DNA of 64,000 nt from NCBI GenBank assembly GCA_019112635.1, contig DXIX01000014.1:39661-103660 (forward strand). The letters run 5' to 3'. Source of the DNA: Candidatus Blautia intestinigallinarum (lineage in GTDB: Bacteria > Bacillota > Clostridia > Lachnospirales > Lachnospiraceae). The position numbers and the translations under genes are program-made. The number at the start of each line of letters is the position of its first letter. Position 1 is the stretch's first letter. The notes beneath the pieces were generated by a model, which had not been told where the DNA came from, did no database searches, and saw only the letters and a list, made by a program, of their open reading frames with translations. Below are positions 1-64,000 of the stretch, one piece after another.

Positions 1-1
1 C

Positions 2-343
2 CTGGATTTCATGGAGGAACTGGACGCAGAGCATCCATTTGAAGCTCTGGCCCGCAAGATCATCAAGAACCTGTACAACGGCTCCTATGCCTACAAAGCC
101 AAGATGATCGGGCAGCTGGCCGATCATCTGAAGCCGGACGCCGTCATCCATTTCTGTCACTGGGGCTGCAAACAGGCCTCCGGAGGCAGTGTCCTTCTGA
201 AAGAAAAAATGCAGGAAATGAACATTCCCATGCTGATTCTGGATGGAGACGGAATTGACAAACGCAACAGCCACGACGGCCAGATCAAAACCCGTCTGGA
301 AGCTTTTCTGGAATTAATCGAGACAGGAGATGTGACATGTTAG
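2..343 (+). CDS. 2-hydroxyacyl-CoA dehydratase-family subunit, C-terminal part (5' end outside window)
   Basis: Frame open to the window edge; 'VIHFCHWGCKQASGGSVLLKEKMQEMNIPMLILDGDGID' resembles the C-terminus of HgdB/HgdA-like proteins; overlaps the next CDS by 7 nt. Confidence 0.75.
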   Translation: MDFMEELDAEHPFEALARKIIKNLYNGSYAYKAKMIGQLADHLKPDAVIHFCHWGCKQASGGSVLLKEKMQEMNIPMLILDGDGIDKRNSHDGQIKTRLEAFLELIETGDVTC

Positions 344-2007
344 GATATATCTGTAAATATGCCCCCATAGAGATTTTTCAGTCTATGGGAGTGGAAATCA
401 AAAGAATTGAACCATCAGTCACCAATTTCACACAGGCAGATATGAAAATGCATCCCAATATCTGCAGTTTCGCAAAGGGTGTCCTGGAAGATGTGCTGGC
501 AAAAGATTACGAAGGTGTTATTCTCACCACCTGCTGCGACAGCATCCGGCGCCTTTACGATGTGCTCCGGGAAGAACTGCCGGACAAATTCATCTACATT
601 CTGGATACTCCCCGGATTACCAAAGACGCCGGCATCGCTCTCTATGAGAAACGGATCCGGAATATGATCGAGGAATACGAGGAATTCTCCGGCAGAAAGT
701 TTGAGGAAAACAAACTCGCCGAAATCCTCCGGGTAAAGCAAAAAGAACAGAGTATTTCCATTCAGCCCGGCAGACCAAATATCGGAATTCTGGGAGCCAG
801 AGCCAATGAGGCCATCTCAGGGATTCTAAACGAGAAGGGGGCGAACGTGGCTTTTGATCTCACCTGCACAGGTCTTCGCCGAAAATATCTGCTGGAGCCA
901 GACCAAATTCTCACGGGATACACCCGGGGACTCCTCAGCCAGTTTCCCTGCATGCGTATGGAAGCTGCTGCCGGCAGAGACGAATTGATTGAGCGGTATG
1001 CCCAGAGTGTGGATGGTATCATCTACCATACCGTTCAGTTCTGTGATAATTATTCCTATGAATATGCCTGGCTGAAAAAGGTTCTAAATAAACCGATTCT
1101 TCAGCTGGAAACAGACTACACAAAACAAAGCTACGGGCAGGTGCTGACGAGAATCGAGGCTTTTCTGGAATCTCTCTCACCCTCCCCTGGCCAAGACGAT
1201 ATAATCAGAAAGGGAGAGACAGGTACTATGTACGTAATGGGAATTGACAGCGGTTCCACGTCCACGAATGCGGTTATCATGGATGAGAACCGGAAAATTA
1301 TTGCTTCCGCCGTGGTCCGCACCGGCGCCAAATCCGGCGAGAGTGCACAGAGAATCTTAAAAGAAGTTCTGCAAAAAGCAGGCTGCACCCGGGAAGACAT
1401 CTCCTGGATCGTATCCACCGGATATGGACGGGTGAGCATTCCCTTTGCCGATGAAAATGTGACCGAGATCAGCTGCCATGGACGCGGCGCCCATTATTTC
1501 AATCCTGCTGTGCGCACCATCCTGGATATCGGCGGCCAGGACAGCAAAGCCATCAAACTGAATGAAGCCGGCGAAGTATCTGATTTCGTCATGAATGATA
1601 AATGTGCCGCCGGAACAGGGCGTTTTCTGGAAATGATCGCCCGCTCCCTGGAAATTGATGTGGACGAGCTGGGCCCCATCGCCCTGCAGTCCACAGAAGA
1701 AATTGAGATCACCAGTATGTGTTCTGTATTCGCGGAATCTGAAGTGATCTCCCTGATCGCAAATAACAAGGAAAAAGCCGATATCGCAAACGGCATCTGC
1801 CGTGCCATCGCAAATAAGGCGTTCTCTCTCATGAAGCGTGTGGGAATGGAAGAGGAATTCATGATGACCGGAGGTGTCGCCAAGAACCCGGGAGTCGTGA
1901 AAGCGGTGGAAGACAAAATCCACGCAAAACTCTATATCTGCGATGAGCCTGAAATCGTAGGCGCAGCCGGGGCAGCATTATACGCCCTGGACAAGTTCTC
2001 AAAATAA
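337..2007 (+). CDS. 2-hydroxyacyl-CoA dehydratase-like domain fused to BadF/HgdC-type activase ATPase
   Basis: N-terminal ~295 aa HgdB-like; from aa 298 'MYVMGIDSGSTSTNAVIMD', 'DIGGQDSKAIKL', 'CAAGTGRFLEMIA', 'CSVFAESEVISL', typical of activases. Confidence 0.85.
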   Translation: MLGYICKYAPIEIFQSMGVEIKRIEPSVTNFTQADMKMHPNICSFAKGVLEDVLAKDYEGVILTTCCDSIRRLYDVLREELPDKFIYILDTPRITKDAGIALYEKRIRNMIEEYEEFSGRKFEENKLAEILRVKQKEQSISIQPGRPNIGILGARANEAISGILNEKGANVAFDLTCTGLRRKYLLEPDQILTGYTRGLLSQFPCMRMEAAAGRDELIERYAQSVDGIIYHTVQFCDNYSYEYAWLKKVLNKPILQLETDYTKQSYGQVLTRIEAFLESLSPSPGQDDIIRKGETGTMYVMGIDSGSTSTNAVIMDENRKIIASAVVRTGAKSGESAQRILKEVLQKAGCTREDISWIVSTGYGRVSIPFADENVTEISCHGRGAHYFNPAVRTILDIGGQDSKAIKLNEAGEVSDFVMNDKCAAGTGRFLEMIARSLEIDVDELGPIALQSTEEIEITSMCSVFAESEVISLIANNKEKADIANGICRAIANKAFSLMKRVGMEEEFMMTGGVAKNPGVVKAVEDKIHAKLYICDEPEIVGAAGAALYALDKFSK

Positions 2008-2032
2008 CACCCAATCGGATTCTTCAGAAATT

Positions 2033-2096
2033 AAAAATCCGGATACCCCGTCTCCAGATTTCCTATGCGAAACTAGAGCGTTGTATCCGGATTTTT
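2033..2096 (+). terminator. Rho-independent terminator between convergent genes
   Basis: Inverted repeat AAAAATCCGGATAC...GTATCCGGATTTTT followed by a T-run. Confidence 0.8.
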
Positions 2097-2108
2097 TTCC
2101 GTCTCTGA

Positions 2109-2627
2109 TTATTCTTCGCTTTCTTTTAACCACTCGGCAATCAGCTCTTTGGATGACGCAGCCTCGCTGCCCCTCACCGAGAGTCCTTTCTTTAAGACTG
2201 CTCCCGGGCAGAGTCTTTGAATATCTTTCTCACTGCTTCCCATTCCACTTCCCTCATTGGTGCACAGCGGAAGGATTGTCTTGCCTGAGAAATCATACAT
2301 TTCCAGGAATGTAAATACAGCCATGGGCATAGTCCCGCAGTAGTTGGGATATGCCAGGATTATGCGGTCATACCCGTCAATCTGTTCCGGTGCCCCCACA
2401 ATCTTTGGCCTTGCATCTGCCTTCCAGTCCTTCTTTGCCTCCTCCACACAGGCTTTATAGCCTGCGGAATAAGGAGTCTCCATCTGAATCTTGTACACAT
2501 CGGCGTCCACCAGATCCTTCATCTGTCCCACAGCCACTTCTGTGTTTCCCACTTCTATATACCGCAGGGTGCCGCCGAAATAATTCTCATCTGCCCTTGA
2601 AAAATAAGAAATCAACGTCTTACTCAT
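2109..2627 (-). CDS. flavodoxin-family protein
   Basis: 'MSKTLISYFSRADENYFGG' N-terminus, 'IILAYPNYCGTMPMAVFTFLE'; start trimmed from the 2717 ORF to the conserved flavodoxin Met. Confidence 0.85.
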   Translation of the reverse strand: MSKTLISYFSRADENYFGGTLRYIEVGNTEVAVGQMKDLVDADVYKIQMETPYSAGYKACVEEAKKDWKADARPKIVGAPEQIDGYDRIILAYPNYCGTMPMAVFTFLEMYDFSGKTILPLCTNEGSGMGSSEKDIQRLCPGAVLKKGLSVRGSEAASSKELIAEWLKESEE

Positions 2628-4542
2628 TTTTTTCTTCCCTTCTCTGTCTGGTCCGAATCTCTTCTTTGACAGCCTGCACAAAGGCATCCAGACTCTTCTG
2701 GCCTTCATCACCTTCAAATCTGCTGCGGACAGAGACCACTTTGCTCTCTTCTTCCTTCTGGCCGACTACGAGCATATAAGGAATTCTCTCATTTCTCGCC
2801 TCACGGATCTTATATCCGATCTTCTCCGCACGCTCATCGATCTCACAGCGGATTCCCTCTGCTTTCAGGCGGTCCATCACCTGATGTGCATAATCCAGAT
2901 ATTTATCAGAAATAGGCAGTACCTTCACCTGTACAGGCGCCAGCCAGGTCGGGAATTTTCCTGCAAAATGCTCTGTCAGAATTCCAATGAAACGCTCAAT
3001 GGATCCAAAGCATACTCTGTGAATCATGATCGGGCGGTGAATCTCTCCGTCTGCCCCGATGTATTCCGCCTCAAACCGCTGCGGAAGCTGGAAATCCAAC
3101 TGAATGGTACCGCACTGCCAGGTTCTGCCGATGGCATCTACCAGGTGGAAGTCAATCTTCGGACCATAGAATGCGCCGTCGCCCTCATTGATGGTATAGT
3201 CCAGATTCATATCCTCCAGAGCCTCGCGCAGTCCATTGGTCGCCATCTCCCAGTCCTCATCACTTCCCATGGAATCCTCCGGTCTTGTGGAAAGCTCGAT
3301 GAAATACTGGAATCCAAACAACTCATATACTTCTGAGATCAGGCGCACTACACCCTTGATCTCATCACGGATCTGCTCCGGTGTCATGAAGATGTGGGCA
3401 TCATCCTGATTAAAGCATCTCACACGCATCAGACCATGCAGAGCACCTGATTTCTCATGGCGATGCACCAGTCCCACTTCCGCCAGACGCAGAGGCAGCT
3501 CACGGTAGGAACGGGGCTGTGATTTGTAAACCAGCATTCCTCCTGGACAGTTCATTGGTTTGATCGCGAAGTCCTCTCCGTCAATCTGGGTGGTATACAT
3601 ATTCTCCTTATAATGATCCCAGTGTCCGGAAGTCTCCCACAGATGGCGGTTCAGGATCATCGGTGTGGAAATCTCCACATAGCCTTCTCTCTCATGAATC
3701 TCCCGCCAGTACTCCATCAGTGTGTTTTTCAGCACCATTCCCTTTGGCAGGAAGAACGGGAAGCCTGGTCCCTCCTCAGAGAACATAAACAGGTTCAGCT
3801 CTTTTCCCAGTTTTCTGTGATCTCTCTTCTTCGCTTCCTCCAGCATGTGAACATAAGCTTTCAGCTCGGAATTCTTGGTGTAAGCAGTTCCATAGATTCT
3901 GGTCAGCATCTTGTTCTTCTCGTTTCCTCTCCAGTAAGCTCCCGCAAGCTTCATCAGCTTGATCGCTTTCACTGGTTTTGTGGACATCAGATGAGGACCT
4001 GCGCACAGGTCTGTGAACTCACCCTGGCGGTACAGACTGATCACAGCATCCTCTGGGAGATCTTCAATCAGCTCCACTTTATATGGTTCATTCTTCTCCT
4101 GGAAAAACTTAATTGCCTCCTCTCTGGGAAGTTCGAATCTCTCAAGAGTCAGATTTTCTTTCACAATTTTCTTCATCTCTGCCTCAATAGCGGCAAAATC
4201 ATCCGTGGTCAGCACTTTTTCGCTGTCCACATCGTAATAAAATCCGTCATCGATGGAAGGACCGATCGCCAGTTTTGTCTCCGGGTACAGTCTTTTGATC
4301 GCCTGCGCCATGATATGTGCGGCAGTATGACGGAAGGCATCTCTTCCACCCTTATCTTCAAAAGTCAGGATATTCAGGGAGCAGTCCTTGTCCACCATAG
4401 TACGCAGATCCACACGCTCTCCATCAATCTCACCTGCACAGGCAACTCTTGCCAGCCCTTCACTGATATCTTTTGCGATATCAAAGACACTTTTTGCCTG
4501 TTCATATTCCTTCACTGAGCCATCTTTCAATGTGATTTTCAT
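2620..4542 (-). CDS. thrS: threonyl-tRNA synthetase
   Basis: 640 aa with TGS domain, 'HTAAHIMAQAIKRLYPETKLAIGP', 'MNCPGGMLVYKS', anticodon-binding C-terminus. Confidence 0.97.
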   Translation of the reverse strand: MKITLKDGSVKEYEQAKSVFDIAKDISEGLARVACAGEIDGERVDLRTMVDKDCSLNILTFEDKGGRDAFRHTAAHIMAQAIKRLYPETKLAIGPSIDDGFYYDVDSEKVLTTDDFAAIEAEMKKIVKENLTLERFELPREEAIKFFQEKNEPYKVELIEDLPEDAVISLYRQGEFTDLCAGPHLMSTKPVKAIKLMKLAGAYWRGNEKNKMLTRIYGTAYTKNSELKAYVHMLEEAKKRDHRKLGKELNLFMFSEEGPGFPFFLPKGMVLKNTLMEYWREIHEREGYVEISTPMILNRHLWETSGHWDHYKENMYTTQIDGEDFAIKPMNCPGGMLVYKSQPRSYRELPLRLAEVGLVHRHEKSGALHGLMRVRCFNQDDAHIFMTPEQIRDEIKGVVRLISEVYELFGFQYFIELSTRPEDSMGSDEDWEMATNGLREALEDMNLDYTINEGDGAFYGPKIDFHLVDAIGRTWQCGTIQLDFQLPQRFEAEYIGADGEIHRPIMIHRVCFGSIERFIGILTEHFAGKFPTWLAPVQVKVLPISDKYLDYAHQVMDRLKAEGIRCEIDERAEKIGYKIREARNERIPYMLVVGQKEEESKVVSVRSRFEGDEGQKSLDAFVQAVKEEIRTRQRREEKNE

Positions 4543-4593
4543 GTTCTTTTCTCCTTTCTGCTGTTCCCACTGTGCATTCCCGGCCGGAAATAT

Positions 4594-6885
4594 TCAGTGG
4601 CATTTACTCCAGCCGCAGCTTTTGCAGATATTGCAGCCTTCCTCAAATATCAACGGCTCCCCGCATTCCGGACAGTACATTCTGTCGATCTGGGACGCAC
4701 TGGGTACCGCTTTGGGTTTTGGAGCTTTTTTCACTTTTTTCGGTGCGCTTCCACCGCTGCCCTCTTCTTTCTGGGCAAGTTCTTCCTGCATTTCATTATA
4801 CATATCCATCAGGGCATTTCCCACTGCCATCGGACAGCAGGCACCCTTGCTGGTATCTTTTCTGGTCACTCTTCTGGCTGTATAAGACGGGCAGGATCCG
4901 CTGGAATTGAGCTGATCCACGATGGTCTCAATGTCAATTCCGCCTCTGGCGCTGATGGAAATCATCCTGGACAGGCCCACCATGAAATTGTTGCATCCTC
5001 CTGTGGAACCCTTGCTCAGATAAGTCTCCAGAAGCGCTCCCGTGTGGGGATCAAACAGAGCAATACAGTGGAGACTTCCACATCCCGTTACCAGCTTTCT
5101 CTTTTTGCCCACCACATCGTCTGTCACCAGAAGAATCTCTCCCCGCTTCAGTCCTTCTCCAGGGGAAACCTTCTTATTTTCCTTCTGCGTGTGCGTGTTC
5201 AAAATTCCCACTCTCTTGCATCCGTCACGGAACAGGGTGACTCCTTTTAGTCCTTTCTCATACGCGTACAGATACAGCCCTTCTGTCTCCTCCACGGTAA
5301 AACCGTTGGGAACGTTGACCGTAGAACTGATGGACGCATCGATATGCTTCTGCCAGGCGGCCTGCATATCAATTCTCTGCCTGTAATCCAAAGTCATTGC
5401 TGTGACGAAATAGTCAGGAAGTTTCGTATCTGTCTTCAAATCAAATCTCTTCATGTAATCTTCCACAATCTTTGTGTACACTTTGTAATACACATCAGTA
5501 CCGTGAAGAGATTCTGTCTTTCTCTCATAATAGTTTGCGTAGACCGGCTCAATTCCTCCGGAAATTCCCAGCATCGTAGAGAGCGTTCCTGTCGGTGCGA
5601 TGGTCAGAAGCTGTGAATTCCGCAGTCCGTATTTACGCACCAATTCCCTGGTCTTCTCAGATGTGTTCTCCTTAAAGTAAGGTGTGGACATAATCTCATC
5701 CACATGACAGGCCTCGAACATTCCTTTTTCCTTCGCCAGTTTCGCCGACGCGGCAATTGCGGAGTCTGCCATGGCAAATCCAATCTTATCACACATTTGG
5801 ACTGCGTCTTCTTCCCCGTAGGTCAGTCCCAGCTTAATCAGACAATCCGCCAGCCCCATAATACCAAGGCCGATCTGGCGCCATCTTCTGACGCTCTGTC
5901 TCTGCTCTTCCAGAGGATGCAGCGGAAGCCCTTCCTCCAGCACTTCATTCAGCGCACCCACGGAGACTTCCACACAATGCTTCAGTCCTTCGAAATCAAA
6001 CTGTGACTGTTCGGTAAACGCATCTTTGACAAAAGCAGATAAATTAATGCTTCCCAGCAGACAGCTTCCGCCTGCCGGCAGAGGTTCCTCCGCACAGGGA
6101 TTCACACCTGCGTAGGAAAATTCTTCCGTGTTGCTCAGAAGATTCCATCCGGAAATTCTATCCCAGAACAAGGCTCCCGGCTCTGCATAATCCCAGTTGG
6201 TCTCGGCAATCTTGTGAAATAGTTCCCGGGCATTTACCCATTTTTCAATTACCTCTCCCGTTACTTCTCTCTTATAATACAGACGGTAGTCTTCGTTCTT
6301 CTTCACCGCCTCCATGAAATCTTCATGAATCCGGATAGAGATGTTGGCTTTTGTGACTTTATCCAAATCTGTTTTCAGATCAATAAATTCTTCCACATCC
6401 GGGTGAGAGCTGTCGATGGAGATCATCAGCGCTCCCCTTCGTCCGTTCTGGCCGATCAACGCTGTCACCAGAGAATACAGTTCCATAAAAGAGACGGATC
6501 CGCTGGTCTCCTTCGCCGCATTGTTGATCTTCGCTCCGCGCGGACTGAGCTTCGAGATATCCACCCCGCAGCCCCCGCCATAGCTGTATGTCCGGGCCAG
6601 TTTTTTTGCACAGTCAAAGATGCTTTCAATATTGTCCTCCGGTGGATCAATCACATAGCAATTGGAGTACGTGACCTTACGTCCCTCTTTATTCAGCCCC
6701 CTGTTAGACAGAATTCTGCCGCCGAATAAAAATTTCTTCTCTTTTATATACTCCGCAACTTCTTCGTTCTGACCGCTGATCCGTGTCAGCCACTCATCAA
6801 AAGACTCCCCTTCGTTGCAATATTTTTTTGACCAAATATCAATGCCTAGTTGGTTATCCTCCCCCAACCATTCTTCAATTGTCAT
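4594..6885 (-). CDS. nrdJ: adenosylcobalamin-dependent (class II) ribonucleotide reductase
   Basis: 763 aa; 'NPCAEEPLPAGGSCLLGSINLSAF', 'TIAPTGTLSTMLGISGGIEP', C-terminal Cys-rich zinc-ribbon 'CPECGEPLIFEEGCNICKSCGWSKC'. Confidence 0.92.
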   Translation of the reverse strand: MTIEEWLGEDNQLGIDIWSKKYCNEGESFDEWLTRISGQNEEVAEYIKEKKFLFGGRILSNRGLNKEGRKVTYSNCYVIDPPEDNIESIFDCAKKLARTYSYGGGCGVDISKLSPRGAKINNAAKETSGSVSFMELYSLVTALIGQNGRRGALMISIDSSHPDVEEFIDLKTDLDKVTKANISIRIHEDFMEAVKKNEDYRLYYKREVTGEVIEKWVNARELFHKIAETNWDYAEPGALFWDRISGWNLLSNTEEFSYAGVNPCAEEPLPAGGSCLLGSINLSAFVKDAFTEQSQFDFEGLKHCVEVSVGALNEVLEEGLPLHPLEEQRQSVRRWRQIGLGIMGLADCLIKLGLTYGEEDAVQMCDKIGFAMADSAIAASAKLAKEKGMFEACHVDEIMSTPYFKENTSEKTRELVRKYGLRNSQLLTIAPTGTLSTMLGISGGIEPVYANYYERKTESLHGTDVYYKVYTKIVEDYMKRFDLKTDTKLPDYFVTAMTLDYRQRIDMQAAWQKHIDASISSTVNVPNGFTVEETEGLYLYAYEKGLKGVTLFRDGCKRVGILNTHTQKENKKVSPGEGLKRGEILLVTDDVVGKKRKLVTGCGSLHCIALFDPHTGALLETYLSKGSTGGCNNFMVGLSRMISISARGGIDIETIVDQLNSSGSCPSYTARRVTRKDTSKGACCPMAVGNALMDMYNEMQEELAQKEEGSGGSAPKKVKKAPKPKAVPSASQIDRMYCPECGEPLIFEEGCNICKSCGWSKCH

Positions 6886-7031
6886 ATTCTGTCCCTCTTT
6901 TTCATTTTGTTATAGCTGCATATAGAATGTTACCACTACAGAATAAAAATTTCAATTCTGCATTTCATTCTTTTTCTTTTTTGTGGAAATTATCCTCTTT
7001 GCGGATCTTTTTCCTTTCTTTTCTGTGGTAT

Positions 7032-7073
7032 AAAAATTGCCTGCCAGGTACCTGCTGCTGAACCAGCAGGCAA
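7032..7073 (-). terminator. Rho-independent terminator of the CdaR-like gene
   Basis: Minus strand TTGCCTGC...GCAGGCAA stem followed by TTTTTA. Confidence 0.7.
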
Positions 7074-7134
7074 ATGGTAGGCAAAGCTCAATTTTTATCT
7101 CTCAAAATCCTGAAGAATCCTTAATTTTGCCGGA

Positions 7135-8223
7135 TTAATACTCCAGTGTCTCCATATATTTCATATATCTGACAACCATCAACGCGATTTTGAAGGTGAT
7201 CGCATCCTCAAACACACGGAGATCCAGTCCGGTACTCTTTTGCAGTTTGTCCAGACGGTACACCAGTGTATTTCTATGGATATAGAGCTGTCTGGATGTC
7301 TCAGATACATTCAGGCTGTTCTCAAAGAACTTATCGATGGTCACAAGAGTCTCCTCGTCAAAGTCATCCGGTGACTTATTCTCAAAAATCTCTTTGATAA
7401 ACATCTTACAAAGAGGAATGGGAAGCTGATAGATGAGACGGCCGATTCCCAGGGAACTGTAAGCAATTACTTCCCGCTCTCCGAAGAAAATCTTTCCCAC
7501 ATCCAGAGCCATTCTCGCTTCCTTGTAGGAACGTGAGACTTCTTTTAATTCTTTTACGATGGTTCCGTAGGCGATGTGGGTTCCCGGCTGTTTGTTCAGT
7601 CCCAAAGTGGCCAGGATGGTCTCCGCCAGCTTATCCATCTCAGGATATCCTTCATTTTCCGCCAATTCTTTGACAATAATAATGCTCTTTTCATCCACAG
7701 CTGTGATGAAATCTTTGCTCTTTCCGCCAAACAGACTCTTCACATTCTCGATGGAATTGTGATCTTTCTCCTGCTGTGTCTCAAGGATCAGCACCACCCT
7801 GGGCACATCTGCCTCAATATGCAGCTTCTTCGCGCGATTGTAAATATCCACCAGAAGCAGGTTATCCAACAACAGGTTCTTGATGAAACTGTCTTTATCA
7901 AAACGTTCTTTGTAGGCCACAATCAGATTCTGAATCTGGAATGCCGCCAGCTTTCCGATCATGTATGTATCTTCGTCTTCCCCGTGGACAACCAGAATAT
8001 ATTCCAGCTGATGATCATCACAGACTTTGAAATACTGATATCCCTTCACCAGCTGACTGTCCGCCTGGGAATTGGCAAACGCCTGCACATCCACCTGGTT
8101 AATCACGTAATCCACGAATGTGGATGCCAGCACTTTTCCTTCTGTGTCGATAACGCAGAATTCCGTCCTGGAAATTTCTTTGAGTCCTTCCAGCGTATTT
8201 TGAAGTACCTGATTTGATATCAT
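7135..8223 (-). CDS. CdaR/PucR-type transcriptional regulator with C-terminal HTH
   Basis: C-terminal 'NVSETSRQLYIHRNTLVYRLDKLQKSTGLDLRVFEDAITFKIALMV' is the typical PucR/CdaR HTH. Confidence 0.85.
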   Translation of the reverse strand: MISNQVLQNTLEGLKEISRTEFCVIDTEGKVLASTFVDYVINQVDVQAFANSQADSQLVKGYQYFKVCDDHQLEYILVVHGEDEDTYMIGKLAAFQIQNLIVAYKERFDKDSFIKNLLLDNLLLVDIYNRAKKLHIEADVPRVVLILETQQEKDHNSIENVKSLFGGKSKDFITAVDEKSIIIVKELAENEGYPEMDKLAETILATLGLNKQPGTHIAYGTIVKELKEVSRSYKEARMALDVGKIFFGEREVIAYSSLGIGRLIYQLPIPLCKMFIKEIFENKSPDDFDEETLVTIDKFFENSLNVSETSRQLYIHRNTLVYRLDKLQKSTGLDLRVFEDAITFKIALMVVRYMKYMETLEY

Positions 8224-8378
8224 AAGCTCAATCCCTTCTCGTATAAGTATATGCTTCCCCTTTTACATATCTAGACCTATTTTATAACAAAATAGACAAA
8301 AATGAAAGAGGAAATCATAAAAAATTCATATATTTTTGTCAGATTTACCCAATGAGCTCTCAACATTTTGTCAAATAC

Positions 8379-10154
8379 CTAGGAATCCGCCTCCAGTTGT
8401 TTTGTCAGGTACCGCCCCACGATCCTGGAAAAATTGACAATGTCACGAATATAAGCAAAATCTTTGCCAAAAATTTTTTTCTCCGTTGCCAGATCTTTCT
8501 CCTCACCTGCGAAGACTCCAAGTACGCTCACACCCAGGTTCCGCAGTTTGCGGACTTCAAAACCGGTATCCCGGATTGCGTACTTACCCTGATAAGGCTG
8601 AGGATTTCTGGCATTTGGACGATTCACCACCACATCGTAGGGCTTCCCGTCACTTAAAATAATCATAATTTTCTTATCTTCACTCCGCTGCAGCAGATCA
8701 TACCCGGCGGCTTTGATTGCCAGTCCGTCCCGGTTATTGGAAGAAGTGATATAGTCAAACAGATTGGCATTCGCCTTCCGGTCATCATCATAGTCACGGA
8801 ATCTGTGAAGAACCGTATAATCCCAGAACGTACAAAAACTCAGAACTCTGTGCGGAATCTGCGCATTGCTCAGTGCCTCGCTGATAATATATCCCTGCAA
8901 AGCCACATCTCCCTGTCTGCTTCTCTGAGAACCGCTGGCATCCATCAGCACATCCACGACAAAGTCCGCAGAATTTGCCTTCAGCTCTCTCTGAAACACT
9001 TTCGCGTCTGAGGTTCTGCCAATTCTCCAGAGTCTGGACGGCACAATCTCTCCCCGGTCTGAGAGGACATAATCCGTCTCACTGCGAAGAACCAGAGATC
9101 TTTTCAGCATCTCGGTGAGCAGCGCGATATTTCTTTTTACAATCCGGTGTTTGTCATGGTAAGTCCACAGATTCTTATCTTTTTGTTTCTTGGCATATTC
9201 CAGCTGGTAATTGCGTTTCACCGGATTTTTCAGAATTCCTTCTGTATAATACAGACTACAGTCACCGTGTATGTCTCTGCACAGGTGGTAGTTCCGCCTT
9301 TTTTCTTCCAGAGGACTTAAGTAGGTCTTTCCAAAATTCAACTCCACATAGGTGTAAGCCTTTTCCAGTACTTTCGGGTCAAGCACCGTGATTTTATTTT
9401 TCACCCGGCGCTTCTCTTCCATCTCCTCGGTGACCTGGCTCTCCTCCAGATTGATCATATTCTCCGTGATCTTCTGCACATAACTCTCCAGAGCTTCCTC
9501 ATACATCTCCTCGGAGAGATAGTCTTCCCATCCAAACTCTGTCAGTTCTTCCAGAGTCACAGACAGCACCTTTTCCAGATCTCCGTGCTCATTTTCAAAC
9601 CAAGGATCCACAATCTTATTGTAAAGCTGATCAATCAGACGGATCAGATCCATGGTGTCCTGCGTGTCCTTCGCCTGATACACCACATTCATCCACTCCC
9701 GGATCTGATCTTCCACCTTGTAGCTGCCCTCGGTCTTCTCTTTTAAGAGAGCGAACTTCAGACGCCCCAGAGGACTCTTGGCCAGTATCTCAAACTCCTG
9801 ATCAATCATATCCAGAAAGGCCTGTCTGCGGATTCTCACGATTCCCGGGCGCTCTGAGGCGATTTTCTCTCCGATTGCCTCCTCAATACACAGCTGAGCG
9901 ATGGCTGTCAGAGGTGTCTCCAGCCCCTGCAGGAAAATTTTCTTGACCAGATACATCCCCAGAAGATCCTTGTCATAATACTTGGCAAAAGCTCCCTGCT
10001 TAATTCCATCGTACAGTGCCAGAGCTTTTGAGCGCAGAAAGGTCTCCACATTCGGTTTCATCTCCAGGGTATAATCCCCGCTGACCGTCCACAAAAGATT
10101 GCGTATCCGATTTTCCATCTCGATCTGATAATCATCTAAGATCATATCCTGCAT
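8379..10154 (-). CDS. von Willebrand factor A (CoxE/NorD-like) domain protein
   Basis: 591 aa; MIDAS-like 'VVDVLMDASGSQRSRQGDVALQGYIISEAL' and 'DGLAIKAAGYDLLQRSEDKKIMIILSDGKPYD'; adjacent to MoxR ATPase. Confidence 0.8.
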   Translation of the reverse strand: MQDMILDDYQIEMENRIRNLLWTVSGDYTLEMKPNVETFLRSKALALYDGIKQGAFAKYYDKDLLGMYLVKKIFLQGLETPLTAIAQLCIEEAIGEKIASERPGIVRIRRQAFLDMIDQEFEILAKSPLGRLKFALLKEKTEGSYKVEDQIREWMNVVYQAKDTQDTMDLIRLIDQLYNKIVDPWFENEHGDLEKVLSVTLEELTEFGWEDYLSEEMYEEALESYVQKITENMINLEESQVTEEMEEKRRVKNKITVLDPKVLEKAYTYVELNFGKTYLSPLEEKRRNYHLCRDIHGDCSLYYTEGILKNPVKRNYQLEYAKKQKDKNLWTYHDKHRIVKRNIALLTEMLKRSLVLRSETDYVLSDRGEIVPSRLWRIGRTSDAKVFQRELKANSADFVVDVLMDASGSQRSRQGDVALQGYIISEALSNAQIPHRVLSFCTFWDYTVLHRFRDYDDDRKANANLFDYITSSNNRDGLAIKAAGYDLLQRSEDKKIMIILSDGKPYDVVVNRPNARNPQPYQGKYAIRDTGFEVRKLRNLGVSVLGVFAGEEKDLATEKKIFGKDFAYIRDIVNFSRIVGRYLTKQLEADS

Positions 10155-10169
10155 CTTTTTCCCTCTCTA

Positions 10170-11090
10170 TCAATCCTGGTATACCTGAGACCTGGTCCAA
10201 TCCTCCGGAATACGGGTCATCACCACATCTTCCACAATCTCTTTTTCAAACACGTCAAAAGTCTTATTGACAATTCCCATCCGCACAGCTTTCAGTGGCT
10301 CCAGTCCGGCATCCACAATTCTCATAGCTGCCAGCAGTCCGCGCAGGTCCAATGCTTTTGTGGATATCTCACTGTTCAGAGCCTTCAGCTGAAGATCCAA
10401 AAACAGCCCGATAAACTGCTGCACTGCCTCCTGACGGGCATTGGGAAACATCTGGTCGAAGATAAACTGCAGAGTCTCCTCATTCTGAGGCGGCATGTCA
10501 ATCACCAGGAATCTGGAGACCAGAGCCTCATTCAGCTCCTTGGTTCCTGCGTATCCATAATTCATGGTTCCGATAAATCTGGCCGCGGGATGAAGATCAA
10601 TCTTCTCATATCCTGGGACATCGATGCTTCTCCGGTAATCCAAGGTGGCATGGAGAACCGAGACCGCATCGTTCTTAGCCATATTGATCTCATCCAGGAT
10701 GCCAAATCCGCCATACTGGGCGCAGCAGTAAATACTTCCTTTTCGAAGCTGCACTTCATTGTTGACAAAGGTATCTGTCCCGATCAGATCGCCGCTGTTT
10801 GTGTTCACATGAAAGGACACATTGTAGGTAGGGCGTCCGAAAATATAGGCCAGATTCTCTGCCAGAATATTTTTTCCAGTGGCCTTTGGCCCTGTCAGAA
10901 GAAGATTTTCTCCTTCCAGCAGTGCCGCAATGGCCATCTCTAAAATGTCTTTTCCATAAAATGGTATGTTCGGCTTGATAATTCTCGACGTCACACTCTC
11001 GTCCACAGTATAGCTCTCGCGGAACTGACGCACAGACTCAATCAAAACCGGATTCACATTCTGATCTTCCAGAAATTTCAAATCGTTCAT
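10170..11090 (-). CDS. MoxR-type AAA+ ATPase
   Basis: Walker A 'LLTGPKATGKNILAENLAYIFGRP', Walker B 'GGFGILDEINMAKNDAVSVLHATLD', 'FIGTMNYGYAGTKELNEALVSRF'. Confidence 0.88.
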   Translation of the reverse strand: MNDLKFLEDQNVNPVLIESVRQFRESYTVDESVTSRIIKPNIPFYGKDILEMAIAALLEGENLLLTGPKATGKNILAENLAYIFGRPTYNVSFHVNTNSGDLIGTDTFVNNEVQLRKGSIYCCAQYGGFGILDEINMAKNDAVSVLHATLDYRRSIDVPGYEKIDLHPAARFIGTMNYGYAGTKELNEALVSRFLVIDMPPQNEETLQFIFDQMFPNARQEAVQQFIGLFLDLQLKALNSEISTKALDLRGLLAAMRIVDAGLEPLKAVRMGIVNKTFDVFEKEIVEDVVMTRIPEDWTRSQVYQD

Positions 11091-11100
11091 CTCAATCTCC

Positions 11101-13221
11101 TTATACTTCGAAAATCAGATCGCCGTAAGAAGGCATCGGCCATACTTTCTTATCCACCAGGATTTCCAGCGCATCCACCGGAGTACGCAGATCTGCCATG
11201 GCAGGAATAACGGTATCTTTGTAGTAAATTGCCCTCTCTCTTCCATCTTCCATAGCTGCGGCGATATCGGTCACCTCATTTAAATGATGAAGAGCTTCGT
11301 TTACCTTCTTGAGGTGCTGTGTACATTTCTTCAAAATATCTGTCTGAACGCTCACATCCATTCCCTCGATCGAGCCGACAGAATGCACGGAATCTGCCAC
11401 TGTGGTGGTATAACGAATGACGGCTGGTATGATCTGCTTGGTAGTCATATTAATCATGGTCCTCGCCTCAATGTTCACCGCTTTGGCGTAAGATTCATAC
11501 TGAATCTCAGCACGGGATTCCAGCTCTGCGCGGCTGAACACTTTAAATGTCTCGAACAGCTTAATTGCCTTCGGTGTGGTAAGCGCCGGAATGGCATCTA
11601 CCATTGTCGGCAGATTAGGAAGTCCTCTTCTCTTGGCTTCCTCTTCCCACTCCTTGGAATAGCCATTTCCATTGAAGACGATCCGCTGGTGATCTGTCGC
11701 AAACTCTTTGATGATATCATGGACTTCCAGATCACGATCCTGTGCCTTTTCCAGACGTTCATTGACCTCACGGAATACCTCTGCGGTGATGGTGTTCAGA
11801 ACAATGTTGCAGGAGGCAATGGAGTCTCTGGATCCCACCATACGGAATTCAAATTTATTACCAGTAAACGCAAAAGGAGAAGTACGGTTCCGGTCTGTGG
11901 CGTCTTTTACCAGATCCGGAAGTGTACGCACACCTGTCTCCAGTCTTCCGCCTTTTTTACTTCTCGTGGCAGTTCCAGTAGTAATCAGCTGCTCCAGCAC
12001 GTCCCCCAGCTGCTCTCCCAGGAATACGGAGATCACTGCCGGTGGTGCCTCGTTTCCGCCCAGACGCTGGTCATTTCCCACATCAGCGGCAGATTCTCTG
12101 AGGAGATCCGCATGTACGTCCACTGCCTTCAGAATACAGGTAAGCACCAAGAGGAACTGGATATTCTCGTGAGGAGTCTTTCCAGGATCCAGCAGGTTAA
12201 TTCCGTCATCCGTGGTCAGAGACCAGTTGTTATGTTTTCCGGAACCATTGATACCCTGGAATGGCTTCTCATGGAGCAGACAGCGCATACCGTGACGGCT
12301 TGCCACTTTTTTCAGTGTTCTCATAATAATCTGGTTATGATCCACAGCGATATTCACCGGCGCGTAAATCGGTGCCAGCTCATGCTGAGCGGGAGCCACC
12401 TCGTTGTGCTGTGTCTTCGCTGTGACGCCCAGCTTCCAGAGCTCTTCATTGACTTCCTTCATATATCCGGCAACTCTCTGACGCACCACGCCAAAATAAT
12501 GGTCATCCATCTCCTGCCCTTTCGGCGGCATCGCGCCGAATAAAGTCCTGCCTGTGTAGATCAGATCCTTTCTCTGCAGGTATTTCGCCTTGTCGATCAG
12601 GAAATATTCCTGCTCCGCACCCACAGACGGAGTGACCTTCTTGGAAGTAGTGTTGCCGAACAGGCGCAGAAGTCTCAGCGCTTCCCGGTTAATCGCCTCC
12701 ATGGAACGCAAAAGCGGTGTCTTCTGATCCAGCGCCTCTCCGGTATAGGAACAGAAAGCGGTGGGAATACACAGGATTGCTCCGGCAGCATCGTGACGCA
12801 CAAACGCAGGAGAAGTACAATCCCAGGCGGTGTAGCCTCTTGCCTCAAAGGTCGCCCGCAGTCCTCCGGACGGGAATGAGGAGGCATCCGGCTCTCCCTT
12901 GATCAGTTCTTTCCCTGAAAAACTCATCAGGACTTTTCCATTCTCCATCGGTGCTGTGATAAAAGCATCGTGTTTCTCCGCAGTCAGTCCTGTCATAGGC
13001 TGGAACCAATGGGTGTAATGGGTTGCTCCCTTTTCAATTGCCCACTCTTTCATCTCATGGGCTACCACGTCTGCAATCTCCAGAGAAAGTTCTTTGCCTT
13101 CCTCAATGGTTTTCTTCAGCTCTTTGTAGACTTTTTTGGGCAGACGCTCCTGCATCACAGAGTCATTAAACACGTCCTGTCCAAAAATTTCTGACACATT
13201 TACAAATTCACTCATGTCCAT
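11101..13221 (-). CDS. glnN: glutamine synthetase type III
   Basis: 706 aa; 'THYTHWFQPMTGLTAEKHDAFI', 'GVTAKTQHNEVAPAQHELAPIY', 'GSGKHNNWSL', typical GSIII motifs. Confidence 0.95.
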   Translation of the reverse strand: MDMSEFVNVSEIFGQDVFNDSVMQERLPKKVYKELKKTIEEGKELSLEIADVVAHEMKEWAIEKGATHYTHWFQPMTGLTAEKHDAFITAPMENGKVLMSFSGKELIKGEPDASSFPSGGLRATFEARGYTAWDCTSPAFVRHDAAGAILCIPTAFCSYTGEALDQKTPLLRSMEAINREALRLLRLFGNTTSKKVTPSVGAEQEYFLIDKAKYLQRKDLIYTGRTLFGAMPPKGQEMDDHYFGVVRQRVAGYMKEVNEELWKLGVTAKTQHNEVAPAQHELAPIYAPVNIAVDHNQIIMRTLKKVASRHGMRCLLHEKPFQGINGSGKHNNWSLTTDDGINLLDPGKTPHENIQFLLVLTCILKAVDVHADLLRESAADVGNDQRLGGNEAPPAVISVFLGEQLGDVLEQLITTGTATRSKKGGRLETGVRTLPDLVKDATDRNRTSPFAFTGNKFEFRMVGSRDSIASCNIVLNTITAEVFREVNERLEKAQDRDLEVHDIIKEFATDHQRIVFNGNGYSKEWEEEAKRRGLPNLPTMVDAIPALTTPKAIKLFETFKVFSRAELESRAEIQYESYAKAVNIEARTMINMTTKQIIPAVIRYTTTVADSVHSVGSIEGMDVSVQTDILKKCTQHLKKVNEALHHLNEVTDIAAAMEDGRERAIYYKDTVIPAMADLRTPVDALEILVDKKVWPMPSYGDLIFEV

Positions 13222-13255
13222 ATTCCTTTCTCTTTGCTGTTCTTCAGTTTCTCTC

Positions 13256-14182
13256 CTATGTCGTCTTTCTGGTACTCAGTTTTTTCGTCTCTTTGCTTTT
13301 CAGACAAATATTCAAAGCCCGGTGGCAATTTTGAATCACCACATGATCCGGACGTCCGCCGTATTCTCCGTCCAATGTCCAAGGTGTCGGCACATCCGAC
13401 TCAATCTTCAGGCAGCTTGCCTTAAACGAATAAATCATATCGGTATTGTCTTCCTGTGTCAAGAGCGCCGTGACAATCTCCTGCATCTCCAGGGGATTCT
13501 TCGGCTTTTTGATCAGAGTCACCTCGAAAAGTCCATCGTTCATATCCACATTCTTGCCTGTCAGATGTTTGAATCCTCCCACAGAACGGGAATTTGAGAT
13601 CATGCCATAGATGAAGTCTTCCTCGTACACAGTGTCTTCCGTCTCCACTCTCATATGAATAGATTTGATATCGAAGATTCTCTTGACGCCCTCCAGCACG
13701 TAGGCCACATGTCCCAGTACATTTTTCAGATCCTGATCTGTCTTGTAAGAGACGTCTGTGAAAAGGCCGAAGGCCGCCACGTAGGCAAAAATCGCATCGT
13801 TGAATTTGCCGATATCGCAGCGGTAGATATGTCCTTCCATGATTATCTGCGCAGCTTTCAACATATTCTTCGGTATAAACAGACTGTTGGCAAAATCATT
13901 TGTACTTCCGGCAGGTATATATCCAATGGGAAGGCTGTCATTCACCTCATTAATTCCGGATACCACCTCATCCAGGGTTCCATCTCCTCCACTGCATACG
14001 ATCATGTCCACCCGGTTGGCATACTTTCTGGCCTGTTCATAAGCATCCCGCGCTCTCTGCGTGGGATAGATAATCACTTCCCATCCATGTTTGACAAAAA
14101 TGTCCACAATGTCCATCAGATGCTGCTTAATCTGTCCCTTTCCGGCACGGGGATTAAACACAAACAACATTCTCTTTTCCAT
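13256..14182 (-). CDS. diacylglycerol/lipid kinase family protein (DgkB/YegS-like)
   Basis: 'FVFNPRAGKGQIKQHLMDIVD', 'VCSGGDGTLDEVVSGI', 'LPIGYIPAGSTNDFANSL'. Confidence 0.9.
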   Translation of the reverse strand: MEKRMLFVFNPRAGKGQIKQHLMDIVDIFVKHGWEVIIYPTQRARDAYEQARKYANRVDMIVCSGGDGTLDEVVSGINEVNDSLPIGYIPAGSTNDFANSLFIPKNMLKAAQIIMEGHIYRCDIGKFNDAIFAYVAAFGLFTDVSYKTDQDLKNVLGHVAYVLEGVKRIFDIKSIHMRVETEDTVYEEDFIYGMISNSRSVGGFKHLTGKNVDMNDGLFEVTLIKKPKNPLEMQEIVTALLTQEDNTDMIYSFKASCLKIESDVPTPWTLDGEYGGRPDHVVIQNCHRALNICLKSKETKKLSTRKTT

Positions 14183-14266
14183 GAGCCACTTCCTTACCTT
14201 TTACTCATACTTCGTACTATTTTACTACGGGGACAAAAATCCTGCAAGAAAAAACAAATTTGAAAA

Positions 14267-14296
14267 AAGAGGGTACTGCTCTCACAGCACCCTCTT
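14267..14296 (-). terminator. Terminator of the alpha operon (after rplQ)
   Basis: Minus strand AAGAGGGTgCTG tgagag CAGtACCCTCTT followed by TTTT. Confidence 0.8.
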
Positions 14297-14305
14297 GTAC
14301 TTCAA

Positions 14306-14842
14306 TTATACCAACTCTAATACCACTTCCATAGCTGCATCGCCTTTACGCGGTCCGATCTTGATGATTCTTGTGTATCCACCGTTACGGTTCACATACT
14401 TCGGAGCGATCTCATCGAACATCTTTGCAACCATGTCGATCTCTTTTGTATTTTTCTTTCTTCCAGCAGCTTTTGCAGGAACTTCTTTCACCGGATAGAA
14501 GACTTTCATCATCTGTCTTCTTGCGTGAAGTCTGGAAGGAGCATCCTTCTTGATCTCTTTCTGAACTTCATCATAAACGGTTTTCTTCTTGCCGTCTACT
14601 ACTTCTTTTACTCTCTTGCCGTCAGCATCTTTGCGCGGAACTTTTGCTGTTACAGTAACAGTCTCGAAATTGTCTTTCTCGCGAACTGCCATTGCAATCA
14701 GTCCCTCAGCAATTTTGCGTACTTCTTTTGCTTTGCTCTCGGTGGTGATAATTTTGCCATGGTACAGCAGGCTGGTTACCTGGCTTCTCAGTAATGCTTT
14801 TCTCTGGTCAGAAGTTCTGCCCAATTTTCTATATTTTGCCAT
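14306..14842 (-). CDS. rplQ: 50S ribosomal protein L17 (with internal insertion)
   Basis: 'MAKYRKLGRTSDQRKALLRSQVTSLLYHGKIITTESKAKEVRKIAEGLI'; C-terminal 'YTRIIKIGPRKGDAAMEVVLELV'; start trimmed from 14911. Confidence 0.96.
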   Translation of the reverse strand: MAKYRKLGRTSDQRKALLRSQVTSLLYHGKIITTESKAKEVRKIAEGLIAMAVREKDNFETVTVTAKVPRKDADGKRVKEVVDGKKKTVYDEVQKEIKKDAPSRLHARRQMMKVFYPVKEVPAKAAGRKKNTKEIDMVAKMFDEIAPKYVNRNGGYTRIIKIGPRKGDAAMEVVLELV

Positions 14843-14862
14843 TTTCATCCTCCATCTGTGGA

Positions 14863-14901
14863 ACAATATATCACGCTTCTTCGGTCTTACTGATATATTG
14901 T
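14863..14901 (-). other. Intercistronic hairpin between rpoA and rplQ
   Basis: Perfect 11-bp inverted repeat ACAATATATCA...TGATATATTGT with a 17-nt loop. Confidence 0.55.
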
Positions 14902-14917
14902 CAGCACCCACTTATTT

Positions 14918-15877
14918 TTACTCTTCTGATGGCTGCAGCTGCAGTCCCAGCTCTTTTAACTTCGCCAGTACTTCCTCCAGTGACTTACGTCCCAGGTTAC
15001 GAACTTTCATCATATCCTCGGAAGTACGGTTGCACAACTCTTCTACGGTATTGATTCCGGCTCTCTTCAGACAATTGTAAGAACGTACGGACAGTTCCAG
15101 CTCATCAATACTCATCTCCAGAACCTTCTCTTTTTCATTGTCCTCTTTCTCGATCATGACTTCTGCTGTCTTCGCATTTTCGGAAAGATCAATGAACAAG
15201 CTTAAGTGTTCACTCAATACTTTTGCTGCCAGGCTGACTGCCTCATCCGGATCCAACGTTCCATTTGTATATACGTCCAACGTCAGTTTATCATAATCTG
15301 TAATCTGACCAACACGGGTATTCTCCACTACCAGGTTCACCCGGTCAACCGGAGTGTAAATGGCATCCACAGCGATCACACCGATCGGCATATCATCGGA
15401 TTTGCCTTTCTCTGCGCTCACATAGCCTCTGCCCTTGGTGATTGTCAGCTCCATCGCAAGTCTGCAGTCTTTGCCGCCGTTAAGCGTCGCAATAACCTGA
15501 TCCGGATTCATAATCTCAATATCCTGATCTGCCTGGATATCAGCTGCAGTCACAACACCCTTGCCCTCGCACTCAATGTACGCGGTCTTCGGCTCGTTGT
15601 CATTGCTCTTATTCTTGATTGCCAGACTCTTCAGATTCAGGATGATCTCACTGACATCTTCCTTCACACCCGGAATTGAGCTGAATTCATGAAGCACGCC
15701 ATCGATCTTCACCTGGCTCACCGCAGCTCCCGGAAGAGAAGAAAGCATAATTCTTCTCAGGGAGTTTCCCAAAGTTGTTCCATATCCTCTCTCCAGAGGC
15801 TCAACTACAAATCTGCCGTATTTTTTATCTTCAGAGATTTCAGTAATTTCAATTTTGGGTTTGTTAAAATCAAACAC
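14918..15877 (-). CDS. rpoA: DNA-directed RNA polymerase alpha subunit
   Basis: '[31 protein letters not shown]' and alpha-CTD '[19 protein letters not shown]'. Confidence 0.98.
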
Positions 15878-15935
15878 TTATAAGGTCCCTCCTTCTGGGC
15901 TTCTTTCATTTTGAGGGTACTAATACAAATTATGA

Positions 15936-16529
15936 TTATTTGGAGTACAACTCGACGATAAGCATCTCGTTTACAGGTACATCAATGATGTCTCTGGTAG
16001 GCAGCTCTTTCACTGTACCTCTCAATGCTTCCTGGTCTACATCCAGCCATTCCGGAACCAGTCTTCCGCCTGTAACCTCCAGAATTCCTTTGTATCTCTC
16101 GGAACCTTTACATTTCTCTTTTACTTCGATCACATCTCCTGCTTTTACCAGGTAAGATGGGATGTTTACAACTTTACCGTTCACGGTAATATGTTTGTGA
16201 TCTACGATCTGTCTTGCTTCTCTTCTGGTTCTTGCAAATCCCATACGGAATACAATGTTATCCAGTCTGCTCTCCAGAAGCACCATCAGGTTCTCACCTG
16301 TCTGGCCCTGCATTTTATCTGCTTTCTTATAGTAGTTGCGGAAAGGTTTTTCCAGAACTCCATAAATGAATTTTGCTTTCTGTTTTTCTCTCAGCTGCAG
16401 GCCGTACTCAGACATCTTACGGTTGGTACGTTTCAGCTGTCTGGTTGATTTTTTATCAATTCCCAAGTAGATTGGGTCCAGATCCAGAGATCTGCATCTT
16501 TTCAGAACCGGCACTCTATTTACTGCCAT
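15936..16529 (-). CDS. rpsD: 30S ribosomal protein S4
   Basis: S4 domain 'LDNIVFRMGFARTRREARQIVDHKHITVNGKVVNIPSYLVKAGD'. Confidence 0.97.
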   Translation of the reverse strand: MAVNRVPVLKRCRSLDLDPIYLGIDKKSTRQLKRTNRKMSEYGLQLREKQKAKFIYGVLEKPFRNYYKKADKMQGQTGENLMVLLESRLDNIVFRMGFARTRREARQIVDHKHITVNGKVVNIPSYLVKAGDVIEVKEKCKGSERYKGILEVTGGRLVPEWLDVDQEALRGTVKELPTRDIIDVPVNEMLIVELYSK

Positions 16530-16546
16530 GATTAGCTACCTCCTAA

Positions 16547-16939
16547 TTATACTCTTCTGCGTTTTGGTGGACGACAACCGTTGTGTGGAACTGGTGTCAC
16601 GTCACGGATACTGGTTACTTCCAGGCCGCATGCCTGAAGCGCACGGATAGCAGCTTCTCTTCCGGAACCTGGTCCTTTTACCATTACGTCTACAGTTTTC
16701 AATCCATGAATCAGAGCAGCTTTGGTAGCTGTCTCAGCAGCCATCTGAGCTGCATAAGGGGTAGATTTCCTTGAACCTTTAAATCCCAGACCACCGGCAC
16801 TTGCCCATGAAAGAGCGTTTCCTTCAGTATCTGTCAGTGTAACAATGGTGTTATTGAAAGAAGACTGAATATGTGCCTGTCCGCGTTCAACGTTTTTCTT
16901 GACACGACGTTTTGTCGTTTTCTTAGTCACTTTTGCCAT
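16547..16939 (-). CDS. rpsK: 30S ribosomal protein S11
   Basis: '[30 protein letters not shown]', '[17 protein letters not shown]'. Confidence 0.97.
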
Positions 16940-16971
16940 TTTAAAACTAACCTACTCTTTCCTAATACTTA

Positions 16972-17340
16972 TTATTTCTTCTTATTTGCAACAGTTCTCT
17001 TAGGACCTTTTCTGGTTCTTGCGTTTGTCTTGGTCTTCTGGCCACGAACCGGAAGTCCTTTTCTATGACGGATACCTCTGTAGCATCCGATCTCCTGAAG
17101 TCTCTTGATGTTCAGAGCGATCTCTCTTCTCAGATCACCTTCCACCATCATGGTCTCATCGATCACTTCACGGATTCTGTTCACTTCTTCATCAGTCAGA
17201 TCTCTGACACGAGTGTCAGGATTTACTTTCGCATCTGCCAGGATGCGGGTTGCGCTTGGTCTGCCGATTCCATAGATATAGGTCAGACCGATCTCTACAC
17301 GTTTGTCTCTTGGTAAGTCTACACCAGCTATACGAGCCAT
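16972..17340 (-). CDS. rpsM: 30S ribosomal protein S13
   Basis: '[26 protein letters not shown]', '[25 protein letters not shown]'; start trimmed from 17400, upstream GGAGG. Confidence 0.97.
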
Positions 17341-17656
17341 GTAATATTCCTCCATCTTTCTACAGAAAGCCTGCTTCGTACGCCACGTATGGAACTCCAT
17401 ACGGTGAAATGGGACGTATCTTCCGCCGCTCTCAGTTAATATTGTTCCTAATTGGGGTGTCTCGGTATCACACCCAGCTACGGGAACCTCCCCCGTAACC
17501 TTTCCGATTGACTGGCCTTAGCCCGTCGTATCCTGAAAAGGATCTCCGAAATAGCCTCTCGGTATTAGGCAATATAATATTTAAACAGTGTGAACAACGC
17601 TTCCGGGTGTTCCCACTGCAGCCGCCTAAATACGCACAAACTGTCCTGGTCGGAAA
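17341..17656 (-). ncRNA. Candidate structured intercistronic/leader RNA between rpmJ and rpsM
   Basis: 316-nt gap with several inverted repeats on the minus strand (17586-17618, 17530-17543, 17479-17497, 17455-17475, 17386-17403, 17356-17369); no supported ORF. Confidence 0.45.
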
Positions 17657-17770
17657 TTAACCCTGACGCTGTTTGTGTTTCGGATTTTCACAGATTACTC
17701 TGATGCTTCCTTTTCTCTTGATAATCTTGCATTTTTCGCAAATCGGTTTCACAGATGATCTTACTTTCAC
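17657..17770 (-). CDS. rpmJ: 50S ribosomal protein L36 (GTG start, 37 aa; absent from the ORF track)
   Basis: Manual minus-strand translation: (M)[36 protein letters not shown]; upstream GGAGG. Confidence 0.96.
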
Positions 17771-17841
17771 CGGAAATCCTCCTTTCCAAATTTGCTGATT
17801 TTGGGCAGAGTAACTCTGTCCTGTCACAAAGTACGCTTAAC

Positions 17842-17870
17842 AGTATAACACCTCAAATTCCAAAATGCAA
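17842..17870 (-). promoter_or_regulatory. Extended -10 sigma-A-type promoter for rpmJ/alpha operon
   Basis: Minus strand TTGCAT-N17-TATACT with TGT directly before the -10 (TGn extension), about 70 nt upstream of rpmJ. Confidence 0.7.
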
Positions 17871-17905
17871 GCAAAAAATTCCTATTTTTGCAAGCTTTTT
17901 TCAAT

Positions 17906-18838
17906 TTATTCCACGGTCTCCACAATCATCTCCTCCGCGCCCTGGAAATCATTCTGGTAGTACTGAAGAATATGATTACGAAAAGCGATCTCCGCTCCTT
18001 TCAGCCTCCGGTCCTTTTTGTAAACCAGCATCGTCCACAGTTTTTCTTTTGGTTCAATACGGTAAGCTTTCGCCGGTCCTTTTGCAATTTCCCTGGCCAC
18101 GGACTCTGTGGCCAGAAGAATTCCTGTTCCGGACGCAATCATCTCCAGCATTAAATCTATCGCCTTTGTGTTGAAAAAGGCAACATTGAATCGGATATGA
18201 TTTTTCTCATATATATTTTTCATATAATCATAAAGAGAGGATCCCTTCTCTCCTGTGAGCAGAGGCAGATCACCCAGCTTCTTGATCTGAATGAACTCTT
18301 CCTCCTCGCAGTCGTTTTCCCGGTTGATCACCGCGCATAGGTTTTCTTCTGCCAGAATATCGTAAATAAGCCCGGAGGGAACATCGTCCGGAATCGCTTT
18401 GATAATGGCAAAATCAATCTTCCCTTCGCTGAGTAAATCAAAAGCCTTATAGTTTTCCATAACTTTCAGGCTTCCCAGCACATTGGTATTAGTGGAAAAA
18501 AAGTTGGTAATCGCCTGCGCCAGCCCTGACACTCGATAGAACGGAAACACGCCCACATTCAAAAACGTCTTCTGATCCGACCTGCCTTGACCGAAGGCCT
18601 CTGTCAGATTGTCCACTGCCTCCAGCACCTTTTTCCCATACTCACAGAAACGCTCTCCATCTTTTGTCAACGTGACTTTATGGGTATCCCGAAGGAATAA
18701 CTTAGTCTGTAATTCATTCTCCAAGGCACTGATCTGCTGGGAAATTGCAGGCTGCGTAATGAATAAAGTCTTGGCCGCTCCGGAAAAACTTTTTTGTTTT
18801 GCAATCTCCAACACGTAATAAATCTGTCGTATCTCCAT
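17906..18838 (-). CDS. LysR-family transcriptional regulator
   Basis: N-terminal HTH 'MEIRQIYYVLEIAKQKSFSGAAKTLFITQPAISQQISALENELQTKLF'; start trimmed from 18916. Confidence 0.92.
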   Translation of the reverse strand: MEIRQIYYVLEIAKQKSFSGAAKTLFITQPAISQQISALENELQTKLFLRDTHKVTLTKDGERFCEYGKKVLEAVDNLTEAFGQGRSDQKTFLNVGVFPFYRVSGLAQAITNFFSTNTNVLGSLKVMENYKAFDLLSEGKIDFAIIKAIPDDVPSGLIYDILAEENLCAVINRENDCEEEEFIQIKKLGDLPLLTGEKGSSLYDYMKNIYEKNHIRFNVAFFNTKAIDLMLEMIASGTGILLATESVAREIAKGPAKAYRIEPKEKLWTMLVYKKDRRLKGAEIAFRNHILQYYQNDFQGAEEMIVETVE

Positions 18839-18924
18839 CTTAGACTCTCCTATCTCTCCCATCTGCGAGTCTGCGAGTTTCAATTTTCTGATGATTATAG
18901 CAAAATTTTCTCTCATTTTAAAGC

Positions 18925-18954
18925 TTATAATCGGAACTTATAAAAAGATTATAA
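18925..18954. promoter_or_regulatory. Putative LysR operator: three TTATAA palindromes
   Basis: TTATAA at 18925, 18938 and 18949 in the divergent LysR/M20 intergenic region. Confidence 0.4.
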
Positions 18955-19039
18955 ATACCAATTTCCAATTTTTATTTTTCGTTTATATAATATACACAAA
19001 TTTTATAAATGTTTTTTATAGAAAGACAGGTGATAATCT

Positions 19040-20221
19040 ATGAACGACTTTTTGAAAGAAGCCAAAGAATTACAGGAAGAACTGACTTCGAACCGCCGTT
19101 ATCTCCACGCCAACGCGGAGACCGGTTTCGATCTTCCCAAAACCGTCGCTTTTGTGATGGAAAAACTTACCTCCTATGGGTACACTCCCATCCCCATGGG
19201 CGGCGGCATCGTCTGTACCTGCGGAATTCCTGGCAAAACTTTGATGATCCGAGCGGATATGGATGCGCTTCCCCAGCAGGAAGCCTCCGGCCTTCCCTTT
19301 GCCTGCCAGGATGGCGCCTGCCACTCCTGTGGTCACGATTCACACATAGCCATGCTTTTGGGAGCTGCGAAAATCCTGAAGGCCCATGAATCCGAGTTAA
19401 AAGGCACAGTAAAATTTCTCTTTCAGCCTGCAGAAGAACTGCTGGGCGGAGCAAAGAGCATGATCAAAGCCGGAGCTTTAGAGAATCCCAAAGTGGATGC
19501 CGCCATGGCCTTCCACATTAATTACGGGCCGATCATGGATCAAAATTTTCAGGTGGGCACACTATTCTACAGTGAGCAGGAGTCCTGCGCATCTGCCGAT
19601 GCCTTCGAGATCACTGTCCACGGCACTTCTGCCCACGGAAGTACGCCACATGTAGGCGTCAACGCCTTAAGTGTTGCCGCCAACATCATCGTGGCCCTGC
19701 AGCAATTCTTTACCTTACAGGTACCCTCTGATGAGCCATCGATTATGTCCATCTGCCAGCTCCACTCGGGAAGCGCCTCCAACATCATTCCCAGCGAAGC
19801 CGTCATGCAGGGCAGCATCCGAACCTTCACCAGAGAAAACCGTGCTTTTCTGCTGAAACAGCTTCATGACCTGACGGTAAAAACTGCTCAGATGTGGGGA
19901 GCCACTGCAGAAGTCAATATCTTCGCCGGCACAGGCCCAACAATTAATGACCGCAGCCTCAGTGCAGAAATGGGAGACTATTGTCGGGAAGTACTGGATG
20001 ATGTCCAGGTCATTCCGCCCCAGACATTTTCGGAAGATTTCTCTTACTACGGTGAACATGTCCCTACCTTCTTCGCCATGCTCTACGCAGGCGGACCGGA
20101 ACTGGGGCATCAATACTCGCTGCACGATCCCAGGGCAACTTTTGATGAATCCGCATTGCCTTATGGCAGCGCAGCTTTCTGTAACTGCGCATACCAATGG
20201 CTGAAAAATCACTGTGAATAA
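19040..20221 (+). CDS. M20-family amidohydrolase/peptidase
   Basis: 'IRADMDALPQQEASGLPFACQDGACHSCGHDSHIAMLLGAAKIL', 'KFLFQPAEELLGGAKSMI', typical M20D metal-site motifs. Confidence 0.92.
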   Translation: MNDFLKEAKELQEELTSNRRYLHANAETGFDLPKTVAFVMEKLTSYGYTPIPMGGGIVCTCGIPGKTLMIRADMDALPQQEASGLPFACQDGACHSCGHDSHIAMLLGAAKILKAHESELKGTVKFLFQPAEELLGGAKSMIKAGALENPKVDAAMAFHINYGPIMDQNFQVGTLFYSEQESCASADAFEITVHGTSAHGSTPHVGVNALSVAANIIVALQQFFTLQVPSDEPSIMSICQLHSGSASNIIPSEAVMQGSIRTFTRENRAFLLKQLHDLTVKTAQMWGATAEVNIFAGTGPTINDRSLSAEMGDYCREVLDDVQVIPPQTFSEDFSYYGEHVPTFFAMLYAGGPELGHQYSLHDPRATFDESALPYGSAAFCNCAYQWLKNHCE

Positions 20222-20239
20222 GATTGGGGGAGAGATTCT

Positions 20240-21412
20240 ATGAATGGTTTACACGCACTGACAATTATTCTATTAATCTATGCCATCGGCGACTTCGTTG
20301 CCACCAAGACAAAAGCGATTATCTCCATGCTGTTCGTGGCAGCTGTGATCTTCGCAATCTGCTTCTGGAACGGTCTTCCTTCCACCCTTTTCGAAGACTC
20401 TACTTTAATGGCCTTCTCCAGCGTCACCATCGGAATGATGCTGGTACATATGGGAACCACCATCAAACTTGCAGACTTTGTGCAGGAATATAAGACCGTC
20501 ATCATCGTCCTGTGCTCCACACTGGCTATCTGCGGCGGTGTTTATTTCATAGGAAGAATTTTTATCGATGAATACTACGCTCTGGCGAGTGCCCCTGTGC
20601 TGGGCGGTGCCGTCGTTGCCTTCCTGGTCATGACAGAGGCCATGAACAACATTGGAGCCACCGATGCCGCAGCTTTTGCCTCCCTGATTTTGATCATTCA
20701 GGGCATTGTCGGTTTTCCCATTGCCTCCATCTGCTGCAAAAGAGAAGCTCTCCGTCTAAAGAGTGAGATCGCAGCCGGACGGGTGAAGCTTGAAAAAAAA
20801 GAAGAGAAAAAAGAAGAAAAACCAAAATGGAGAATTATCCCTCCAATTCCGGACAAATATAACGGGGACAACCTGCTCCTTGCCAAACTGGCTGTGGTTG
20901 CCTGTCTGGCACAATGGCTGTCCAACCTGACCAATGGAAATGTCAACAATCTGGTCATCTGTCTTCTTCTGGGCGTGTTTTTCCGTGAGATTGGCTTCCT
21001 GGATGAGGCACCTTTGACCAAGGCTAATGGTTTTACCTTCGTCATCGGGGCTGCTCTGGTCAATGTCTTCACCAGCCTGGCCACTTCCACGCCTCAGATG
21101 ATCCTGTCCATGATCCGGCCTTTGATCATTGTCATCATCATCGGCGTGATCAGTTTTGCTTTGGTGTCCATCCTGGTCGGAAAAATTTTCAAACAAAGCT
21201 GGTATATCTGTATCGCTATGGCTTCGACGGCTCTCTTTGGTTTTCCGGGAACCTTCATTGTGTCCAATGAAGTAGCAAATGCCTCCGCGGACAATGACGA
21301 GGAGCGTGAGATTCTTCTGCAGAACATTATGCCGAAAATGATCATCTCCGGTATGGTCTCCGTATCCATCGTGTCTGTAGTTGTGGCCGGTGTCATGGCC
21401 GGATGGGTATAA
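20240..21412 (+). CDS. Multi-pass membrane protein, probable transporter (family not identified)
   Basis: 390 aa, about 10 hydrophobic segments with a charged central loop 'KLEKKEEKKEEKPKW'; 19 bp after the M20 gene. Confidence 0.75.
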   Translation: MNGLHALTIILLIYAIGDFVATKTKAIISMLFVAAVIFAICFWNGLPSTLFEDSTLMAFSSVTIGMMLVHMGTTIKLADFVQEYKTVIIVLCSTLAICGGVYFIGRIFIDEYYALASAPVLGGAVVAFLVMTEAMNNIGATDAAAFASLILIIQGIVGFPIASICCKREALRLKSEIAAGRVKLEKKEEKKEEKPKWRIIPPIPDKYNGDNLLLAKLAVVACLAQWLSNLTNGNVNNLVICLLLGVFFREIGFLDEAPLTKANGFTFVIGAALVNVFTSLATSTPQMILSMIRPLIIVIIIGVISFALVSILVGKIFKQSWYICIAMASTALFGFPGTFIVSNEVANASADNDEEREILLQNIMPKMIISGMVSVSIVSVVVAGVMAGWV

Positions 21413-21448
21413 ATAATTAGAAAAAACCTTGTTGAAATCAGAATTTTA

Positions 21449-21496
21449 AAAACCTTACAGAAAGCAAATCTTAACACTTGATTTCTGTAAGGTTTT
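21449..21496. terminator. Hairpin terminator between the convergent transporter and infA genes
   Basis: Perfect 15-bp inverted repeat AAAACCTTACAGAAA / TTTCTGTAAGGTTTT, 18-nt spacer. Confidence 0.75.
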
Positions 21497-21525
21497 CTTT
21501 TGTACTCTTCAAAATTTTCTTCTGC

Positions 21526-21744
21526 TTATTTATCGCGCCAGATGATTCTGCCCTTGGACAGATCATAAGGAGAAAGTTCTATCGTCACTTTATCTCCCGG
21601 CAGAATACGTATGAAATTCATACGAAGTTTTCCGCTGATATGAGCAAGCACCACATGCTTATTTTCCAGCTCTACTTTGAACATCGCGTTTGGCAGCTTC
21701 TCCAACACGGTACCTTCTACTTCAATTACGTCTGCTTTTGACAT
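21526..21744 (-). CDS. infA: translation initiation factor IF-1
   Basis: '[67 protein letters not shown]'. Confidence 0.98.
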
Positions 21745-21773
21745 GTAATTATAACCTCCTATGTCCTATCTAT

Positions 21774-22529
21774 TTATTTACTCAGAGTCAAGAGCTCCGG
21801 CTCTCCGTCTGTGATCAGGATCGTATTCTCATAATGTGCTGACAGAGATCCATCCTGTGTGGCAACGGTCCAGTCATCGTCCAGGAAGACCACATCGGCA
21901 CGTCCCATGTTAATCATAGGTTCCACAGCCAGCGTCATGCCAGGCATCAATCGGATTCCGCGTCTGTGCTGACGGAAGTTAGGGATCTGCGGGTCTTCAT
22001 GGAGATGGGTTCCTATTCCATGTCCGACCAAATCTCTCACCACGCCGTAACCAAAACTTTCTGCATAATCTCCTATTGCCGCTGAGATATCATAGAGATG
22101 ATTTCCCGCTTTCGCATATTTGAGTCCCTCGAAGAAACTCTGTTTTGTCACATCCATCAGTTGTCTGGTCTCCGGTGAGACTTCTCCCACAGCGTAGGTG
22201 CGGGCCGCATCCGAATGGTATCCTTTGTAAATCAATCCCGCGTCGATCTTCACCAGATCTCCCTCCTGGATCACTCTCGCATGGGAGGGAATCCCGTGTA
22301 CCACTTCATCGTTCAGAGAAATACAGAAAGATGCCGGGAAGCCATTATAGTTCAGGAAGTTGGGCGTGCATCCCAGCGAGCGTATCATCTCCTCCCCGAT
22401 CTTATCCAGTTCCCAGGTCGTAATCCCCGGTTTAATGTGTTCCGCCAGCTTCTCATGTACCTCTTCCAGATACTTTCCAGCTGTTCTCATTAGCTCTATT
22501 TCTCTTGAAGTCTTAATAGATACTGACAT
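21774..22529 (-). CDS. map: type I methionine aminopeptidase
   Basis: 'VSIKTSREIELMRTAGKYLEEV', 'FCISLNDEVVHGIPS', 'DAGLIYKGYHSDAART', 'GHGIGTHLHEDPQIPN'. Confidence 0.97.
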   Translation of the reverse strand: MSVSIKTSREIELMRTAGKYLEEVHEKLAEHIKPGITTWELDKIGEEMIRSLGCTPNFLNYNGFPASFCISLNDEVVHGIPSHARVIQEGDLVKIDAGLIYKGYHSDAARTYAVGEVSPETRQLMDVTKQSFFEGLKYAKAGNHLYDISAAIGDYAESFGYGVVRDLVGHGIGTHLHEDPQIPNFRQHRRGIRLMPGMTLAVEPMINMGRADVVFLDDDWTVATQDGSLSAHYENTILITDGEPELLTLSK

Positions 22530-22533
22530 ATTC

Positions 22534-23178
22534 TCAATCTCCTAAAATAGCAACGATGTCGTTAAATACTTCTTCCATATCCTTGGTTCCGTCTACGCGT
22601 TTCAATACCTGAGCTTTGGTATAGTAATCGATCAATGGCTGTGTCTGCTCATGGTATACATTCAGACGCTTTTTCACAGTCTCAGGCTTGTCATCGTCTC
22701 TCAGAATCAGCTTATCTCCGCAGGCGTCACACACACCTTCCACCTTGGTCGGAGCATAAACTACATGATAGGTTGCACCGCATTTCACGCAGGCTCTGCG
22801 TCCTGACATACGGTTGATGATATTTTCATCCGGTACATCCACATCGATTGCGTAATCAATTTTGCTATCAATTTTTCTCAGTGCCTCATCCAGACTCTCT
22901 GCCTGGGGAATGGTCCGTGGAAATCCATCCAGCACATAGCCATTCTTGGCGTCTTCCTGTCCAAGACGGTCCACAACCAGATCTACAACCAGTTCATCCG
23001 GAACCAAAAGCCCCTGATCCATGTATGTCTTTGCTTTCTTGCCGAGTTCCGTTCCCTCTTTGATGTTTGCACGGAAAATATCGCCTGTGGAGATATGGGG
23101 AATTCCATACTTCGCTGCGATTTTTTTCGCCTGTGTTCCTTTTCCAGCACCAGGTGCTCCCAACATAATGATTCTCAT
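22534..23178 (-). CDS. adk: adenylate kinase
   Basis: '[36 protein letters not shown]', '[15 protein letters not shown]', Cys4 lid. Confidence 0.98.
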
Positions 23179-23234
23179 AAAATACCTCCCACCAAATCAA
23201 GGCTGTGATGTTACCACCACAACCTCAACTTTAT

Positions 23235-24581
23235 TTAGTCGTTCAGGAAGCCTTTGTAATTCCTTACCAGCATCTGTGATTCAATCTGTTTGATTGACTC
23301 CAGTACCACGCCCACAACGATGATGATGGAAGTTCCGCCGAAGGAGACATCCGCACCAAATACACCATTGAAGAAAAATGGAATAACAGCTACAATGACT
23401 AACCCTACTGCTCCTATAAATATAATGTAATTTAAGATTTTTGTCAAATACTCTGACGTTGGTTTTCCTGGACGGATGCCCGGGATGAAACCACCCTGTT
23501 TTTTCATATTATCCGCAATCTCCAGCGGATTAAATGTGATAGAAGTGTAAAAATAGGCAAAGAAAATACACAATGCCACATAGACAACCAGACCAATGCT
23601 GTAGATTGGCTCATCCGGATTACACCAGTTGCTGGATGACAATCCATGGAGAATCTCCCCGCCGATTCCTCCCATATTGCTCTTTCCTGCGAAGGTAGCA
23701 ATCATGACAGGCATGGACATAATTGAAGATGCAAAGATGATCGGGATGACACCTGCGGTGTTCACCTTCAGTGGAATAAAGCTGGACTGTCCGCCCACCA
23801 TCTTCCTTCCCTGCATTTTCTTTGAATACTGTACGGGAATCTTTCTCTGTGCGCCGTTCAAGATCAAAACGAAAACAACAACAACCAATACAATCGCAAT
23901 AATAATCAGTGCCGCCAGTGTGCCTTTCGCAATCGTCTTTCCCTTCACAAAGGTATCATAGAGTGTCGCGAAATCACTTGGCATTCTGGAGACGATGTTA
24001 ATTGTCAGGACAATCGACATACCGTTTCCAACTTTTTTCTCTGTGATTCTCTCACCGATCCACATCAGCATAGCTGATCCAGCCGTCAGGCAGACAACCA
24101 CGACTGCTCCGGCTGCAAACTTTTCAAATCCGGAAGCGTCAGAACCGGAAGACATAATCGGAATCAATCCCTGTCTTCCAAATCCAATGGCCATCGCAAC
24201 GGACTCAAAAATAGACAGACCCACTGTTACATAGCGGGTAATCTCTGTAATCTTCTTCCTTCCTTCTTCTCCATCCTTATGCAGCTCTTCCAGCTTCGGT
24301 ATCGCAATGGTGAGAAGCTGTATAATGATGGACGCTGTAATGTACGGCGTGATATTCAGAGCAAAGATTGACATCTGGGTGAAAGATCCGCCGGTGAAGG
24401 CATCAAAGAAATTGAATGCATCACCGGACTGACTCTCAAACCACTGTTTGAAATAATCACCATCCACGCCCGGAACAGGGATCTCTGAACCGAGGCGGAT
24501 GACAAAAATCATGACAACCAGATAGAACAACTTTCTTCGAATATCTTTAACCTTAAAAACATTACGAAGACTTTTTAACAT
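23235..24581 (-). CDS. secY: preprotein translocase subunit SecY
   Basis: 448 aa, 'SEIPVPGVD', 'TPYITASIIIQLLTIAIPKLEEL', 'GFIPGIRPGKPTSEYLTKILN'. Confidence 0.98.
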   Translation of the reverse strand: MLKSLRNVFKVKDIRRKLFYLVVMIFVIRLGSEIPVPGVDGDYFKQWFESQSGDAFNFFDAFTGGSFTQMSIFALNITPYITASIIIQLLTIAIPKLEELHKDGEEGRKKITEITRYVTVGLSIFESVAMAIGFGRQGLIPIMSSGSDASGFEKFAAGAVVVVCLTAGSAMLMWIGERITEKKVGNGMSIVLTINIVSRMPSDFATLYDTFVKGKTIAKGTLAALIIIAIVLVVVVFVLILNGAQRKIPVQYSKKMQGRKMVGGQSSFIPLKVNTAGVIPIIFASSIMSMPVMIATFAGKSNMGGIGGEILHGLSSSNWCNPDEPIYSIGLVVYVALCIFFAYFYTSITFNPLEIADNMKKQGGFIPGIRPGKPTSEYLTKILNYIIFIGAVGLVIVAVIPFFFNGVFGADVSFGGTSIIIVVGVVLESIKQIESQMLVRNYKGFLND

Positions 24582-25048
24582 TAGATCACCTCTACTGTTC
24601 CACCTGCTGCTTCAATCTTTGCTTTTGCGCTGTCGCTGAACACTTTTACCTTGTTGTCTCTGTCGATCTTCGGCAGTTTTACGTTGAGCTTCTTGGTCAG
24701 CTCGCCGTTGCCAAGGATCTTAACACCGTCAACAACTTTGGAAACTGCTCCGCTTGCAAGCAGGCTGTCTACAGTTACCTCTGCTCCATCCTCAAATCTA
24801 TTCAAAACATCAACATTAATTGCTACGATATCCTTGGAGTTTCTGTTTGTGAAACCTCTCTTCGGAATACGTCTGTATAATGGCATCTGTCCGCCTTCGA
24901 ACCCAGGTTTCTTAGCACCTGAACGTGCTAACTGGCCCTTGTGTCCTTTACCTGCAGTCTTGCCATTGCCTGAACCATGTCCACGGCCTCTTCTGAAATT
25001 ATCACTGTGTTTAGAACCTTCTGCTGGTCTTAAATTGGATAAATCCAT
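24581..25048 (-). CDS. rplO: 50S ribosomal protein L15
   Basis: '[39 protein letters not shown]'; start trimmed. Confidence 0.97.
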
Positions 25049-25093
25049 GACTGGCACCTCCTTTTAAAATTTAACCACTGTCCAACTAAATCG

Positions 25094-25276
25094 TTAGGCT
25101 TCTTCTACTTTAACCAGGTGCTGTACCTGTTTGATCATTCCTCTTGTAGCTGCGTTGTCCGGAAGCTCTACTGTCTTGTTTACTTTACGAAGTCCCATAG
25201 CTTCCACAGTTTTTTTGTGTTTCGGAACGGCACCGATCGTAGATTTTACCAAAGTAACTTTCAATTTATCTGCCAT
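25094..25276 (-). CDS. rpmD: 50S ribosomal protein L30
   Basis: '[48 protein letters not shown]'; start trimmed. Confidence 0.96.
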
Positions 25277-25289
25277 TTTTCCGTCCTCC

Positions 25290-25799
25290 TTAAGCCAAAA
25301 TCTCGTCAACAGATTTTCCGCGGAGTTTTGCAACTTCCTCCGGAGTTTTCAGCTGTCTCAAACCTTCGATGGTTGCAAGTACGACATTCTGCTTATTTCT
25401 GGAACCCATACATTTGGTACGGATATTTTTGATGCCTGCCAACTCGATAACCGCACGAGCCGGACCGCCAGCGATAACTCCAGTACCTTCCGGAGCTCTC
25501 TTCAGCAGCATCTGAGCACTGCCGAATTTGCCGACAAAGTCATGAGTGATACTTCCATTCTCGTCTCTGGCAACTGTTACCAGTTTTTTCATGGCATCTT
25601 CTTTTCCTTTACGGATTGCCTCCGGAATCTCGGCAGCTTTACCAAGACCTGCACCTACATGTCCATTGCCATCTCCGACAACAACTAAAGCTGAGAAACG
25701 GAAGTTACGACCGCCTTTAACAACTTTGGTAACACGTTTGATAGCTACCACTTTATCATTCAATTCTAACTGACTAGCGTCAATAAGATCACGCTTCAT
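25290..25799 (-). CDS. rpsE: 30S ribosomal protein S5
   Basis: '[48 protein letters not shown]'. Confidence 0.97.
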
Positions 25800-25818
25800 G
25801 TGTTCTCGTTCCTCCCTT

Positions 25819-26187
25819 CTAGAAATCCAGCCCAGCTTCTCTTGCTGCGTCTGCCAATGCTTTTACTTTTCCGTGATAGAGGAATCCTCCTCTGTCGAAT
25901 ACCACACTGGTAATTCCTTTTTCAGCTGCTCTTTTTGCAATCACAGTTCCAACTTTAGCAGCTGCCTCTACGGTATTTGTGTGCTCCAGTCCTTCTTTGA
26001 CTTCTGCCTGAAGAGTAGAAGCGGATACCAGAGTACGTCCTTGTGTGTCATCAATAATCTGAGCATACATATGATTGTTGCTTCTGAACACTGCCAGACG
26101 TGGAGTCTGAGCTGTTCCGCTCAAATGATGACGTAATCTTCTATGCTTTTTCTGACGAATTTCCGCCTTAGATGCTTTCTTAATCAT
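25819..26187 (-). CDS. rplR: 50S ribosomal protein L18
   Basis: '[47 protein letters not shown]'; start with best-spaced GGAGA. Confidence 0.96.
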
Positions 26188-26204
26188 TTTCACACTCTCC
26201 TTAA

Positions 26205-26744
26205 TTATTTCTTACCAGTCTTACCAACTTTACGTCTGATAACCTCGTCAGCATACTTGATACCTTTACCTTTGTAAGGTTCCGGTCTTCTCTTATCTCT
26301 GATTTCAGCTGCGTACTGACCAACTTTTTCTTTGTCAATTCCTGCAACTGTAATCTTGTTGCCGTCCACAGTTGTCTCCAGTCCTTCTGGATCTTCCATC
26401 TCAACCGGATGAGAATAACCTAAGGATAATGTCAATTTTTTGCCCTGTTTCTGAGCTCTGTAACCTACACCGTTTACTTCCAGAACTTTTGTATATCCTT
26501 CGCTTACACCAACAACCATGTTGTGTACCAGGCTTCTGGTCAAACCATGCAGGGATTTCATTCTCTTCAAATCGTTTGGTCTTGTTACCACCACATGACC
26601 ATCTTCAACTTTGATGCCCATTTCTACAGGAAGTGTTTTCTCCAGTGTTCCTTTCGGGCCCTTTACTGTAACGTGATTGTCCTCTGTGATATCTACAGTT
26701 ACTCCTGCAGGAATCACAACTGGCAGTCTGCCGATTCGTGACAT
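26205..26744 (-). CDS. rplF: 50S ribosomal protein L6
   Basis: '[34 protein letters not shown]'; start trimmed from 26870. Confidence 0.97.
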
Positions 26745-26772
26745 TTCGTCTTCCTCCTTACTTAAATTGTCG

Positions 26773-26794
26773 GAGAGAATTTTTGAATTCTCTC
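26773..26794 (-). other. Hairpin in the rpsH-rplF intergenic region
   Basis: Perfect 9-bp inverted repeat GAGAGAATT-tttg-AATTCTCTC. Confidence 0.5.
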
Positions 26795-26810
26795 TGTTTT
26801 CAGTATTTCT

Positions 26811-26863
26811 ATGCTTGATTCCATGCTTCGCCTTCAGGCTCGCACTCGCTAAGTGCTCAGTGC
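26811..26863 (-). repeat. Diverged copy of intergenic repeat
   Basis: Minus strand CACTTAGCGAGTGCGAGC..., sharing CTTAGCGAGTGC(A/G)AGC with 27291-27440; abuts the rpsH stop codon. Confidence 0.55.
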
Positions 26864-27265
26864 CTACCAAACGAATGCTAATACTTCGCCGCCTACCTGA
26901 AGCTTTCTTGCTTCTTTATCTGTAATCACACCCTGATTGGTGGACAGAATGGCAATTCCCAGACCGCCCAGTACTCTTGGCAGCTCATCTTTTCCAGCGT
27001 ATACACGCAGTCCTGGTTTTGAGATTCTCTTAAGACCAGTGATGATTTTCTGATTTTTATCCTCACCATATTTCAGTGTGATGTGGATTGTCTGGAATTT
27101 TCCGTCTTCTACAAGATCGTATTTTGCAATATATCCTTCATCAACGAGAATGTTGGCAATCGCAATTTTCATTTTAGATGCAGGTACATCTACCGTATCG
27201 TGTTTTGCAGTGTTTGCGTTACGGATTCTTGTAAGCATATCTGCAATCGGATCGCTCATTGTCAT
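26864..27265 (-). CDS. rpsH: 30S ribosomal protein S8
   Basis: '[31 protein letters not shown]'. Confidence 0.97.
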
Positions 27266-27290
27266 TTAAGGTTGCCTCCTTTTTTCATAT

Positions 27291-27440
27291 TCAAAACGTT
27301 GGGCGTTCATTAAGTTGCCCGTGGGGTATCTTCCCTCAACTAAGCTCGTCCTGCGCTTATCAGCTTGCACTCGCTAAGGTTCGGGAAGGGCCTCGCACTA
27401 AATTCGCGCTGCGCTTTTAGCTTGCGCTCATTAAGTTACT
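27291..27440 (-). repeat. Tandem degenerate ~55-60 bp intergenic repeats between rpsN and rpsH
   Basis: Minus strand: AACTTAATGAGCGCAAGCTAAAAGCGCAGCGCGAATTTAGTGCGAGG... / AACCTTAGCGAGTGCAAGCTGATAAGCGCAGGACGAGCTTAGTTGAGG... / partial AACTTAATGAACGCCC. Confidence 0.75.
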
Positions 27441-27446
27441 TTCGGC

Positions 27447-27632
27447 CTACCAGCTTGCTTTCTTTACGCCCGGGATCTGTCCCTTGTATGCTAACTCACG
27501 GAAACAAATTCTGCAGATACCGTATTTTCTCAGATATGCATGTGGACGTCCGCAGATTCTGCAACGGTTATATTCTCTTGTGGAATATTTCGGTTTACGC
27601 TGCTGTTTGATTTTCATTGCTGTTTTAGCCAT
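27447..27632 (-). CDS. rpsN: 30S ribosomal protein S14 type Z (zinc-binding)
   Basis: 61 aa with [21 protein letters not shown] (C-x2-C...C-x2-C). Confidence 0.96.
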
Positions 27633-27652
27633 GAACAATTCCTCCTATATTC

Positions 27653-28192
27653 CTACTTTGCAAATGGCATATTGAATAATGTCAACAATTCACGAGCTTC
27701 TTCATCAGTCTTGGCTGTGGTAACGAAAATAATATCCATACCTCTTACCTTATCGACTTTATCATATTCAATTTCCGGGAAAATCAGCTGTTCTTTGATT
27801 CCCAGAGCATAATTTCCTCTTCCATCAAAAGCATTTGGATTTACACCGCGGAAGTCACGTACACGAGGCAGAGCCAGGTTGATCAGACGATCAGCAAACT
27901 CATACATTTTCTCGCCTCTTAATGTAACTTTACAACCAATGGGCATACCCTCTCTGATTTTGAAGTTAGCCACAGATTTTTTTGCTTTTGTTGCAATTGC
28001 TTTCTGTCCGGTGATCAGTTCCATATCACCCATTGCAGCGTCCAGAAGTTTTGCGTTTTCTTTCGCTTCACCAACACCCATATTTACAACGATCTTTTCG
28101 AGTTTTGGCACTTCCATAATATTTTTATATCCGAACTTTTTCATCATGGCATCCATGATTTCATTCTTGTAAGCGTCTCTCAATCTACTCAC
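27653..28192 (-). CDS. rplE: 50S ribosomal protein L5
   Basis: '[63 protein letters not shown]'. Confidence 0.97.
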
Positions 28193-28214
28193 GATTCTAT
28201 GCCTCCTCTCTCAA

Positions 28215-28526
28215 TTAATCGAGCACTTTGCCGGTTGCTTTTGCGTAACGCACTTTTTTATCTCCATCCATCTTGAATCCAACACGGGTAACCTTTCCGT
28301 CGGATACAACCATAACGTTGGACACATGGATCGGAGCTTCTCTGTTAATGATTCCGCCTTCTGTGTTAGCCATAGAAGGTTTTGCATGTTTGGTAATCAT
28401 GTTCACATTTTCAACGAGAACTGTGCTGTTCTTTACGTTTACAGAGAGAACCTTGCCCTCTTTGCCTTTATCTTTTCCAGTGATTACTTTGACTGTATCA
28501 CCTTTTTTAATTTTCATAGCTGACAT
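28215..28526 (-). CDS. rplX: 50S ribosomal protein L24
   Basis: '[26 protein letters not shown]'; start chosen by upstream GGAGG. Confidence 0.96.
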
Positions 28527-28536
28527 ACGCACCCTC

Positions 28537-28905
28537 CTATAATACTTCCGGAGCTAAGGACACGATTTTCATGAATTTCTTCTCACGAAGCTCTCTGGCT
28601 ACCGGTCCAAAGATACGTGTTCCTCTCGGAGTTAAGTCATCCTTGATAATTACTGCTGCGTTTTCATCAAATTTAATATAAGAACCATCTTTACGGCGAG
28701 CGCCTTTTTTGCTGCGTACAACAACTGCTTTTACAACATCACCTTTTTTGACAACGCCGCCTGGTGTTGCATCTTTGACCGTAGCAACGATGGTGTCACC
28801 AATATTCGCATATCTTCTTGTAGAACCGCCCATAACACGGATGCAAAGGATTTCTTTTGCACCGGTATTATCAGCAACTCTCAGTCTGCTTTCCTGCTGA
28901 ATCAT
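28537..28905 (-). CDS. rplN: 50S ribosomal protein L14
   Basis: '[28 protein letters not shown]'. Confidence 0.98.
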
Positions 28906-28942
28906 ACTGGTATTCCTCCTTACGATTTTTACCTTTATCCAA

Positions 28943-29197
28943 TTATTTCACTTTCTCAACGATCTCCACAAGTCTCCATCTTTTGTCCTTGGACAGAGGT
29001 CTTGTCTCCATTACTCTAACGGTATCACCGATGCTGCACTCATTGTTTGCATCATGCGCTTTCAGTTTATAGGTTCTCTTTACGATCTTTTTGTAAAGAG
29101 GATGTTTTACATGGTCTTCAATGGCAACAACAATCGTCTTATCCATTTTATTGCTGACTACTTTGCCAACACGGGTTTTTCTCAGATTTCTTTCCAC
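28943..29197 (-). CDS. rpsQ: 30S ribosomal protein S17
   Basis: '[37 protein letters not shown]'. Confidence 0.97.
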
Positions 29198-29199
29198 GA

Positions 29200-29406
29200 T
29201 TATGCCTCCTTAGCCTGCTCAGCAATCACTGTCTGGATTCTGGCAATATTTCTGCGAACCTCTTTGATTCTGCTGGTGTTGTCCAGCTGGTTGGTTGCAT
29301 TCTGAAATCTCAAGTTAAAGAGTTCCTTCTTAGCAGCTACTAATTCTTCGTTCAGCTCTGTAGCTGATTTTGTTCTTAAATCTTCTACGAATTTATTAAT
29401 TTTCAC
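29200..29406 (-). CDS. rpmC: 50S ribosomal protein L29
   Basis: '[56 protein letters not shown]'; GTG start chosen by SD spacing (alternative 29415). Confidence 0.94.
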
Positions 29407-29833
29407 TGTTATCACCGCCTTCTAAGTCTGCACGAGAAACGATTTTGCATTTACATGGTAACTTGTGCATTGCAAGACGTAACGCTTCACGAGCAGTTGC
29501 CTCTGGAACGCCTGCAATTTCGAACATTACACGTCCTGGTTTTACCACTGCAACCCAGTACTCCAGGGAGCCTTTACCGGAACCCATACGTGTCTCTGCT
29601 GGTTTTGCTGTAACTGGTTTATCTGGAAAAATCTTGATCCAAACCTGGCCGCCACGTTTGATATAACGAGTCATGGCAATACGGGCTGCCTCAATCTGAT
29701 TGGAACGAATCCAACATGGTTCGGTTGCAACAAGTCCGTACTCACCGTAATTGATCTTATTACCTCTTAAGGCTTTTCCTCTCATGGATCCACGGAATTG
29801 TTTACGACGTTTTACTCTTTTTGGCATTAACAT
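29396..29833 (-). CDS. rplP: 50S ribosomal protein L16
   Basis: '[36 protein letters not shown]'. Confidence 0.97.
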
Positions 29834-30489
29834 TATTTATCGCTCCCTTCCTTAGCTCCTTTTGTTGGAAGTACTTCGCCATTGTAAACCCAAGCTTTCA
29901 CACCAACTTTTCCGTAAGTGGTGTCTGCCTCTGCGAAGCCGTAATCGATGTCTGCACGAAGTGTCTGCAGTGGAATATTTCCTTCGCTGTAGAATTCGGT
30001 ACGAGCCATATCAGCTCCGCCCAAACGTCCGGATACTGCAGTCTTGATTCCTTTTGCTCCAGCCTTCATTGTTCTGGACATTGTGGATTTCATAGCTCTA
30101 CGGAAAGAGATACGATTTTCCAACTGTAATGCGATATTCTCAGCTACCAGCTGAGCATCTCTGTCTGGTCTCTTAACTTCTTTGATATCAACGATTAATT
30201 TTTTGTCTGTATAGTTCTTTAATTCTGCTTTTACTTTTTCAATCTCAGAACCGCCTTTTCCGATTACAATACCAGGTTTAGCGGTATAAATGATGATTTT
30301 GATTCTGTCAGATGCTCTCTCGATCTCAATCTTGGAAACACCTGCTGTATATAATTTCTTCTTCAGGAATGTTCTGATATTATAGTCCTCAACCAGGTAG
30401 TCTGCGAACTCTTTATCTGCATACCATCTGGAATCCCATTCTTTGATCACTCCGACTCTAAGACCATGTGGGTTCACTTTCTGTCCCAT
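29833..30489 (-). CDS. rpsC: 30S ribosomal protein S3
   Basis: '[24 protein letters not shown]', KH domain '[19 protein letters not shown]'. Confidence 0.98.
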
Positions 30490-30500
30490 ATTTTCCCTCC

Positions 30501-30890
30501 TTATCTCTCATCCAGCACGATAGTGATATGACTTGTTCTCTTCTCGATACGATAAGCTCTTCCCTGAGCTCTCGGCTGAATTCTCTTCATCGTAGGTCCT
30601 TTGTTTGCGTAGCACTCTGCGATGTAAAGATTCGCTGCATTCATACCGTTGTTGTTCTCCGCATTTGCGATTGCGGATTCCAGTAATTTTTTCAATACGC
30701 TGGAAGCATATCTCGGGTTATATGTTAAAATACCAAGTGCTGTCTGTACGTCTTTTCCGCGGATAACATCTAATACATAACAAGCTTTCTGTACAGAGAT
30801 TCTTGCGTAAGACAGTTTTGCAGATGGTCTTGTGTCTCTGTTATTCTCATTTCTGGATCTCTTTATTTGGGATCTATGTCCTTTTGCCAT
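30501..30890 (-). CDS. rplV: 50S ribosomal protein L22
   Basis: '[30 protein letters not shown]', '[28 protein letters not shown]'. Confidence 0.97.
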
Positions 30891-30924
30891 TGGATAAATC
30901 CTCCTTTCTCACACACTCTATCGA

Positions 30925-31206
30925 TTAACGAACGCCTGATTTTTTCTCGTCTTTTCCGTGTCCTCTGTAAGTTCTTGTAGCAACGAACTCACCAAGTTTG
31001 TGTCCGACCATATCTTCTGTGATATATACCGGCACATGCTTTCTTCCATCGTGAACCGCAATGGTATGTCCCACGAATGATGGGAAGATGGTAGAACGAC
31101 GTGACCAGGTCTTAATAACTGTTTTATCGTTTGCTGCGTTTAACGCATCTACCTTTTTTAACAAACTAGCGTCTGCGAAAGGTCCTTTCTTCAATGAACG
31201 AGCCAT
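30925..31206 (-). CDS. rpsS: 30S ribosomal protein S19
   Basis: '[19 protein letters not shown]', '[42 protein letters not shown]'. Confidence 0.98.
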
Positions 31207-31220
31207 GTTCTAACCTCCTA

Positions 31221-32066
31221 TTATTTTGCTAATGCTTTTCCATCTCTTCTTCTTACGATGTACTTGTTGGACTGTTTATTCTTCTTTCTGGTCTTCAGAC
31301 CCAGAGCAGGTTTGCCCCATGGAGTACATGGACCCGGACGTCCGATACCGGTCTTACCTTCACCACCACCATGTGGATGGTCGTTGGGGTTCATTACAGA
31401 ACCACGAACAGTAGGTCTGATTCCCATGTGACGTTTACGTCCTGCTTTACCAATGTTGATCAGGTTGTGATCTCCATTTCCAACAACACCGATGGAAGCA
31501 CGGCAAACAATCGGAACCATTCTCATCTCACCAGAAGGAAGACGAAGTGTTGCGTATTTACCCTCTTTAGCCATCAGCTGCGCACCGTTACCAGCGGAAC
31601 GAACCATCTGTCCGCCTTTTCCCGGATGCATCTCAACATTGTGAACCATAGTACCAACCGGAATCTCAGACAGAGGCAGGCAGTTACCAACACGAACCTC
31701 TGCTTCCGGTCCGTTCATGATCTTCATGCCGACTTTCAGTCCTTCCGGTGCCAGGATATATGCCTTCTCGCCATCTGCATAGCAGATCAGAGCGATATTT
31801 GCTGTTCTGTTCGGATCGTACTCAACTGCTGTAACCGTTGCAGGAATACCATCTTTTCTTCTCTTGAAATCAATCAGTCTGTATTTTCTTCTGCTTCCGC
31901 CGCCGCGGTGTCTTACTGTGATTTTACCTTGGTTGTTACGTCCAGAATTCTTTTTCAGGGATACTACCAAAGATTTCTCAGGAGTTGTCTTGGTGATCTC
32001 AGAAAAATCAGATCCTGTCATATGTCTTCTGGACGGAGTATATGGATTATAGGTTTTAATTCCCAT
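31221..32066 (-). CDS. rplB: 50S ribosomal protein L2
   Basis: '[25 protein letters not shown]', '[31 protein letters not shown]'; start trimmed from 32123. Confidence 0.98.
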
Positions 32067-32149
32067 TTTTCTGCTCCTTTCACGCAATAATTCTGTGAAT
32101 CGTACCGTACCATTGCCCATCACGCTCAGTCATGGGCTCATTTTGCTTC

Positions 32150-32449
32150 TTACAGTCCTTCAAAGATCTCGATATCTTTGCTGTCCTCTGTCAGAGCTAC
32201 GATTGCTTTTTTGGTCTTAGCAGTTTTTCCAACTGTCATTCCACGTCTTTTCTTTTTGCCGTTCATGTTCATGGTGTTGACGCTTTTTACTTTCGTTCCC
32301 TCGAACATTTTTTCTACAGCCTCTTTGATCTGAGCCTTGTTTGCTTCCGGATGTACCAGGAAAGTGTATTTCTTCTCACCCATTACATTCATGCTCTTCT
32401 CAGTGATCACTGGCTTCAGAATTACATCATAATATTTAATCGCTGCCAT
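32150..32449 (-). CDS. rplW: 50S ribosomal protein L23
   Basis: '[44 protein letters not shown]'. Confidence 0.97.
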
Positions 32450-33069
32450 TATGCGTACACCTCCTCAATTGAAGCTACTGCATCCTTGGTCAGAACCAGA
32501 GTTTTGTGTTTCATCACATCATAAACATTGATTGTGTTCACAGTCGCGGTCTGAACTTCCGGAATATTTCTAGCAGACAGCACTACATTCTGATCAACTG
32601 CCGGCATAATAACCAATGCTTTCTCAGCCTTCAGATTATTCAGTACGTTCTGCATATTTTTTGTCTTAATGGTATCCATTTTCAGATCGTCTACAACGAT
32701 CAACTTGTTATCCTGAACCTTTGCAGTGAGTGCTGACTTCAGTGCAGCAATTCTCTCTTTACGGTTCATTTTCACACTGTAATCTCTTGGCACCGGAGCA
32801 AATACAACTCCACCGCCTGTCCACTGTGGTGCGCGGATGGAACCCTGTCTTGCATGTCCGGTTCCTTTCTGTCTCCACGGTTTTCTTCCGCCGCCGCTTA
32901 CTTCGGAACGGGTTTTTGCTTTCTGAGTACCCTGACGTTTATTTGCAAGCTGACGAACAACTGCCAGATGAACCAGATGCTCATTGATCTCAACACCAAA
33001 TACCGCATCGTTCAGCTCCATTGTTCCAACTTCATTGCCTTCCATATTATAAACTGATACGTTTGCCAT
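32449..33069 (-). CDS. rplD: 50S ribosomal protein L4
   Basis: '[48 protein letters not shown]'. Confidence 0.98.
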
Positions 33070-33092
33070 CTCTTAGTGCTCCTCCTTTCTTA

Positions 33093-33725
33093 TTATAAGG
33101 ACTTTACTGTCTCTTTAACGGTCACTAAAGATTTCTTAGGTCCTGGAACAGCACCTTTTACCAACAGTAAATTATTTTCTGCATCTACACGAACAACTTC
33201 CAGGTTCTGAACAGTGATCTGTTTGTTACCCATCTGTCCTGGCATTTTCTTTCCTTTAAATACCTTGCTCGGATCAGATGCCGCACCGTTGGAACCTGCG
33301 TGACGATGATATTTAGAACCGTGAGCCATAGGTCCTCTGGACTGTCCGTGTCTCTTGATTGCACCCTGATATCCTTTACCTTTGGAGATTGCTGTTGCGT
33401 CGATGTGATCTCCTGCCTCAAAGACATCCACTTTAATCTCCTGGCCCAATTCATATTCAGCTGCGTTGTCCAGTTTGAACTCTCTTACGAATCTCTTTGT
33501 GGATACGCCAGCTTTGTCAAAATGGCCTTTCATTGGCTTGTTGACAAGCTTTTCTCTCTTGTCCATGTAGCCAACCTGCACTGCGCTGTAACCATCATTT
33601 TCCTCTGTCTTCACCTGTGTTACCACACAAGGTCCAGCCTGTAATACAGTAACTGGGATCAGCACACCCTCATCGTTGAAGATCTGAGTCATGCCGACTT
33701 TGGTAGCCAAAATAGCTTTTTTCAT
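33093..33725 (-). CDS. rplC: 50S ribosomal protein L3
   Basis: '[35 protein letters not shown]'; start trimmed. Confidence 0.97.
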
Positions 33726-33781
33726 TTTATTTTCCTCCTTATAGCGGATTACCATGCGGTAATCATATAGTGTTGTTTAAC

Positions 33782-34102
33782 TTATTTTTTATTTTTCATT
33801 TTGATGTCAATGTGAACACCTGCAGGCATTTCCAGACGGGAAAGCGCATCCACAGTCTTCTGTGTCGGTGCCATGATATCAATCAGTCTCTTGTGAGTTC
33901 TCTGCTCGAACTGCTCTCTGGAATCTTTATATTTGTGAACCGCTCTCAGAATGGTTACCACTTCTTTCTTTGTGGGAAGAGGTACCGGTCCACTCACCAT
34001 TGCTCCGTTTTTCTTTACAGTATCGATAATTTTTTTCGCAGATGCATCCACCAGTTGATGATCATATGCCTTCAATGTGATTCTCATTACTTGACTTGCC
34101 AT
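33782..34102 (-). CDS. rpsJ: 30S ribosomal protein S10
   Basis: '[48 protein letters not shown]'; start trimmed from 34201, strong upstream AAAAGGAGG. Confidence 0.97.
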
Positions 34103-34139
34103 AAAAAAAGCCGCCTCCTTTTCGCACTTATTATCAGTA

Positions 34140-34240
34140 CGACAAGCGGTGACTGTACACATCTCCGTGTGTGTCCTAGTTTCCACACACAACATTTCCA
34201 CACTCTCTGTAGACTTCTGAACTTGTACAGTGACTTGTCG
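34140..34240 (-). promoter_or_regulatory. Putative S10-operon leader RNA hairpin
   Basis: Minus strand CGACAAG-TC-ACTGTACA ... TGTACAGT-CACCG-CTTGTCG, with internal TGTGTGT...ACACACA hairpin, just upstream of rpsJ. Confidence 0.6.
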
Positions 34241-34334
34241 TCAGTTTCCTAACTTGACATTCGCTCCACGGAAAACCTGCCACATGCGGGCAGCAACCTC
34301 ACGCTTCATCGCTATCAATGTCACAGCATCTATG

Positions 34335-34363
34335 AGTATACATGACCTTCCAAAAAAATGCAA
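34335..34363 (-). promoter_or_regulatory. Sigma-A-type promoter for the S10 operon
   Basis: Minus strand TTGCAT-N17-TATACT, about 230 nt upstream of rpsJ. Confidence 0.65.
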
Positions 34364-34484
34364 GGATTTTTTCACAAATTTTGCACTTTTTTTTGTACAA
34401 ACTGTAAAGAATCCTTTCTCACAGAATTCTCCGCCCGCGGCAGAGTGTTTCCGTTTCACAGGGATAAAGTTTCCTATAATAATA

Positions 34485-34532
34485 GTAAAATAAAAACTCC
34501 CCGTGTCCACCTCTCACAGTGAACACGGGGAG
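34485..34532 (-). terminator. Rho-independent terminator of the signal-peptidase-like gene
   Basis: Minus strand CTCCCCGTGTTCA...TGGACACGGGGAG followed by TTTTTATTTTA. Confidence 0.85.
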
Positions 34533-34540
34533 AGCTCCTA

Positions 34541-35587
34541 TCAGGATTCCTGCTTCTCCTGGGCATTTCCGGAAATAATCTCTGAGTAGTCAAAGAATGT
34601 CACCTTTGCAATCTCATCTTCAAAGACTGTCGGCTCATCCCCGGACTCCTTCGCCTTCTTCGCCAGCTCCTCCGCGCTCCAGATCGGCATAGCTCTCTTT
34701 CTGATGGTCTCCTCCGGAGGTGTTTCCTCTTCGTCCGTCTGGCTCTCCGGTGCGGCTTCCTCCACAACCGATTCCTCCGCCTGCAGTTCCTGCACAAAAT
34801 CTTCCTGCGGATACTCCGTCAGCTCCTCGCCGATGGCAGCGCTGACTTCTTTGCGCAGCTCCTCATGAGCTTCACTGGCCGCGCTCATGACAGGCTCTTC
34901 TTCTATCTCAGGTTCCAGTTCCAGCTCGTCCTCATAGATTTCATCCACGAAGCCGCCGGTTTTTTTCTTCTTCCGCTTTTTGTTCGCCTTATCCTGAGCT
35001 CTGATCTCCCGCTCTTCTTCCTTTAACTGACGGGCTCTCTCCTTCTCTTCCCTTCTCAATTCCTTCTTGGACTTCAGAGCAGGACCTTCTCCCCCGTCTT
35101 CGTACTCATCCTTGGGCGATTTCTTCCAGATCTCCGCAATCACATACAGAATAATCAGGAACAGAACCGCAAGACCCAGAATCACAATCCCTTCTATACT
35201 TTTCGTCGCTGCCGCCAGATAACCGATCACTCCGACCGTGATCACAACCTTCGGCACCGTACTCTTGACCGCCACGTGAATCTCATCTCCGCTGGAGGAG
35301 GCAGAATTCACAACCGTACAGGTCTTCCCTTCCACATCAATATTCTGTACATAATACCGGTATACATTTCCCTGGTTCTGTACAAGAATGGAATCCCCCC
35401 TGGTCAGAGATTTCAAAGACGCCTCTTTTGCGTAGGTCACAGATCCCATTGGAAGATTGGTATCTTCATAGGTTCCATCATTGATCGCTGTATATACGCC
35501 GAAAAACTGCGGAATCGTCAAGGCCAAAACACTGATAATTGTGCAGAAAATCACCAGATGCACAATGAACTTCAAAACTTTAGACAT
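34541..35587 (-). CDS. Signal peptidase I/SipW-like membrane protein with long charged C-terminal tail
   Basis: N-terminal TM, 'LPMGSVTYAKEASLKSLTRGDSILVQNQGNVYRYYVQNI', second TM, then Lys/Arg-rich and Glu-rich tail; start trimmed from 35650. Confidence 0.6.
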   Translation of the reverse strand: MSKVLKFIVHLVIFCTIISVLALTIPQFFGVYTAINDGTYEDTNLPMGSVTYAKEASLKSLTRGDSILVQNQGNVYRYYVQNIDVEGKTCTVVNSASSSGDEIHVAVKSTVPKVVITVGVIGYLAAATKSIEGIVILGLAVLFLIILYVIAEIWKKSPKDEYEDGGEGPALKSKKELRREEKERARQLKEEEREIRAQDKANKKRKKKKTGGFVDEIYEDELELEPEIEEEPVMSAASEAHEELRKEVSAAIGEELTEYPQEDFVQELQAEESVVEEAAPESQTDEEETPPEETIRKRAMPIWSAEELAKKAKESGDEPTVFEDEIAKVTFFDYSEIISGNAQEKQES

Positions 35588-35751
35588 CACACACGCTCCT
35601 TGTTTTTTATGTTTCTTATATACTTCCATAGATATTTTCCATTTTACCATTTAAATTCCCAGATGTAAATGAAATCTTTCAACAGACAAATTTCTGATTT
35701 TGATCTTGTCTTTCCGGGCAAAGCACAATATAATAGGAAAAATCGGAGGTA

Positions 35752-36507
35752 ATGAATATGATAGATTATATAAAAACAATCGAAGATCTCTCCCTCAATG
35801 CCTGGCCTTCCCACCAGATGCAGATTTATGACGGCTGGATTCTGCGTTTTTCCTATTTTTATACACACCGCACAAACTGTGTGGAGCAGATCGGCCCTTC
35901 CTCCCTGCCTTTCGAGGAAAAAATCAAATACTGTGAGGAGATCTACCATTACTGGAACACACCTTGCATCTTCAAAATCACACCCCTTCTCCCTGCTGCC
36001 TTTGATCCCATGCTGGAAGAACTCGGCTACCAGGTGGAACATGTGACCGAAGTGAAATCCATGGATTTAAATCGTTTCGCTTATCGTCCCACAGATAATA
36101 AGGTAGAGATCTCATCCAAAATCACACCGCAATGGCTGGAGACGCTTTTCGACTTGAAAAACACCACCAACCCCATCCACCGGCGCATTGTCCCTACCAT
36201 GTACGCCGCTATTCCCAAAAAGACCATTGTCGCCTCCATCCCCATCGATGGAAAGATTCGCGCAATCGGGCTTGGAATTCTGGATCGAGATCACATCGGC
36301 CTCTATGCGATCAACGTGGACGCTGGATACCGCCGTCAGCATCTGGGCCGTTCCATCTGCCAGGAAATCCTGAAAGCCGGAATCGCCAAAGGCGCAAAAA
36401 GAGCCTATCTGCAGGTAGTTCCCGATAATTTTTCTGCCAAAAATCTTTACACTTCTCTGGGATTTGAAGATACCTACACGCACTGGTTCCGGGCAAAAAA
36501 CGTATGA
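35752..36507 (+). CDS. GNAT-family N-acetyltransferase
   Basis: C-terminal 'IGLYAINVDAGYRRQHLGRSICQEILKAGIAKGAKRAYLQVVPDNFSAKNLYTSLGFE'. Confidence 0.88.
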   Translation: MNMIDYIKTIEDLSLNAWPSHQMQIYDGWILRFSYFYTHRTNCVEQIGPSSLPFEEKIKYCEEIYHYWNTPCIFKITPLLPAAFDPMLEELGYQVEHVTEVKSMDLNRFAYRPTDNKVEISSKITPQWLETLFDLKNTTNPIHRRIVPTMYAAIPKKTIVASIPIDGKIRAIGLGILDRDHIGLYAINVDAGYRRQHLGRSICQEILKAGIAKGAKRAYLQVVPDNFSAKNLYTSLGFEDTYTHWFRAKNV

Positions 36508-36517
36508 CGGCACATTC

Positions 36518-36558
36518 AAAAAGGCTCTGAGAACCCAATCCTTTCTCAAAGCCTTTTT
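36518..36558. terminator. Bidirectional terminator between convergent GNAT and Crh-like genes
   Basis: AAAAAGGCTcTGAGAA...TTCTCAaAGCCTTTTT. Confidence 0.8.
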
Positions 36559-36580
36559 CTCTCCCATTATGTAAAACCGC

Positions 36581-36835
36581 CTAACGATTGCTCAGGTATT
36601 TCTCAATGCTGTTCATGGCGGCCTCTTCGTCCTCGCCATTCACCAACAAAGTAACCTCTTCCCCGGCATCCAAGCCTAAAGTCATCATGCCCATAATACT
36701 CTTTGCATTCACTTTTTTCTCACCCACTTTTACGTGGATCTCACTGTTGTACTGGCTTGCCACCTGAACCAGCTGTGCCACCGGTCTTGCTTCTAATCCC
36801 GTGGATAAGTTAATCTTTACTGGTTTTTTAATCAT
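36581..36835 (-). CDS. HPr-family protein, Crh-like (Glu at position 15, Ser46 conserved)
   Basis: 'GLEARPVAQLVQ' and 'VNAKSIMGMMTLGL'; adjacent to whiA. Confidence 0.9.
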   Translation of the reverse strand: MIKKPVKINLSTGLEARPVAQLVQVASQYNSEIHVKVGEKKVNAKSIMGMMTLGLDAGEEVTLLVNGEDEEAAMNSIEKYLSNR

Positions 36836-37794
36836 AACAATTCCTCCTTATTCCCCCTGAGTTCTTCCGCCAGAATACTTAACTTTCTTAAGCGGTGATT
36901 CACTCCAGACTTTCCTACTGCGGGGGAAAGCATTTCACCCAATTCTTTCAAAGTAGCCTCAGGATACTCCAACCTCAGTCTGGCAATCTGCTCCAGTCCG
37001 GGATTCAAACTCCCCAAGCCCCTCTTTTCCTCAATCAGACGAATGTCCTCAATCTGTTTCACTGCCGCGCTCACCGTCTTATTGATATTGGCTGTCTCAC
37101 AGTTGACCTTACGGTTCACAGAATTGCGCATCTCCTTGAGGATCCGTATATTCTCAAGATTCATCAAAGCCAGGCCAGCCTCCATAATGCCTAAAATCTC
37201 CACGATCTGCGCCCCTTCTTTGATGTACACAACATACGATTTCTTGCGCACCACGATCTTGGCATCGATGTCAAAACTGGCAATCACCTGCTGAATCTGC
37301 TCTGCTTTCTCCTGTGTGGAACAGACAATCTCAAAATGGTAAAATTTCTCCGGGTCGCTGATCGAGCCAGAGGCCAGAAAACTCCCCCGGATAAACGCTC
37401 TCTTGCAGCAATTCTTCTGATACACAATGGGATCAACTCGAACTGACTGACTTGAAATGTTCCCATCCAGCCCAATTGCTTTGATTCCCTGCAGGACCTT
37501 CCTCGTTTCAGCGGGATTTTCAAGACAAATCAGGTACACATTTCCTTTATTCAGACTCATGTGTGGCCGAATGCGAATTTCTCTCTCTATATTAAATGTT
37601 TTTTTCAATAATGTAAAGCACTTTCTGACAACAACTTCATTTTCCGATTGAAAAACGAGGGACCATTTCCCCTCTGGATTCTTCTGGACGTGTCCATTCA
37701 TCCCGAGAATTGCCGCCAACTCGGCAATCTGGCAGTGTCTTGCCGTGCTCCAGTGCCTTGAAATCTCTTCCTTCACCTGGCTGGAAAAAGACAT
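36832..37794 (-). CDS. whiA: sporulation/cell-division regulator WhiA
   Basis: 'SFSSQVKEEISRHW', 'CCKRAFIRGSFLASGSISDPEKFYHFEIV', C-terminal 'LSPAVGKSGVNHRLRKLSILAEEL'. Confidence 0.95.
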   Translation of the reverse strand: MSFSSQVKEEISRHWSTARHCQIAELAAILGMNGHVQKNPEGKWSLVFQSENEVVVRKCFTLLKKTFNIEREIRIRPHMSLNKGNVYLICLENPAETRKVLQGIKAIGLDGNISSQSVRVDPIVYQKNCCKRAFIRGSFLASGSISDPEKFYHFEIVCSTQEKAEQIQQVIASFDIDAKIVVRKKSYVVYIKEGAQIVEILGIMEAGLALMNLENIRILKEMRNSVNRKVNCETANINKTVSAAVKQIEDIRLIEEKRGLGSLNPGLEQIARLRLEYPEATLKELGEMLSPAVGKSGVNHRLRKLSILAEELRGNKEELL

Positions 37795-37804
37795 TTTCGC
37801 TCAC

Positions 37805-38692
37805 CTACTCCTGATTTTTCTTACGCAGAGTATCCTTCTGCAGATCTCTGTGCTCAATTCTGAGTCCATAATCGGCGTGGCTGGCCAGGCGGTGAAACAG
37901 CTCCCGCGCCAATGTGACAGAACGATGTTTGCCGCCCGTACATCCAATCCCGATAACCAGGCTGTTTTTCCCCTCGTTCACATAATTGGGAATCAGGAAA
38001 CGAATCATATCTTCCAGCTTGTCCGCGAAAATTTTCGCCGTATCACATCCCATCACATAATCGAAGACCGGCTGGTCTTCTCCCGTCAGATGGCGCAGTT
38101 CATCGATATAATAAGGATTCGGCAGAAAACGCACATCAAAAACCAGATCTGCGTCACTGGGAATCCCATATTTAAATCCGAAAGATACCACAGAGACCAT
38201 CAGACTGTGAAATTCCTTGTCATCCACAAAGATTCGGATAATCTCTTTTTTCAGCTCCCGCGTCAGCATTCTGGATGTGTTAATCACATAATCCGCCTGG
38301 TTGCGCAGAAACTCCAGCTTCTTCCTCTCCAGCTGGATCCCTTCGTCCACACGCCCGTCGGGCGCCAGCGGATGATTCCGGCGGCTTTCTTTGTACCGCT
38401 TAATCAGAACCTCATCCGAGGCATCCAAAAACAGAATCTCAAACTGATATCCCTGCTGTCTCATCTTCTCCAGTATGGATTCCAGATCTCCAAGCTGCTG
38501 TCCGCTGCGCACATCCACACCAAGTGCCACATTCCGTATCTCTTCGGAATTCATGCTCAGTGTCATGGAAGCAAACTTCTCCAGCAATGGAATCGGCAGA
38601 TTATCCACACAGAAATACTGTGCATCCTCCAAAAATTTAAGTGCAGTACTCTTTCCTGCACCAGAAATTCCAGTCACAATCACAAAACGCAT
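37805..38692 (-). CDS. rapZ: RapZ/YvcJ nucleotide-binding protein
   Basis: 'MRFVIVTGISGAGKSTALKFLED', 'VIGIGCTGGKHRSVTLAREL'; start trimmed. Confidence 0.95.
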   Translation of the reverse strand: MRFVIVTGISGAGKSTALKFLEDAQYFCVDNLPIPLLEKFASMTLSMNSEEIRNVALGVDVRSGQQLGDLESILEKMRQQGYQFEILFLDASDEVLIKRYKESRRNHPLAPDGRVDEGIQLERKKLEFLRNQADYVINTSRMLTRELKKEIIRIFVDDKEFHSLMVSVVSFGFKYGIPSDADLVFDVRFLPNPYYIDELRHLTGEDQPVFDYVMGCDTAKIFADKLEDMIRFLIPNYVNEGKNSLVIGIGCTGGKHRSVTLARELFHRLASHADYGLRIEHRDLQKDTLRKKNQE

Positions 38693-38697
38693 GTCTC

Positions 38698-39621
38698 TTA
38701 CTCTCCCGTCGAAAAATCTCCTAAAAATTTCACTTCCGGCTCCAGTCTCACATGGAATTTCTCCCACACCCTGTCTGACACATCCTGCATCAGCTGCCGC
38801 ACATCTTGTGCCGTGGCGTGGTCAGTATTCACAACGAAACCGCAGTGTTTCTCCGATACCTGAGCTCCGCCCACACGGTATCCCCGCAGTCCCGCATCCA
38901 TAATCAGCTTGCCGGCAAAATATCCCTCCGGGCGCTTGAATGCGCTTCCCGCGCTGGGAAGATCCAGCGGCTGCTTGGAGACCCGTCTCTGGGTGAAATC
39001 TCTCATCTTCTCCCGTATCTCCTCCTCATCTGCCGGATTCAGTCTCAATACCGCTTCCAGCACAGTATAACCTTTCTCTTTCACAATACTGGTCCGATAT
39101 CCCATCTTCATCTCACTGACAGGAATCGTTACCAGCTCCTGCTCCTGGTTCAGCACGGTCACGCAGTCGAGCACATCTTTCATCTCTCCTCCGTAAGCTC
39201 CCGCATTCATCACCACTGCGCCGCCTAAAGTTCCGGGAATCCCCCCGGCAAATTCGAATCCGGCAAGTCCGCAGGCGAGTGCCTGCTTCGCTATGGAGGA
39301 CAACAGGGCTCCCGCCTGCGCCCGGATGCAGTCTTTCTCCACCGTGATCTGATTCATATTTTTAAACAGCTGAATAATCACACCTTGATATCCATGGTCG
39401 CTCACCAGAAGGTTGCTTCCATTTCCCAAAATAAAATAGGGGATCTGATTTTCGAGACAAATCTGAATCGTCTTTTGCACTTCCTGCACGGTACGCGGAC
39501 ACACAAAATACTCTGCCGGTCCGCCGATGCGAAACGTCGTGTGACAGCTCATAGGTTCATCAATCATCACCTGTTCACTGCCCAGAATCTCACAAAACTG
39601 CTTCTTTATTTCTTCTCTCAA
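38698..39621 (-). CDS. murB: UDP-N-acetylenolpyruvoylglucosamine reductase
   Basis: 'HTTFRIGGPAEYFVCP', 'PYFILGNGSNLLVSD', 'GFEFAGGIPGTLGGAVVMNAGAYGGEM'. Confidence 0.97.
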   Translation of the reverse strand: MREEIKKQFCEILGSEQVMIDEPMSCHTTFRIGGPAEYFVCPRTVQEVQKTIQICLENQIPYFILGNGSNLLVSDHGYQGVIIQLFKNMNQITVEKDCIRAQAGALLSSIAKQALACGLAGFEFAGGIPGTLGGAVVMNAGAYGGEMKDVLDCVTVLNQEQELVTIPVSEMKMGYRTSIVKEKGYTVLEAVLRLNPADEEEIREKMRDFTQRRVSKQPLDLPSAGSAFKRPEGYFAGKLIMDAGLRGYRVGGAQVSEKHCGFVVNTDHATAQDVRQLMQDVSDRVWEKFHVRLEPEVKFLGDFSTGE

Positions 39622-39636
39622 AATTCTTTCCTCTTT

Positions 39637-40368
39637 CTATCTCTTATTTTTCTGAATCTGCAAAATATCGCGCACAACTTCCCCCGCGATCTGCAGTCCG
39701 GCCACAGCAGGGACAAAAGAAATACTGCCGGGCACCGGGCGCCTGGATGTTCCTTTGGTCTCCACTGTCTCCTCCTGAATCGGGATGGGCTTCTCTTTTG
39801 AGTACAGGACCTTTACCTTCTTGATTCCACGTTTGCGAAGTTCTGTGCGCACTGCCTTTGCCAGCGGACACACACTGGTCTTGGAAATATCCGTAATCTC
39901 GAAGCGGAAAGGATCCAGCTTATTCCCTGTTCCCATACATGAGATGATCGGCACCTGGAATTTCTTGGCATTCTCAATGAGCAGAAGCTTAGAGGACACC
40001 GTGTCAATGGCATCCACCACATAATTAAACATACGGAAATCAAACATATCCGCCGTATCTTCATTGTAAAATGTCTCATAAATATGAACCAGGATATCCT
40101 CGTTGATATCACGGATTCTCTCCTTTGCCACCTGTACCTTAGCCCTGCCGACTGTGGAATGCAGCGCATACAGCTGCCGGTTGATGTTCGTCACAGATAC
40201 CGTATCGTGGTCTACCAGTGTCAGACATCCCACGCCGCAGCGCGCAAGAGCTTCTGCCACATAAGACCCCACTCCGCCCAGGCCAAACACAGCAATTTTC
40301 GCTGAACTCAGTTTTCTGATTCCTTCATCTCCCACCAGCATTTCCATGCGGGTAAACTCATTCAGCAT
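39637..40368 (-). CDS. tcdA: tRNA threonylcarbamoyladenosine dehydratase (TcdA/ThiF family)
   Basis: 'KIAVFGLGGVGSYVAEALARCGVGCLTLVDHDTVSVTNINRQLYAL'. Confidence 0.9.
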   Translation of the reverse strand: MLNEFTRMEMLVGDEGIRKLSSAKIAVFGLGGVGSYVAEALARCGVGCLTLVDHDTVSVTNINRQLYALHSTVGRAKVQVAKERIRDINEDILVHIYETFYNEDTADMFDFRMFNYVVDAIDTVSSKLLLIENAKKFQVPIISCMGTGNKLDPFRFEITDISKTSVCPLAKAVRTELRKRGIKKVKVLYSKEKPIPIQEETVETKGTSRRPVPGSISFVPAVAGLQIAGEVVRDILQIQKNKR

Positions 40369-40532
40369 ACGACTTCCTCCTATATTCTGTCAAGTTGATG
40401 CTCTATCTTTGTACATTATACTATCAGGCTTGTAAAATGTACAGTTCTTTTCCGCGCGGTCAAAGTCTTTCCTCTCACAGCTCCTCCATGCGCCAACGCA
40501 AAAAGGGAAGCCTCTTTGGACTTCCCATACAT

Positions 40533-40892
40533 TTATTCTTTCATCTTGGGCTTGAAGACCAGACTGGCCAGATAGGAAAAGATCAGCGCGGCTGAGACTC
40601 CCACTGCACAGGCCTGAAATCCTCCCATGAACAATCCCAGAATTCCATGCTGCAGGACCGCCTGCTCCACTCCTCTCCAGAGGATGTTTCCAAAACCGAT
40701 CAGAGGAACGCTCACCCCCGCTCCCGCGTAATCCAGCAGCGGCTGGTAGACACCGAGAAAACTTAAGACCACTCCCGTACAGACCAGAAGCACCATGATC
40801 CTCCCCGGCATCAGCTTCGTCCGATCCAGAAGAATCTGAACCAGGGCACAGATCAGTCCTCCCACCCAGAATGCATTGAAATAATCCATCAT
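40533..40892 (-). CDS. spoVAE: stage V sporulation protein AE
   Basis: 'MDYFNAFWVGGLICALVQILLDRTKLMPGRIMVLLV', 'GFGNILWRGV'; downstream of spoVAD. Confidence 0.93.
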   Translation of the reverse strand: MMDYFNAFWVGGLICALVQILLDRTKLMPGRIMVLLVCTGVVLSFLGVYQPLLDYAGAGVSVPLIGFGNILWRGVEQAVLQHGILGLFMGGFQACAVGVSAALIFSYLASLVFKPKMKE

Positions 40893-41938
40893 CTCTCCTC
40901 CAGACATTCCACAATGACTCCCTGCGCAATCCCGGGAATCGTGCGGCCTTCGTTATAAGATACCTTCGACAGGAGTGCTCCCGTCGGAAGAAACAGCACT
41001 TTTTTCCATTCTCCCCGCTCAATCTTAGGGAGAATGTAGGAGGCAAACACTGCCGCGGAACATCCACATCCGCTTCCCCCGGAGTGGGTGTCCTGCTTCT
41101 CATTGTCAAAAATCAGAAGCCCGCAGTCAGAATGTCTCCCTTCAAGGTCAATCCCTTCTTTTCTCAGCAGATCCAGAAGAATGGTCTGCCCCACCTCCCC
41201 CAGATCTCCCGTTATAATCTGGTCATACTCCTCAGGTCCGTACCCGAAATCCCGCAGGTTATGGCAAATCGTATCGCAGGCCGCCGGTGCCATGCATGCC
41301 CCCATATTCAGGGAATCTTTATACCCGTAATCGATGATCCGCCCGGAGGTGACTCCGGTGACCGCAGCCTTCTTTTTGCCGCCTCCCAGAATACAGGCTC
41401 CGCTGCCCGTGACCGTCCAGGTGGCGGACAGCGGTCTCTGATTTCCATATTCCAGAGGAAAGCGGAATTCTTTCTCGGCACTGGCAAAATGGCTGGAGGT
41501 GACTGCCCCCGCATAGAGGGCATACCCGCCTGCCACGGCCATCGCCGCAAGTCCCAGGGCCTCTCCCATGGTGGAACAGGCTCCGTAGAGCTGATAAACC
41601 GGTCTTCCCAGCTCCTGCAGACCGAAGGAGGAGGCCACCGACTGTGCCTGCAGATCCCCGCTGAAAATCATTCTCAGATCTTCTTTGCGGATTCCTGCCT
41701 TGGCCAGTGCCCTCTCCATAACCTCTTTTTGCATGGCACTCTCAGCACTTTCCCAGTTATCTTCCCCGAAAGTAGGGTCTTCCTGAATACAGTCAAAACA
41801 AGAACCAAGGGGACCTTCCCCTTCTTTTTTCCCTACCACGGAGGCACTGCTCAGGATCGGAACCGGCTGTTCAAAACAGATACTCTGTTCTCCTCGCATC
41901 TGATTCATCCCAACACCCCCATCCATCTCAGAAGACAA
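40889..41938 (-). CDS. spoVAD: stage V sporulation protein AD
   Basis: Thiolase-like fold 'YQLYGACSTMGEALGLAAMAVAGGYA', 'GSGCGCSAAVFASYILPKI'; true start may be at 41908 or 41899. Confidence 0.94.
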   Translation of the reverse strand: MSSEMDGGVGMNQMRGEQSICFEQPVPILSSASVVGKKEGEGPLGSCFDCIQEDPTFGEDNWESAESAMQKEVMERALAKAGIRKEDLRMIFSGDLQAQSVASSFGLQELGRPVYQLYGACSTMGEALGLAAMAVAGGYALYAGAVTSSHFASAEKEFRFPLEYGNQRPLSATWTVTGSGACILGGGKKKAAVTGVTSGRIIDYGYKDSLNMGACMAPAACDTICHNLRDFGYGPEEYDQIITGDLGEVGQTILLDLLRKEGIDLEGRHSDCGLLIFDNEKQDTHSGGSGCGCSAAVFASYILPKIERGEWKKVLFLPTGALLSKVSYNEGRTIPGIAQGVIVECLEER

Positions 41939-42384
41939 AACAAGACTCCCAGCACCCAGGAACTGAAAATTCCGTACAGAATCACCGGTCCCGCAATAGT
42001 GAAGATCTTACACCCAATCCCAAACACCTGGCCTTCTTTCTGATATTCGATGGCCGAGGCAGCCACCGAATTCGCAAAACCAGTGATGGGAACCAAAGCA
42101 CCGGCACCGGCAAATTTCCCCAGCTTCGGATACAGATTCAGCCCCGTCAACAGGACACTTGCGAAAATCAGAATCAGTGAACACCAGGAACCCGCTGTCT
42201 GGGAATCTGCTCCGTAAGACTTGGCCACATTCAGAATCCCCTGACCCAGCATGCAGATGATCCCGCCCACCAGAAAGGCCTTTCCCATGTTGAGGGGAAG
42301 ACTGTGTTTCGGAGTCACTTTGCTGACATACTGCTCATATTCCTTTGCCTTTTGTTCTTTCTCTTCTTTTGTCATTTCCTGCAT
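41905..42384 (-). CDS. spoVAC: stage V sporulation protein AC
   Basis: 'SKVTPKHSLPLNMGKAFLVGGIICMLGQGI', 'GAGALVPITGFANSVAASAIEYQKEGQVFGIGCKIFTIAGPVILYG'. Confidence 0.95.
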   Translation of the reverse strand: MQEMTKEEKEQKAKEYEQYVSKVTPKHSLPLNMGKAFLVGGIICMLGQGILNVAKSYGADSQTAGSWCSLILIFASVLLTGLNLYPKLGKFAGAGALVPITGFANSVAASAIEYQKEGQVFGIGCKIFTIAGPVILYGIFSSWVLGVLFCLLRWMGVLG

Positions 42385-42388
42385 GTTT

Positions 42389-42802
42389 TCACCATCCTTT
42401 ATAAAAGAAATACAATGCGCCCAGCAGTTTTCCCGCCGCCACACTGACAATGATCCACGGCATTCCCTGTCTGAGGCGTACCCTGCCGGCCAATACCGGA
42501 AAGACTTTTGCCATCTCCGCCAGAGCCAGAATCCAGCTTCCCATGAAAATTCCGGCAAACCACCCAAACAGGGCAAGTCCCACAACTCCCACAGGGATCC
42601 GCAGTCCGAAAACAACCACAATATTGCCCAGGATTACCCCCAAAATCGTGAAATCTTCATAGAGCAGAATATGTTCTGCCGTGTGTGTGATCCCGGCGTA
42701 TCTGGGAATGATGGACAGACCGATGATCAGTCCGGCAATTCCGCTGGAAACGGTAAAGCCTGCGCACAGACCCAGGATACCCAGAAAAATCTGTTCTGCC
42801 AT
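42389..42802 (-). CDS. spoVAB: stage V sporulation protein AB
   Basis: Hydrophobic 137 aa 'FLGILGLCAGFTVSSGIAGLIIGLSIIPRYAGITHTA'; position between spoVAA and spoVAC. Confidence 0.9.
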   Translation of the reverse strand: MAEQIFLGILGLCAGFTVSSGIAGLIIGLSIIPRYAGITHTAEHILLYEDFTILGVILGNIVVVFGLRIPVGVVGLALFGWFAGIFMGSWILALAEMAKVFPVLAGRVRLRQGMPWIIVSVAAGKLLGALYFFYKGW

Positions 42803-43417
42803 CTATTGCTCCTTTCCCCTGGACGCCTCCTCAATGATGGTATCATCCATGTCTTCTTCGTACACTCTCATCTGTATCTGCATGGGAGTGGGATCTTTTG
42901 TGAGCTTCATCCTTCCGAAATGGTTGAAGAAAAATAAAACCCCGGCTCCGATTCCCAGAGAATAAGTAATTTCCAGTATTGTGAAGCCGTCCGATTTCAT
43001 CCCTGTGGCCTGTTCGTAGAGCTGTCCAAACAGTGTTGTCACATCCACATCGTTGTTGAAGGACATGATCGCGAACGCGGTTCCGAAAAAAGTAGCCATA
43101 CAGATCACCGCTGTCTTCACCCAATCCCAGATTCTGCTCTTTGTTCCCTCCTCACAGTAACTCACCAGGAAGGAAGATTCTCCGATGGTACAGATATCCA
43201 GATTCTCTTCTTTTTTCTGAATCAGCTCCACCAGATCCACCGCAGACAATACATACCGCCCCGGCTTTCCCGGCTGCAGATTCACCACCGGGAGAACTCT
43301 GCATCGGTTTAACACTTTGGCATTGCTGCAGCTCAGCTGGGCGATGTCCTGCAGATATACATGGGGATGATGGACTTTTACATTCTTTTCAATCTGAATA
43401 TATAATGTGTCACTCAT
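42803..43417 (-). CDS. spoVAA: stage V sporulation protein AA
   Basis: 'MSDTLYIQIEKNVKVHHPHVYLQDIAQLSCSN', 'NNDVDVTTLFGQLYEQATG'. Confidence 0.92.
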   Translation of the reverse strand: MSDTLYIQIEKNVKVHHPHVYLQDIAQLSCSNAKVLNRCRVLPVVNLQPGKPGRYVLSAVDLVELIQKKEENLDICTIGESSFLVSYCEEGTKSRIWDWVKTAVICMATFFGTAFAIMSFNNDVDVTTLFGQLYEQATGMKSDGFTILEITYSLGIGAGVLFFFNHFGRMKLTKDPTPMQIQMRVYEEDMDDTIIEEASRGKEQ

Positions 43418-43465
43418 ATCTGCCTCCGGATATTTTTTCTGCCGTATCAGATCAAGGCATACTCT

Positions 43466-43494
43466 TATTATGCCTAAACTTTTCTTTTTTATAA
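43466..43494 (-). promoter_or_regulatory. Possible sigma-F/sigma-G-type promoter upstream of spoVAA
   Basis: Minus strand TTATA-N15-GGCATAATA (CATAATA resembles the sigma-G -10). Confidence 0.4.
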
Positions 43495-43502
43495 CCGGCG
43501 GA

Positions 43503-44222
43503 TTATATTTGTTCTCTCAATCTTTTCAGAATTTTTTTCTCCATTCTGGATACCTGAACCTGGGAGATTCCCAGTTCCCCCGCAATCTCTGTCTGTGTCC
43601 GCTCCTGAAAATATCTCATGTAGATCAGCTGTCTCTCCTGAGGGCTCAGGCTGCCCAGAATCTCTTCCAGCAAGATTCGGTTCAGTGATTCCTCCTGACG
43701 GTCTCTTTTCTCTTCCAGTTTATCCAAAAGGCAGATATCATTCCCCTCTCCGCGATAGATCGTCTTCTGTAGAGATTCGATCTCCGCGCTGGAATCCAGA
43801 GCCTGAATCAGCTCTTCCTCCGGAATTCCAATCTCTTTTGCCATCTCCTGGATCTGGGGATCTCTGCCCATCTTCTTCTCCAGTTTTTCTCTGGCGAGAT
43901 ATGCTTTATAGCAGGTTTCTTTCAGGGACCGGCTGACTTTTATCATCCCGTCATCCCGCAGAAAGCGCTTGATTTCGCCGGAAATCATGGGGACTGCGTA
44001 GGTGGAAAATTTCACCTCATAAGATGTGTCAAACTTATCCACTGCTTTTAAAAGCCCGATGCTTCCGATCTGAAACAAGTCCTCCAGGTCCACTCCCCGG
44101 TTCTGAAACCGCTTCACAATACTCCAGACGAGCCCTATGTTTTCCTGAAAAATAAGGTCTCTTGCCTCTTTATCCCCCTGGTGCGCACGTTCGATCAAAG
44201 CAAGAGTATGTTCCATCTTCAC
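43503..44222 (-). CDS. sigF: RNA polymerase sporulation sigma factor SigF
   Basis: Sigma-70 regions 'NRGVDLEDLFQIGSIGLLKAVDKFDTSYEVKFSTYAVPMISGEIKRFLRDDG'; downstream of spoIIAA-spoIIAB. Confidence 0.95.
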   Translation of the reverse strand: MKMEHTLALIERAHQGDKEARDLIFQENIGLVWSIVKRFQNRGVDLEDLFQIGSIGLLKAVDKFDTSYEVKFSTYAVPMISGEIKRFLRDDGMIKVSRSLKETCYKAYLAREKLEKKMGRDPQIQEMAKEIGIPEEELIQALDSSAEIESLQKTIYRGEGNDICLLDKLEEKRDRQEESLNRILLEEILGSLSPQERQLIYMRYFQERTQTEIAGELGISQVQVSRMEKKILKRLREQI

Positions 44223-44662
44223 CTCCTGATGCGCTTTTTCATATGAACGGTGGTACCCTCTCCCACAGTGGATTCCACCCAGAGCTCATCCATAAACGCT
44301 TCCATAAACGCGAACCCCATCCCAGACCTCTCCAGTTCCGGTCTGGTGGTAAACATGGGTTCCATGGCTTTCTCGATATCTGCGATCCCCACTCCATGGT
44401 CAATCACATCGATACAGAATTCCTTTCCCTGTATTCGGCACTTCACCCATATCTTATGTACCTCGCCTCCGTATCCATGGATCATCGCATTCGTGATAGC
44501 CTCTGACACGGCTGTCTTGATATCCGCCACTTCTTCTAAAGTGGGATTCAGCTGAGTGCAAAATGCCGCCACTGACACACGCACAAACCCCTCATTGCAG
44601 GATCTGGCATCGAATTCGATCTGCATTTCATTTGTCTGCACCATAATCCTCTCCTTTCCCAT
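44219..44662 (-). CDS. spoIIAB: anti-sigma F factor
   Basis: HATPase 'VSEAITNAMIHGYGG', 'DHGVGIADIEKAMEPMFTTRPELERSGMGFAFME'. Confidence 0.95.
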   Translation of the reverse strand: MGKERIMVQTNEMQIEFDARSCNEGFVRVSVAAFCTQLNPTLEEVADIKTAVSEAITNAMIHGYGGEVHKIWVKCRIQGKEFCIDVIDHGVGIADIEKAMEPMFTTRPELERSGMGFAFMEAFMDELWVESTVGEGTTVHMKKRIRR

Positions 44663-44984
44663 CCTCCTGATCTTTCCTGCTGCAGATTTTCATGACTTTG
44701 TGTATGCCGGATAACTTGAGAATTCTCTCGATCCGGGAACTCACCCGGATTGCCCGGATGGAATCCGCCCTCATACCCAGGGCTTTATAGCGCCCCATAA
44801 TCATACCGATACCGGAGCTGTCCATAAATGTTGTCTGAGCAAAGTCAAACACAATCCCGCGAATATATTGCCCCTGGAGTATCTGATCAATCTCCTGGCT
44901 GATCTCTTCCGCATTGGGATGATCCAGCTCCGCCGGCAGACTGACTGTCAAAACCGCATCTCCAATCTGAAACCTCTGATCCAT
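44628..44984 (-). CDS. spoIIAA: anti-sigma F factor antagonist
   Basis: STAS domain 'GIVFDFAQTTFMDSSGIGMIMGRYKAL'. Confidence 0.95.
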   Translation of the reverse strand: MDQRFQIGDAVLTVSLPAELDHPNAEEISQEIDQILQGQYIRGIVFDFAQTTFMDSSGIGMIMGRYKALGMRADSIRAIRVSSRIERILKLSGIHKVMKICSRKDQEDGKGEDYGADK

Positions 44985-45042
44985 TTTATTCTCCCCTTTT
45001 TTTCTTTTTTTATTCTATGATTTCTGACATTTTTCTCTTTTT

Positions 45043-45066
45043 ATTCCATAAGAACGAAGTTCCTAT
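45043..45066 (-). promoter_or_regulatory. Sigma-H-type promoter upstream of spoIIAA
   Basis: Minus strand ATAGGAACT-N11-GAAT, matching RnAGGAnnT-N11/12-GAAT, about 60 nt upstream of spoIIAA. Confidence 0.7.
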
Positions 45067-45079
45067 GAAAAACAAAGAA

Positions 45080-45101
45080 GCTGCTGTCCGCAGACAGCAG
45101 C
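45080..45101 (-). terminator. Terminator hairpin after the TPR gene
   Basis: GCTGCTGTC-cgca-GACAGCAGC followed on the minus strand by TTCTTTGTTTTTC. Confidence 0.7.
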
Positions 45102-45141
45102 CCCTATTTCGAGGTTCCTCTTTCGTCATTTCAATCGGTTT

Positions 45142-46452
45142 TTAATTCTCTTCGCTTCCGTCCCAGTCGCTTCCATCGTCCTGGTAGGTGGCGTCATAAT
45201 TTCCATAGTCGTCATACCCGGATTCTTCCTGCCCGGTTCCATCCTCATCGCCCGGGGAATTTTCTCCGCTCTCTCCGTCCTCAGCCTTTTCCTCTTCCTC
45301 AGTGATACCGTCCACTCCCGTCTCATTACTGATCGCTGTGTAGATATCCCTGGCACTGTCTGACAGTGTGGACACATAGACCTTCTGTATCTCCAAGGCA
45401 GCCGTATCCATATCCTCATCCCGGTACGCCTGATAAGCCGCCAGGAGAGCCTCGTAGCTCTCACTGGATCTCTGAACCTGGGTCATCTTCGTCTGCGTCT
45501 CCTGGGCATTGGAATCTGACTGGGCCAGCTCACTCTGGGCACGGCTAAGCTGTGCACTCTGACTGGCCAGGGAATCGCTGTAATCCACAATCTGTTCGTT
45601 GGCCTCCCGGTAGATTCCCTGCCGGATTGCCGGAACTGCCAGGAACCATAATGCCGCAATTCCCGCCAGGAATCCCACTCCCATGTGAATCAAGGTTCCC
45701 ATCATCGTGTTCTCCCGGTAAGCCAGGGGCTGAATCACCACATCATTGCCTGAGCGGTAAGCGATACTCTTATTCTCCTCATCCCCGGATTCCTCCTGTC
45801 TGCCCCGTCTGCTCCTCGCATCCAGACGGGTTGTCACGCCCGTCTGTTCATCCACTTCCCGCAGAAAGCGCAGAGTCGTGGTATTCTCCCGGTCAATCCG
45901 GATCGCCTTGCGCAGCGTCCTTCTGGCTCTCCCGTAAGACTGATGCTTAATCTGAATCAACGCCAGCAGCTGATAACCTTTGACCAGCTTCGGATTCTGA
46001 GACAGAATCTTCTTCAGCTGAATGGCCGCCACATCCTCATGGCCTTCCTGACACATTGCCAGCGCCTGATTATATTTACGCACAGACTCATTGAGTGCCT
46101 CCAGCTTATTCAAATTTGCCTGAACCTTATCGAGATATTCCGATGCCAGGTTATTCACCGGGCGCAGGTTCTTGCTGAGAATCCACTCGCTGAGAGCTGC
46201 CGCCGTCTCGCCTGTCTCAAAATAAATAAGCCCCAGCAAATTTCTGGACTGTATATTATTTTTATTAAATGCCAGACTCATCTGAAGATAATCCACCGCG
46301 CCGGACAAATCCCGGATCCCGGCTTTCTCTAATCCCAGATTGTAGTAAACATCTGACAAATAATACGCTTTCTTCTGAACCAACACATGAAATCCGCAGT
46401 GCCCGCAGTAATCCTCATCGGTCAGAAGCGCTCCACAGTTAATACAATTCAT
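45142..46452 (-). CDS. Zinc-ribbon, TPR-repeat membrane protein
   Basis: N-terminal 'MNCINCGALLTDEDYCGHCGFH', TPR-like helices, one TM 'MGVGFLAGIAALWFLAVPAI', Asp/Glu-rich C-terminus. Confidence 0.75.
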   Translation of the reverse strand: MNCINCGALLTDEDYCGHCGFHVLVQKKAYYLSDVYYNLGLEKAGIRDLSGAVDYLQMSLAFNKNNIQSRNLLGLIYFETGETAAALSEWILSKNLRPVNNLASEYLDKVQANLNKLEALNESVRKYNQALAMCQEGHEDVAAIQLKKILSQNPKLVKGYQLLALIQIKHQSYGRARRTLRKAIRIDRENTTTLRFLREVDEQTGVTTRLDARSRRGRQEESGDEENKSIAYRSGNDVVIQPLAYRENTMMGTLIHMGVGFLAGIAALWFLAVPAIRQGIYREANEQIVDYSDSLASQSAQLSRAQSELAQSDSNAQETQTKMTQVQRSSESYEALLAAYQAYRDEDMDTAALEIQKVYVSTLSDSARDIYTAISNETGVDGITEEEEKAEDGESGENSPGDEDGTGQEESGYDDYGNYDATYQDDGSDWDGSEEN

Positions 46453-46465
46453 GCAGTTCTCCTTC

Positions 46466-46618
46466 TCACTTCCTGCGCACTCCCGGATTTGTCTCTTTGA
46501 GTATCTCTTTCATCAAATCCATCATATCCGTCATATCCCGGCTGTAAACCGTCCCTTCCACATCTGCCGCTTCCTGGACCGGTTTAAACTTCTTCAGTTC
46601 CTCTTCATAATTAATCAT
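46466..46618 (-). CDS. Small 50-aa hypothetical protein
   Basis: 'MINYEEELKKFKPVQEAADVEGTVYSRDMTDMMDLMKEILKETNPGVRRK'; start overlaps the folC 3' end by 8 nt; upstream AGGAGA. Confidence 0.55.
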   Translation of the reverse strand: MINYEEELKKFKPVQEAADVEGTVYSRDMTDMMDLMKEILKETNPGVRRK

Positions 46619-47918
46619 GCGCTCTTCTCCTAATCTCACCTTTGACCGCGCCGACCAGATACAGGGAGCCGACGCAGAATAAAATTCCATCTTCCTTTTT
46701 CTCCAACGCTTCCTCAAGAGCGGCTGGAATATCCGACTTCGCTGTCACATTCTGGCAGCCATTCTGACGAAAGATCTCTGCCAGATCCTCTGCCGGCACA
46801 ACCCGGTAGCCGTCAATCTGCGTGGTCACCACGTTTTCCAGACGGATCGCTTCACAGATTTCCCGGATCATATCCGGATAGTCTTTGTCCGCGACTGCGG
46901 AGAACAGTAATGTGATCTTCGCCTCTTCCTGAAAATGTTTTGCCGTTTCCACAAACCGTCTCACGCCATCCTCATTGTGTGCTCCGTCCACAATCACACC
47001 GGGCAGAACCGTCTCCATCCTTCCCTGCCAGCGCGTTCGGGCAATTCCACGTCTCAAATCTTCCGTGGTATAGGTAAAACTCTTTCTCAGCACTTCCATG
47101 GTCTTCAGAGCCAGCGCCGCATTCATCACCTGATAGCGGGCCACAAATGGAATCTGGAAAACCGTATCTTTAAAACTTTCCTCTTCCATGGAGAAGGCAA
47201 TTCCCTCTCTCGTATTTTCAAGAACTTTGCAGTCCTTCTCACAAATCTCATAGCAGGGACTTCCCAGTTCCTTCGCCCGGTCTCGAATCACCTGCGCCGC
47301 CTGGTGATTTCCATCAAAAATCACCGGCACGCCCGGGACAATGATTCCCGCTTTCTCCCCGGCAATCTCTTCTAACGTATTCCCCAGATACTCCATGTGA
47401 TCCATACTGATCGAAGTAATGACGCAGGCCATCGGATTCTCTATGGATGTGGTGGCATCCAGCCTGCCTCCCAGTCCGGTCTCCAGAACCACATAGTCCA
47501 CACCTGCCTCCTTGAAAATCAGCATTCCCATCAGAAACAGCATCTCAAAATAGGTCGGATGATGGATTCCCTGGGAAGTCAATTCATCTGCCAGTTCCTT
47601 CACTCTTTGGAAAGCTTGAAGAAAAAGCTTGTCTTCCACAGGTATCTCATCAATCTGGAACCGTTCATTAATCTTCACCAGATGGGGAGATGTGAACAGC
47701 CCGCAGGAATATCCCGCCTCCCGCAGCATGGAAGCCAGAAAAGCGCAGGTACTTCCCTTTCCATTCGTCCCTGCCACATGAATCACCTGGAAAGAATCCT
47801 GGGGATTTCCAAGTCTTCGCAGACACTCTCTTGTATGTTCCAGACTGTTCTTAGTCGTAAATTTCGGGGTTTCATCAATATAAGCTACCGCTTCTTCATA
47901 ATTCAAAAATATCACCAC
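46611..47918 (-). CDS. folC: folylpolyglutamate synthase/dihydrofolate synthase
   Basis: 'IHVAGTNGKGSTCAFLASMLREAGYSCGLFTSPHLVKINERFQI', 'VDGAHNEDGVRRF'. Confidence 0.95.
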   Translation of the reverse strand: MVIFLNYEEAVAYIDETPKFTTKNSLEHTRECLRRLGNPQDSFQVIHVAGTNGKGSTCAFLASMLREAGYSCGLFTSPHLVKINERFQIDEIPVEDKLFLQAFQRVKELADELTSQGIHHPTYFEMLFLMGMLIFKEAGVDYVVLETGLGGRLDATTSIENPMACVITSISMDHMEYLGNTLEEIAGEKAGIIVPGVPVIFDGNHQAAQVIRDRAKELGSPCYEICEKDCKVLENTREGIAFSMEEESFKDTVFQIPFVARYQVMNAALALKTMEVLRKSFTYTTEDLRRGIARTRWQGRMETVLPGVIVDGAHNEDGVRRFVETAKHFQEEAKITLLFSAVADKDYPDMIREICEAIRLENVVTTQIDGYRVVPAEDLAEIFRQNGCQNVTAKSDIPAALEEALEKKEDGILFCVGSLYLVGAVKGEIRRRAHD

Positions 47919-48063
47919 TTTATCCTAATGTAATAGCCTGCCTCCCCCTCCGGGCAGCTTCCCAGAAGGGGCAGCGGCTTCCTTTACATTATAATATAGT
48001 GGTGATAGATGTCCAGTCCTAATCGTAAGATTTTATACGACAGCAACTGCAGATTCTCTCCTT

Positions 48064-50091
48064 CTAAGAATCTTCGCTGTCAAAATTCAGAATTCCCGGA
48101 TTCTCGCTCTTCACTGCGTAATACAGGCGGTTGTTCGTCCTCGTCAGCGCTTTTCTGGTGGAACTGTTACTTCTCTGGACCACACAGATCCTGTCATAAT
48201 CCGTCAGATTCTGTCCAGTAATCAGAAGGGTCTTCGTATCCAGATAATTGGTATCCACCCACTCCCCATTGATCTGAATTTCTGTGGATGGAGTGAAATA
48301 ATCGCCGATGATATAATAACTGCCCTCCACGCTGGCATCTGCCCGCACTTCTGTGAATTCCGTGTCATGCATACCCATTCTCATATCTGTGCGCTTATAT
48401 GGACTCTCTCCGCCATAGACATACTGCTCACCGTAGAGGATGTCATACTGTAAAGTCTCCAGATCCACCTGATAATTTCTCGTATTTCTCCGGGCCTGGT
48501 GGTAGCGGAAGATATTTCCTTCATGGATGCCCAGACGGTCCAGAACCACCGCCGCCATCTGATAGGAGGCCACATCCTCGTCCTCCTTCTCCAGTCCGAT
48601 GTTGTCCCACATCACATATTCTGTCTGGAAGAGATAGCGGTTATTCAAATCCTCCACCTCCAGTCCCATGGTCGGCAGGTGATCTCCATACATAACCAAA
48701 ACGGTATCCTCACCGTTCTCCTCAAGAGCATCGATCAGCTGTCCCACAAACTGATCCATCTCATGAACCTGGTTGACGTAGTATTCCCACTTGTTATTCT
48801 CTTCCTCAGACTCTGCACCGCTGACTTTAATAGCCGGATCCTCCAGAAGCTCTTCGTCCGGATAGGCCCCGTGCCCCTGCACCGAGATGGTATAGACATA
48901 GTCCGGTCCCTCTGTGGTCTGCAGGCAGTCCAAAATGTGATTGGTCAGCACTTCATCCTTCACCCAGCCCAGAGCATTCTTGTCATCCTCCTCCGGCATA
49001 TACTCTTCGGAGGTGAAGCTGTCAAAGCCCAGATTCGGGAAAATCGTCCTTCTGCCGTAGAAGTTGGCTTCATTGTTGTGAATGGCATGTGTTGAATATC
49101 CCAGATCTTTCAGAACGTACGGGGCGCTCTCACAGGTCGTCTCCTTCAAGATCGACTTGTAGGGATATTCCCCCGGCCCGAAATACCGAAGACTCATACC
49201 GGTAATGGTCTCGAACTCTGTGTTCGCCGTTCCGGCTCCCACCGAGGGCACCTTAAAATATCCGGAAGAATACTTCTCCATCAGTTTTCGGAAATTCGGA
49301 ATCGGATCTTCTGAGAACTCCAGAAAGTTCACCTCTGTCGGATCAAAGAAAGATTCCAACTGCAGGAAAATAATATTCGGCCTGGAATCCGTCTGTGTCT
49401 CTTCCAGATCAGATTCTGTGCTCAGGATTCTGTCCATCTCCTCCTGAGAATAGTCCTGGGGACAGCTGATTCCCGTATTAAAAATCGTTGTCGCCAGACA
49501 ATAGGGATATCCGTAATCCTCATAGGCAAACGCGATGTTGCCAAAATAATTGGAGAGAACACGTTTCTCCAAAGCCAGTTTCGTCGTCCCTGCGAAGATA
49601 AGAACACCAGCCAAAACCAGCGGAATATTATACTTATACTTCATCGGTCCCTGATAGCGGGGCCCTTTCAAAAACAATACCACAAGTCCGATGATCACCA
49701 GAACGAAAGCGATTCCCGCCAGGATCATCCCCGGCACTGGAAGATACCGTTTCGCAATCTTAAAGGCATCCGTGATCAGATGCAGATCCGGCCCGGTAAA
49801 AGGAGTCACACGCTGGGCCAGCAGTACGCCATTGATGATTCCCAGCGTCATCCAAAAGATGGCCAGGAGGGTCCTGACAAACACCCTCCTGCGCACCAGA
49901 TAAACAATTAAAGTTGTCGTGAAAATCAAACCTGCATTGTACAAAAAGACTAACGGCCGAGTCGTCATATAGGTCCAGGCTTTCCCAAAAGAATGTCTGG
50001 AAATTGTCTCGATCAGGTAGTACCCCACGCAGACTGCCAGGGCCTGTATCAGAATTGATATTTTATTCAGTCTCTCAACCCACGGTTTCAT
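48064..50091 (-). CDS. LTA synthase-family membrane sulfatase
   Basis: N-terminal TM segments; 'RPNIIFLQLESFFDPTEVNFLEFSEDPIPNFRKL', 'VPSVGAGTANTEFETITGMSLRYF', 'VMYGDHLPTMG'. Confidence 0.9.
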   Translation of the reverse strand: MKPWVERLNKISILIQALAVCVGYYLIETISRHSFGKAWTYMTTRPLVFLYNAGLIFTTTLIVYLVRRRVFVRTLLAIFWMTLGIINGVLLAQRVTPFTGPDLHLITDAFKIAKRYLPVPGMILAGIAFVLVIIGLVVLFLKGPRYQGPMKYKYNIPLVLAGVLIFAGTTKLALEKRVLSNYFGNIAFAYEDYGYPYCLATTIFNTGISCPQDYSQEEMDRILSTESDLEETQTDSRPNIIFLQLESFFDPTEVNFLEFSEDPIPNFRKLMEKYSSGYFKVPSVGAGTANTEFETITGMSLRYFGPGEYPYKSILKETTCESAPYVLKDLGYSTHAIHNNEANFYGRRTIFPNLGFDSFTSEEYMPEEDDKNALGWVKDEVLTNHILDCLQTTEGPDYVYTISVQGHGAYPDEELLEDPAIKVSGAESEEENNKWEYYVNQVHEMDQFVGQLIDALEENGEDTVLVMYGDHLPTMGLEVEDLNNRYLFQTEYVMWDNIGLEKEDEDVASYQMAAVVLDRLGIHEGNIFRYHQARRNTRNYQVDLETLQYDILYGEQYVYGGESPYKRTDMRMGMHDTEFTEVRADASVEGSYYIIGDYFTPSTEIQINGEWVDTNYLDTKTLLITGQNLTDYDRICVVQRSNSSTRKALTRTNNRLYYAVKSENPGILNFDSEDS

Positions 50092-50108
50092 ACAAACTCT
50101 CCCTTATG

Positions 50109-52757
50109 CTATTTCTGCAATTGTTCCAGCTGCACTTTAACCTTTTCCATCATCTCTTTATATTTCTGCAATTTTTCTTTTTCCTGTTCTACTTTCGCAG
50201 CCGGGGCTTTTGCCAAAAATCCCTGGTTGCTGAGCATTCCCTCTCCCCGCGCAATCTCTTTGGTCAGGCGGGCTTCTTCTTTTTTCAGTCTCTCAATCTC
50301 TTTTTCCCGATCCACCAGGTCCTCAAGAGGAAGATAGACAACCGCATCAGACACTACCACAGAGACTGCGTCTTCTCCGATGCTGTCTTTGCCTGTCTGC
50401 ACATGGATCTCCTTGGCCTGAGCCAGATTCAGGAAGGAAGCCTTCAGACTCTCATAATTTCCGACGGTCTTCTCATCTTTGCACACCAGATAGACATTGG
50501 TGCGGCGGTTCTGCGGAACATTCATCTGTGTCCGGATATTCCGGATTCCTCTCACCACTTCCTGCATACCTGCCACTGCCTGCTCTGCCTCCTGGAAGTT
50601 CCACTCATCTTTGTACACCGGCCAGTCAGAGATCATGATGGACTCCTCCTCGGGCAGCAGGGTACAATAGATTTCCTCTGTGATAAACGGCATAAACGGA
50701 TGAAGCAGCTTCAATGCCTGTGTCAAAACCGTGCGAAGTGTCCACAGCGCATCATTGGCTGCTTTCGGATTCTCCGCAGCATTCCAGATACGCACCTTCG
50801 CCATCTCGATATACCAGTCACAGAATACATCCCAGAGGAAGTCATAGATCTTCTGAACCGCGATTCCCAGTTCATATTTCTCCATATTCTCTGTGACTTC
50901 GCGGACAACGGTATTCAGCTGTGACAAAATCCAGTGATCCTCCGCCTTGAGGTCTCCCAGATCTGGCTGAGTGACTGTCTTACCCTCCAGGTTCATCAGG
51001 ATGAATCTGGAAGCATTCCAGATCTTGTTGGCAAAATTACGGCTGTTCTCCACTTTCTCCCAGTAGAAACGCATATCATTTCCCGGCGCGTTTCCCGTCA
51101 CCAGAGTCAGACGAAGGGCATCGGCGCCATATTTGTCAATGACTTCCAATGGATCAATGCCGTTTCCAAGAGATTTACTCATCTTTCTTCCCTGGGAGTC
51201 CCTCACCAGACCATGGATCAACACATGGTGGAACGGTGATTTGCCGGTCTGTTCCAGAGCAGAAAATACCATACGGATTACCCAGAAGAAAATGATATCA
51301 TACCCAGTCACCAGCACATCTGTAGGGTAGAAATACTCCAGCTCCGGTGTCTTCTCAGGCCATCCCAGGGTGGAGAAAGGCCACAGAGCAGAGGAGAACC
51401 AGGTATCCAGTGTGTCCTCATCCTGCGTGAAATGTGTGCATCCGCACTTTGGACAAACTTTCGGCATCTCAGAAGCCACCACAATCTCCCCACACTGATC
51501 ACAGTAATAAGCCGGAATTCTATGTCCCCACCATAGCTGACGGGAAATGCACCAGTCACGGATATTCTCCAGCCAGTGAAGATAGATCTTGTCGAAACGG
51601 GAAGGAACAAATTCCAGATCTTTGTTCAGCACATCGATGGCTGCCTTGGCCAGCTCGTCCATCTTCACAAACCACTGAGGTTTGATCATCGGCTCAATGG
51701 TTGTCTTGCATCGGTCATGCGTTCCCACACTGTGTGAGTGAGGAACCACTTTCACCAAAAGTCCCAGCTCTTCCAGATCAGCCACAATCGCTTTTCTCGC
51801 CTCATAGCGGTCCATTCCGGCATATTTGCCGCAGCGCTCATTCATGGTGGCGTCATCGTTCATAATATTGATCTCTTCCAGATCATGACGTTTTCCCACC
51901 TCGAAATCGTTGGGATCATGGGCCGGTGTGATCTTCACACATCCGGTTCCGAACTCCTTATCCACATAGGAATCCGCGATCACTGGAATCTGACGTCCGG
52001 TCAGCGGCAGCTCCAGCATCTTGCCGATGAGATCCTGATATCTCTCATCGTCCGGGTTGACTGCCACCGCAGTGTCTCCCAGCATCGTCTCAGGACGTGT
52101 GGTGGCAATCTCCACAAACCGTCCCTCTTCCCCTACGATCGGATAATTGATGTGCCAGAAAAATCCATCCTGGTCCTCGTGAACCACCTCCGCGTCGGAG
52201 ATGGAGGTCTTACACACCGGACACCAGTTGATAATCCTGGAACCTTTATAGATATATCCTTTGTTGTACATACGGATGAATACTTCCTGCACTGCCTTGG
52301 AGCATCCCTCGTCCATGGTGAAACGCTCTCTCTCCCAGTCTGCGGAAGCACCCATCTTCTTCAGCTGATTGTTGATCTTTCCGCCGTACTCTTCCTTCCA
52401 CGCCCAGGCATGTTTCAGGAATTCCTCACGGCCGATCTCCTTCTTATCGATTCCCTGCTCTTTTAACTTCTCCGTCACCTTGACTTCTGTGGCAATGGCT
52501 GCATGGTCGGTTCCCGGCTGCCACAGCGCCTCATATCCCTGCATTCTCTTAAAACGGATCAGGATATCCTGCAGAGTACTGTCCAGTGCATGTCCCATGT
52601 GAAGCTGTCCAGTGACATTTGGCGGCGGCATCACGATGGTGAACGGCTTCTTGTCCGGATTTACTTTCGCATGGAAATAGCCGTTGTCCATCCATTTCTG
52701 ATAAAGTCTGTCCTCAATTCCTTTTGGATCATAAGTCTTCGCCAACTCTTTACTCAT
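50109..52757 (-). CDS. valS: valyl-tRNA synthetase
   Basis: 'PPPNVTGQLHMGHALDSTLQDILIRFKRMQGYEALWQPGTDHAAIATE', 'KMSKSLGNGIDPLEVI'; start trimmed from 52979. Confidence 0.97.
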   Translation of the reverse strand: MSKELAKTYDPKGIEDRLYQKWMDNGYFHAKVNPDKKPFTIVMPPPNVTGQLHMGHALDSTLQDILIRFKRMQGYEALWQPGTDHAAIATEVKVTEKLKEQGIDKKEIGREEFLKHAWAWKEEYGGKINNQLKKMGASADWERERFTMDEGCSKAVQEVFIRMYNKGYIYKGSRIINWCPVCKTSISDAEVVHEDQDGFFWHINYPIVGEEGRFVEIATTRPETMLGDTAVAVNPDDERYQDLIGKMLELPLTGRQIPVIADSYVDKEFGTGCVKITPAHDPNDFEVGKRHDLEEINIMNDDATMNERCGKYAGMDRYEARKAIVADLEELGLLVKVVPHSHSVGTHDRCKTTIEPMIKPQWFVKMDELAKAAIDVLNKDLEFVPSRFDKIYLHWLENIRDWCISRQLWWGHRIPAYYCDQCGEIVVASEMPKVCPKCGCTHFTQDEDTLDTWFSSALWPFSTLGWPEKTPELEYFYPTDVLVTGYDIIFFWVIRMVFSALEQTGKSPFHHVLIHGLVRDSQGRKMSKSLGNGIDPLEVIDKYGADALRLTLVTGNAPGNDMRFYWEKVENSRNFANKIWNASRFILMNLEGKTVTQPDLGDLKAEDHWILSQLNTVVREVTENMEKYELGIAVQKIYDFLWDVFCDWYIEMAKVRIWNAAENPKAANDALWTLRTVLTQALKLLHPFMPFITEEIYCTLLPEEESIMISDWPVYKDEWNFQEAEQAVAGMQEVVRGIRNIRTQMNVPQNRRTNVYLVCKDEKTVGNYESLKASFLNLAQAKEIHVQTGKDSIGEDAVSVVVSDAVVYLPLEDLVDREKEIERLKKEEARLTKEIARGEGMLSNQGFLAKAPAAKVEQEKEKLQKYKEMMEKVKVQLEQLQK

Positions 52758-52828
52758 GATTCTTCTCCTCCAATATTTCTCTGTCTTATGGGCATTCTGC
52801 CTCGCGAAATTCATGGGCCCCGTGAAAC

Positions 52829-53115
52829 AAAAAAAGGAACCTTTCCTCAAATAACAAACGCCCTCCACACCAAGTGTGAAGGGCGAATTCATCACGGTAC
52901 CACCTTCGTTATACGCACGAATGCATACATCTTTCTGTCTTATAACGCAGACCACACGTGGAAGCCTACCAATCCGCAACTTCTCGACCTTCAGCCCCCC
53001 GGTTCAAAAGCTACCTTCCATCTGCACGTTCTGAAGATGCCTCCCAGCCCTTGAACATCTCTCTCTGACAGTGTTACAGATGTACTCCTCTTTCTCATCA
53101 CCTTTTCTTTCGTAC
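52829..53115 (-). promoter_or_regulatory. T-box riboswitch leader of valS
   Basis: Minus strand 'GAAGGTGGTACCGTGATGAATTCGCCCTTC' antiterminator at 52882-52908; terminator CGCCCTTCACAC-ttg-GTGTGGAGGGCG (52859-52885), then T-rich; AGAGAGA and GGGTGG-like stem I elements upstream. Confidence 0.92.
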
Positions 53116-53155
53116 TATCATAAGAGGATTTTTTTCATTTGTCAAGTAAAAACAT

Positions 53156-56100
53156 CTATTCCACGCTCTTTAGAGACTCCACCATATCGATCTTCTTCAG
53201 CTTGAAATGCATCACGCCATTGACAAAGGCAGAAAATCCACAGGTGATCAGTCCGCTGATCACGAAACTCAAAGGTGCGATATTGCGCCCGAACATGCAG
53301 GCATCCACCTCCACCGTGGTGATCACAAAACGGTGCAGGAAGATTCCCAGAACTCCGCCGGCCACCACGCCGATGATAGTCAAAAGGACATTCTCACGGA
53401 AGACATAGGCTGACACCTCACTGTCGTAGAAGCCGAGAACCTTGATCGTCGCCAACTCCCTCTGCCGTTCTGTGATGTTGATATTACTCAGATTATAAAG
53501 TACCACAAAGGCCAGAAGCCCGGCTGACACAATGAGAACCACCATGACCATATCCAGGGAACTCAGCATATTATTCAACTGTTCTTCAATGCTGCGGTTA
53601 TAGGTGATGCTCAGTGCTCCCGGATATTCCAGAATCTTCTGTCCTACCTCGGTCTCCATTCGCTCACTGTCCTCCTTGAACGTCAAAATATAATCCAGAA
53701 AATCCGGCTGCTCTCCCCAGATCTTTTCGTACAGATCCGGCGTCATATAAATGTAATGTTCCAGATAATTTTCACAGATATGAGCGATGGGTACTTCATA
53801 CTCCCGGTTATCATCTTCCAGCACAATCACATCCCCCTCCCGGAGTCCCACCAGAGAGGCCGTCTTCTCGGAGATAATCGCCCCGGAGTCATCCAGAGTG
53901 TACTTCTCTCCCGTCACACGATCCCGGAATGTCACATCTTCCTGGAAAGTCTTTGTGTCCTTTGGCACATAGAGGTAGACTCCCAGATTAGAATTATTTT
54001 CCTCTGTGGTCAGCTGTTTGAACAGCACCTTCGTATACCGTTTCACATCCTGGTTGTCTGCCAGGAAATCTTCTACTTTTTTCTGTTCCTGCTCGGAGGC
54101 GTCCTCATCCATAATCACGGTCGCATGGAACCTCTGCAATTCTCCATATTGGATCTTCGCGATATCCATGATGGAATCACGCAGTCCGAATCCCACCAGC
54201 ATCAGTGCCATGCTCCCTCCGATTCCGAAAATGGTCATGAAGAATCTCTTTTTATAACGGAACAAATTTCTCACAGAAGACTTCCAGGAGAAATTCATTC
54301 TCTTCCACAGGAATGTAATTCTCTCAATGAGCACCCGTTTTCCCTCTTTGGGCGCCGGAGGTCTCATCAGGGAGGCCGGTGTCTCTGCCAGCTCTTTGTA
54401 GCAGGCTGAGAATGTGGCCCCTGTGGTACACAACAGGGAAGCCACAGACGCAATCGCCGCATATTGGAATTCATAAGGAATCTGAATGTCCGTGGCCATA
54501 TGGTGGTACATGATTCCATATGCCTTGATGATTATATAAAGAAGAAGTTTTTCTCCCACCAGAATTCCCAGAATACTTCCACCCACTGTGGCCAGAAATG
54601 CGTAGCTGAGATACTTAAAAGCAATGTCAAACTTGCCATATCCCAGTGCCTTCAAGGTTCCAATCTGAGTTCTCTGTTCCTCCACCATACGAGTCATGGT
54701 CGTCAGGCTGACAAGAGCCGCAACCAGGAAAAACAGAACCGGAAATACCCTTCCGATATTTCGGATTCGATCTGCGTTATCCCCGTAATCCGTGTATTCC
54801 GGCAAATCTCCCCGATCCGTAATATACCACTGAGGAACTTCAATGTCATCCACTTCCTCCTGAGCATCGGATAGCTTCTGACGGGCATCCGCAAGCTCCT
54901 CGTCTGCTTCTTTTTTTCCTTCCTCATATTCTTTCTCGCCATCTGCCAGCTGGACTTCCCCATCCTCCAGCTTGGCACGCGCGTCTTCCAGTTCTTTCTC
55001 TCCGCTTGCAATCTCTTCTTGACCGTCACGGATCGTCTGCTCATTCTGATCAATCTGGGCCTGGCCTTCCTCCAGTTCACGTTCACTGCTGGCGATCTCA
55101 TCCTGGCTGGCAATCAAGGTCTGCTGCGTGCTCAGCAGCTGCTGCGTCGCTGCATCCAGCTGGGCCTGGCCTTCTTCCAGCTGCGCCCATCCAGAGTCAA
55201 TCTCAGCCTGAGCCGCATCCAGCTGGGCCTGAGCCCCCTGAAGCTGAGCTTTCCCTTCCTCCAGAGCCTGTGCAGCCGCATCCAGCTGAGGTTTCTGACT
55301 CTCTAGCGATGCCAGCTGAGCCTCCAGTTCACTTCTGGCCGCAACAGCCTCCTGGAGCTGGGCGATCACTCCCTGCAGCTGTTCCAGCTGGGCCCGGGCT
55401 GCCGCAAGCTCCTCTCCCTCCAGCTGACCACTCTCCACGGCAGCCTTCAAAGCATCATACTGTTGCTGGACAGTGTTCAGTTCCCCCTGTGCCTGGTCAA
55501 TCTGCGCCAGTGCATTCTGAAGGTTCTGCACTCCCGATTCATACTGAGCCTTCTGACTGTCAAAAGTCTCTTTCTGCTGATTATACTCTTCCCATTTGCT
55601 TTCCAGATCTGCCTGCTTCACCTGCTCATCCAGCTCTTTCTGCCCTGCCAGCAGTTCTTCTTTGGATTTTTCCAAAGTCTCCCGGTTCTGGGTAATCTCC
55701 TCCCATCCGTCAGCCACCTGCTGCCAGCCGCTGGCAAGCTGCTGTTTTCCATCGGCGAGCTGCTGCTGTCCGTCGGCAAGCTGCTGTTTCGCGTCGGCGA
55801 GCTGCTGCTGTCCGTCGGCAAGCTGTTGTCTGGAATCTTCCAGCTGCTTTTGTCCATCATAATACTCTGCCCACCCGTCATCCAGTTCCTGGCGGGAATC
55901 CTCTAGTTTCTGACGGGCATCCGCAAGCTCCTCATCTGCCTCCTGTTCTCCGTCTTCCAGCTCCTTGCGGGCATCCGCAAGCTCTTCATCCGCCTCTTGT
56001 TTGACTTCTTCATACCGAAGCTGGCATTGCTCCTCCTCAATTCCTTCCAGCCGCTTTGTGACCTCGGCAACCAGATCATTATAGGCGTCTGTGAAGCTGA

Positions 56101-56758
56101 TCTGTTCTTTTGCGTTCTCCACCCGCAGATATGCCTGCGTGTAGGCATCCTGATTAAAATTCTGCGCCTCCACATACAGAAACCCGCTCACCTCTCCGGA
56201 GCCCAGATTGGTGTTGCCGCGGCTGAAAGATATGTAGAGAGGACTGTTTCCGCTTCCCACAATCTTGTAGGTATGTACCTTCAGAAGTTCCGAGTCACTG
56301 CCTTCCCTCAGCGTAATCTCGTCGCCGATCTTATACCCTGCGGACGCCATGTACTCACTGTCCATCAGACACTCTCCCTTTTTCTTCGGCAATCTTCCGG
56401 ACTCCAGGGTCACTTTATTCAGTTTTTCGTTCAAACTTTCCACATGGAGGACTTTCTGCTCCCCATCTTCTCCACACAGCACATCGGTCCCGTAGGCTCC
56501 CTCGACGAATTCCACACCTTCGACCTCTTCCAGCGCCTTTAAGTCCCGATCACTGAATCCCAGTGTACTGACCACTTTCACATCCATCAGTTCACTGTGG
56601 TCGAAATATGCATCTCCCGAATAACGCATATCCGGAGAAGACGCCTGAATTCCAGAGAAGAATGCCACTCCCAGCGCGACAATGAAAAAAATCGACAGGA
56701 ATCTGGAATAGCTCTTTTTGATCTCCATGAAAAAATCTTTGTGCAGCGCTTTTTTCAT
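53156..56758 (-). CDS. FtsX-like ABC transporter permease with long extracytoplasmic coiled coil
   Basis: 1200 aa; N-terminal 'SYSRFLSIFFIVALGVAFFSGIQ', two FtsX-like permease blocks, heptad 'QLADGQQ' repeats between; next to an ABC ATPase. Confidence 0.9.
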   Translation of the reverse strand: MKKALHKDFFMEIKKSYSRFLSIFFIVALGVAFFSGIQASSPDMRYSGDAYFDHSELMDVKVVSTLGFSDRDLKALEEVEGVEFVEGAYGTDVLCGEDGEQKVLHVESLNEKLNKVTLESGRLPKKKGECLMDSEYMASAGYKIGDEITLREGSDSELLKVHTYKIVGSGNSPLYISFSRGNTNLGSGEVSGFLYVEAQNFNQDAYTQAYLRVENAKEQISFTDAYNDLVAEVTKRLEGIEEEQCQLRYEEVKQEADEELADARKELEDGEQEADEELADARQKLEDSRQELDDGWAEYYDGQKQLEDSRQQLADGQQQLADAKQQLADGQQQLADGKQQLASGWQQVADGWEEITQNRETLEKSKEELLAGQKELDEQVKQADLESKWEEYNQQKETFDSQKAQYESGVQNLQNALAQIDQAQGELNTVQQQYDALKAAVESGQLEGEELAAARAQLEQLQGVIAQLQEAVAARSELEAQLASLESQKPQLDAAAQALEEGKAQLQGAQAQLDAAQAEIDSGWAQLEEGQAQLDAATQQLLSTQQTLIASQDEIASSERELEEGQAQIDQNEQTIRDGQEEIASGEKELEDARAKLEDGEVQLADGEKEYEEGKKEADEELADARQKLSDAQEEVDDIEVPQWYITDRGDLPEYTDYGDNADRIRNIGRVFPVLFFLVAALVSLTTMTRMVEEQRTQIGTLKALGYGKFDIAFKYLSYAFLATVGGSILGILVGEKLLLYIIIKAYGIMYHHMATDIQIPYEFQYAAIASVASLLCTTGATFSACYKELAETPASLMRPPAPKEGKRVLIERITFLWKRMNFSWKSSVRNLFRYKKRFFMTIFGIGGSMALMLVGFGLRDSIMDIAKIQYGELQRFHATVIMDEDASEQEQKKVEDFLADNQDVKRYTKVLFKQLTTEENNSNLGVYLYVPKDTKTFQEDVTFRDRVTGEKYTLDDSGAIISEKTASLVGLREGDVIVLEDDNREYEVPIAHICENYLEHYIYMTPDLYEKIWGEQPDFLDYILTFKEDSERMETEVGQKILEYPGALSITYNRSIEEQLNNMLSSLDMVMVVLIVSAGLLAFVVLYNLSNINITERQRELATIKVLGFYDSEVSAYVFRENVLLTIIGVVAGGVLGIFLHRFVITTVEVDACMFGRNIAPLSFVISGLITCGFSAFVNGVMHFKLKKIDMVESLKSVE
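55719..55842 (-). repeat. 21/42-bp tandem repeats encoding QLADGQQ/QLADAKQ heptads
   Basis: Protein 'QLADGQQQLADAKQQLADGQQQLADGKQQLASGWQQVADGW'. Confidence 0.85.
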
Positions 56759-56770
56759 CTTATTTCTTTC

Positions 56771-57496
56771 CTACCATTCAATCTCTTCCACCGGAACAGG
56801 ATTCTTATTCTCCTCCATGGAGGATACCTTTCCGTTTTTAATCCGTATCACTTTATCTGCCATGGGCGTGAGCGCGGAGTTATGGGTGATGACAATCACT
56901 GTCATGCCTTTTGACCGGCACATGTCCTGAAGCAGTTTCAAAATTGCCTTGCCCGTCTGATAGTCCAATGCCCCCGTAGGCTCGTCGCACAGCAGAAGCT
57001 TGGGATTCTTGGCCAGCGCCCTGGCAATGGATACTCTCTGCTGTTCTCCGCCGGAGAGCTGCGCGGGAAAATTTCCCATCCTCTCCTGCAGTCCAACCTC
57101 CTGCAGCACAGTCTGCGCATCCAGAGGATCCTTGCAGATCTGCAGCGCCAGCTCCACATTCTCAAGAGCCGTCAGATTGGGAACCAGATTGTAGAACTGA
57201 AAGACAAATCCAATGTCCTCCCTCCGGTACTTCGTCAGCTGGCGGGAGTTATATTTTGCGATATCACAGCCATCCACCCAGACTTCCCCGCTGGTGGCCT
57301 GGTCCATCCCGCCAAGGATATTCAAGACCGTCGTCTTTCCGGCCCCGGAAGGCCCCACAACCACGACGAACTCCCCTTTCTCGATGGAAAAACTGATCTC
57401 ATCCACCGCCACAATCTTTACTTCTTTGTTTCCATAAATTTTGGAAACCCGATCCAATTTTACAAATTCTTTTTCCCTCTCCCGTGCCATATTCAC
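56771..57496 (-). CDS. ABC transporter ATP-binding protein (LolD/MacB-like)
   Basis: '[29 protein letters not shown]', '[32 protein letters not shown]'. Confidence 0.95.
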
Positions 57497-58767
57497 ACCC
57501 TTCTATCTCTTTGTGATCCCGGCATTTTTTTCAGATAATACACACAGACTGCGACAAATGCCAGGCAGATCATTCCCATAGCTGCCAGATAAAGCTCCAC
57601 CGCTCCCATCACTCCGTGGAGACGGATCCAAGGTCCGCTGGCCGCCTGAACCCCCGCGGCCACTGCCCCGTAGATCACCAGTGTCACCTTCTGTCTGCGC
57701 ATCACCGTAATACAATAGCTCAGAATCATAATCATCCCATACAGTCCTCCCGCAGCCAGAAGCACCATCAGCGCTGCTTTGTAGGGTCTTAAATCCAGAC
57801 CGGAAATCAGGCTTAGAACCGGTATTCCCAATAGATATCCCCCCGCCAGCACCACAGCCGTCAGCGCAATGATATACAGCAGCATGTTCCTCACAAGACC
57901 GAGAAACCTTCTCTCTTCCCGGTTATGCCAGGCCACTGCCACGTGCCCATAAAGAGGCACACAGACAAACATGCTGAACATATTTACCACAGAAGACGGC
58001 ATAAAAATAATGTTGTAACAGGCCTGCACTTCATCTGACAGATATGTGTTGATACCGTTTTTTGAAATATTCATAATAAAAATCAACAAAAAAGAACCCA
58101 GAAACAATGGAATACACTCCCCAAAGAGTTCCTTTTGCTTTTTCCACCGAAATTGAATTCTGACCAGATCCAGACATTTTGCCAAAGGCAGGTCGAAGAC
58201 CGCAAGCCACACCGCCGACACTGCCAGCGCCGCTGTAAAAGCCGCCGTCAGGCTTCTGATTGTCATGAGAATCACAAGAATCACCGCAAAACTCATCCAG
58301 ACTCTGACCACATAAGATTTTCCTGCTAGGTGCAATTTATTCTTATGCTGAAAAAAGCCGCTGAATACATCTGCGAAGACATCCGCCGTCATAAAACAGC
58401 AGAAGAGAAAGGTCAGTCCCAGTTTCTGCCGGCTGTATCCATAAGCCATTCCATAGAGAAGCCCTCCGATCAGCATTGCCCCGGAAGTCAGAAGCTTGGA
58501 ACTGAAATAATCCCGAAATTCAAACTGCTCCTCCACATCTGAGACCTGAAACTGCCTCATGGAAAACCATCCCACAGACTGCATCAGCTGAGCCGCGGCC
58601 CAGGCAATGGCAAAAATTCCGGCCCAGGACGCCCCCAGGATTCTGGTCACCGCCAACGATAGAAGCATGGAGAACAGGGCATTGCTCAGACTCCCAGCTG
58701 TATACCACAAGGTGTCCTTCCTCTGAGTCGTCTCCTGGGAAATCAGGTATTCCGTAAATTTCTTCAT
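57493..58767 (-). CDS. Polysaccharide/oligosaccharide flippase-like membrane protein (MOP superfamily)
   Basis: ~12 TM protein 'KDTLWYTAGSLSNALFSMLLSLAVTRILGASWAGIFAIAWA', typical Wzx-like N-terminus. Confidence 0.75.
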   Translation of the reverse strand: MKKFTEYLISQETTQRKDTLWYTAGSLSNALFSMLLSLAVTRILGASWAGIFAIAWAAAQLMQSVGWFSMRQFQVSDVEEQFEFRDYFSSKLLTSGAMLIGGLLYGMAYGYSRQKLGLTFLFCCFMTADVFADVFSGFFQHKNKLHLAGKSYVVRVWMSFAVILVILMTIRSLTAAFTAALAVSAVWLAVFDLPLAKCLDLVRIQFRWKKQKELFGECIPLFLGSFLLIFIMNISKNGINTYLSDEVQACYNIIFMPSSVVNMFSMFVCVPLYGHVAVAWHNREERRFLGLVRNMLLYIIALTAVVLAGGYLLGIPVLSLISGLDLRPYKAALMVLLAAGGLYGMIMILSYCITVMRRQKVTLVIYGAVAAGVQAASGPWIRLHGVMGAVELYLAAMGMICLAFVAVCVYYLKKMPGSQRDRRV

Positions 58768-58884
58768 GTTTCTTGTTTTCCTCTCTGTATTAATCTAAAG
58801 AAATTATACAATTTCCACAGAAAGAATTCAACACACTGTCCTTTTTTTCACAAAAAAGTCGTACTTTTTCTTACCATTTGCACA

Positions 58885-58940
58885 AAAAATCAGAGAGCAA
58901 TACCTCTCTCATAGCTTTCCGGTACTGCTCTCTGATTTTT
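58885..58940 (-). terminator. Terminator of the SASP-like gene
   Basis: Perfect 15-bp inverted repeat AAAAATCAGAGAGCA...TGCTCTCTGATTTTT overlapping the stop codon. Confidence 0.8.
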
Positions 58941-59134
58941 CATTTTTTCTGCTGACGTTTCTTTCTGGTGATGAGCCCTCCGATTCTTCCCGTCTCTTTT
59001 GCCGACAGGCTTTTCCATCCATCGGACAAAACCCGGTCCAGGACACCCATCTCACGGGCAATCTCATATTTCAAGAGATCATCTCCGGATAATTCATGGT
59101 TTAAGTAGGCCTTAATTTCTTTGTCTTTTCCCAT
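58940..59134 (-). CDS. alpha/beta-type small acid-soluble spore protein-like
   Basis: 64 aa with 'LLKYEIAREMGVLDRVLSDGWKSLSAKETGRIGGLITRKK': SASP-like EIA-E-G site and GxxGG motif. Confidence 0.75.
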   Translation of the reverse strand: MGKDKEIKAYLNHELSGDDLLKYEIAREMGVLDRVLSDGWKSLSAKETGRIGGLITRKKRQQKK

Positions 59135-59231
59135 CCAAACGGTCCTCTTTTCCTGATTGATTTCGGATTGGCCCCGGATCCTTTCCGGTTCCCCTCCTTC
59201 TCTTAAGTATTTCCAGATGGGCAGGCCTTAT

Positions 59232-59426
59232 TCATCTGCCGGAGGGTATGATAATCGCCGCGACCACATAGGCCACAAGACCTCCAAGTCCCGCACTCAG
59301 GCAGGCAAAAATCACCCACAGCAGACGGATCAACGTAGGATCCACAGCCAGATACTCCGCAATTCCGCCGCACACACCGCAGAGCATACAGTTCACATCT
59401 GATTTATACAGTCGTTTGTTGTTCAT
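59232..59426 (-). CDS. PspC-domain protein
   Basis: 'CGVCGGIAEYLAVDPTLIRLLWVIFACLSAGLGGLVAYVVAAIIIP'; start trimmed. Confidence 0.9.
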   Translation of the reverse strand: MNNKRLYKSDVNCMLCGVCGGIAEYLAVDPTLIRLLWVIFACLSAGLGGLVAYVVAAIIIPSGR

Positions 59427-59439
59427 CCTCACAACCTCC

Positions 59440-60264
59440 TTACTCCTCAAATGAAAAATCTATCGTTCCCACGCCGCATTCGATATCCATCTCATATTCG
59501 GCATTCTCATTCTTGATCTTCTTGGCAGTGCCAAGGCCGGAATAGGAATCCAGCGGCATATTCACAGTCCCTATGCCGCAGGAAATCTCATAATCATAGT
59601 CTTCTTCCCGTCCGGCCATACATATCTCCATGGTTCCCACACCGACTTCCCAGGCGGACTTCTCCGCCAGCACATTTCCGTAGACTTCCACGACTCCGCT
59701 TCCTGCGGATACTTCCAGCTTCTCTGTTTCCAAATCTTCTATGGACAGATATCCCCCTCCTATGTCAATGTTTACTTTATCCATCTGGATCTCCGGAAGA
59801 TAAATGTAAATTTCAGCCTCCGGCCTCTCCTTGGAATCACACTTCACAGACAATTCCTTCCCGGACTGCTTCACTTCCACATCCTGAATTCCGCCATTCT
59901 TGTCCACAGCCACATGGCAGTCTGCGTCTGAGGAGGTCTCCAGATAAACCGCACAGCGCTCCACATCAATCTTCAGTTCCTCGATCTCAGAAAAATCATA
60001 GGTATGATATTCTCCGTCCCCCTGAAGTTCCTCATAATCCGCATAGTCTTCGTCTGTGAAGTCAAAATCACTGTGGTCATCCCAGAAATCAAACCATTCT
60101 TCATGCAGTTCACTGGAGATTCGGTTCCAGACTCTGCTGGAAGACATCTCACTTTTCACATCCAGACTGGTCGCTCCCAAAGCCATGGCGCCTCCCAGCA
60201 TGCCAAGGCCCAAAAACGCAAATACACCTACTATAATCAGACAAATCTTTGTAAACTTTTTCAT
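59440..60264 (-). CDS. DUF4097-family beta-helix protein
   Basis: Single N-terminal TM, repeated 'GGGYLSIEDLETEKLEVSAGSGVVEVYG' / 'GVGTMEI' / 'GIGTVNM' / 'GVGTIDFSF' rungs. Confidence 0.8.
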   Translation of the reverse strand: MKKFTKICLIIVGVFAFLGLGMLGGAMALGATSLDVKSEMSSSRVWNRISSELHEEWFDFWDDHSDFDFTDEDYADYEELQGDGEYHTYDFSEIEELKIDVERCAVYLETSSDADCHVAVDKNGGIQDVEVKQSGKELSVKCDSKERPEAEIYIYLPEIQMDKVNIDIGGGYLSIEDLETEKLEVSAGSGVVEVYGNVLAEKSAWEVGVGTMEICMAGREEDYDYEISCGIGTVNMPLDSYSGLGTAKKIKNENAEYEMDIECGVGTIDFSFEE

Positions 60265-60959
60265 ACCTTCTGCGCCCCCTTCCCAGGACTTCTAAAATGC
60301 TTCTGACAAAAACCAGCCAGCTTTCGGATCAGCCACGGTGCAAAGCCACACACCAGCCAGATAAAAGCCAGCCCCAGCAGCCAGCCAATGGCAATCATGA
60401 GAAAACCTCCGCCCATCAGGGCAAGCCCCACTGCCGGTCCGGTGAAACACTTCAGAATCCCGGCCACCGCCAGGGCAAATCCGCCTATCACACAGACCAG
60501 AGCTCCTGTCAGAAGTCCTATCACCAGTCCCACAATTCCGCCGGCCAGTCCCAGAATTCCTCCCAGAACCCCGCCGCCGATTCCCAGGAGAATCGGAACA
60601 GCACAGATTACCAGAATCACCAGAAGAATCCGGTTGGACTGACTGTTCTTCCGCCTTGCCCTGTAGCCCGTCCTCCCGTTCTCAAAGGTCTGAGGCATCT
60701 GTTCTTCCCTGTGCATCCGGGAGTCCTCATATCCCCGCTCGGTATACTGGGCGAACTCATCCGATCCTTGTTCCAGATCCTCCTTGATGATAGCTGCCAC
60801 CTTCCCGGGACTTCCCAGCTCCTGAATCACTGCCGCCTCATTCTCCGGACCTGCATCGTCAAAATAGTTATTATAATAATCCAGGGCCTCCTGGCGCTCA
60901 CTCTCGGAGATTCCCGCCAAAAGCACGGCAAGCTGTTCCATAAATTCTTTTCTAGTCAT
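60261..60959 (-). CDS. DUF1700-family membrane protein
   Basis: 'MTRKEFMEQLAVLLAGISESERQEALDYYNNYFDDAGPENEAAVIQELGSPGKVAAIIK'. Confidence 0.85.
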   Translation of the reverse strand: MTRKEFMEQLAVLLAGISESERQEALDYYNNYFDDAGPENEAAVIQELGSPGKVAAIIKEDLEQGSDEFAQYTERGYEDSRMHREEQMPQTFENGRTGYRARRKNSQSNRILLVILVICAVPILLGIGGGVLGGILGLAGGIVGLVIGLLTGALVCVIGGFALAVAGILKCFTGPAVGLALMGGGFLMIAIGWLLGLAFIWLVCGFAPWLIRKLAGFCQKHFRSPGKGAQKV

Positions 60960-61278
60960 GTTTACATCCCTCCTCAAACAATCTGGTAATTCTGGACGAA
61001 TAACTCTTCCATTCTGTCTGATACAGATTCAACTGTGCCGCTCCCCGTTCCGTAATCTTATAGTATCTTCGGTTCCGTCCGCCATAATTCATATCATAGA
61101 CCGCCAGACAGTCGTCCTTTTGCAGTCTCCGCAGTACCGGGTACAAGGTCGACTCCGAGACATCCAGTACCTTACGGACATCCTGCGTGATCTTATATCC
61201 GTAAGTTCCTTCTTTCTCCTGGGAAACCACCGCCAGAACAATGGCATCCAGAAGAGCTGCTCCTGTGTTGAAGATCAT
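60952..61278 (-). CDS. PadR-family transcriptional regulator
   Basis: 'GTYGYKITQDVRKVLDVSESTLYPVLRRLQKDDCLAVYDMNYGGRNRRYYKITERGAAQL'. Confidence 0.93.
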   Translation of the reverse strand: MIFNTGAALLDAIVLAVVSQEKEGTYGYKITQDVRKVLDVSESTLYPVLRRLQKDDCLAVYDMNYGGRNRRYYKITERGAAQLNLYQTEWKSYSSRITRLFEEGCKHD

Positions 61279-61503
61279 CCACTCACCCTCTCTTCATTCT
61301 GTTCCAGATCATATTCTATCTTTTATATTATTATATAATCTGTTATATTGTTTTGTTAATAATACTATATGTCATATAATATTATTTTGTCAATAGTTAT
61401 TTGCGAAATGATTTATATTTTTGAAAAAAACTTGTATTCCAAAGAATTCCTTACTATACTAAATCCGATAACATTCTTGAAGATTGAAATGAGAGGAATA
61501 TCT

Positions 61504-62892
61504 ATGGAAGCAAATTTGCCGAAAGATTTTATAACACGTATGCAGGAAATGCTCGGAGAGGAGTTTCCCCTTTTCCTGGAACATTACGAAAAGCCAAGGG
61601 AATATGGACTGCGGGTCAATACCCTGAAGATCTCCTGCGAGGAATTCGAATCTCTCTGTCCCTTTCCCATTGAGCGGATCCCCTGGGTACCCAACGGCTA
61701 CTTTTACCCTCCTGACGTACGGCCTTCCCTTCACCCCTACTATCAGGCAGGTCTGTACTATTTGCAGGAACCAAGTGCCATGACACCAGCAGCCTGCCTC
61801 CCGGTGCAGCCCGGGGATGCTGTCCTGGATCTCTGTGCCGCTCCAGGCGGAAAAGCCACAGAGCTCGCCGCATGTCTGAGAGGAGAAGGAATTCTGATCG
61901 CCAACGATATCAGCAGCTCCAGAGCCAAAGCCCTTCTGCGCAATCTGGAACTCTTCGGCGTATCCAACCTTGTCGTGACCAGTGAAAAACCGGAACGTCT
62001 GGCTGACCGTTTCCCGGAATTCTTTCACAAAATCCTCCTGGACGCCCCCTGCTCCGGCGAGGGGATGTTCCGAAAAGATGAGAATCTAATCAGGGATTGG
62101 TCCACAGAGAAATCGGACAAGCTGGCACAGATCCAAAGGGAGCTGATTCTGGACGCAGCCCGTATGCTCCGGCCGGGAGGACTGCTCTTATATTCCACTT
62201 GTACCTTTGCTCCGGCAGAGGATGAAGGGACCATCTCCTGGCTTTTGGAACATTGTCCGGAATTCTCCCTCCAGCCCCTTCCCTCTTACCCAGGATTCTC
62301 CCCGGGAGTTCCAAGATGGGGCAACGAAGATCCCAGCCTTTCCAGGTGCGTCCGTATCTGGCCTCATAAAATGCGGGGAGAGGGCCATTTTCTCGCACTC
62401 TTGAAAAAAGAAGGAGAATCCGTTCCCCTTTTCCAGCCGAAAAAAGGCAAAAAGAAAGGCCCGGATAAAGCATCCGCAGCCCTGTTGAACGAATTTTTCC
62501 AAAATGTGAAGATTCCTTTTGACCCCGGCCGGGTGGAAATCCGAAATGAGAAAGTCTACTATCTTCCTCCTGTGGATGTCTCCGCCCTGCGGGGACTCCA
62601 TTTTCTGAGAAACGGTCTGTATCTGGGTGATTTGAAAAAGAATCGTTTCGAGCCTTCCCAGCCTCTGGCTCTCTCCCTTGGAAGAAATGGTTTTACCTCT
62701 ATGATTCACCTGGATCCTGCGGATGACAGAATTTCCAAATATCTAAAAGGTGAGACCCTGAACCTTCAGGAGGAAGAAATCTCTTCCCCCAATGGATGGC
62801 AGCTAGTCTGCGCAGGGGACTTTCCACTGGGATGGGGAAAGCTGGTCGGACAGACCCTGAAAAACAAATATCCCTCCGGCTGGCGCATCTAA
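61504..62892 (+). CDS. NOL1/NOP2/Sun-family RNA m5C methyltransferase (RsmF-like)
   Basis: 'VLDLCAAPGGKATELAACL', 'LLDAPCSGEGMFRKDE', 'LLYSTCTFAPAEDEGTISWLLE'; start trimmed from 61369. Confidence 0.92.
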   Translation: MEANLPKDFITRMQEMLGEEFPLFLEHYEKPREYGLRVNTLKISCEEFESLCPFPIERIPWVPNGYFYPPDVRPSLHPYYQAGLYYLQEPSAMTPAACLPVQPGDAVLDLCAAPGGKATELAACLRGEGILIANDISSSRAKALLRNLELFGVSNLVVTSEKPERLADRFPEFFHKILLDAPCSGEGMFRKDENLIRDWSTEKSDKLAQIQRELILDAARMLRPGGLLLYSTCTFAPAEDEGTISWLLEHCPEFSLQPLPSYPGFSPGVPRWGNEDPSLSRCVRIWPHKMRGEGHFLALLKKEGESVPLFQPKKGKKKGPDKASAALLNEFFQNVKIPFDPGRVEIRNEKVYYLPPVDVSALRGLHFLRNGLYLGDLKKNRFEPSQPLALSLGRNGFTSMIHLDPADDRISKYLKGETLNLQEEEISSPNGWQLVCAGDFPLGWGKLVGQTLKNKYPSGWRI

Positions 62893-62910
62893 GCCAGCCA
62901 GAGGGTTTTT
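62872..62910 (+). terminator. Terminator overlapping the 3' end of the methyltransferase CDS
   Basis: CCCTCcGGCTGGC...GCCAGCCaGAGGGTTTTT; the stop codon lies in the loop. Confidence 0.75.
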
Positions 62911-62916
62911 CTTTTT

Positions 62917-63843
62917 TTACAGACTCAAAATTCCCTGGTTCTTCTCTTCCAAGGTCTGAATGATCTCCTGAATCATCCAGTTGCAGGGGGTCTCCACTCC
63001 CAATTTTCTTCCCATCTTCACCACAGCTCCGGCGAACATCTCAATCTCTGTCTTTCTCTTATGCTCCAGATCCTGCAAAGTGGAAGGCTTGCTGGCCGGA
63101 GGAAGGGTTTTACTCAGGGCAATCTGCTCCTGTGCCAGTTCCTTTGTGAGAGGAATTCCCTTCGCCTGGGCCACAGCCATCACTTCCTCCATCAGAGCGC
63201 TCTGAATTCTCAGTGCATGTTCACTTTTGTTGCAGGCTCCGTAAGGAAGGCCGAAAATTGCACAGGTCAGATTCGTCCCCACATTCAGCATGAACTTTAC
63301 CCAGATTCCCAGCTCCATGTTCTCCTCAATCACGTAAGGAAGGCCGCAGGCATCTAAAAGCTCCTTCACTGCCTCCACCCGTTCACTGAGAACTTTGTTC
63401 TCCTTTTCTCCAAAACGCAGGCTGCAGTCAGGATCATAGACAATGGAATCTCCTTTCTTTTCGGATGTAATTTTCATATAGGAGTACAGCACATGCTCCT
63501 CGCCGAAGACATCACAGAGAATCTCCTCATGCCCCACGCCGTTCATCACACAGAGAATCTGGGTGTCATCGCCCACAAATCCACGGATATCTTCCACTGC
63601 CTGGGCAAAACCAGCCTCCTTGACTGACATGACAATCAAATCCACCGGGTATGCTTCCTGGGGAGTGACAATGGGAAAATCATAAACCTCCCCGTTGATT
63701 TTCAGTCCTCTCTCCAGCCTTTTCTTTCTCTCTCCATCTGCAATCACACAGAATCCTTCTTCTCCCAGCTGCTGGGCGAAAGCCGGGGCAAAAAAGCCTC
63801 CCACCGCGCCCATGCCGATGACTGCCGCACTTCTGATCTTCAT
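62917..63843 (-). CDS. 2-dehydropantoate 2-reductase family (PanE/ApbA)
   Basis: 'SAAVIGMGAVGGFFAPAFAQQLGEE', 'CVMNGVGHEEIL', 'WVKFMLNVGTNLTCAIFGLPYG'. Confidence 0.9.
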   Translation of the reverse strand: MKIRSAAVIGMGAVGGFFAPAFAQQLGEEGFCVIADGERKKRLERGLKINGEVYDFPIVTPQEAYPVDLIVMSVKEAGFAQAVEDIRGFVGDDTQILCVMNGVGHEEILCDVFGEEHVLYSYMKITSEKKGDSIVYDPDCSLRFGEKENKVLSERVEAVKELLDACGLPYVIEENMELGIWVKFMLNVGTNLTCAIFGLPYGACNKSEHALRIQSALMEEVMAVAQAKGIPLTKELAQEQIALSKTLPPASKPSTLQDLEHKRKTEIEMFAGAVVKMGRKLGVETPCNWMIQEIIQTLEEKNQGILSL

Positions 63844-64000
63844 TTTTTCGTTCCTCCATTTCGTTATCAGAGCGGTCTCGGAAACTCAATATAGCCCGTA
63901 TTTCCGCCCTTTTTTCTTGTTCTTCTTTTCTGTTGTCCTCCATATTTCGGAAAACATTTTTACTAAATTTTCAAATAACTATTGACATTTCCTCTGAATT

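Follow-up and report, generated by a model that had tools for sequence, protein, structure and literature searches.

The S4-Clostridia leader (Rfam RF03140) was described by Eckert and Weinberg in 2020 as a likely leader for ribosomal protein S4, found in Clostridia upstream of rpsM-rpsK-rpsD-rpoA-rplQ (PMC7247131). In the text of the source paper, S4 binding and regulation of the operon are themselves predictions, and whether the leader imitates rRNA is left open by its discoverers (PMC7247131).

The window analysed here is a 64,000-nt stretch of Candidatus Blautia intestinigallinarum (contig DXIX01000014.1). On its minus strand, a gap of 316 nt (17341-17656) separates the end of rpmJ (L36) at 17657 from the ATG of rpsM at 17340. 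The first gene behind this leader is rpsM (S13; 16972-17340), followed on the same strand by rpsK (S11; 16547-16939), rpsD (S4; 15936-16529), and rpoA (RpoA; 14918-15877), all identified by NCBIfam matches, and by rplQ (L17; 14306-14911), identified by reading its translation. The sequence places the rpsM Shine-Dalgarno GGAGG at 17349-17353 (minus strand). As a single strand, the gap folds better than 100 of 100 dinucleotide shuffles (z -2.9). A preliminary description of this DNA listed a series of inverted repeats in the gap, every one of which is present on the minus strand, and two copies of ATACCGAGA, which we confirmed. Its statement that the gap is very long for this junction does not hold, as the equivalent gap spans 200-656 nt in relatives bearing RF03140. 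The repeats that appear to matter are those called P3, P4, D1, and D3 below, which are conserved and covary across relatives. The ATCCT/AGGAT repeat (17543-17530, minus strand), present in the window, is absent from most relatives in the gap comparison. Another, CTTTC/GAAAG (17369-17356, minus strand), adjoins the Shine-Dalgarno sequence.

Further upstream, three genes at 17906-21412 sit between infA (21526-21744) and rpmJ. These are a LysR-type regulator (minus strand), an M20 peptidase (19040-20221, plus strand), and a multi-pass membrane protein (20240-21412, plus strand) with no Pfam match. The distance from infA to rpmJ is 15-1302 nt in 38 related loci and below 410 nt in 37 of them. Elsewhere in the window, the minus strand carries an S10-Clostridia r-protein leader (RF03136; 34235-34317, 94.9 bits) and a T-box leader (RF00230; 52876-53107, 96 bits).

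The gap was compared with about 170 rpmJ-rpsM gaps from Lachnospiraceae. An unselected family sample held 131 distinct rpsM loci, in 117 of which the gap was 60 nt or longer; these were picked as rpsM loci, so that their adjacency to rpsM is by selection.

In the middle of the gap lies a known RNA. A cmscan search against Rfam 15 matched RF03140 at 17447-17504 (minus strand, 58 nt) with 49.5 bits against a gathering score of 37.5 (E 7.4e-10 over the window), over the full length of the model (positions 1-55). This core is composed of GAAAGG, hairpin P3 (TACGGG...CCCGTA, 17497-17492/17484-17479, minus strand), hairpin P4 (GGGTGT...ACACCC, 17475-17470/17460-17455, minus strand), and CCAAUUAGG; both hairpins are part of the Rfam model. 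The site is upstream of rpsM, rpsK, rpsD, rpoA, and rplQ, where the family is located, and the genome is clostridial, its genus relatives belonging to Blautia and the Lachnospiraceae. RF03140 was found in 49/60 genomes of the window's genus and in 42/150 Lachnospiraceae genomes. An order-wide sample gave 7/146, all seven within Lachnospiraceae. Wherever both genes could be read, the element lies between rpmJ and rpsM. The preliminary description had called the gap an uncharacterised element, to be refuted by a hit to a described Rfam family. This label fails for the core, where 17447-17504 scores above the RF03140 cut-off, and survives for D1, D3, and the P1/P2 extension. Its proposal of an r-protein leader ahead of rpsM-rpsK-rpsD-rpoA, responsive to S4 or S13, is sustained to the extent that such a leader is present, with S4 as the published guess at its ligand and a core already catalogued as RF03140 (PMC7247131).

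Outside the core, the gap has no above-threshold match among 4227 Rfam 15 families. Eight loci bearing D1 and D3, searched against Rfam at E values up to 0.5, returned nothing except sub-threshold Alpha_RBS matches. No description of D1 or D3 was found in the literature searched, which took in few subscription papers and only the main article of PMC7247131. D1, D3, and the P1/P2 extension are conserved or covarying parts without an Rfam entry, though P1 and P2 may already be drawn as borderline stems in the additional files of PMC7247131.

The S4 element itself is larger than the Rfam model by a further covarying stem, P2 (17504-17562, minus strand), in which CCGA at 17562-17559 pairs with UCGG at 17507-17504, outside that model. 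Across loci, CCG(A/G) 3' of a UAAUA box pairs with the bases leading into GAAAGG. In the family loci, pairing with the partner from the same locus gives -7.63 kcal/mol, against -4.39 kcal/mol with shuffled partners (z -10.7), and the pairing also stands out within the genus (z -5.3). The window holds one alternative local partner for P2, UCGG at 17549-17546. A terminator-like site at 17562-17546 was rejected, as the one found is within chance (0.7 expected).

A second added stem, P1, is proposed at 17439-17575 (minus strand), with CCUAAU 17569-17564 paired to AUUAGG 17452-17447 and AUAUUG 17575-17570 paired to CAAUAU 17444-17439. RNAalifold recovered it from the genus alignment. In the family, AUUGCCUAAU pairs with its own AUUAGG..CAAU better than with that of the other clade (z -5.0); the sequence is fixed inside a clade, and the covariation lies between two clades only. 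P1 probably closes the S4 element into a four-way junction. The element also carries a second UACCG copy that is not due to chance. This copy is found in the P4 loop of 47/48 genus loci (5.3 expected), and UACCG occurs in the P3 or P4 hairpin of 22/38 family loci (3.7 expected).

In many other genera (loci L002-L036), the 5' strand of P1 can alternatively pair with AAUAUNNNN further upstream, a competing stem (anti-P1) that shows compensatory changes (z -4.3), and a two-state switch in their S4 element is possible. It is not claimed for the window because the upstream pairing is only weakly kept there. Imitation of rRNA was also considered. The GUGCGGCUG segment presumably resembles the 3' end of Firmicutes 16S rRNA, and we take CAUUUCACC to be antisense to the 690 loop. 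This mimicry was set aside as evidence: rRNA matches 7-9 nt long are not uncommon, and a 16S rRNA for the comparison was not found in the four genomes searched. The extended junction would be a better target for asking if this leader is an imitation of the 16S rRNA site for S4.

Downstream of the core lies D3, a hairpin at 17379-17418 (minus strand) that ends 38 nt upstream of the rpsM start codon, just before the Shine-Dalgarno sequence. It is composed of two stems and a CAUUUCA internal loop. Stem a (17418-17414/17383-17379, minus strand) is followed by a one-sided bulge, CCCAUUU (17413-17407), then by CA/UG (17406-17405/17385-17384) and a bulged C at 17404. Stem b (17403-17397/17392-17386, loop 17396-17393, minus strand) is the CGTATGG...CCATACG repeat. 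A candidate outer stem around D3 (17365-17433, minus strand), in which GAGAGC 17433-17428 would pair with GCUUUC 17370-17365, was seen by eye in the genus alignment and competes with CUUUC/GAAAG 17369-17356.

The covariation analysis of related gaps that the preliminary description proposed was carried out with our own script in place of R-scape, under a null that preserves phylogeny. Covarying pairs were found, the best of them in D3. The genus alignment, built from sequence alone, held 47 distinct loci; among its 39,092 column pairs the top five all lie in D3, and the first structural pair after these five belongs to P3 of RF03140. Taken one by one, two D3 pairs are significant or nearly so (E 0 and 0.12), and the next range from 0.5 to 1.4. 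With the structure given, type A of D3 (31 sequences from the window genus and two other genera) has 95.7% of its cells paired and 50 two-sided changes, against 12.1 in shuffled controls and at most 11 when the structure is slid along the alignment. Type B, from nine other genera, is 99.0% paired with 31 two-sided changes (9.0 when shuffled). In the family, type B loops that end in CAGG are opposite AGC in 13 cases and those that end in CAGA are opposite GGC in 11, with no crosses, which looks like a co-varying non-canonical pair. What joins the two types is only their position and their CAUUUCA core.

The hairpin is not a by-product of its loop motif: when CAUUUCA was kept and its flanks were shuffled, a hairpin of at least 10 pairs arose in 18% of trials, against 78% of real loci. 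A specific D3 pattern has 30 matches in a collection of 85,462 genomes; in 29 of them rpsM begins no more than 260 nt downstream, and the thirtieth is cut off by the end of its stretch. The window's own genome has a single strong D3. About half of the Lachnospiraceae have the identical operon and no D3, so D3 is not essential. A covariance model of type A (R1), run on 200 family genomes, returned only window-like types and weak 35-nt matches away from rpsM. This model was too narrow, and therefore all rpsM leaders were read instead.

Upstream of the core lies D1 (17586-17625, minus strand), in which GCGGCUG (17625-17619) is followed by a hairpin of CAGUG/CACUG and GAACA/UGUUC (17618-17586). 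GCGGCTG is present in 92 of the 117 family gaps, a few of these being the P3 3' arm and not D1, where 0.95 would be expected from shuffled letters; on the reverse strand of the same gaps there is none. A stem of at least 6 bp stands directly 3' of GCGGCTG in 87% of cases, compared with 50% at random anchors. RNAalifold on MAFFT alignments of D1 or of mixed-type D3 gave zero or four pairs because loop lengths vary, and splitting by type gave a clear signal. D1 and D3 share two features looked for in r-protein leaders: conserved, covarying structure, strong for D3 and weaker for D1, and a consistent position directly upstream of r-protein genes.

Other families of the order likewise have GCGGCTG ahead of rpsM, in most cases with no CATTTC at all. 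In some of these (L209, L211, L212, L214, L215, L219, L224, L230-L232, L234), GCGGCUG lies shortly 3' of a promoter-like TTGATT..TATAAT and a TTTGTG box, so that the rpsM transcript probably starts only a short way upstream of it. Loci from other genera (L106, L123, L125, L136, L137, L145-L147, L150, L164, L166-L168) have another common leader upstream of rpsM, of the pattern CTTGCTTT(T/C)TGTGTTACAA ... TTGTGATATTGTGG ... TGTCATTATCA ... CACAATTTAAAGCGGCTG with D1 at its end. It has the look of one more structure not yet catalogued, carried by genomes that lack the S4 element.

The distribution of the parts ties D1 to D3. D3 was called in 49/117 gaps, namely in 49/92 with GCGGCTG and 0/25 without, an association of about 1e-7 by a hand-worked hypergeometric estimate that takes no account of kinship. 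The detector used for D3 is permissive: it gives 3.9 matches per shuffled set and 14 on the reverse strand, which means that a few of the D3 calls are noise. D1 and D3 are found together in 37/75 loci without RF03140 and in 12/42 with it, and 22/42 RF03140 loci have D1 without D3. By these counts, D1 and D3 come as a single unit, independently of the S4 element.

We therefore read the gap, with some confidence, as a composite cis-regulatory leader for the rpsM-rpsK-rpsD-rpoA-rplQ part of the operon, in which the S4 element would sit between two parts of an undescribed second element. For the core, feedback by S4 through this middle element is both the published reading and the likeliest one: surplus free S4 would probably bind the P3/P4 region within the four-way junction and thereby lower expression of the downstream genes. 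D1 and D3 would form the second structured element, most likely a joint protein-binding site that controls rpsM translation. Their cooperation is suggested because D3 adjoins the Shine-Dalgarno sequence and is never found without D1, and D3's position together with its fixed internal loop suggests a candidate protein-binding site acting on translation. Candidate ligands are the operon's own proteins S11, S13, L17, and S4, or another factor. A bolder form of this reading, offered tentatively, is that D1 and D3 are a new r-protein leader class with S11, S13, or L17 as ligand, spread over much of the Lachnospiraceae and, in Blautia and its relatives, stacked with the S4 leader, which would place one operon under the control of two r-proteins.

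A simpler arrangement would make S4 the sole regulator, with D1 and D3 serving the S4 element as its expression platform or as auxiliary contacts. All three parts do share one short leader in the window genus, where RF03140 lies between D1 and D3, and PMC7247131 gives S4 as the ligand for several unrelated leaders of this operon. The many loci with D1 and D3 and no RF03140, and those with RF03140 and D1 and no D3, indicate instead that leader parts are gained and lost independently, and we consider S4-only control unlikely. It is also rather improbable that D1 and D3 enhance translation, stabilise the mRNA, serve RNase processing, or bind an RNA-binding factor that is not an r-protein. A hairpin directly before the Shine-Dalgarno sequence would suit such roles, as would the presence of GCGGCUG before rpsM in other families of the order where D3 is not seen. 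However, a strictly kept internal loop within covarying stems, with co-varying non-Watson-Crick bases, would be more typical of a specific recognition site.

That RF03140 alone is functional and the other hairpins are chance accounts for part of the folding z-score, but is already contradicted by D3, whose covariation in the genus alignment exceeds that of the RF03140 stems, and by the recurrence of D1 and D3 in dozens of genera; it is very improbable. At the start of rpsM, a pseudoknot of the kind that S4 binds in the E. coli alpha operon (RF00140) is scarcely credible, since its weak matches (17.4 bits over 17308-17381 in the window, 24.1 bits in locus L110) fall far under the 38-bit cut-off and align mostly conserved codons of the rpsM N-terminus.

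Lachnospiraceae are dominant gut bacteria, and little is known about how they balance r-proteins with the alpha subunit of RNA polymerase. An uncatalogued, conserved RNA pair that accompanies the S4 leader before rpsM, or stands in for it, would offer a new r-leader candidate that is easy to test. It would also show leaders being exchanged and stacked on an operon that ranks among the most conserved in bacteria. To our knowledge, no stacked pair of independent leaders has been described ahead of the alpha operon.

Like r-protein leaders in general, the gap holds structured RNA directly before an r-protein operon and near a Shine-Dalgarno sequence. It shares with Alpha_RBS of the E. coli alpha operon (RF00140) the operon, the rpsM junction, and S4 as the likely ligand. 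The two differ in form: Alpha_RBS is a pseudoknot over the start codon, whereas the window has hairpins and a junction without significant similarity to it. The S4 leaders of Fusobacteriales, Bacteroidia, and Flavobacteria described in PMC7247131, and the Firmicutes rpsD leader with GUAA, are likewise r-protein leaders of S4-encoding operons; the Rfam 15 search gave no match to any of them in the gap. The closest relative is RF03140, with the same operon position in a clostridial genome and a full-length match above the gathering score. Its 55-position model comprises P3 and P4 only. The window adds P2 and probably P1, which would make a four-way junction, and a further UACCG copy that recurs in the P3 or P4 loop, and its core is flanked by D1 and D3.
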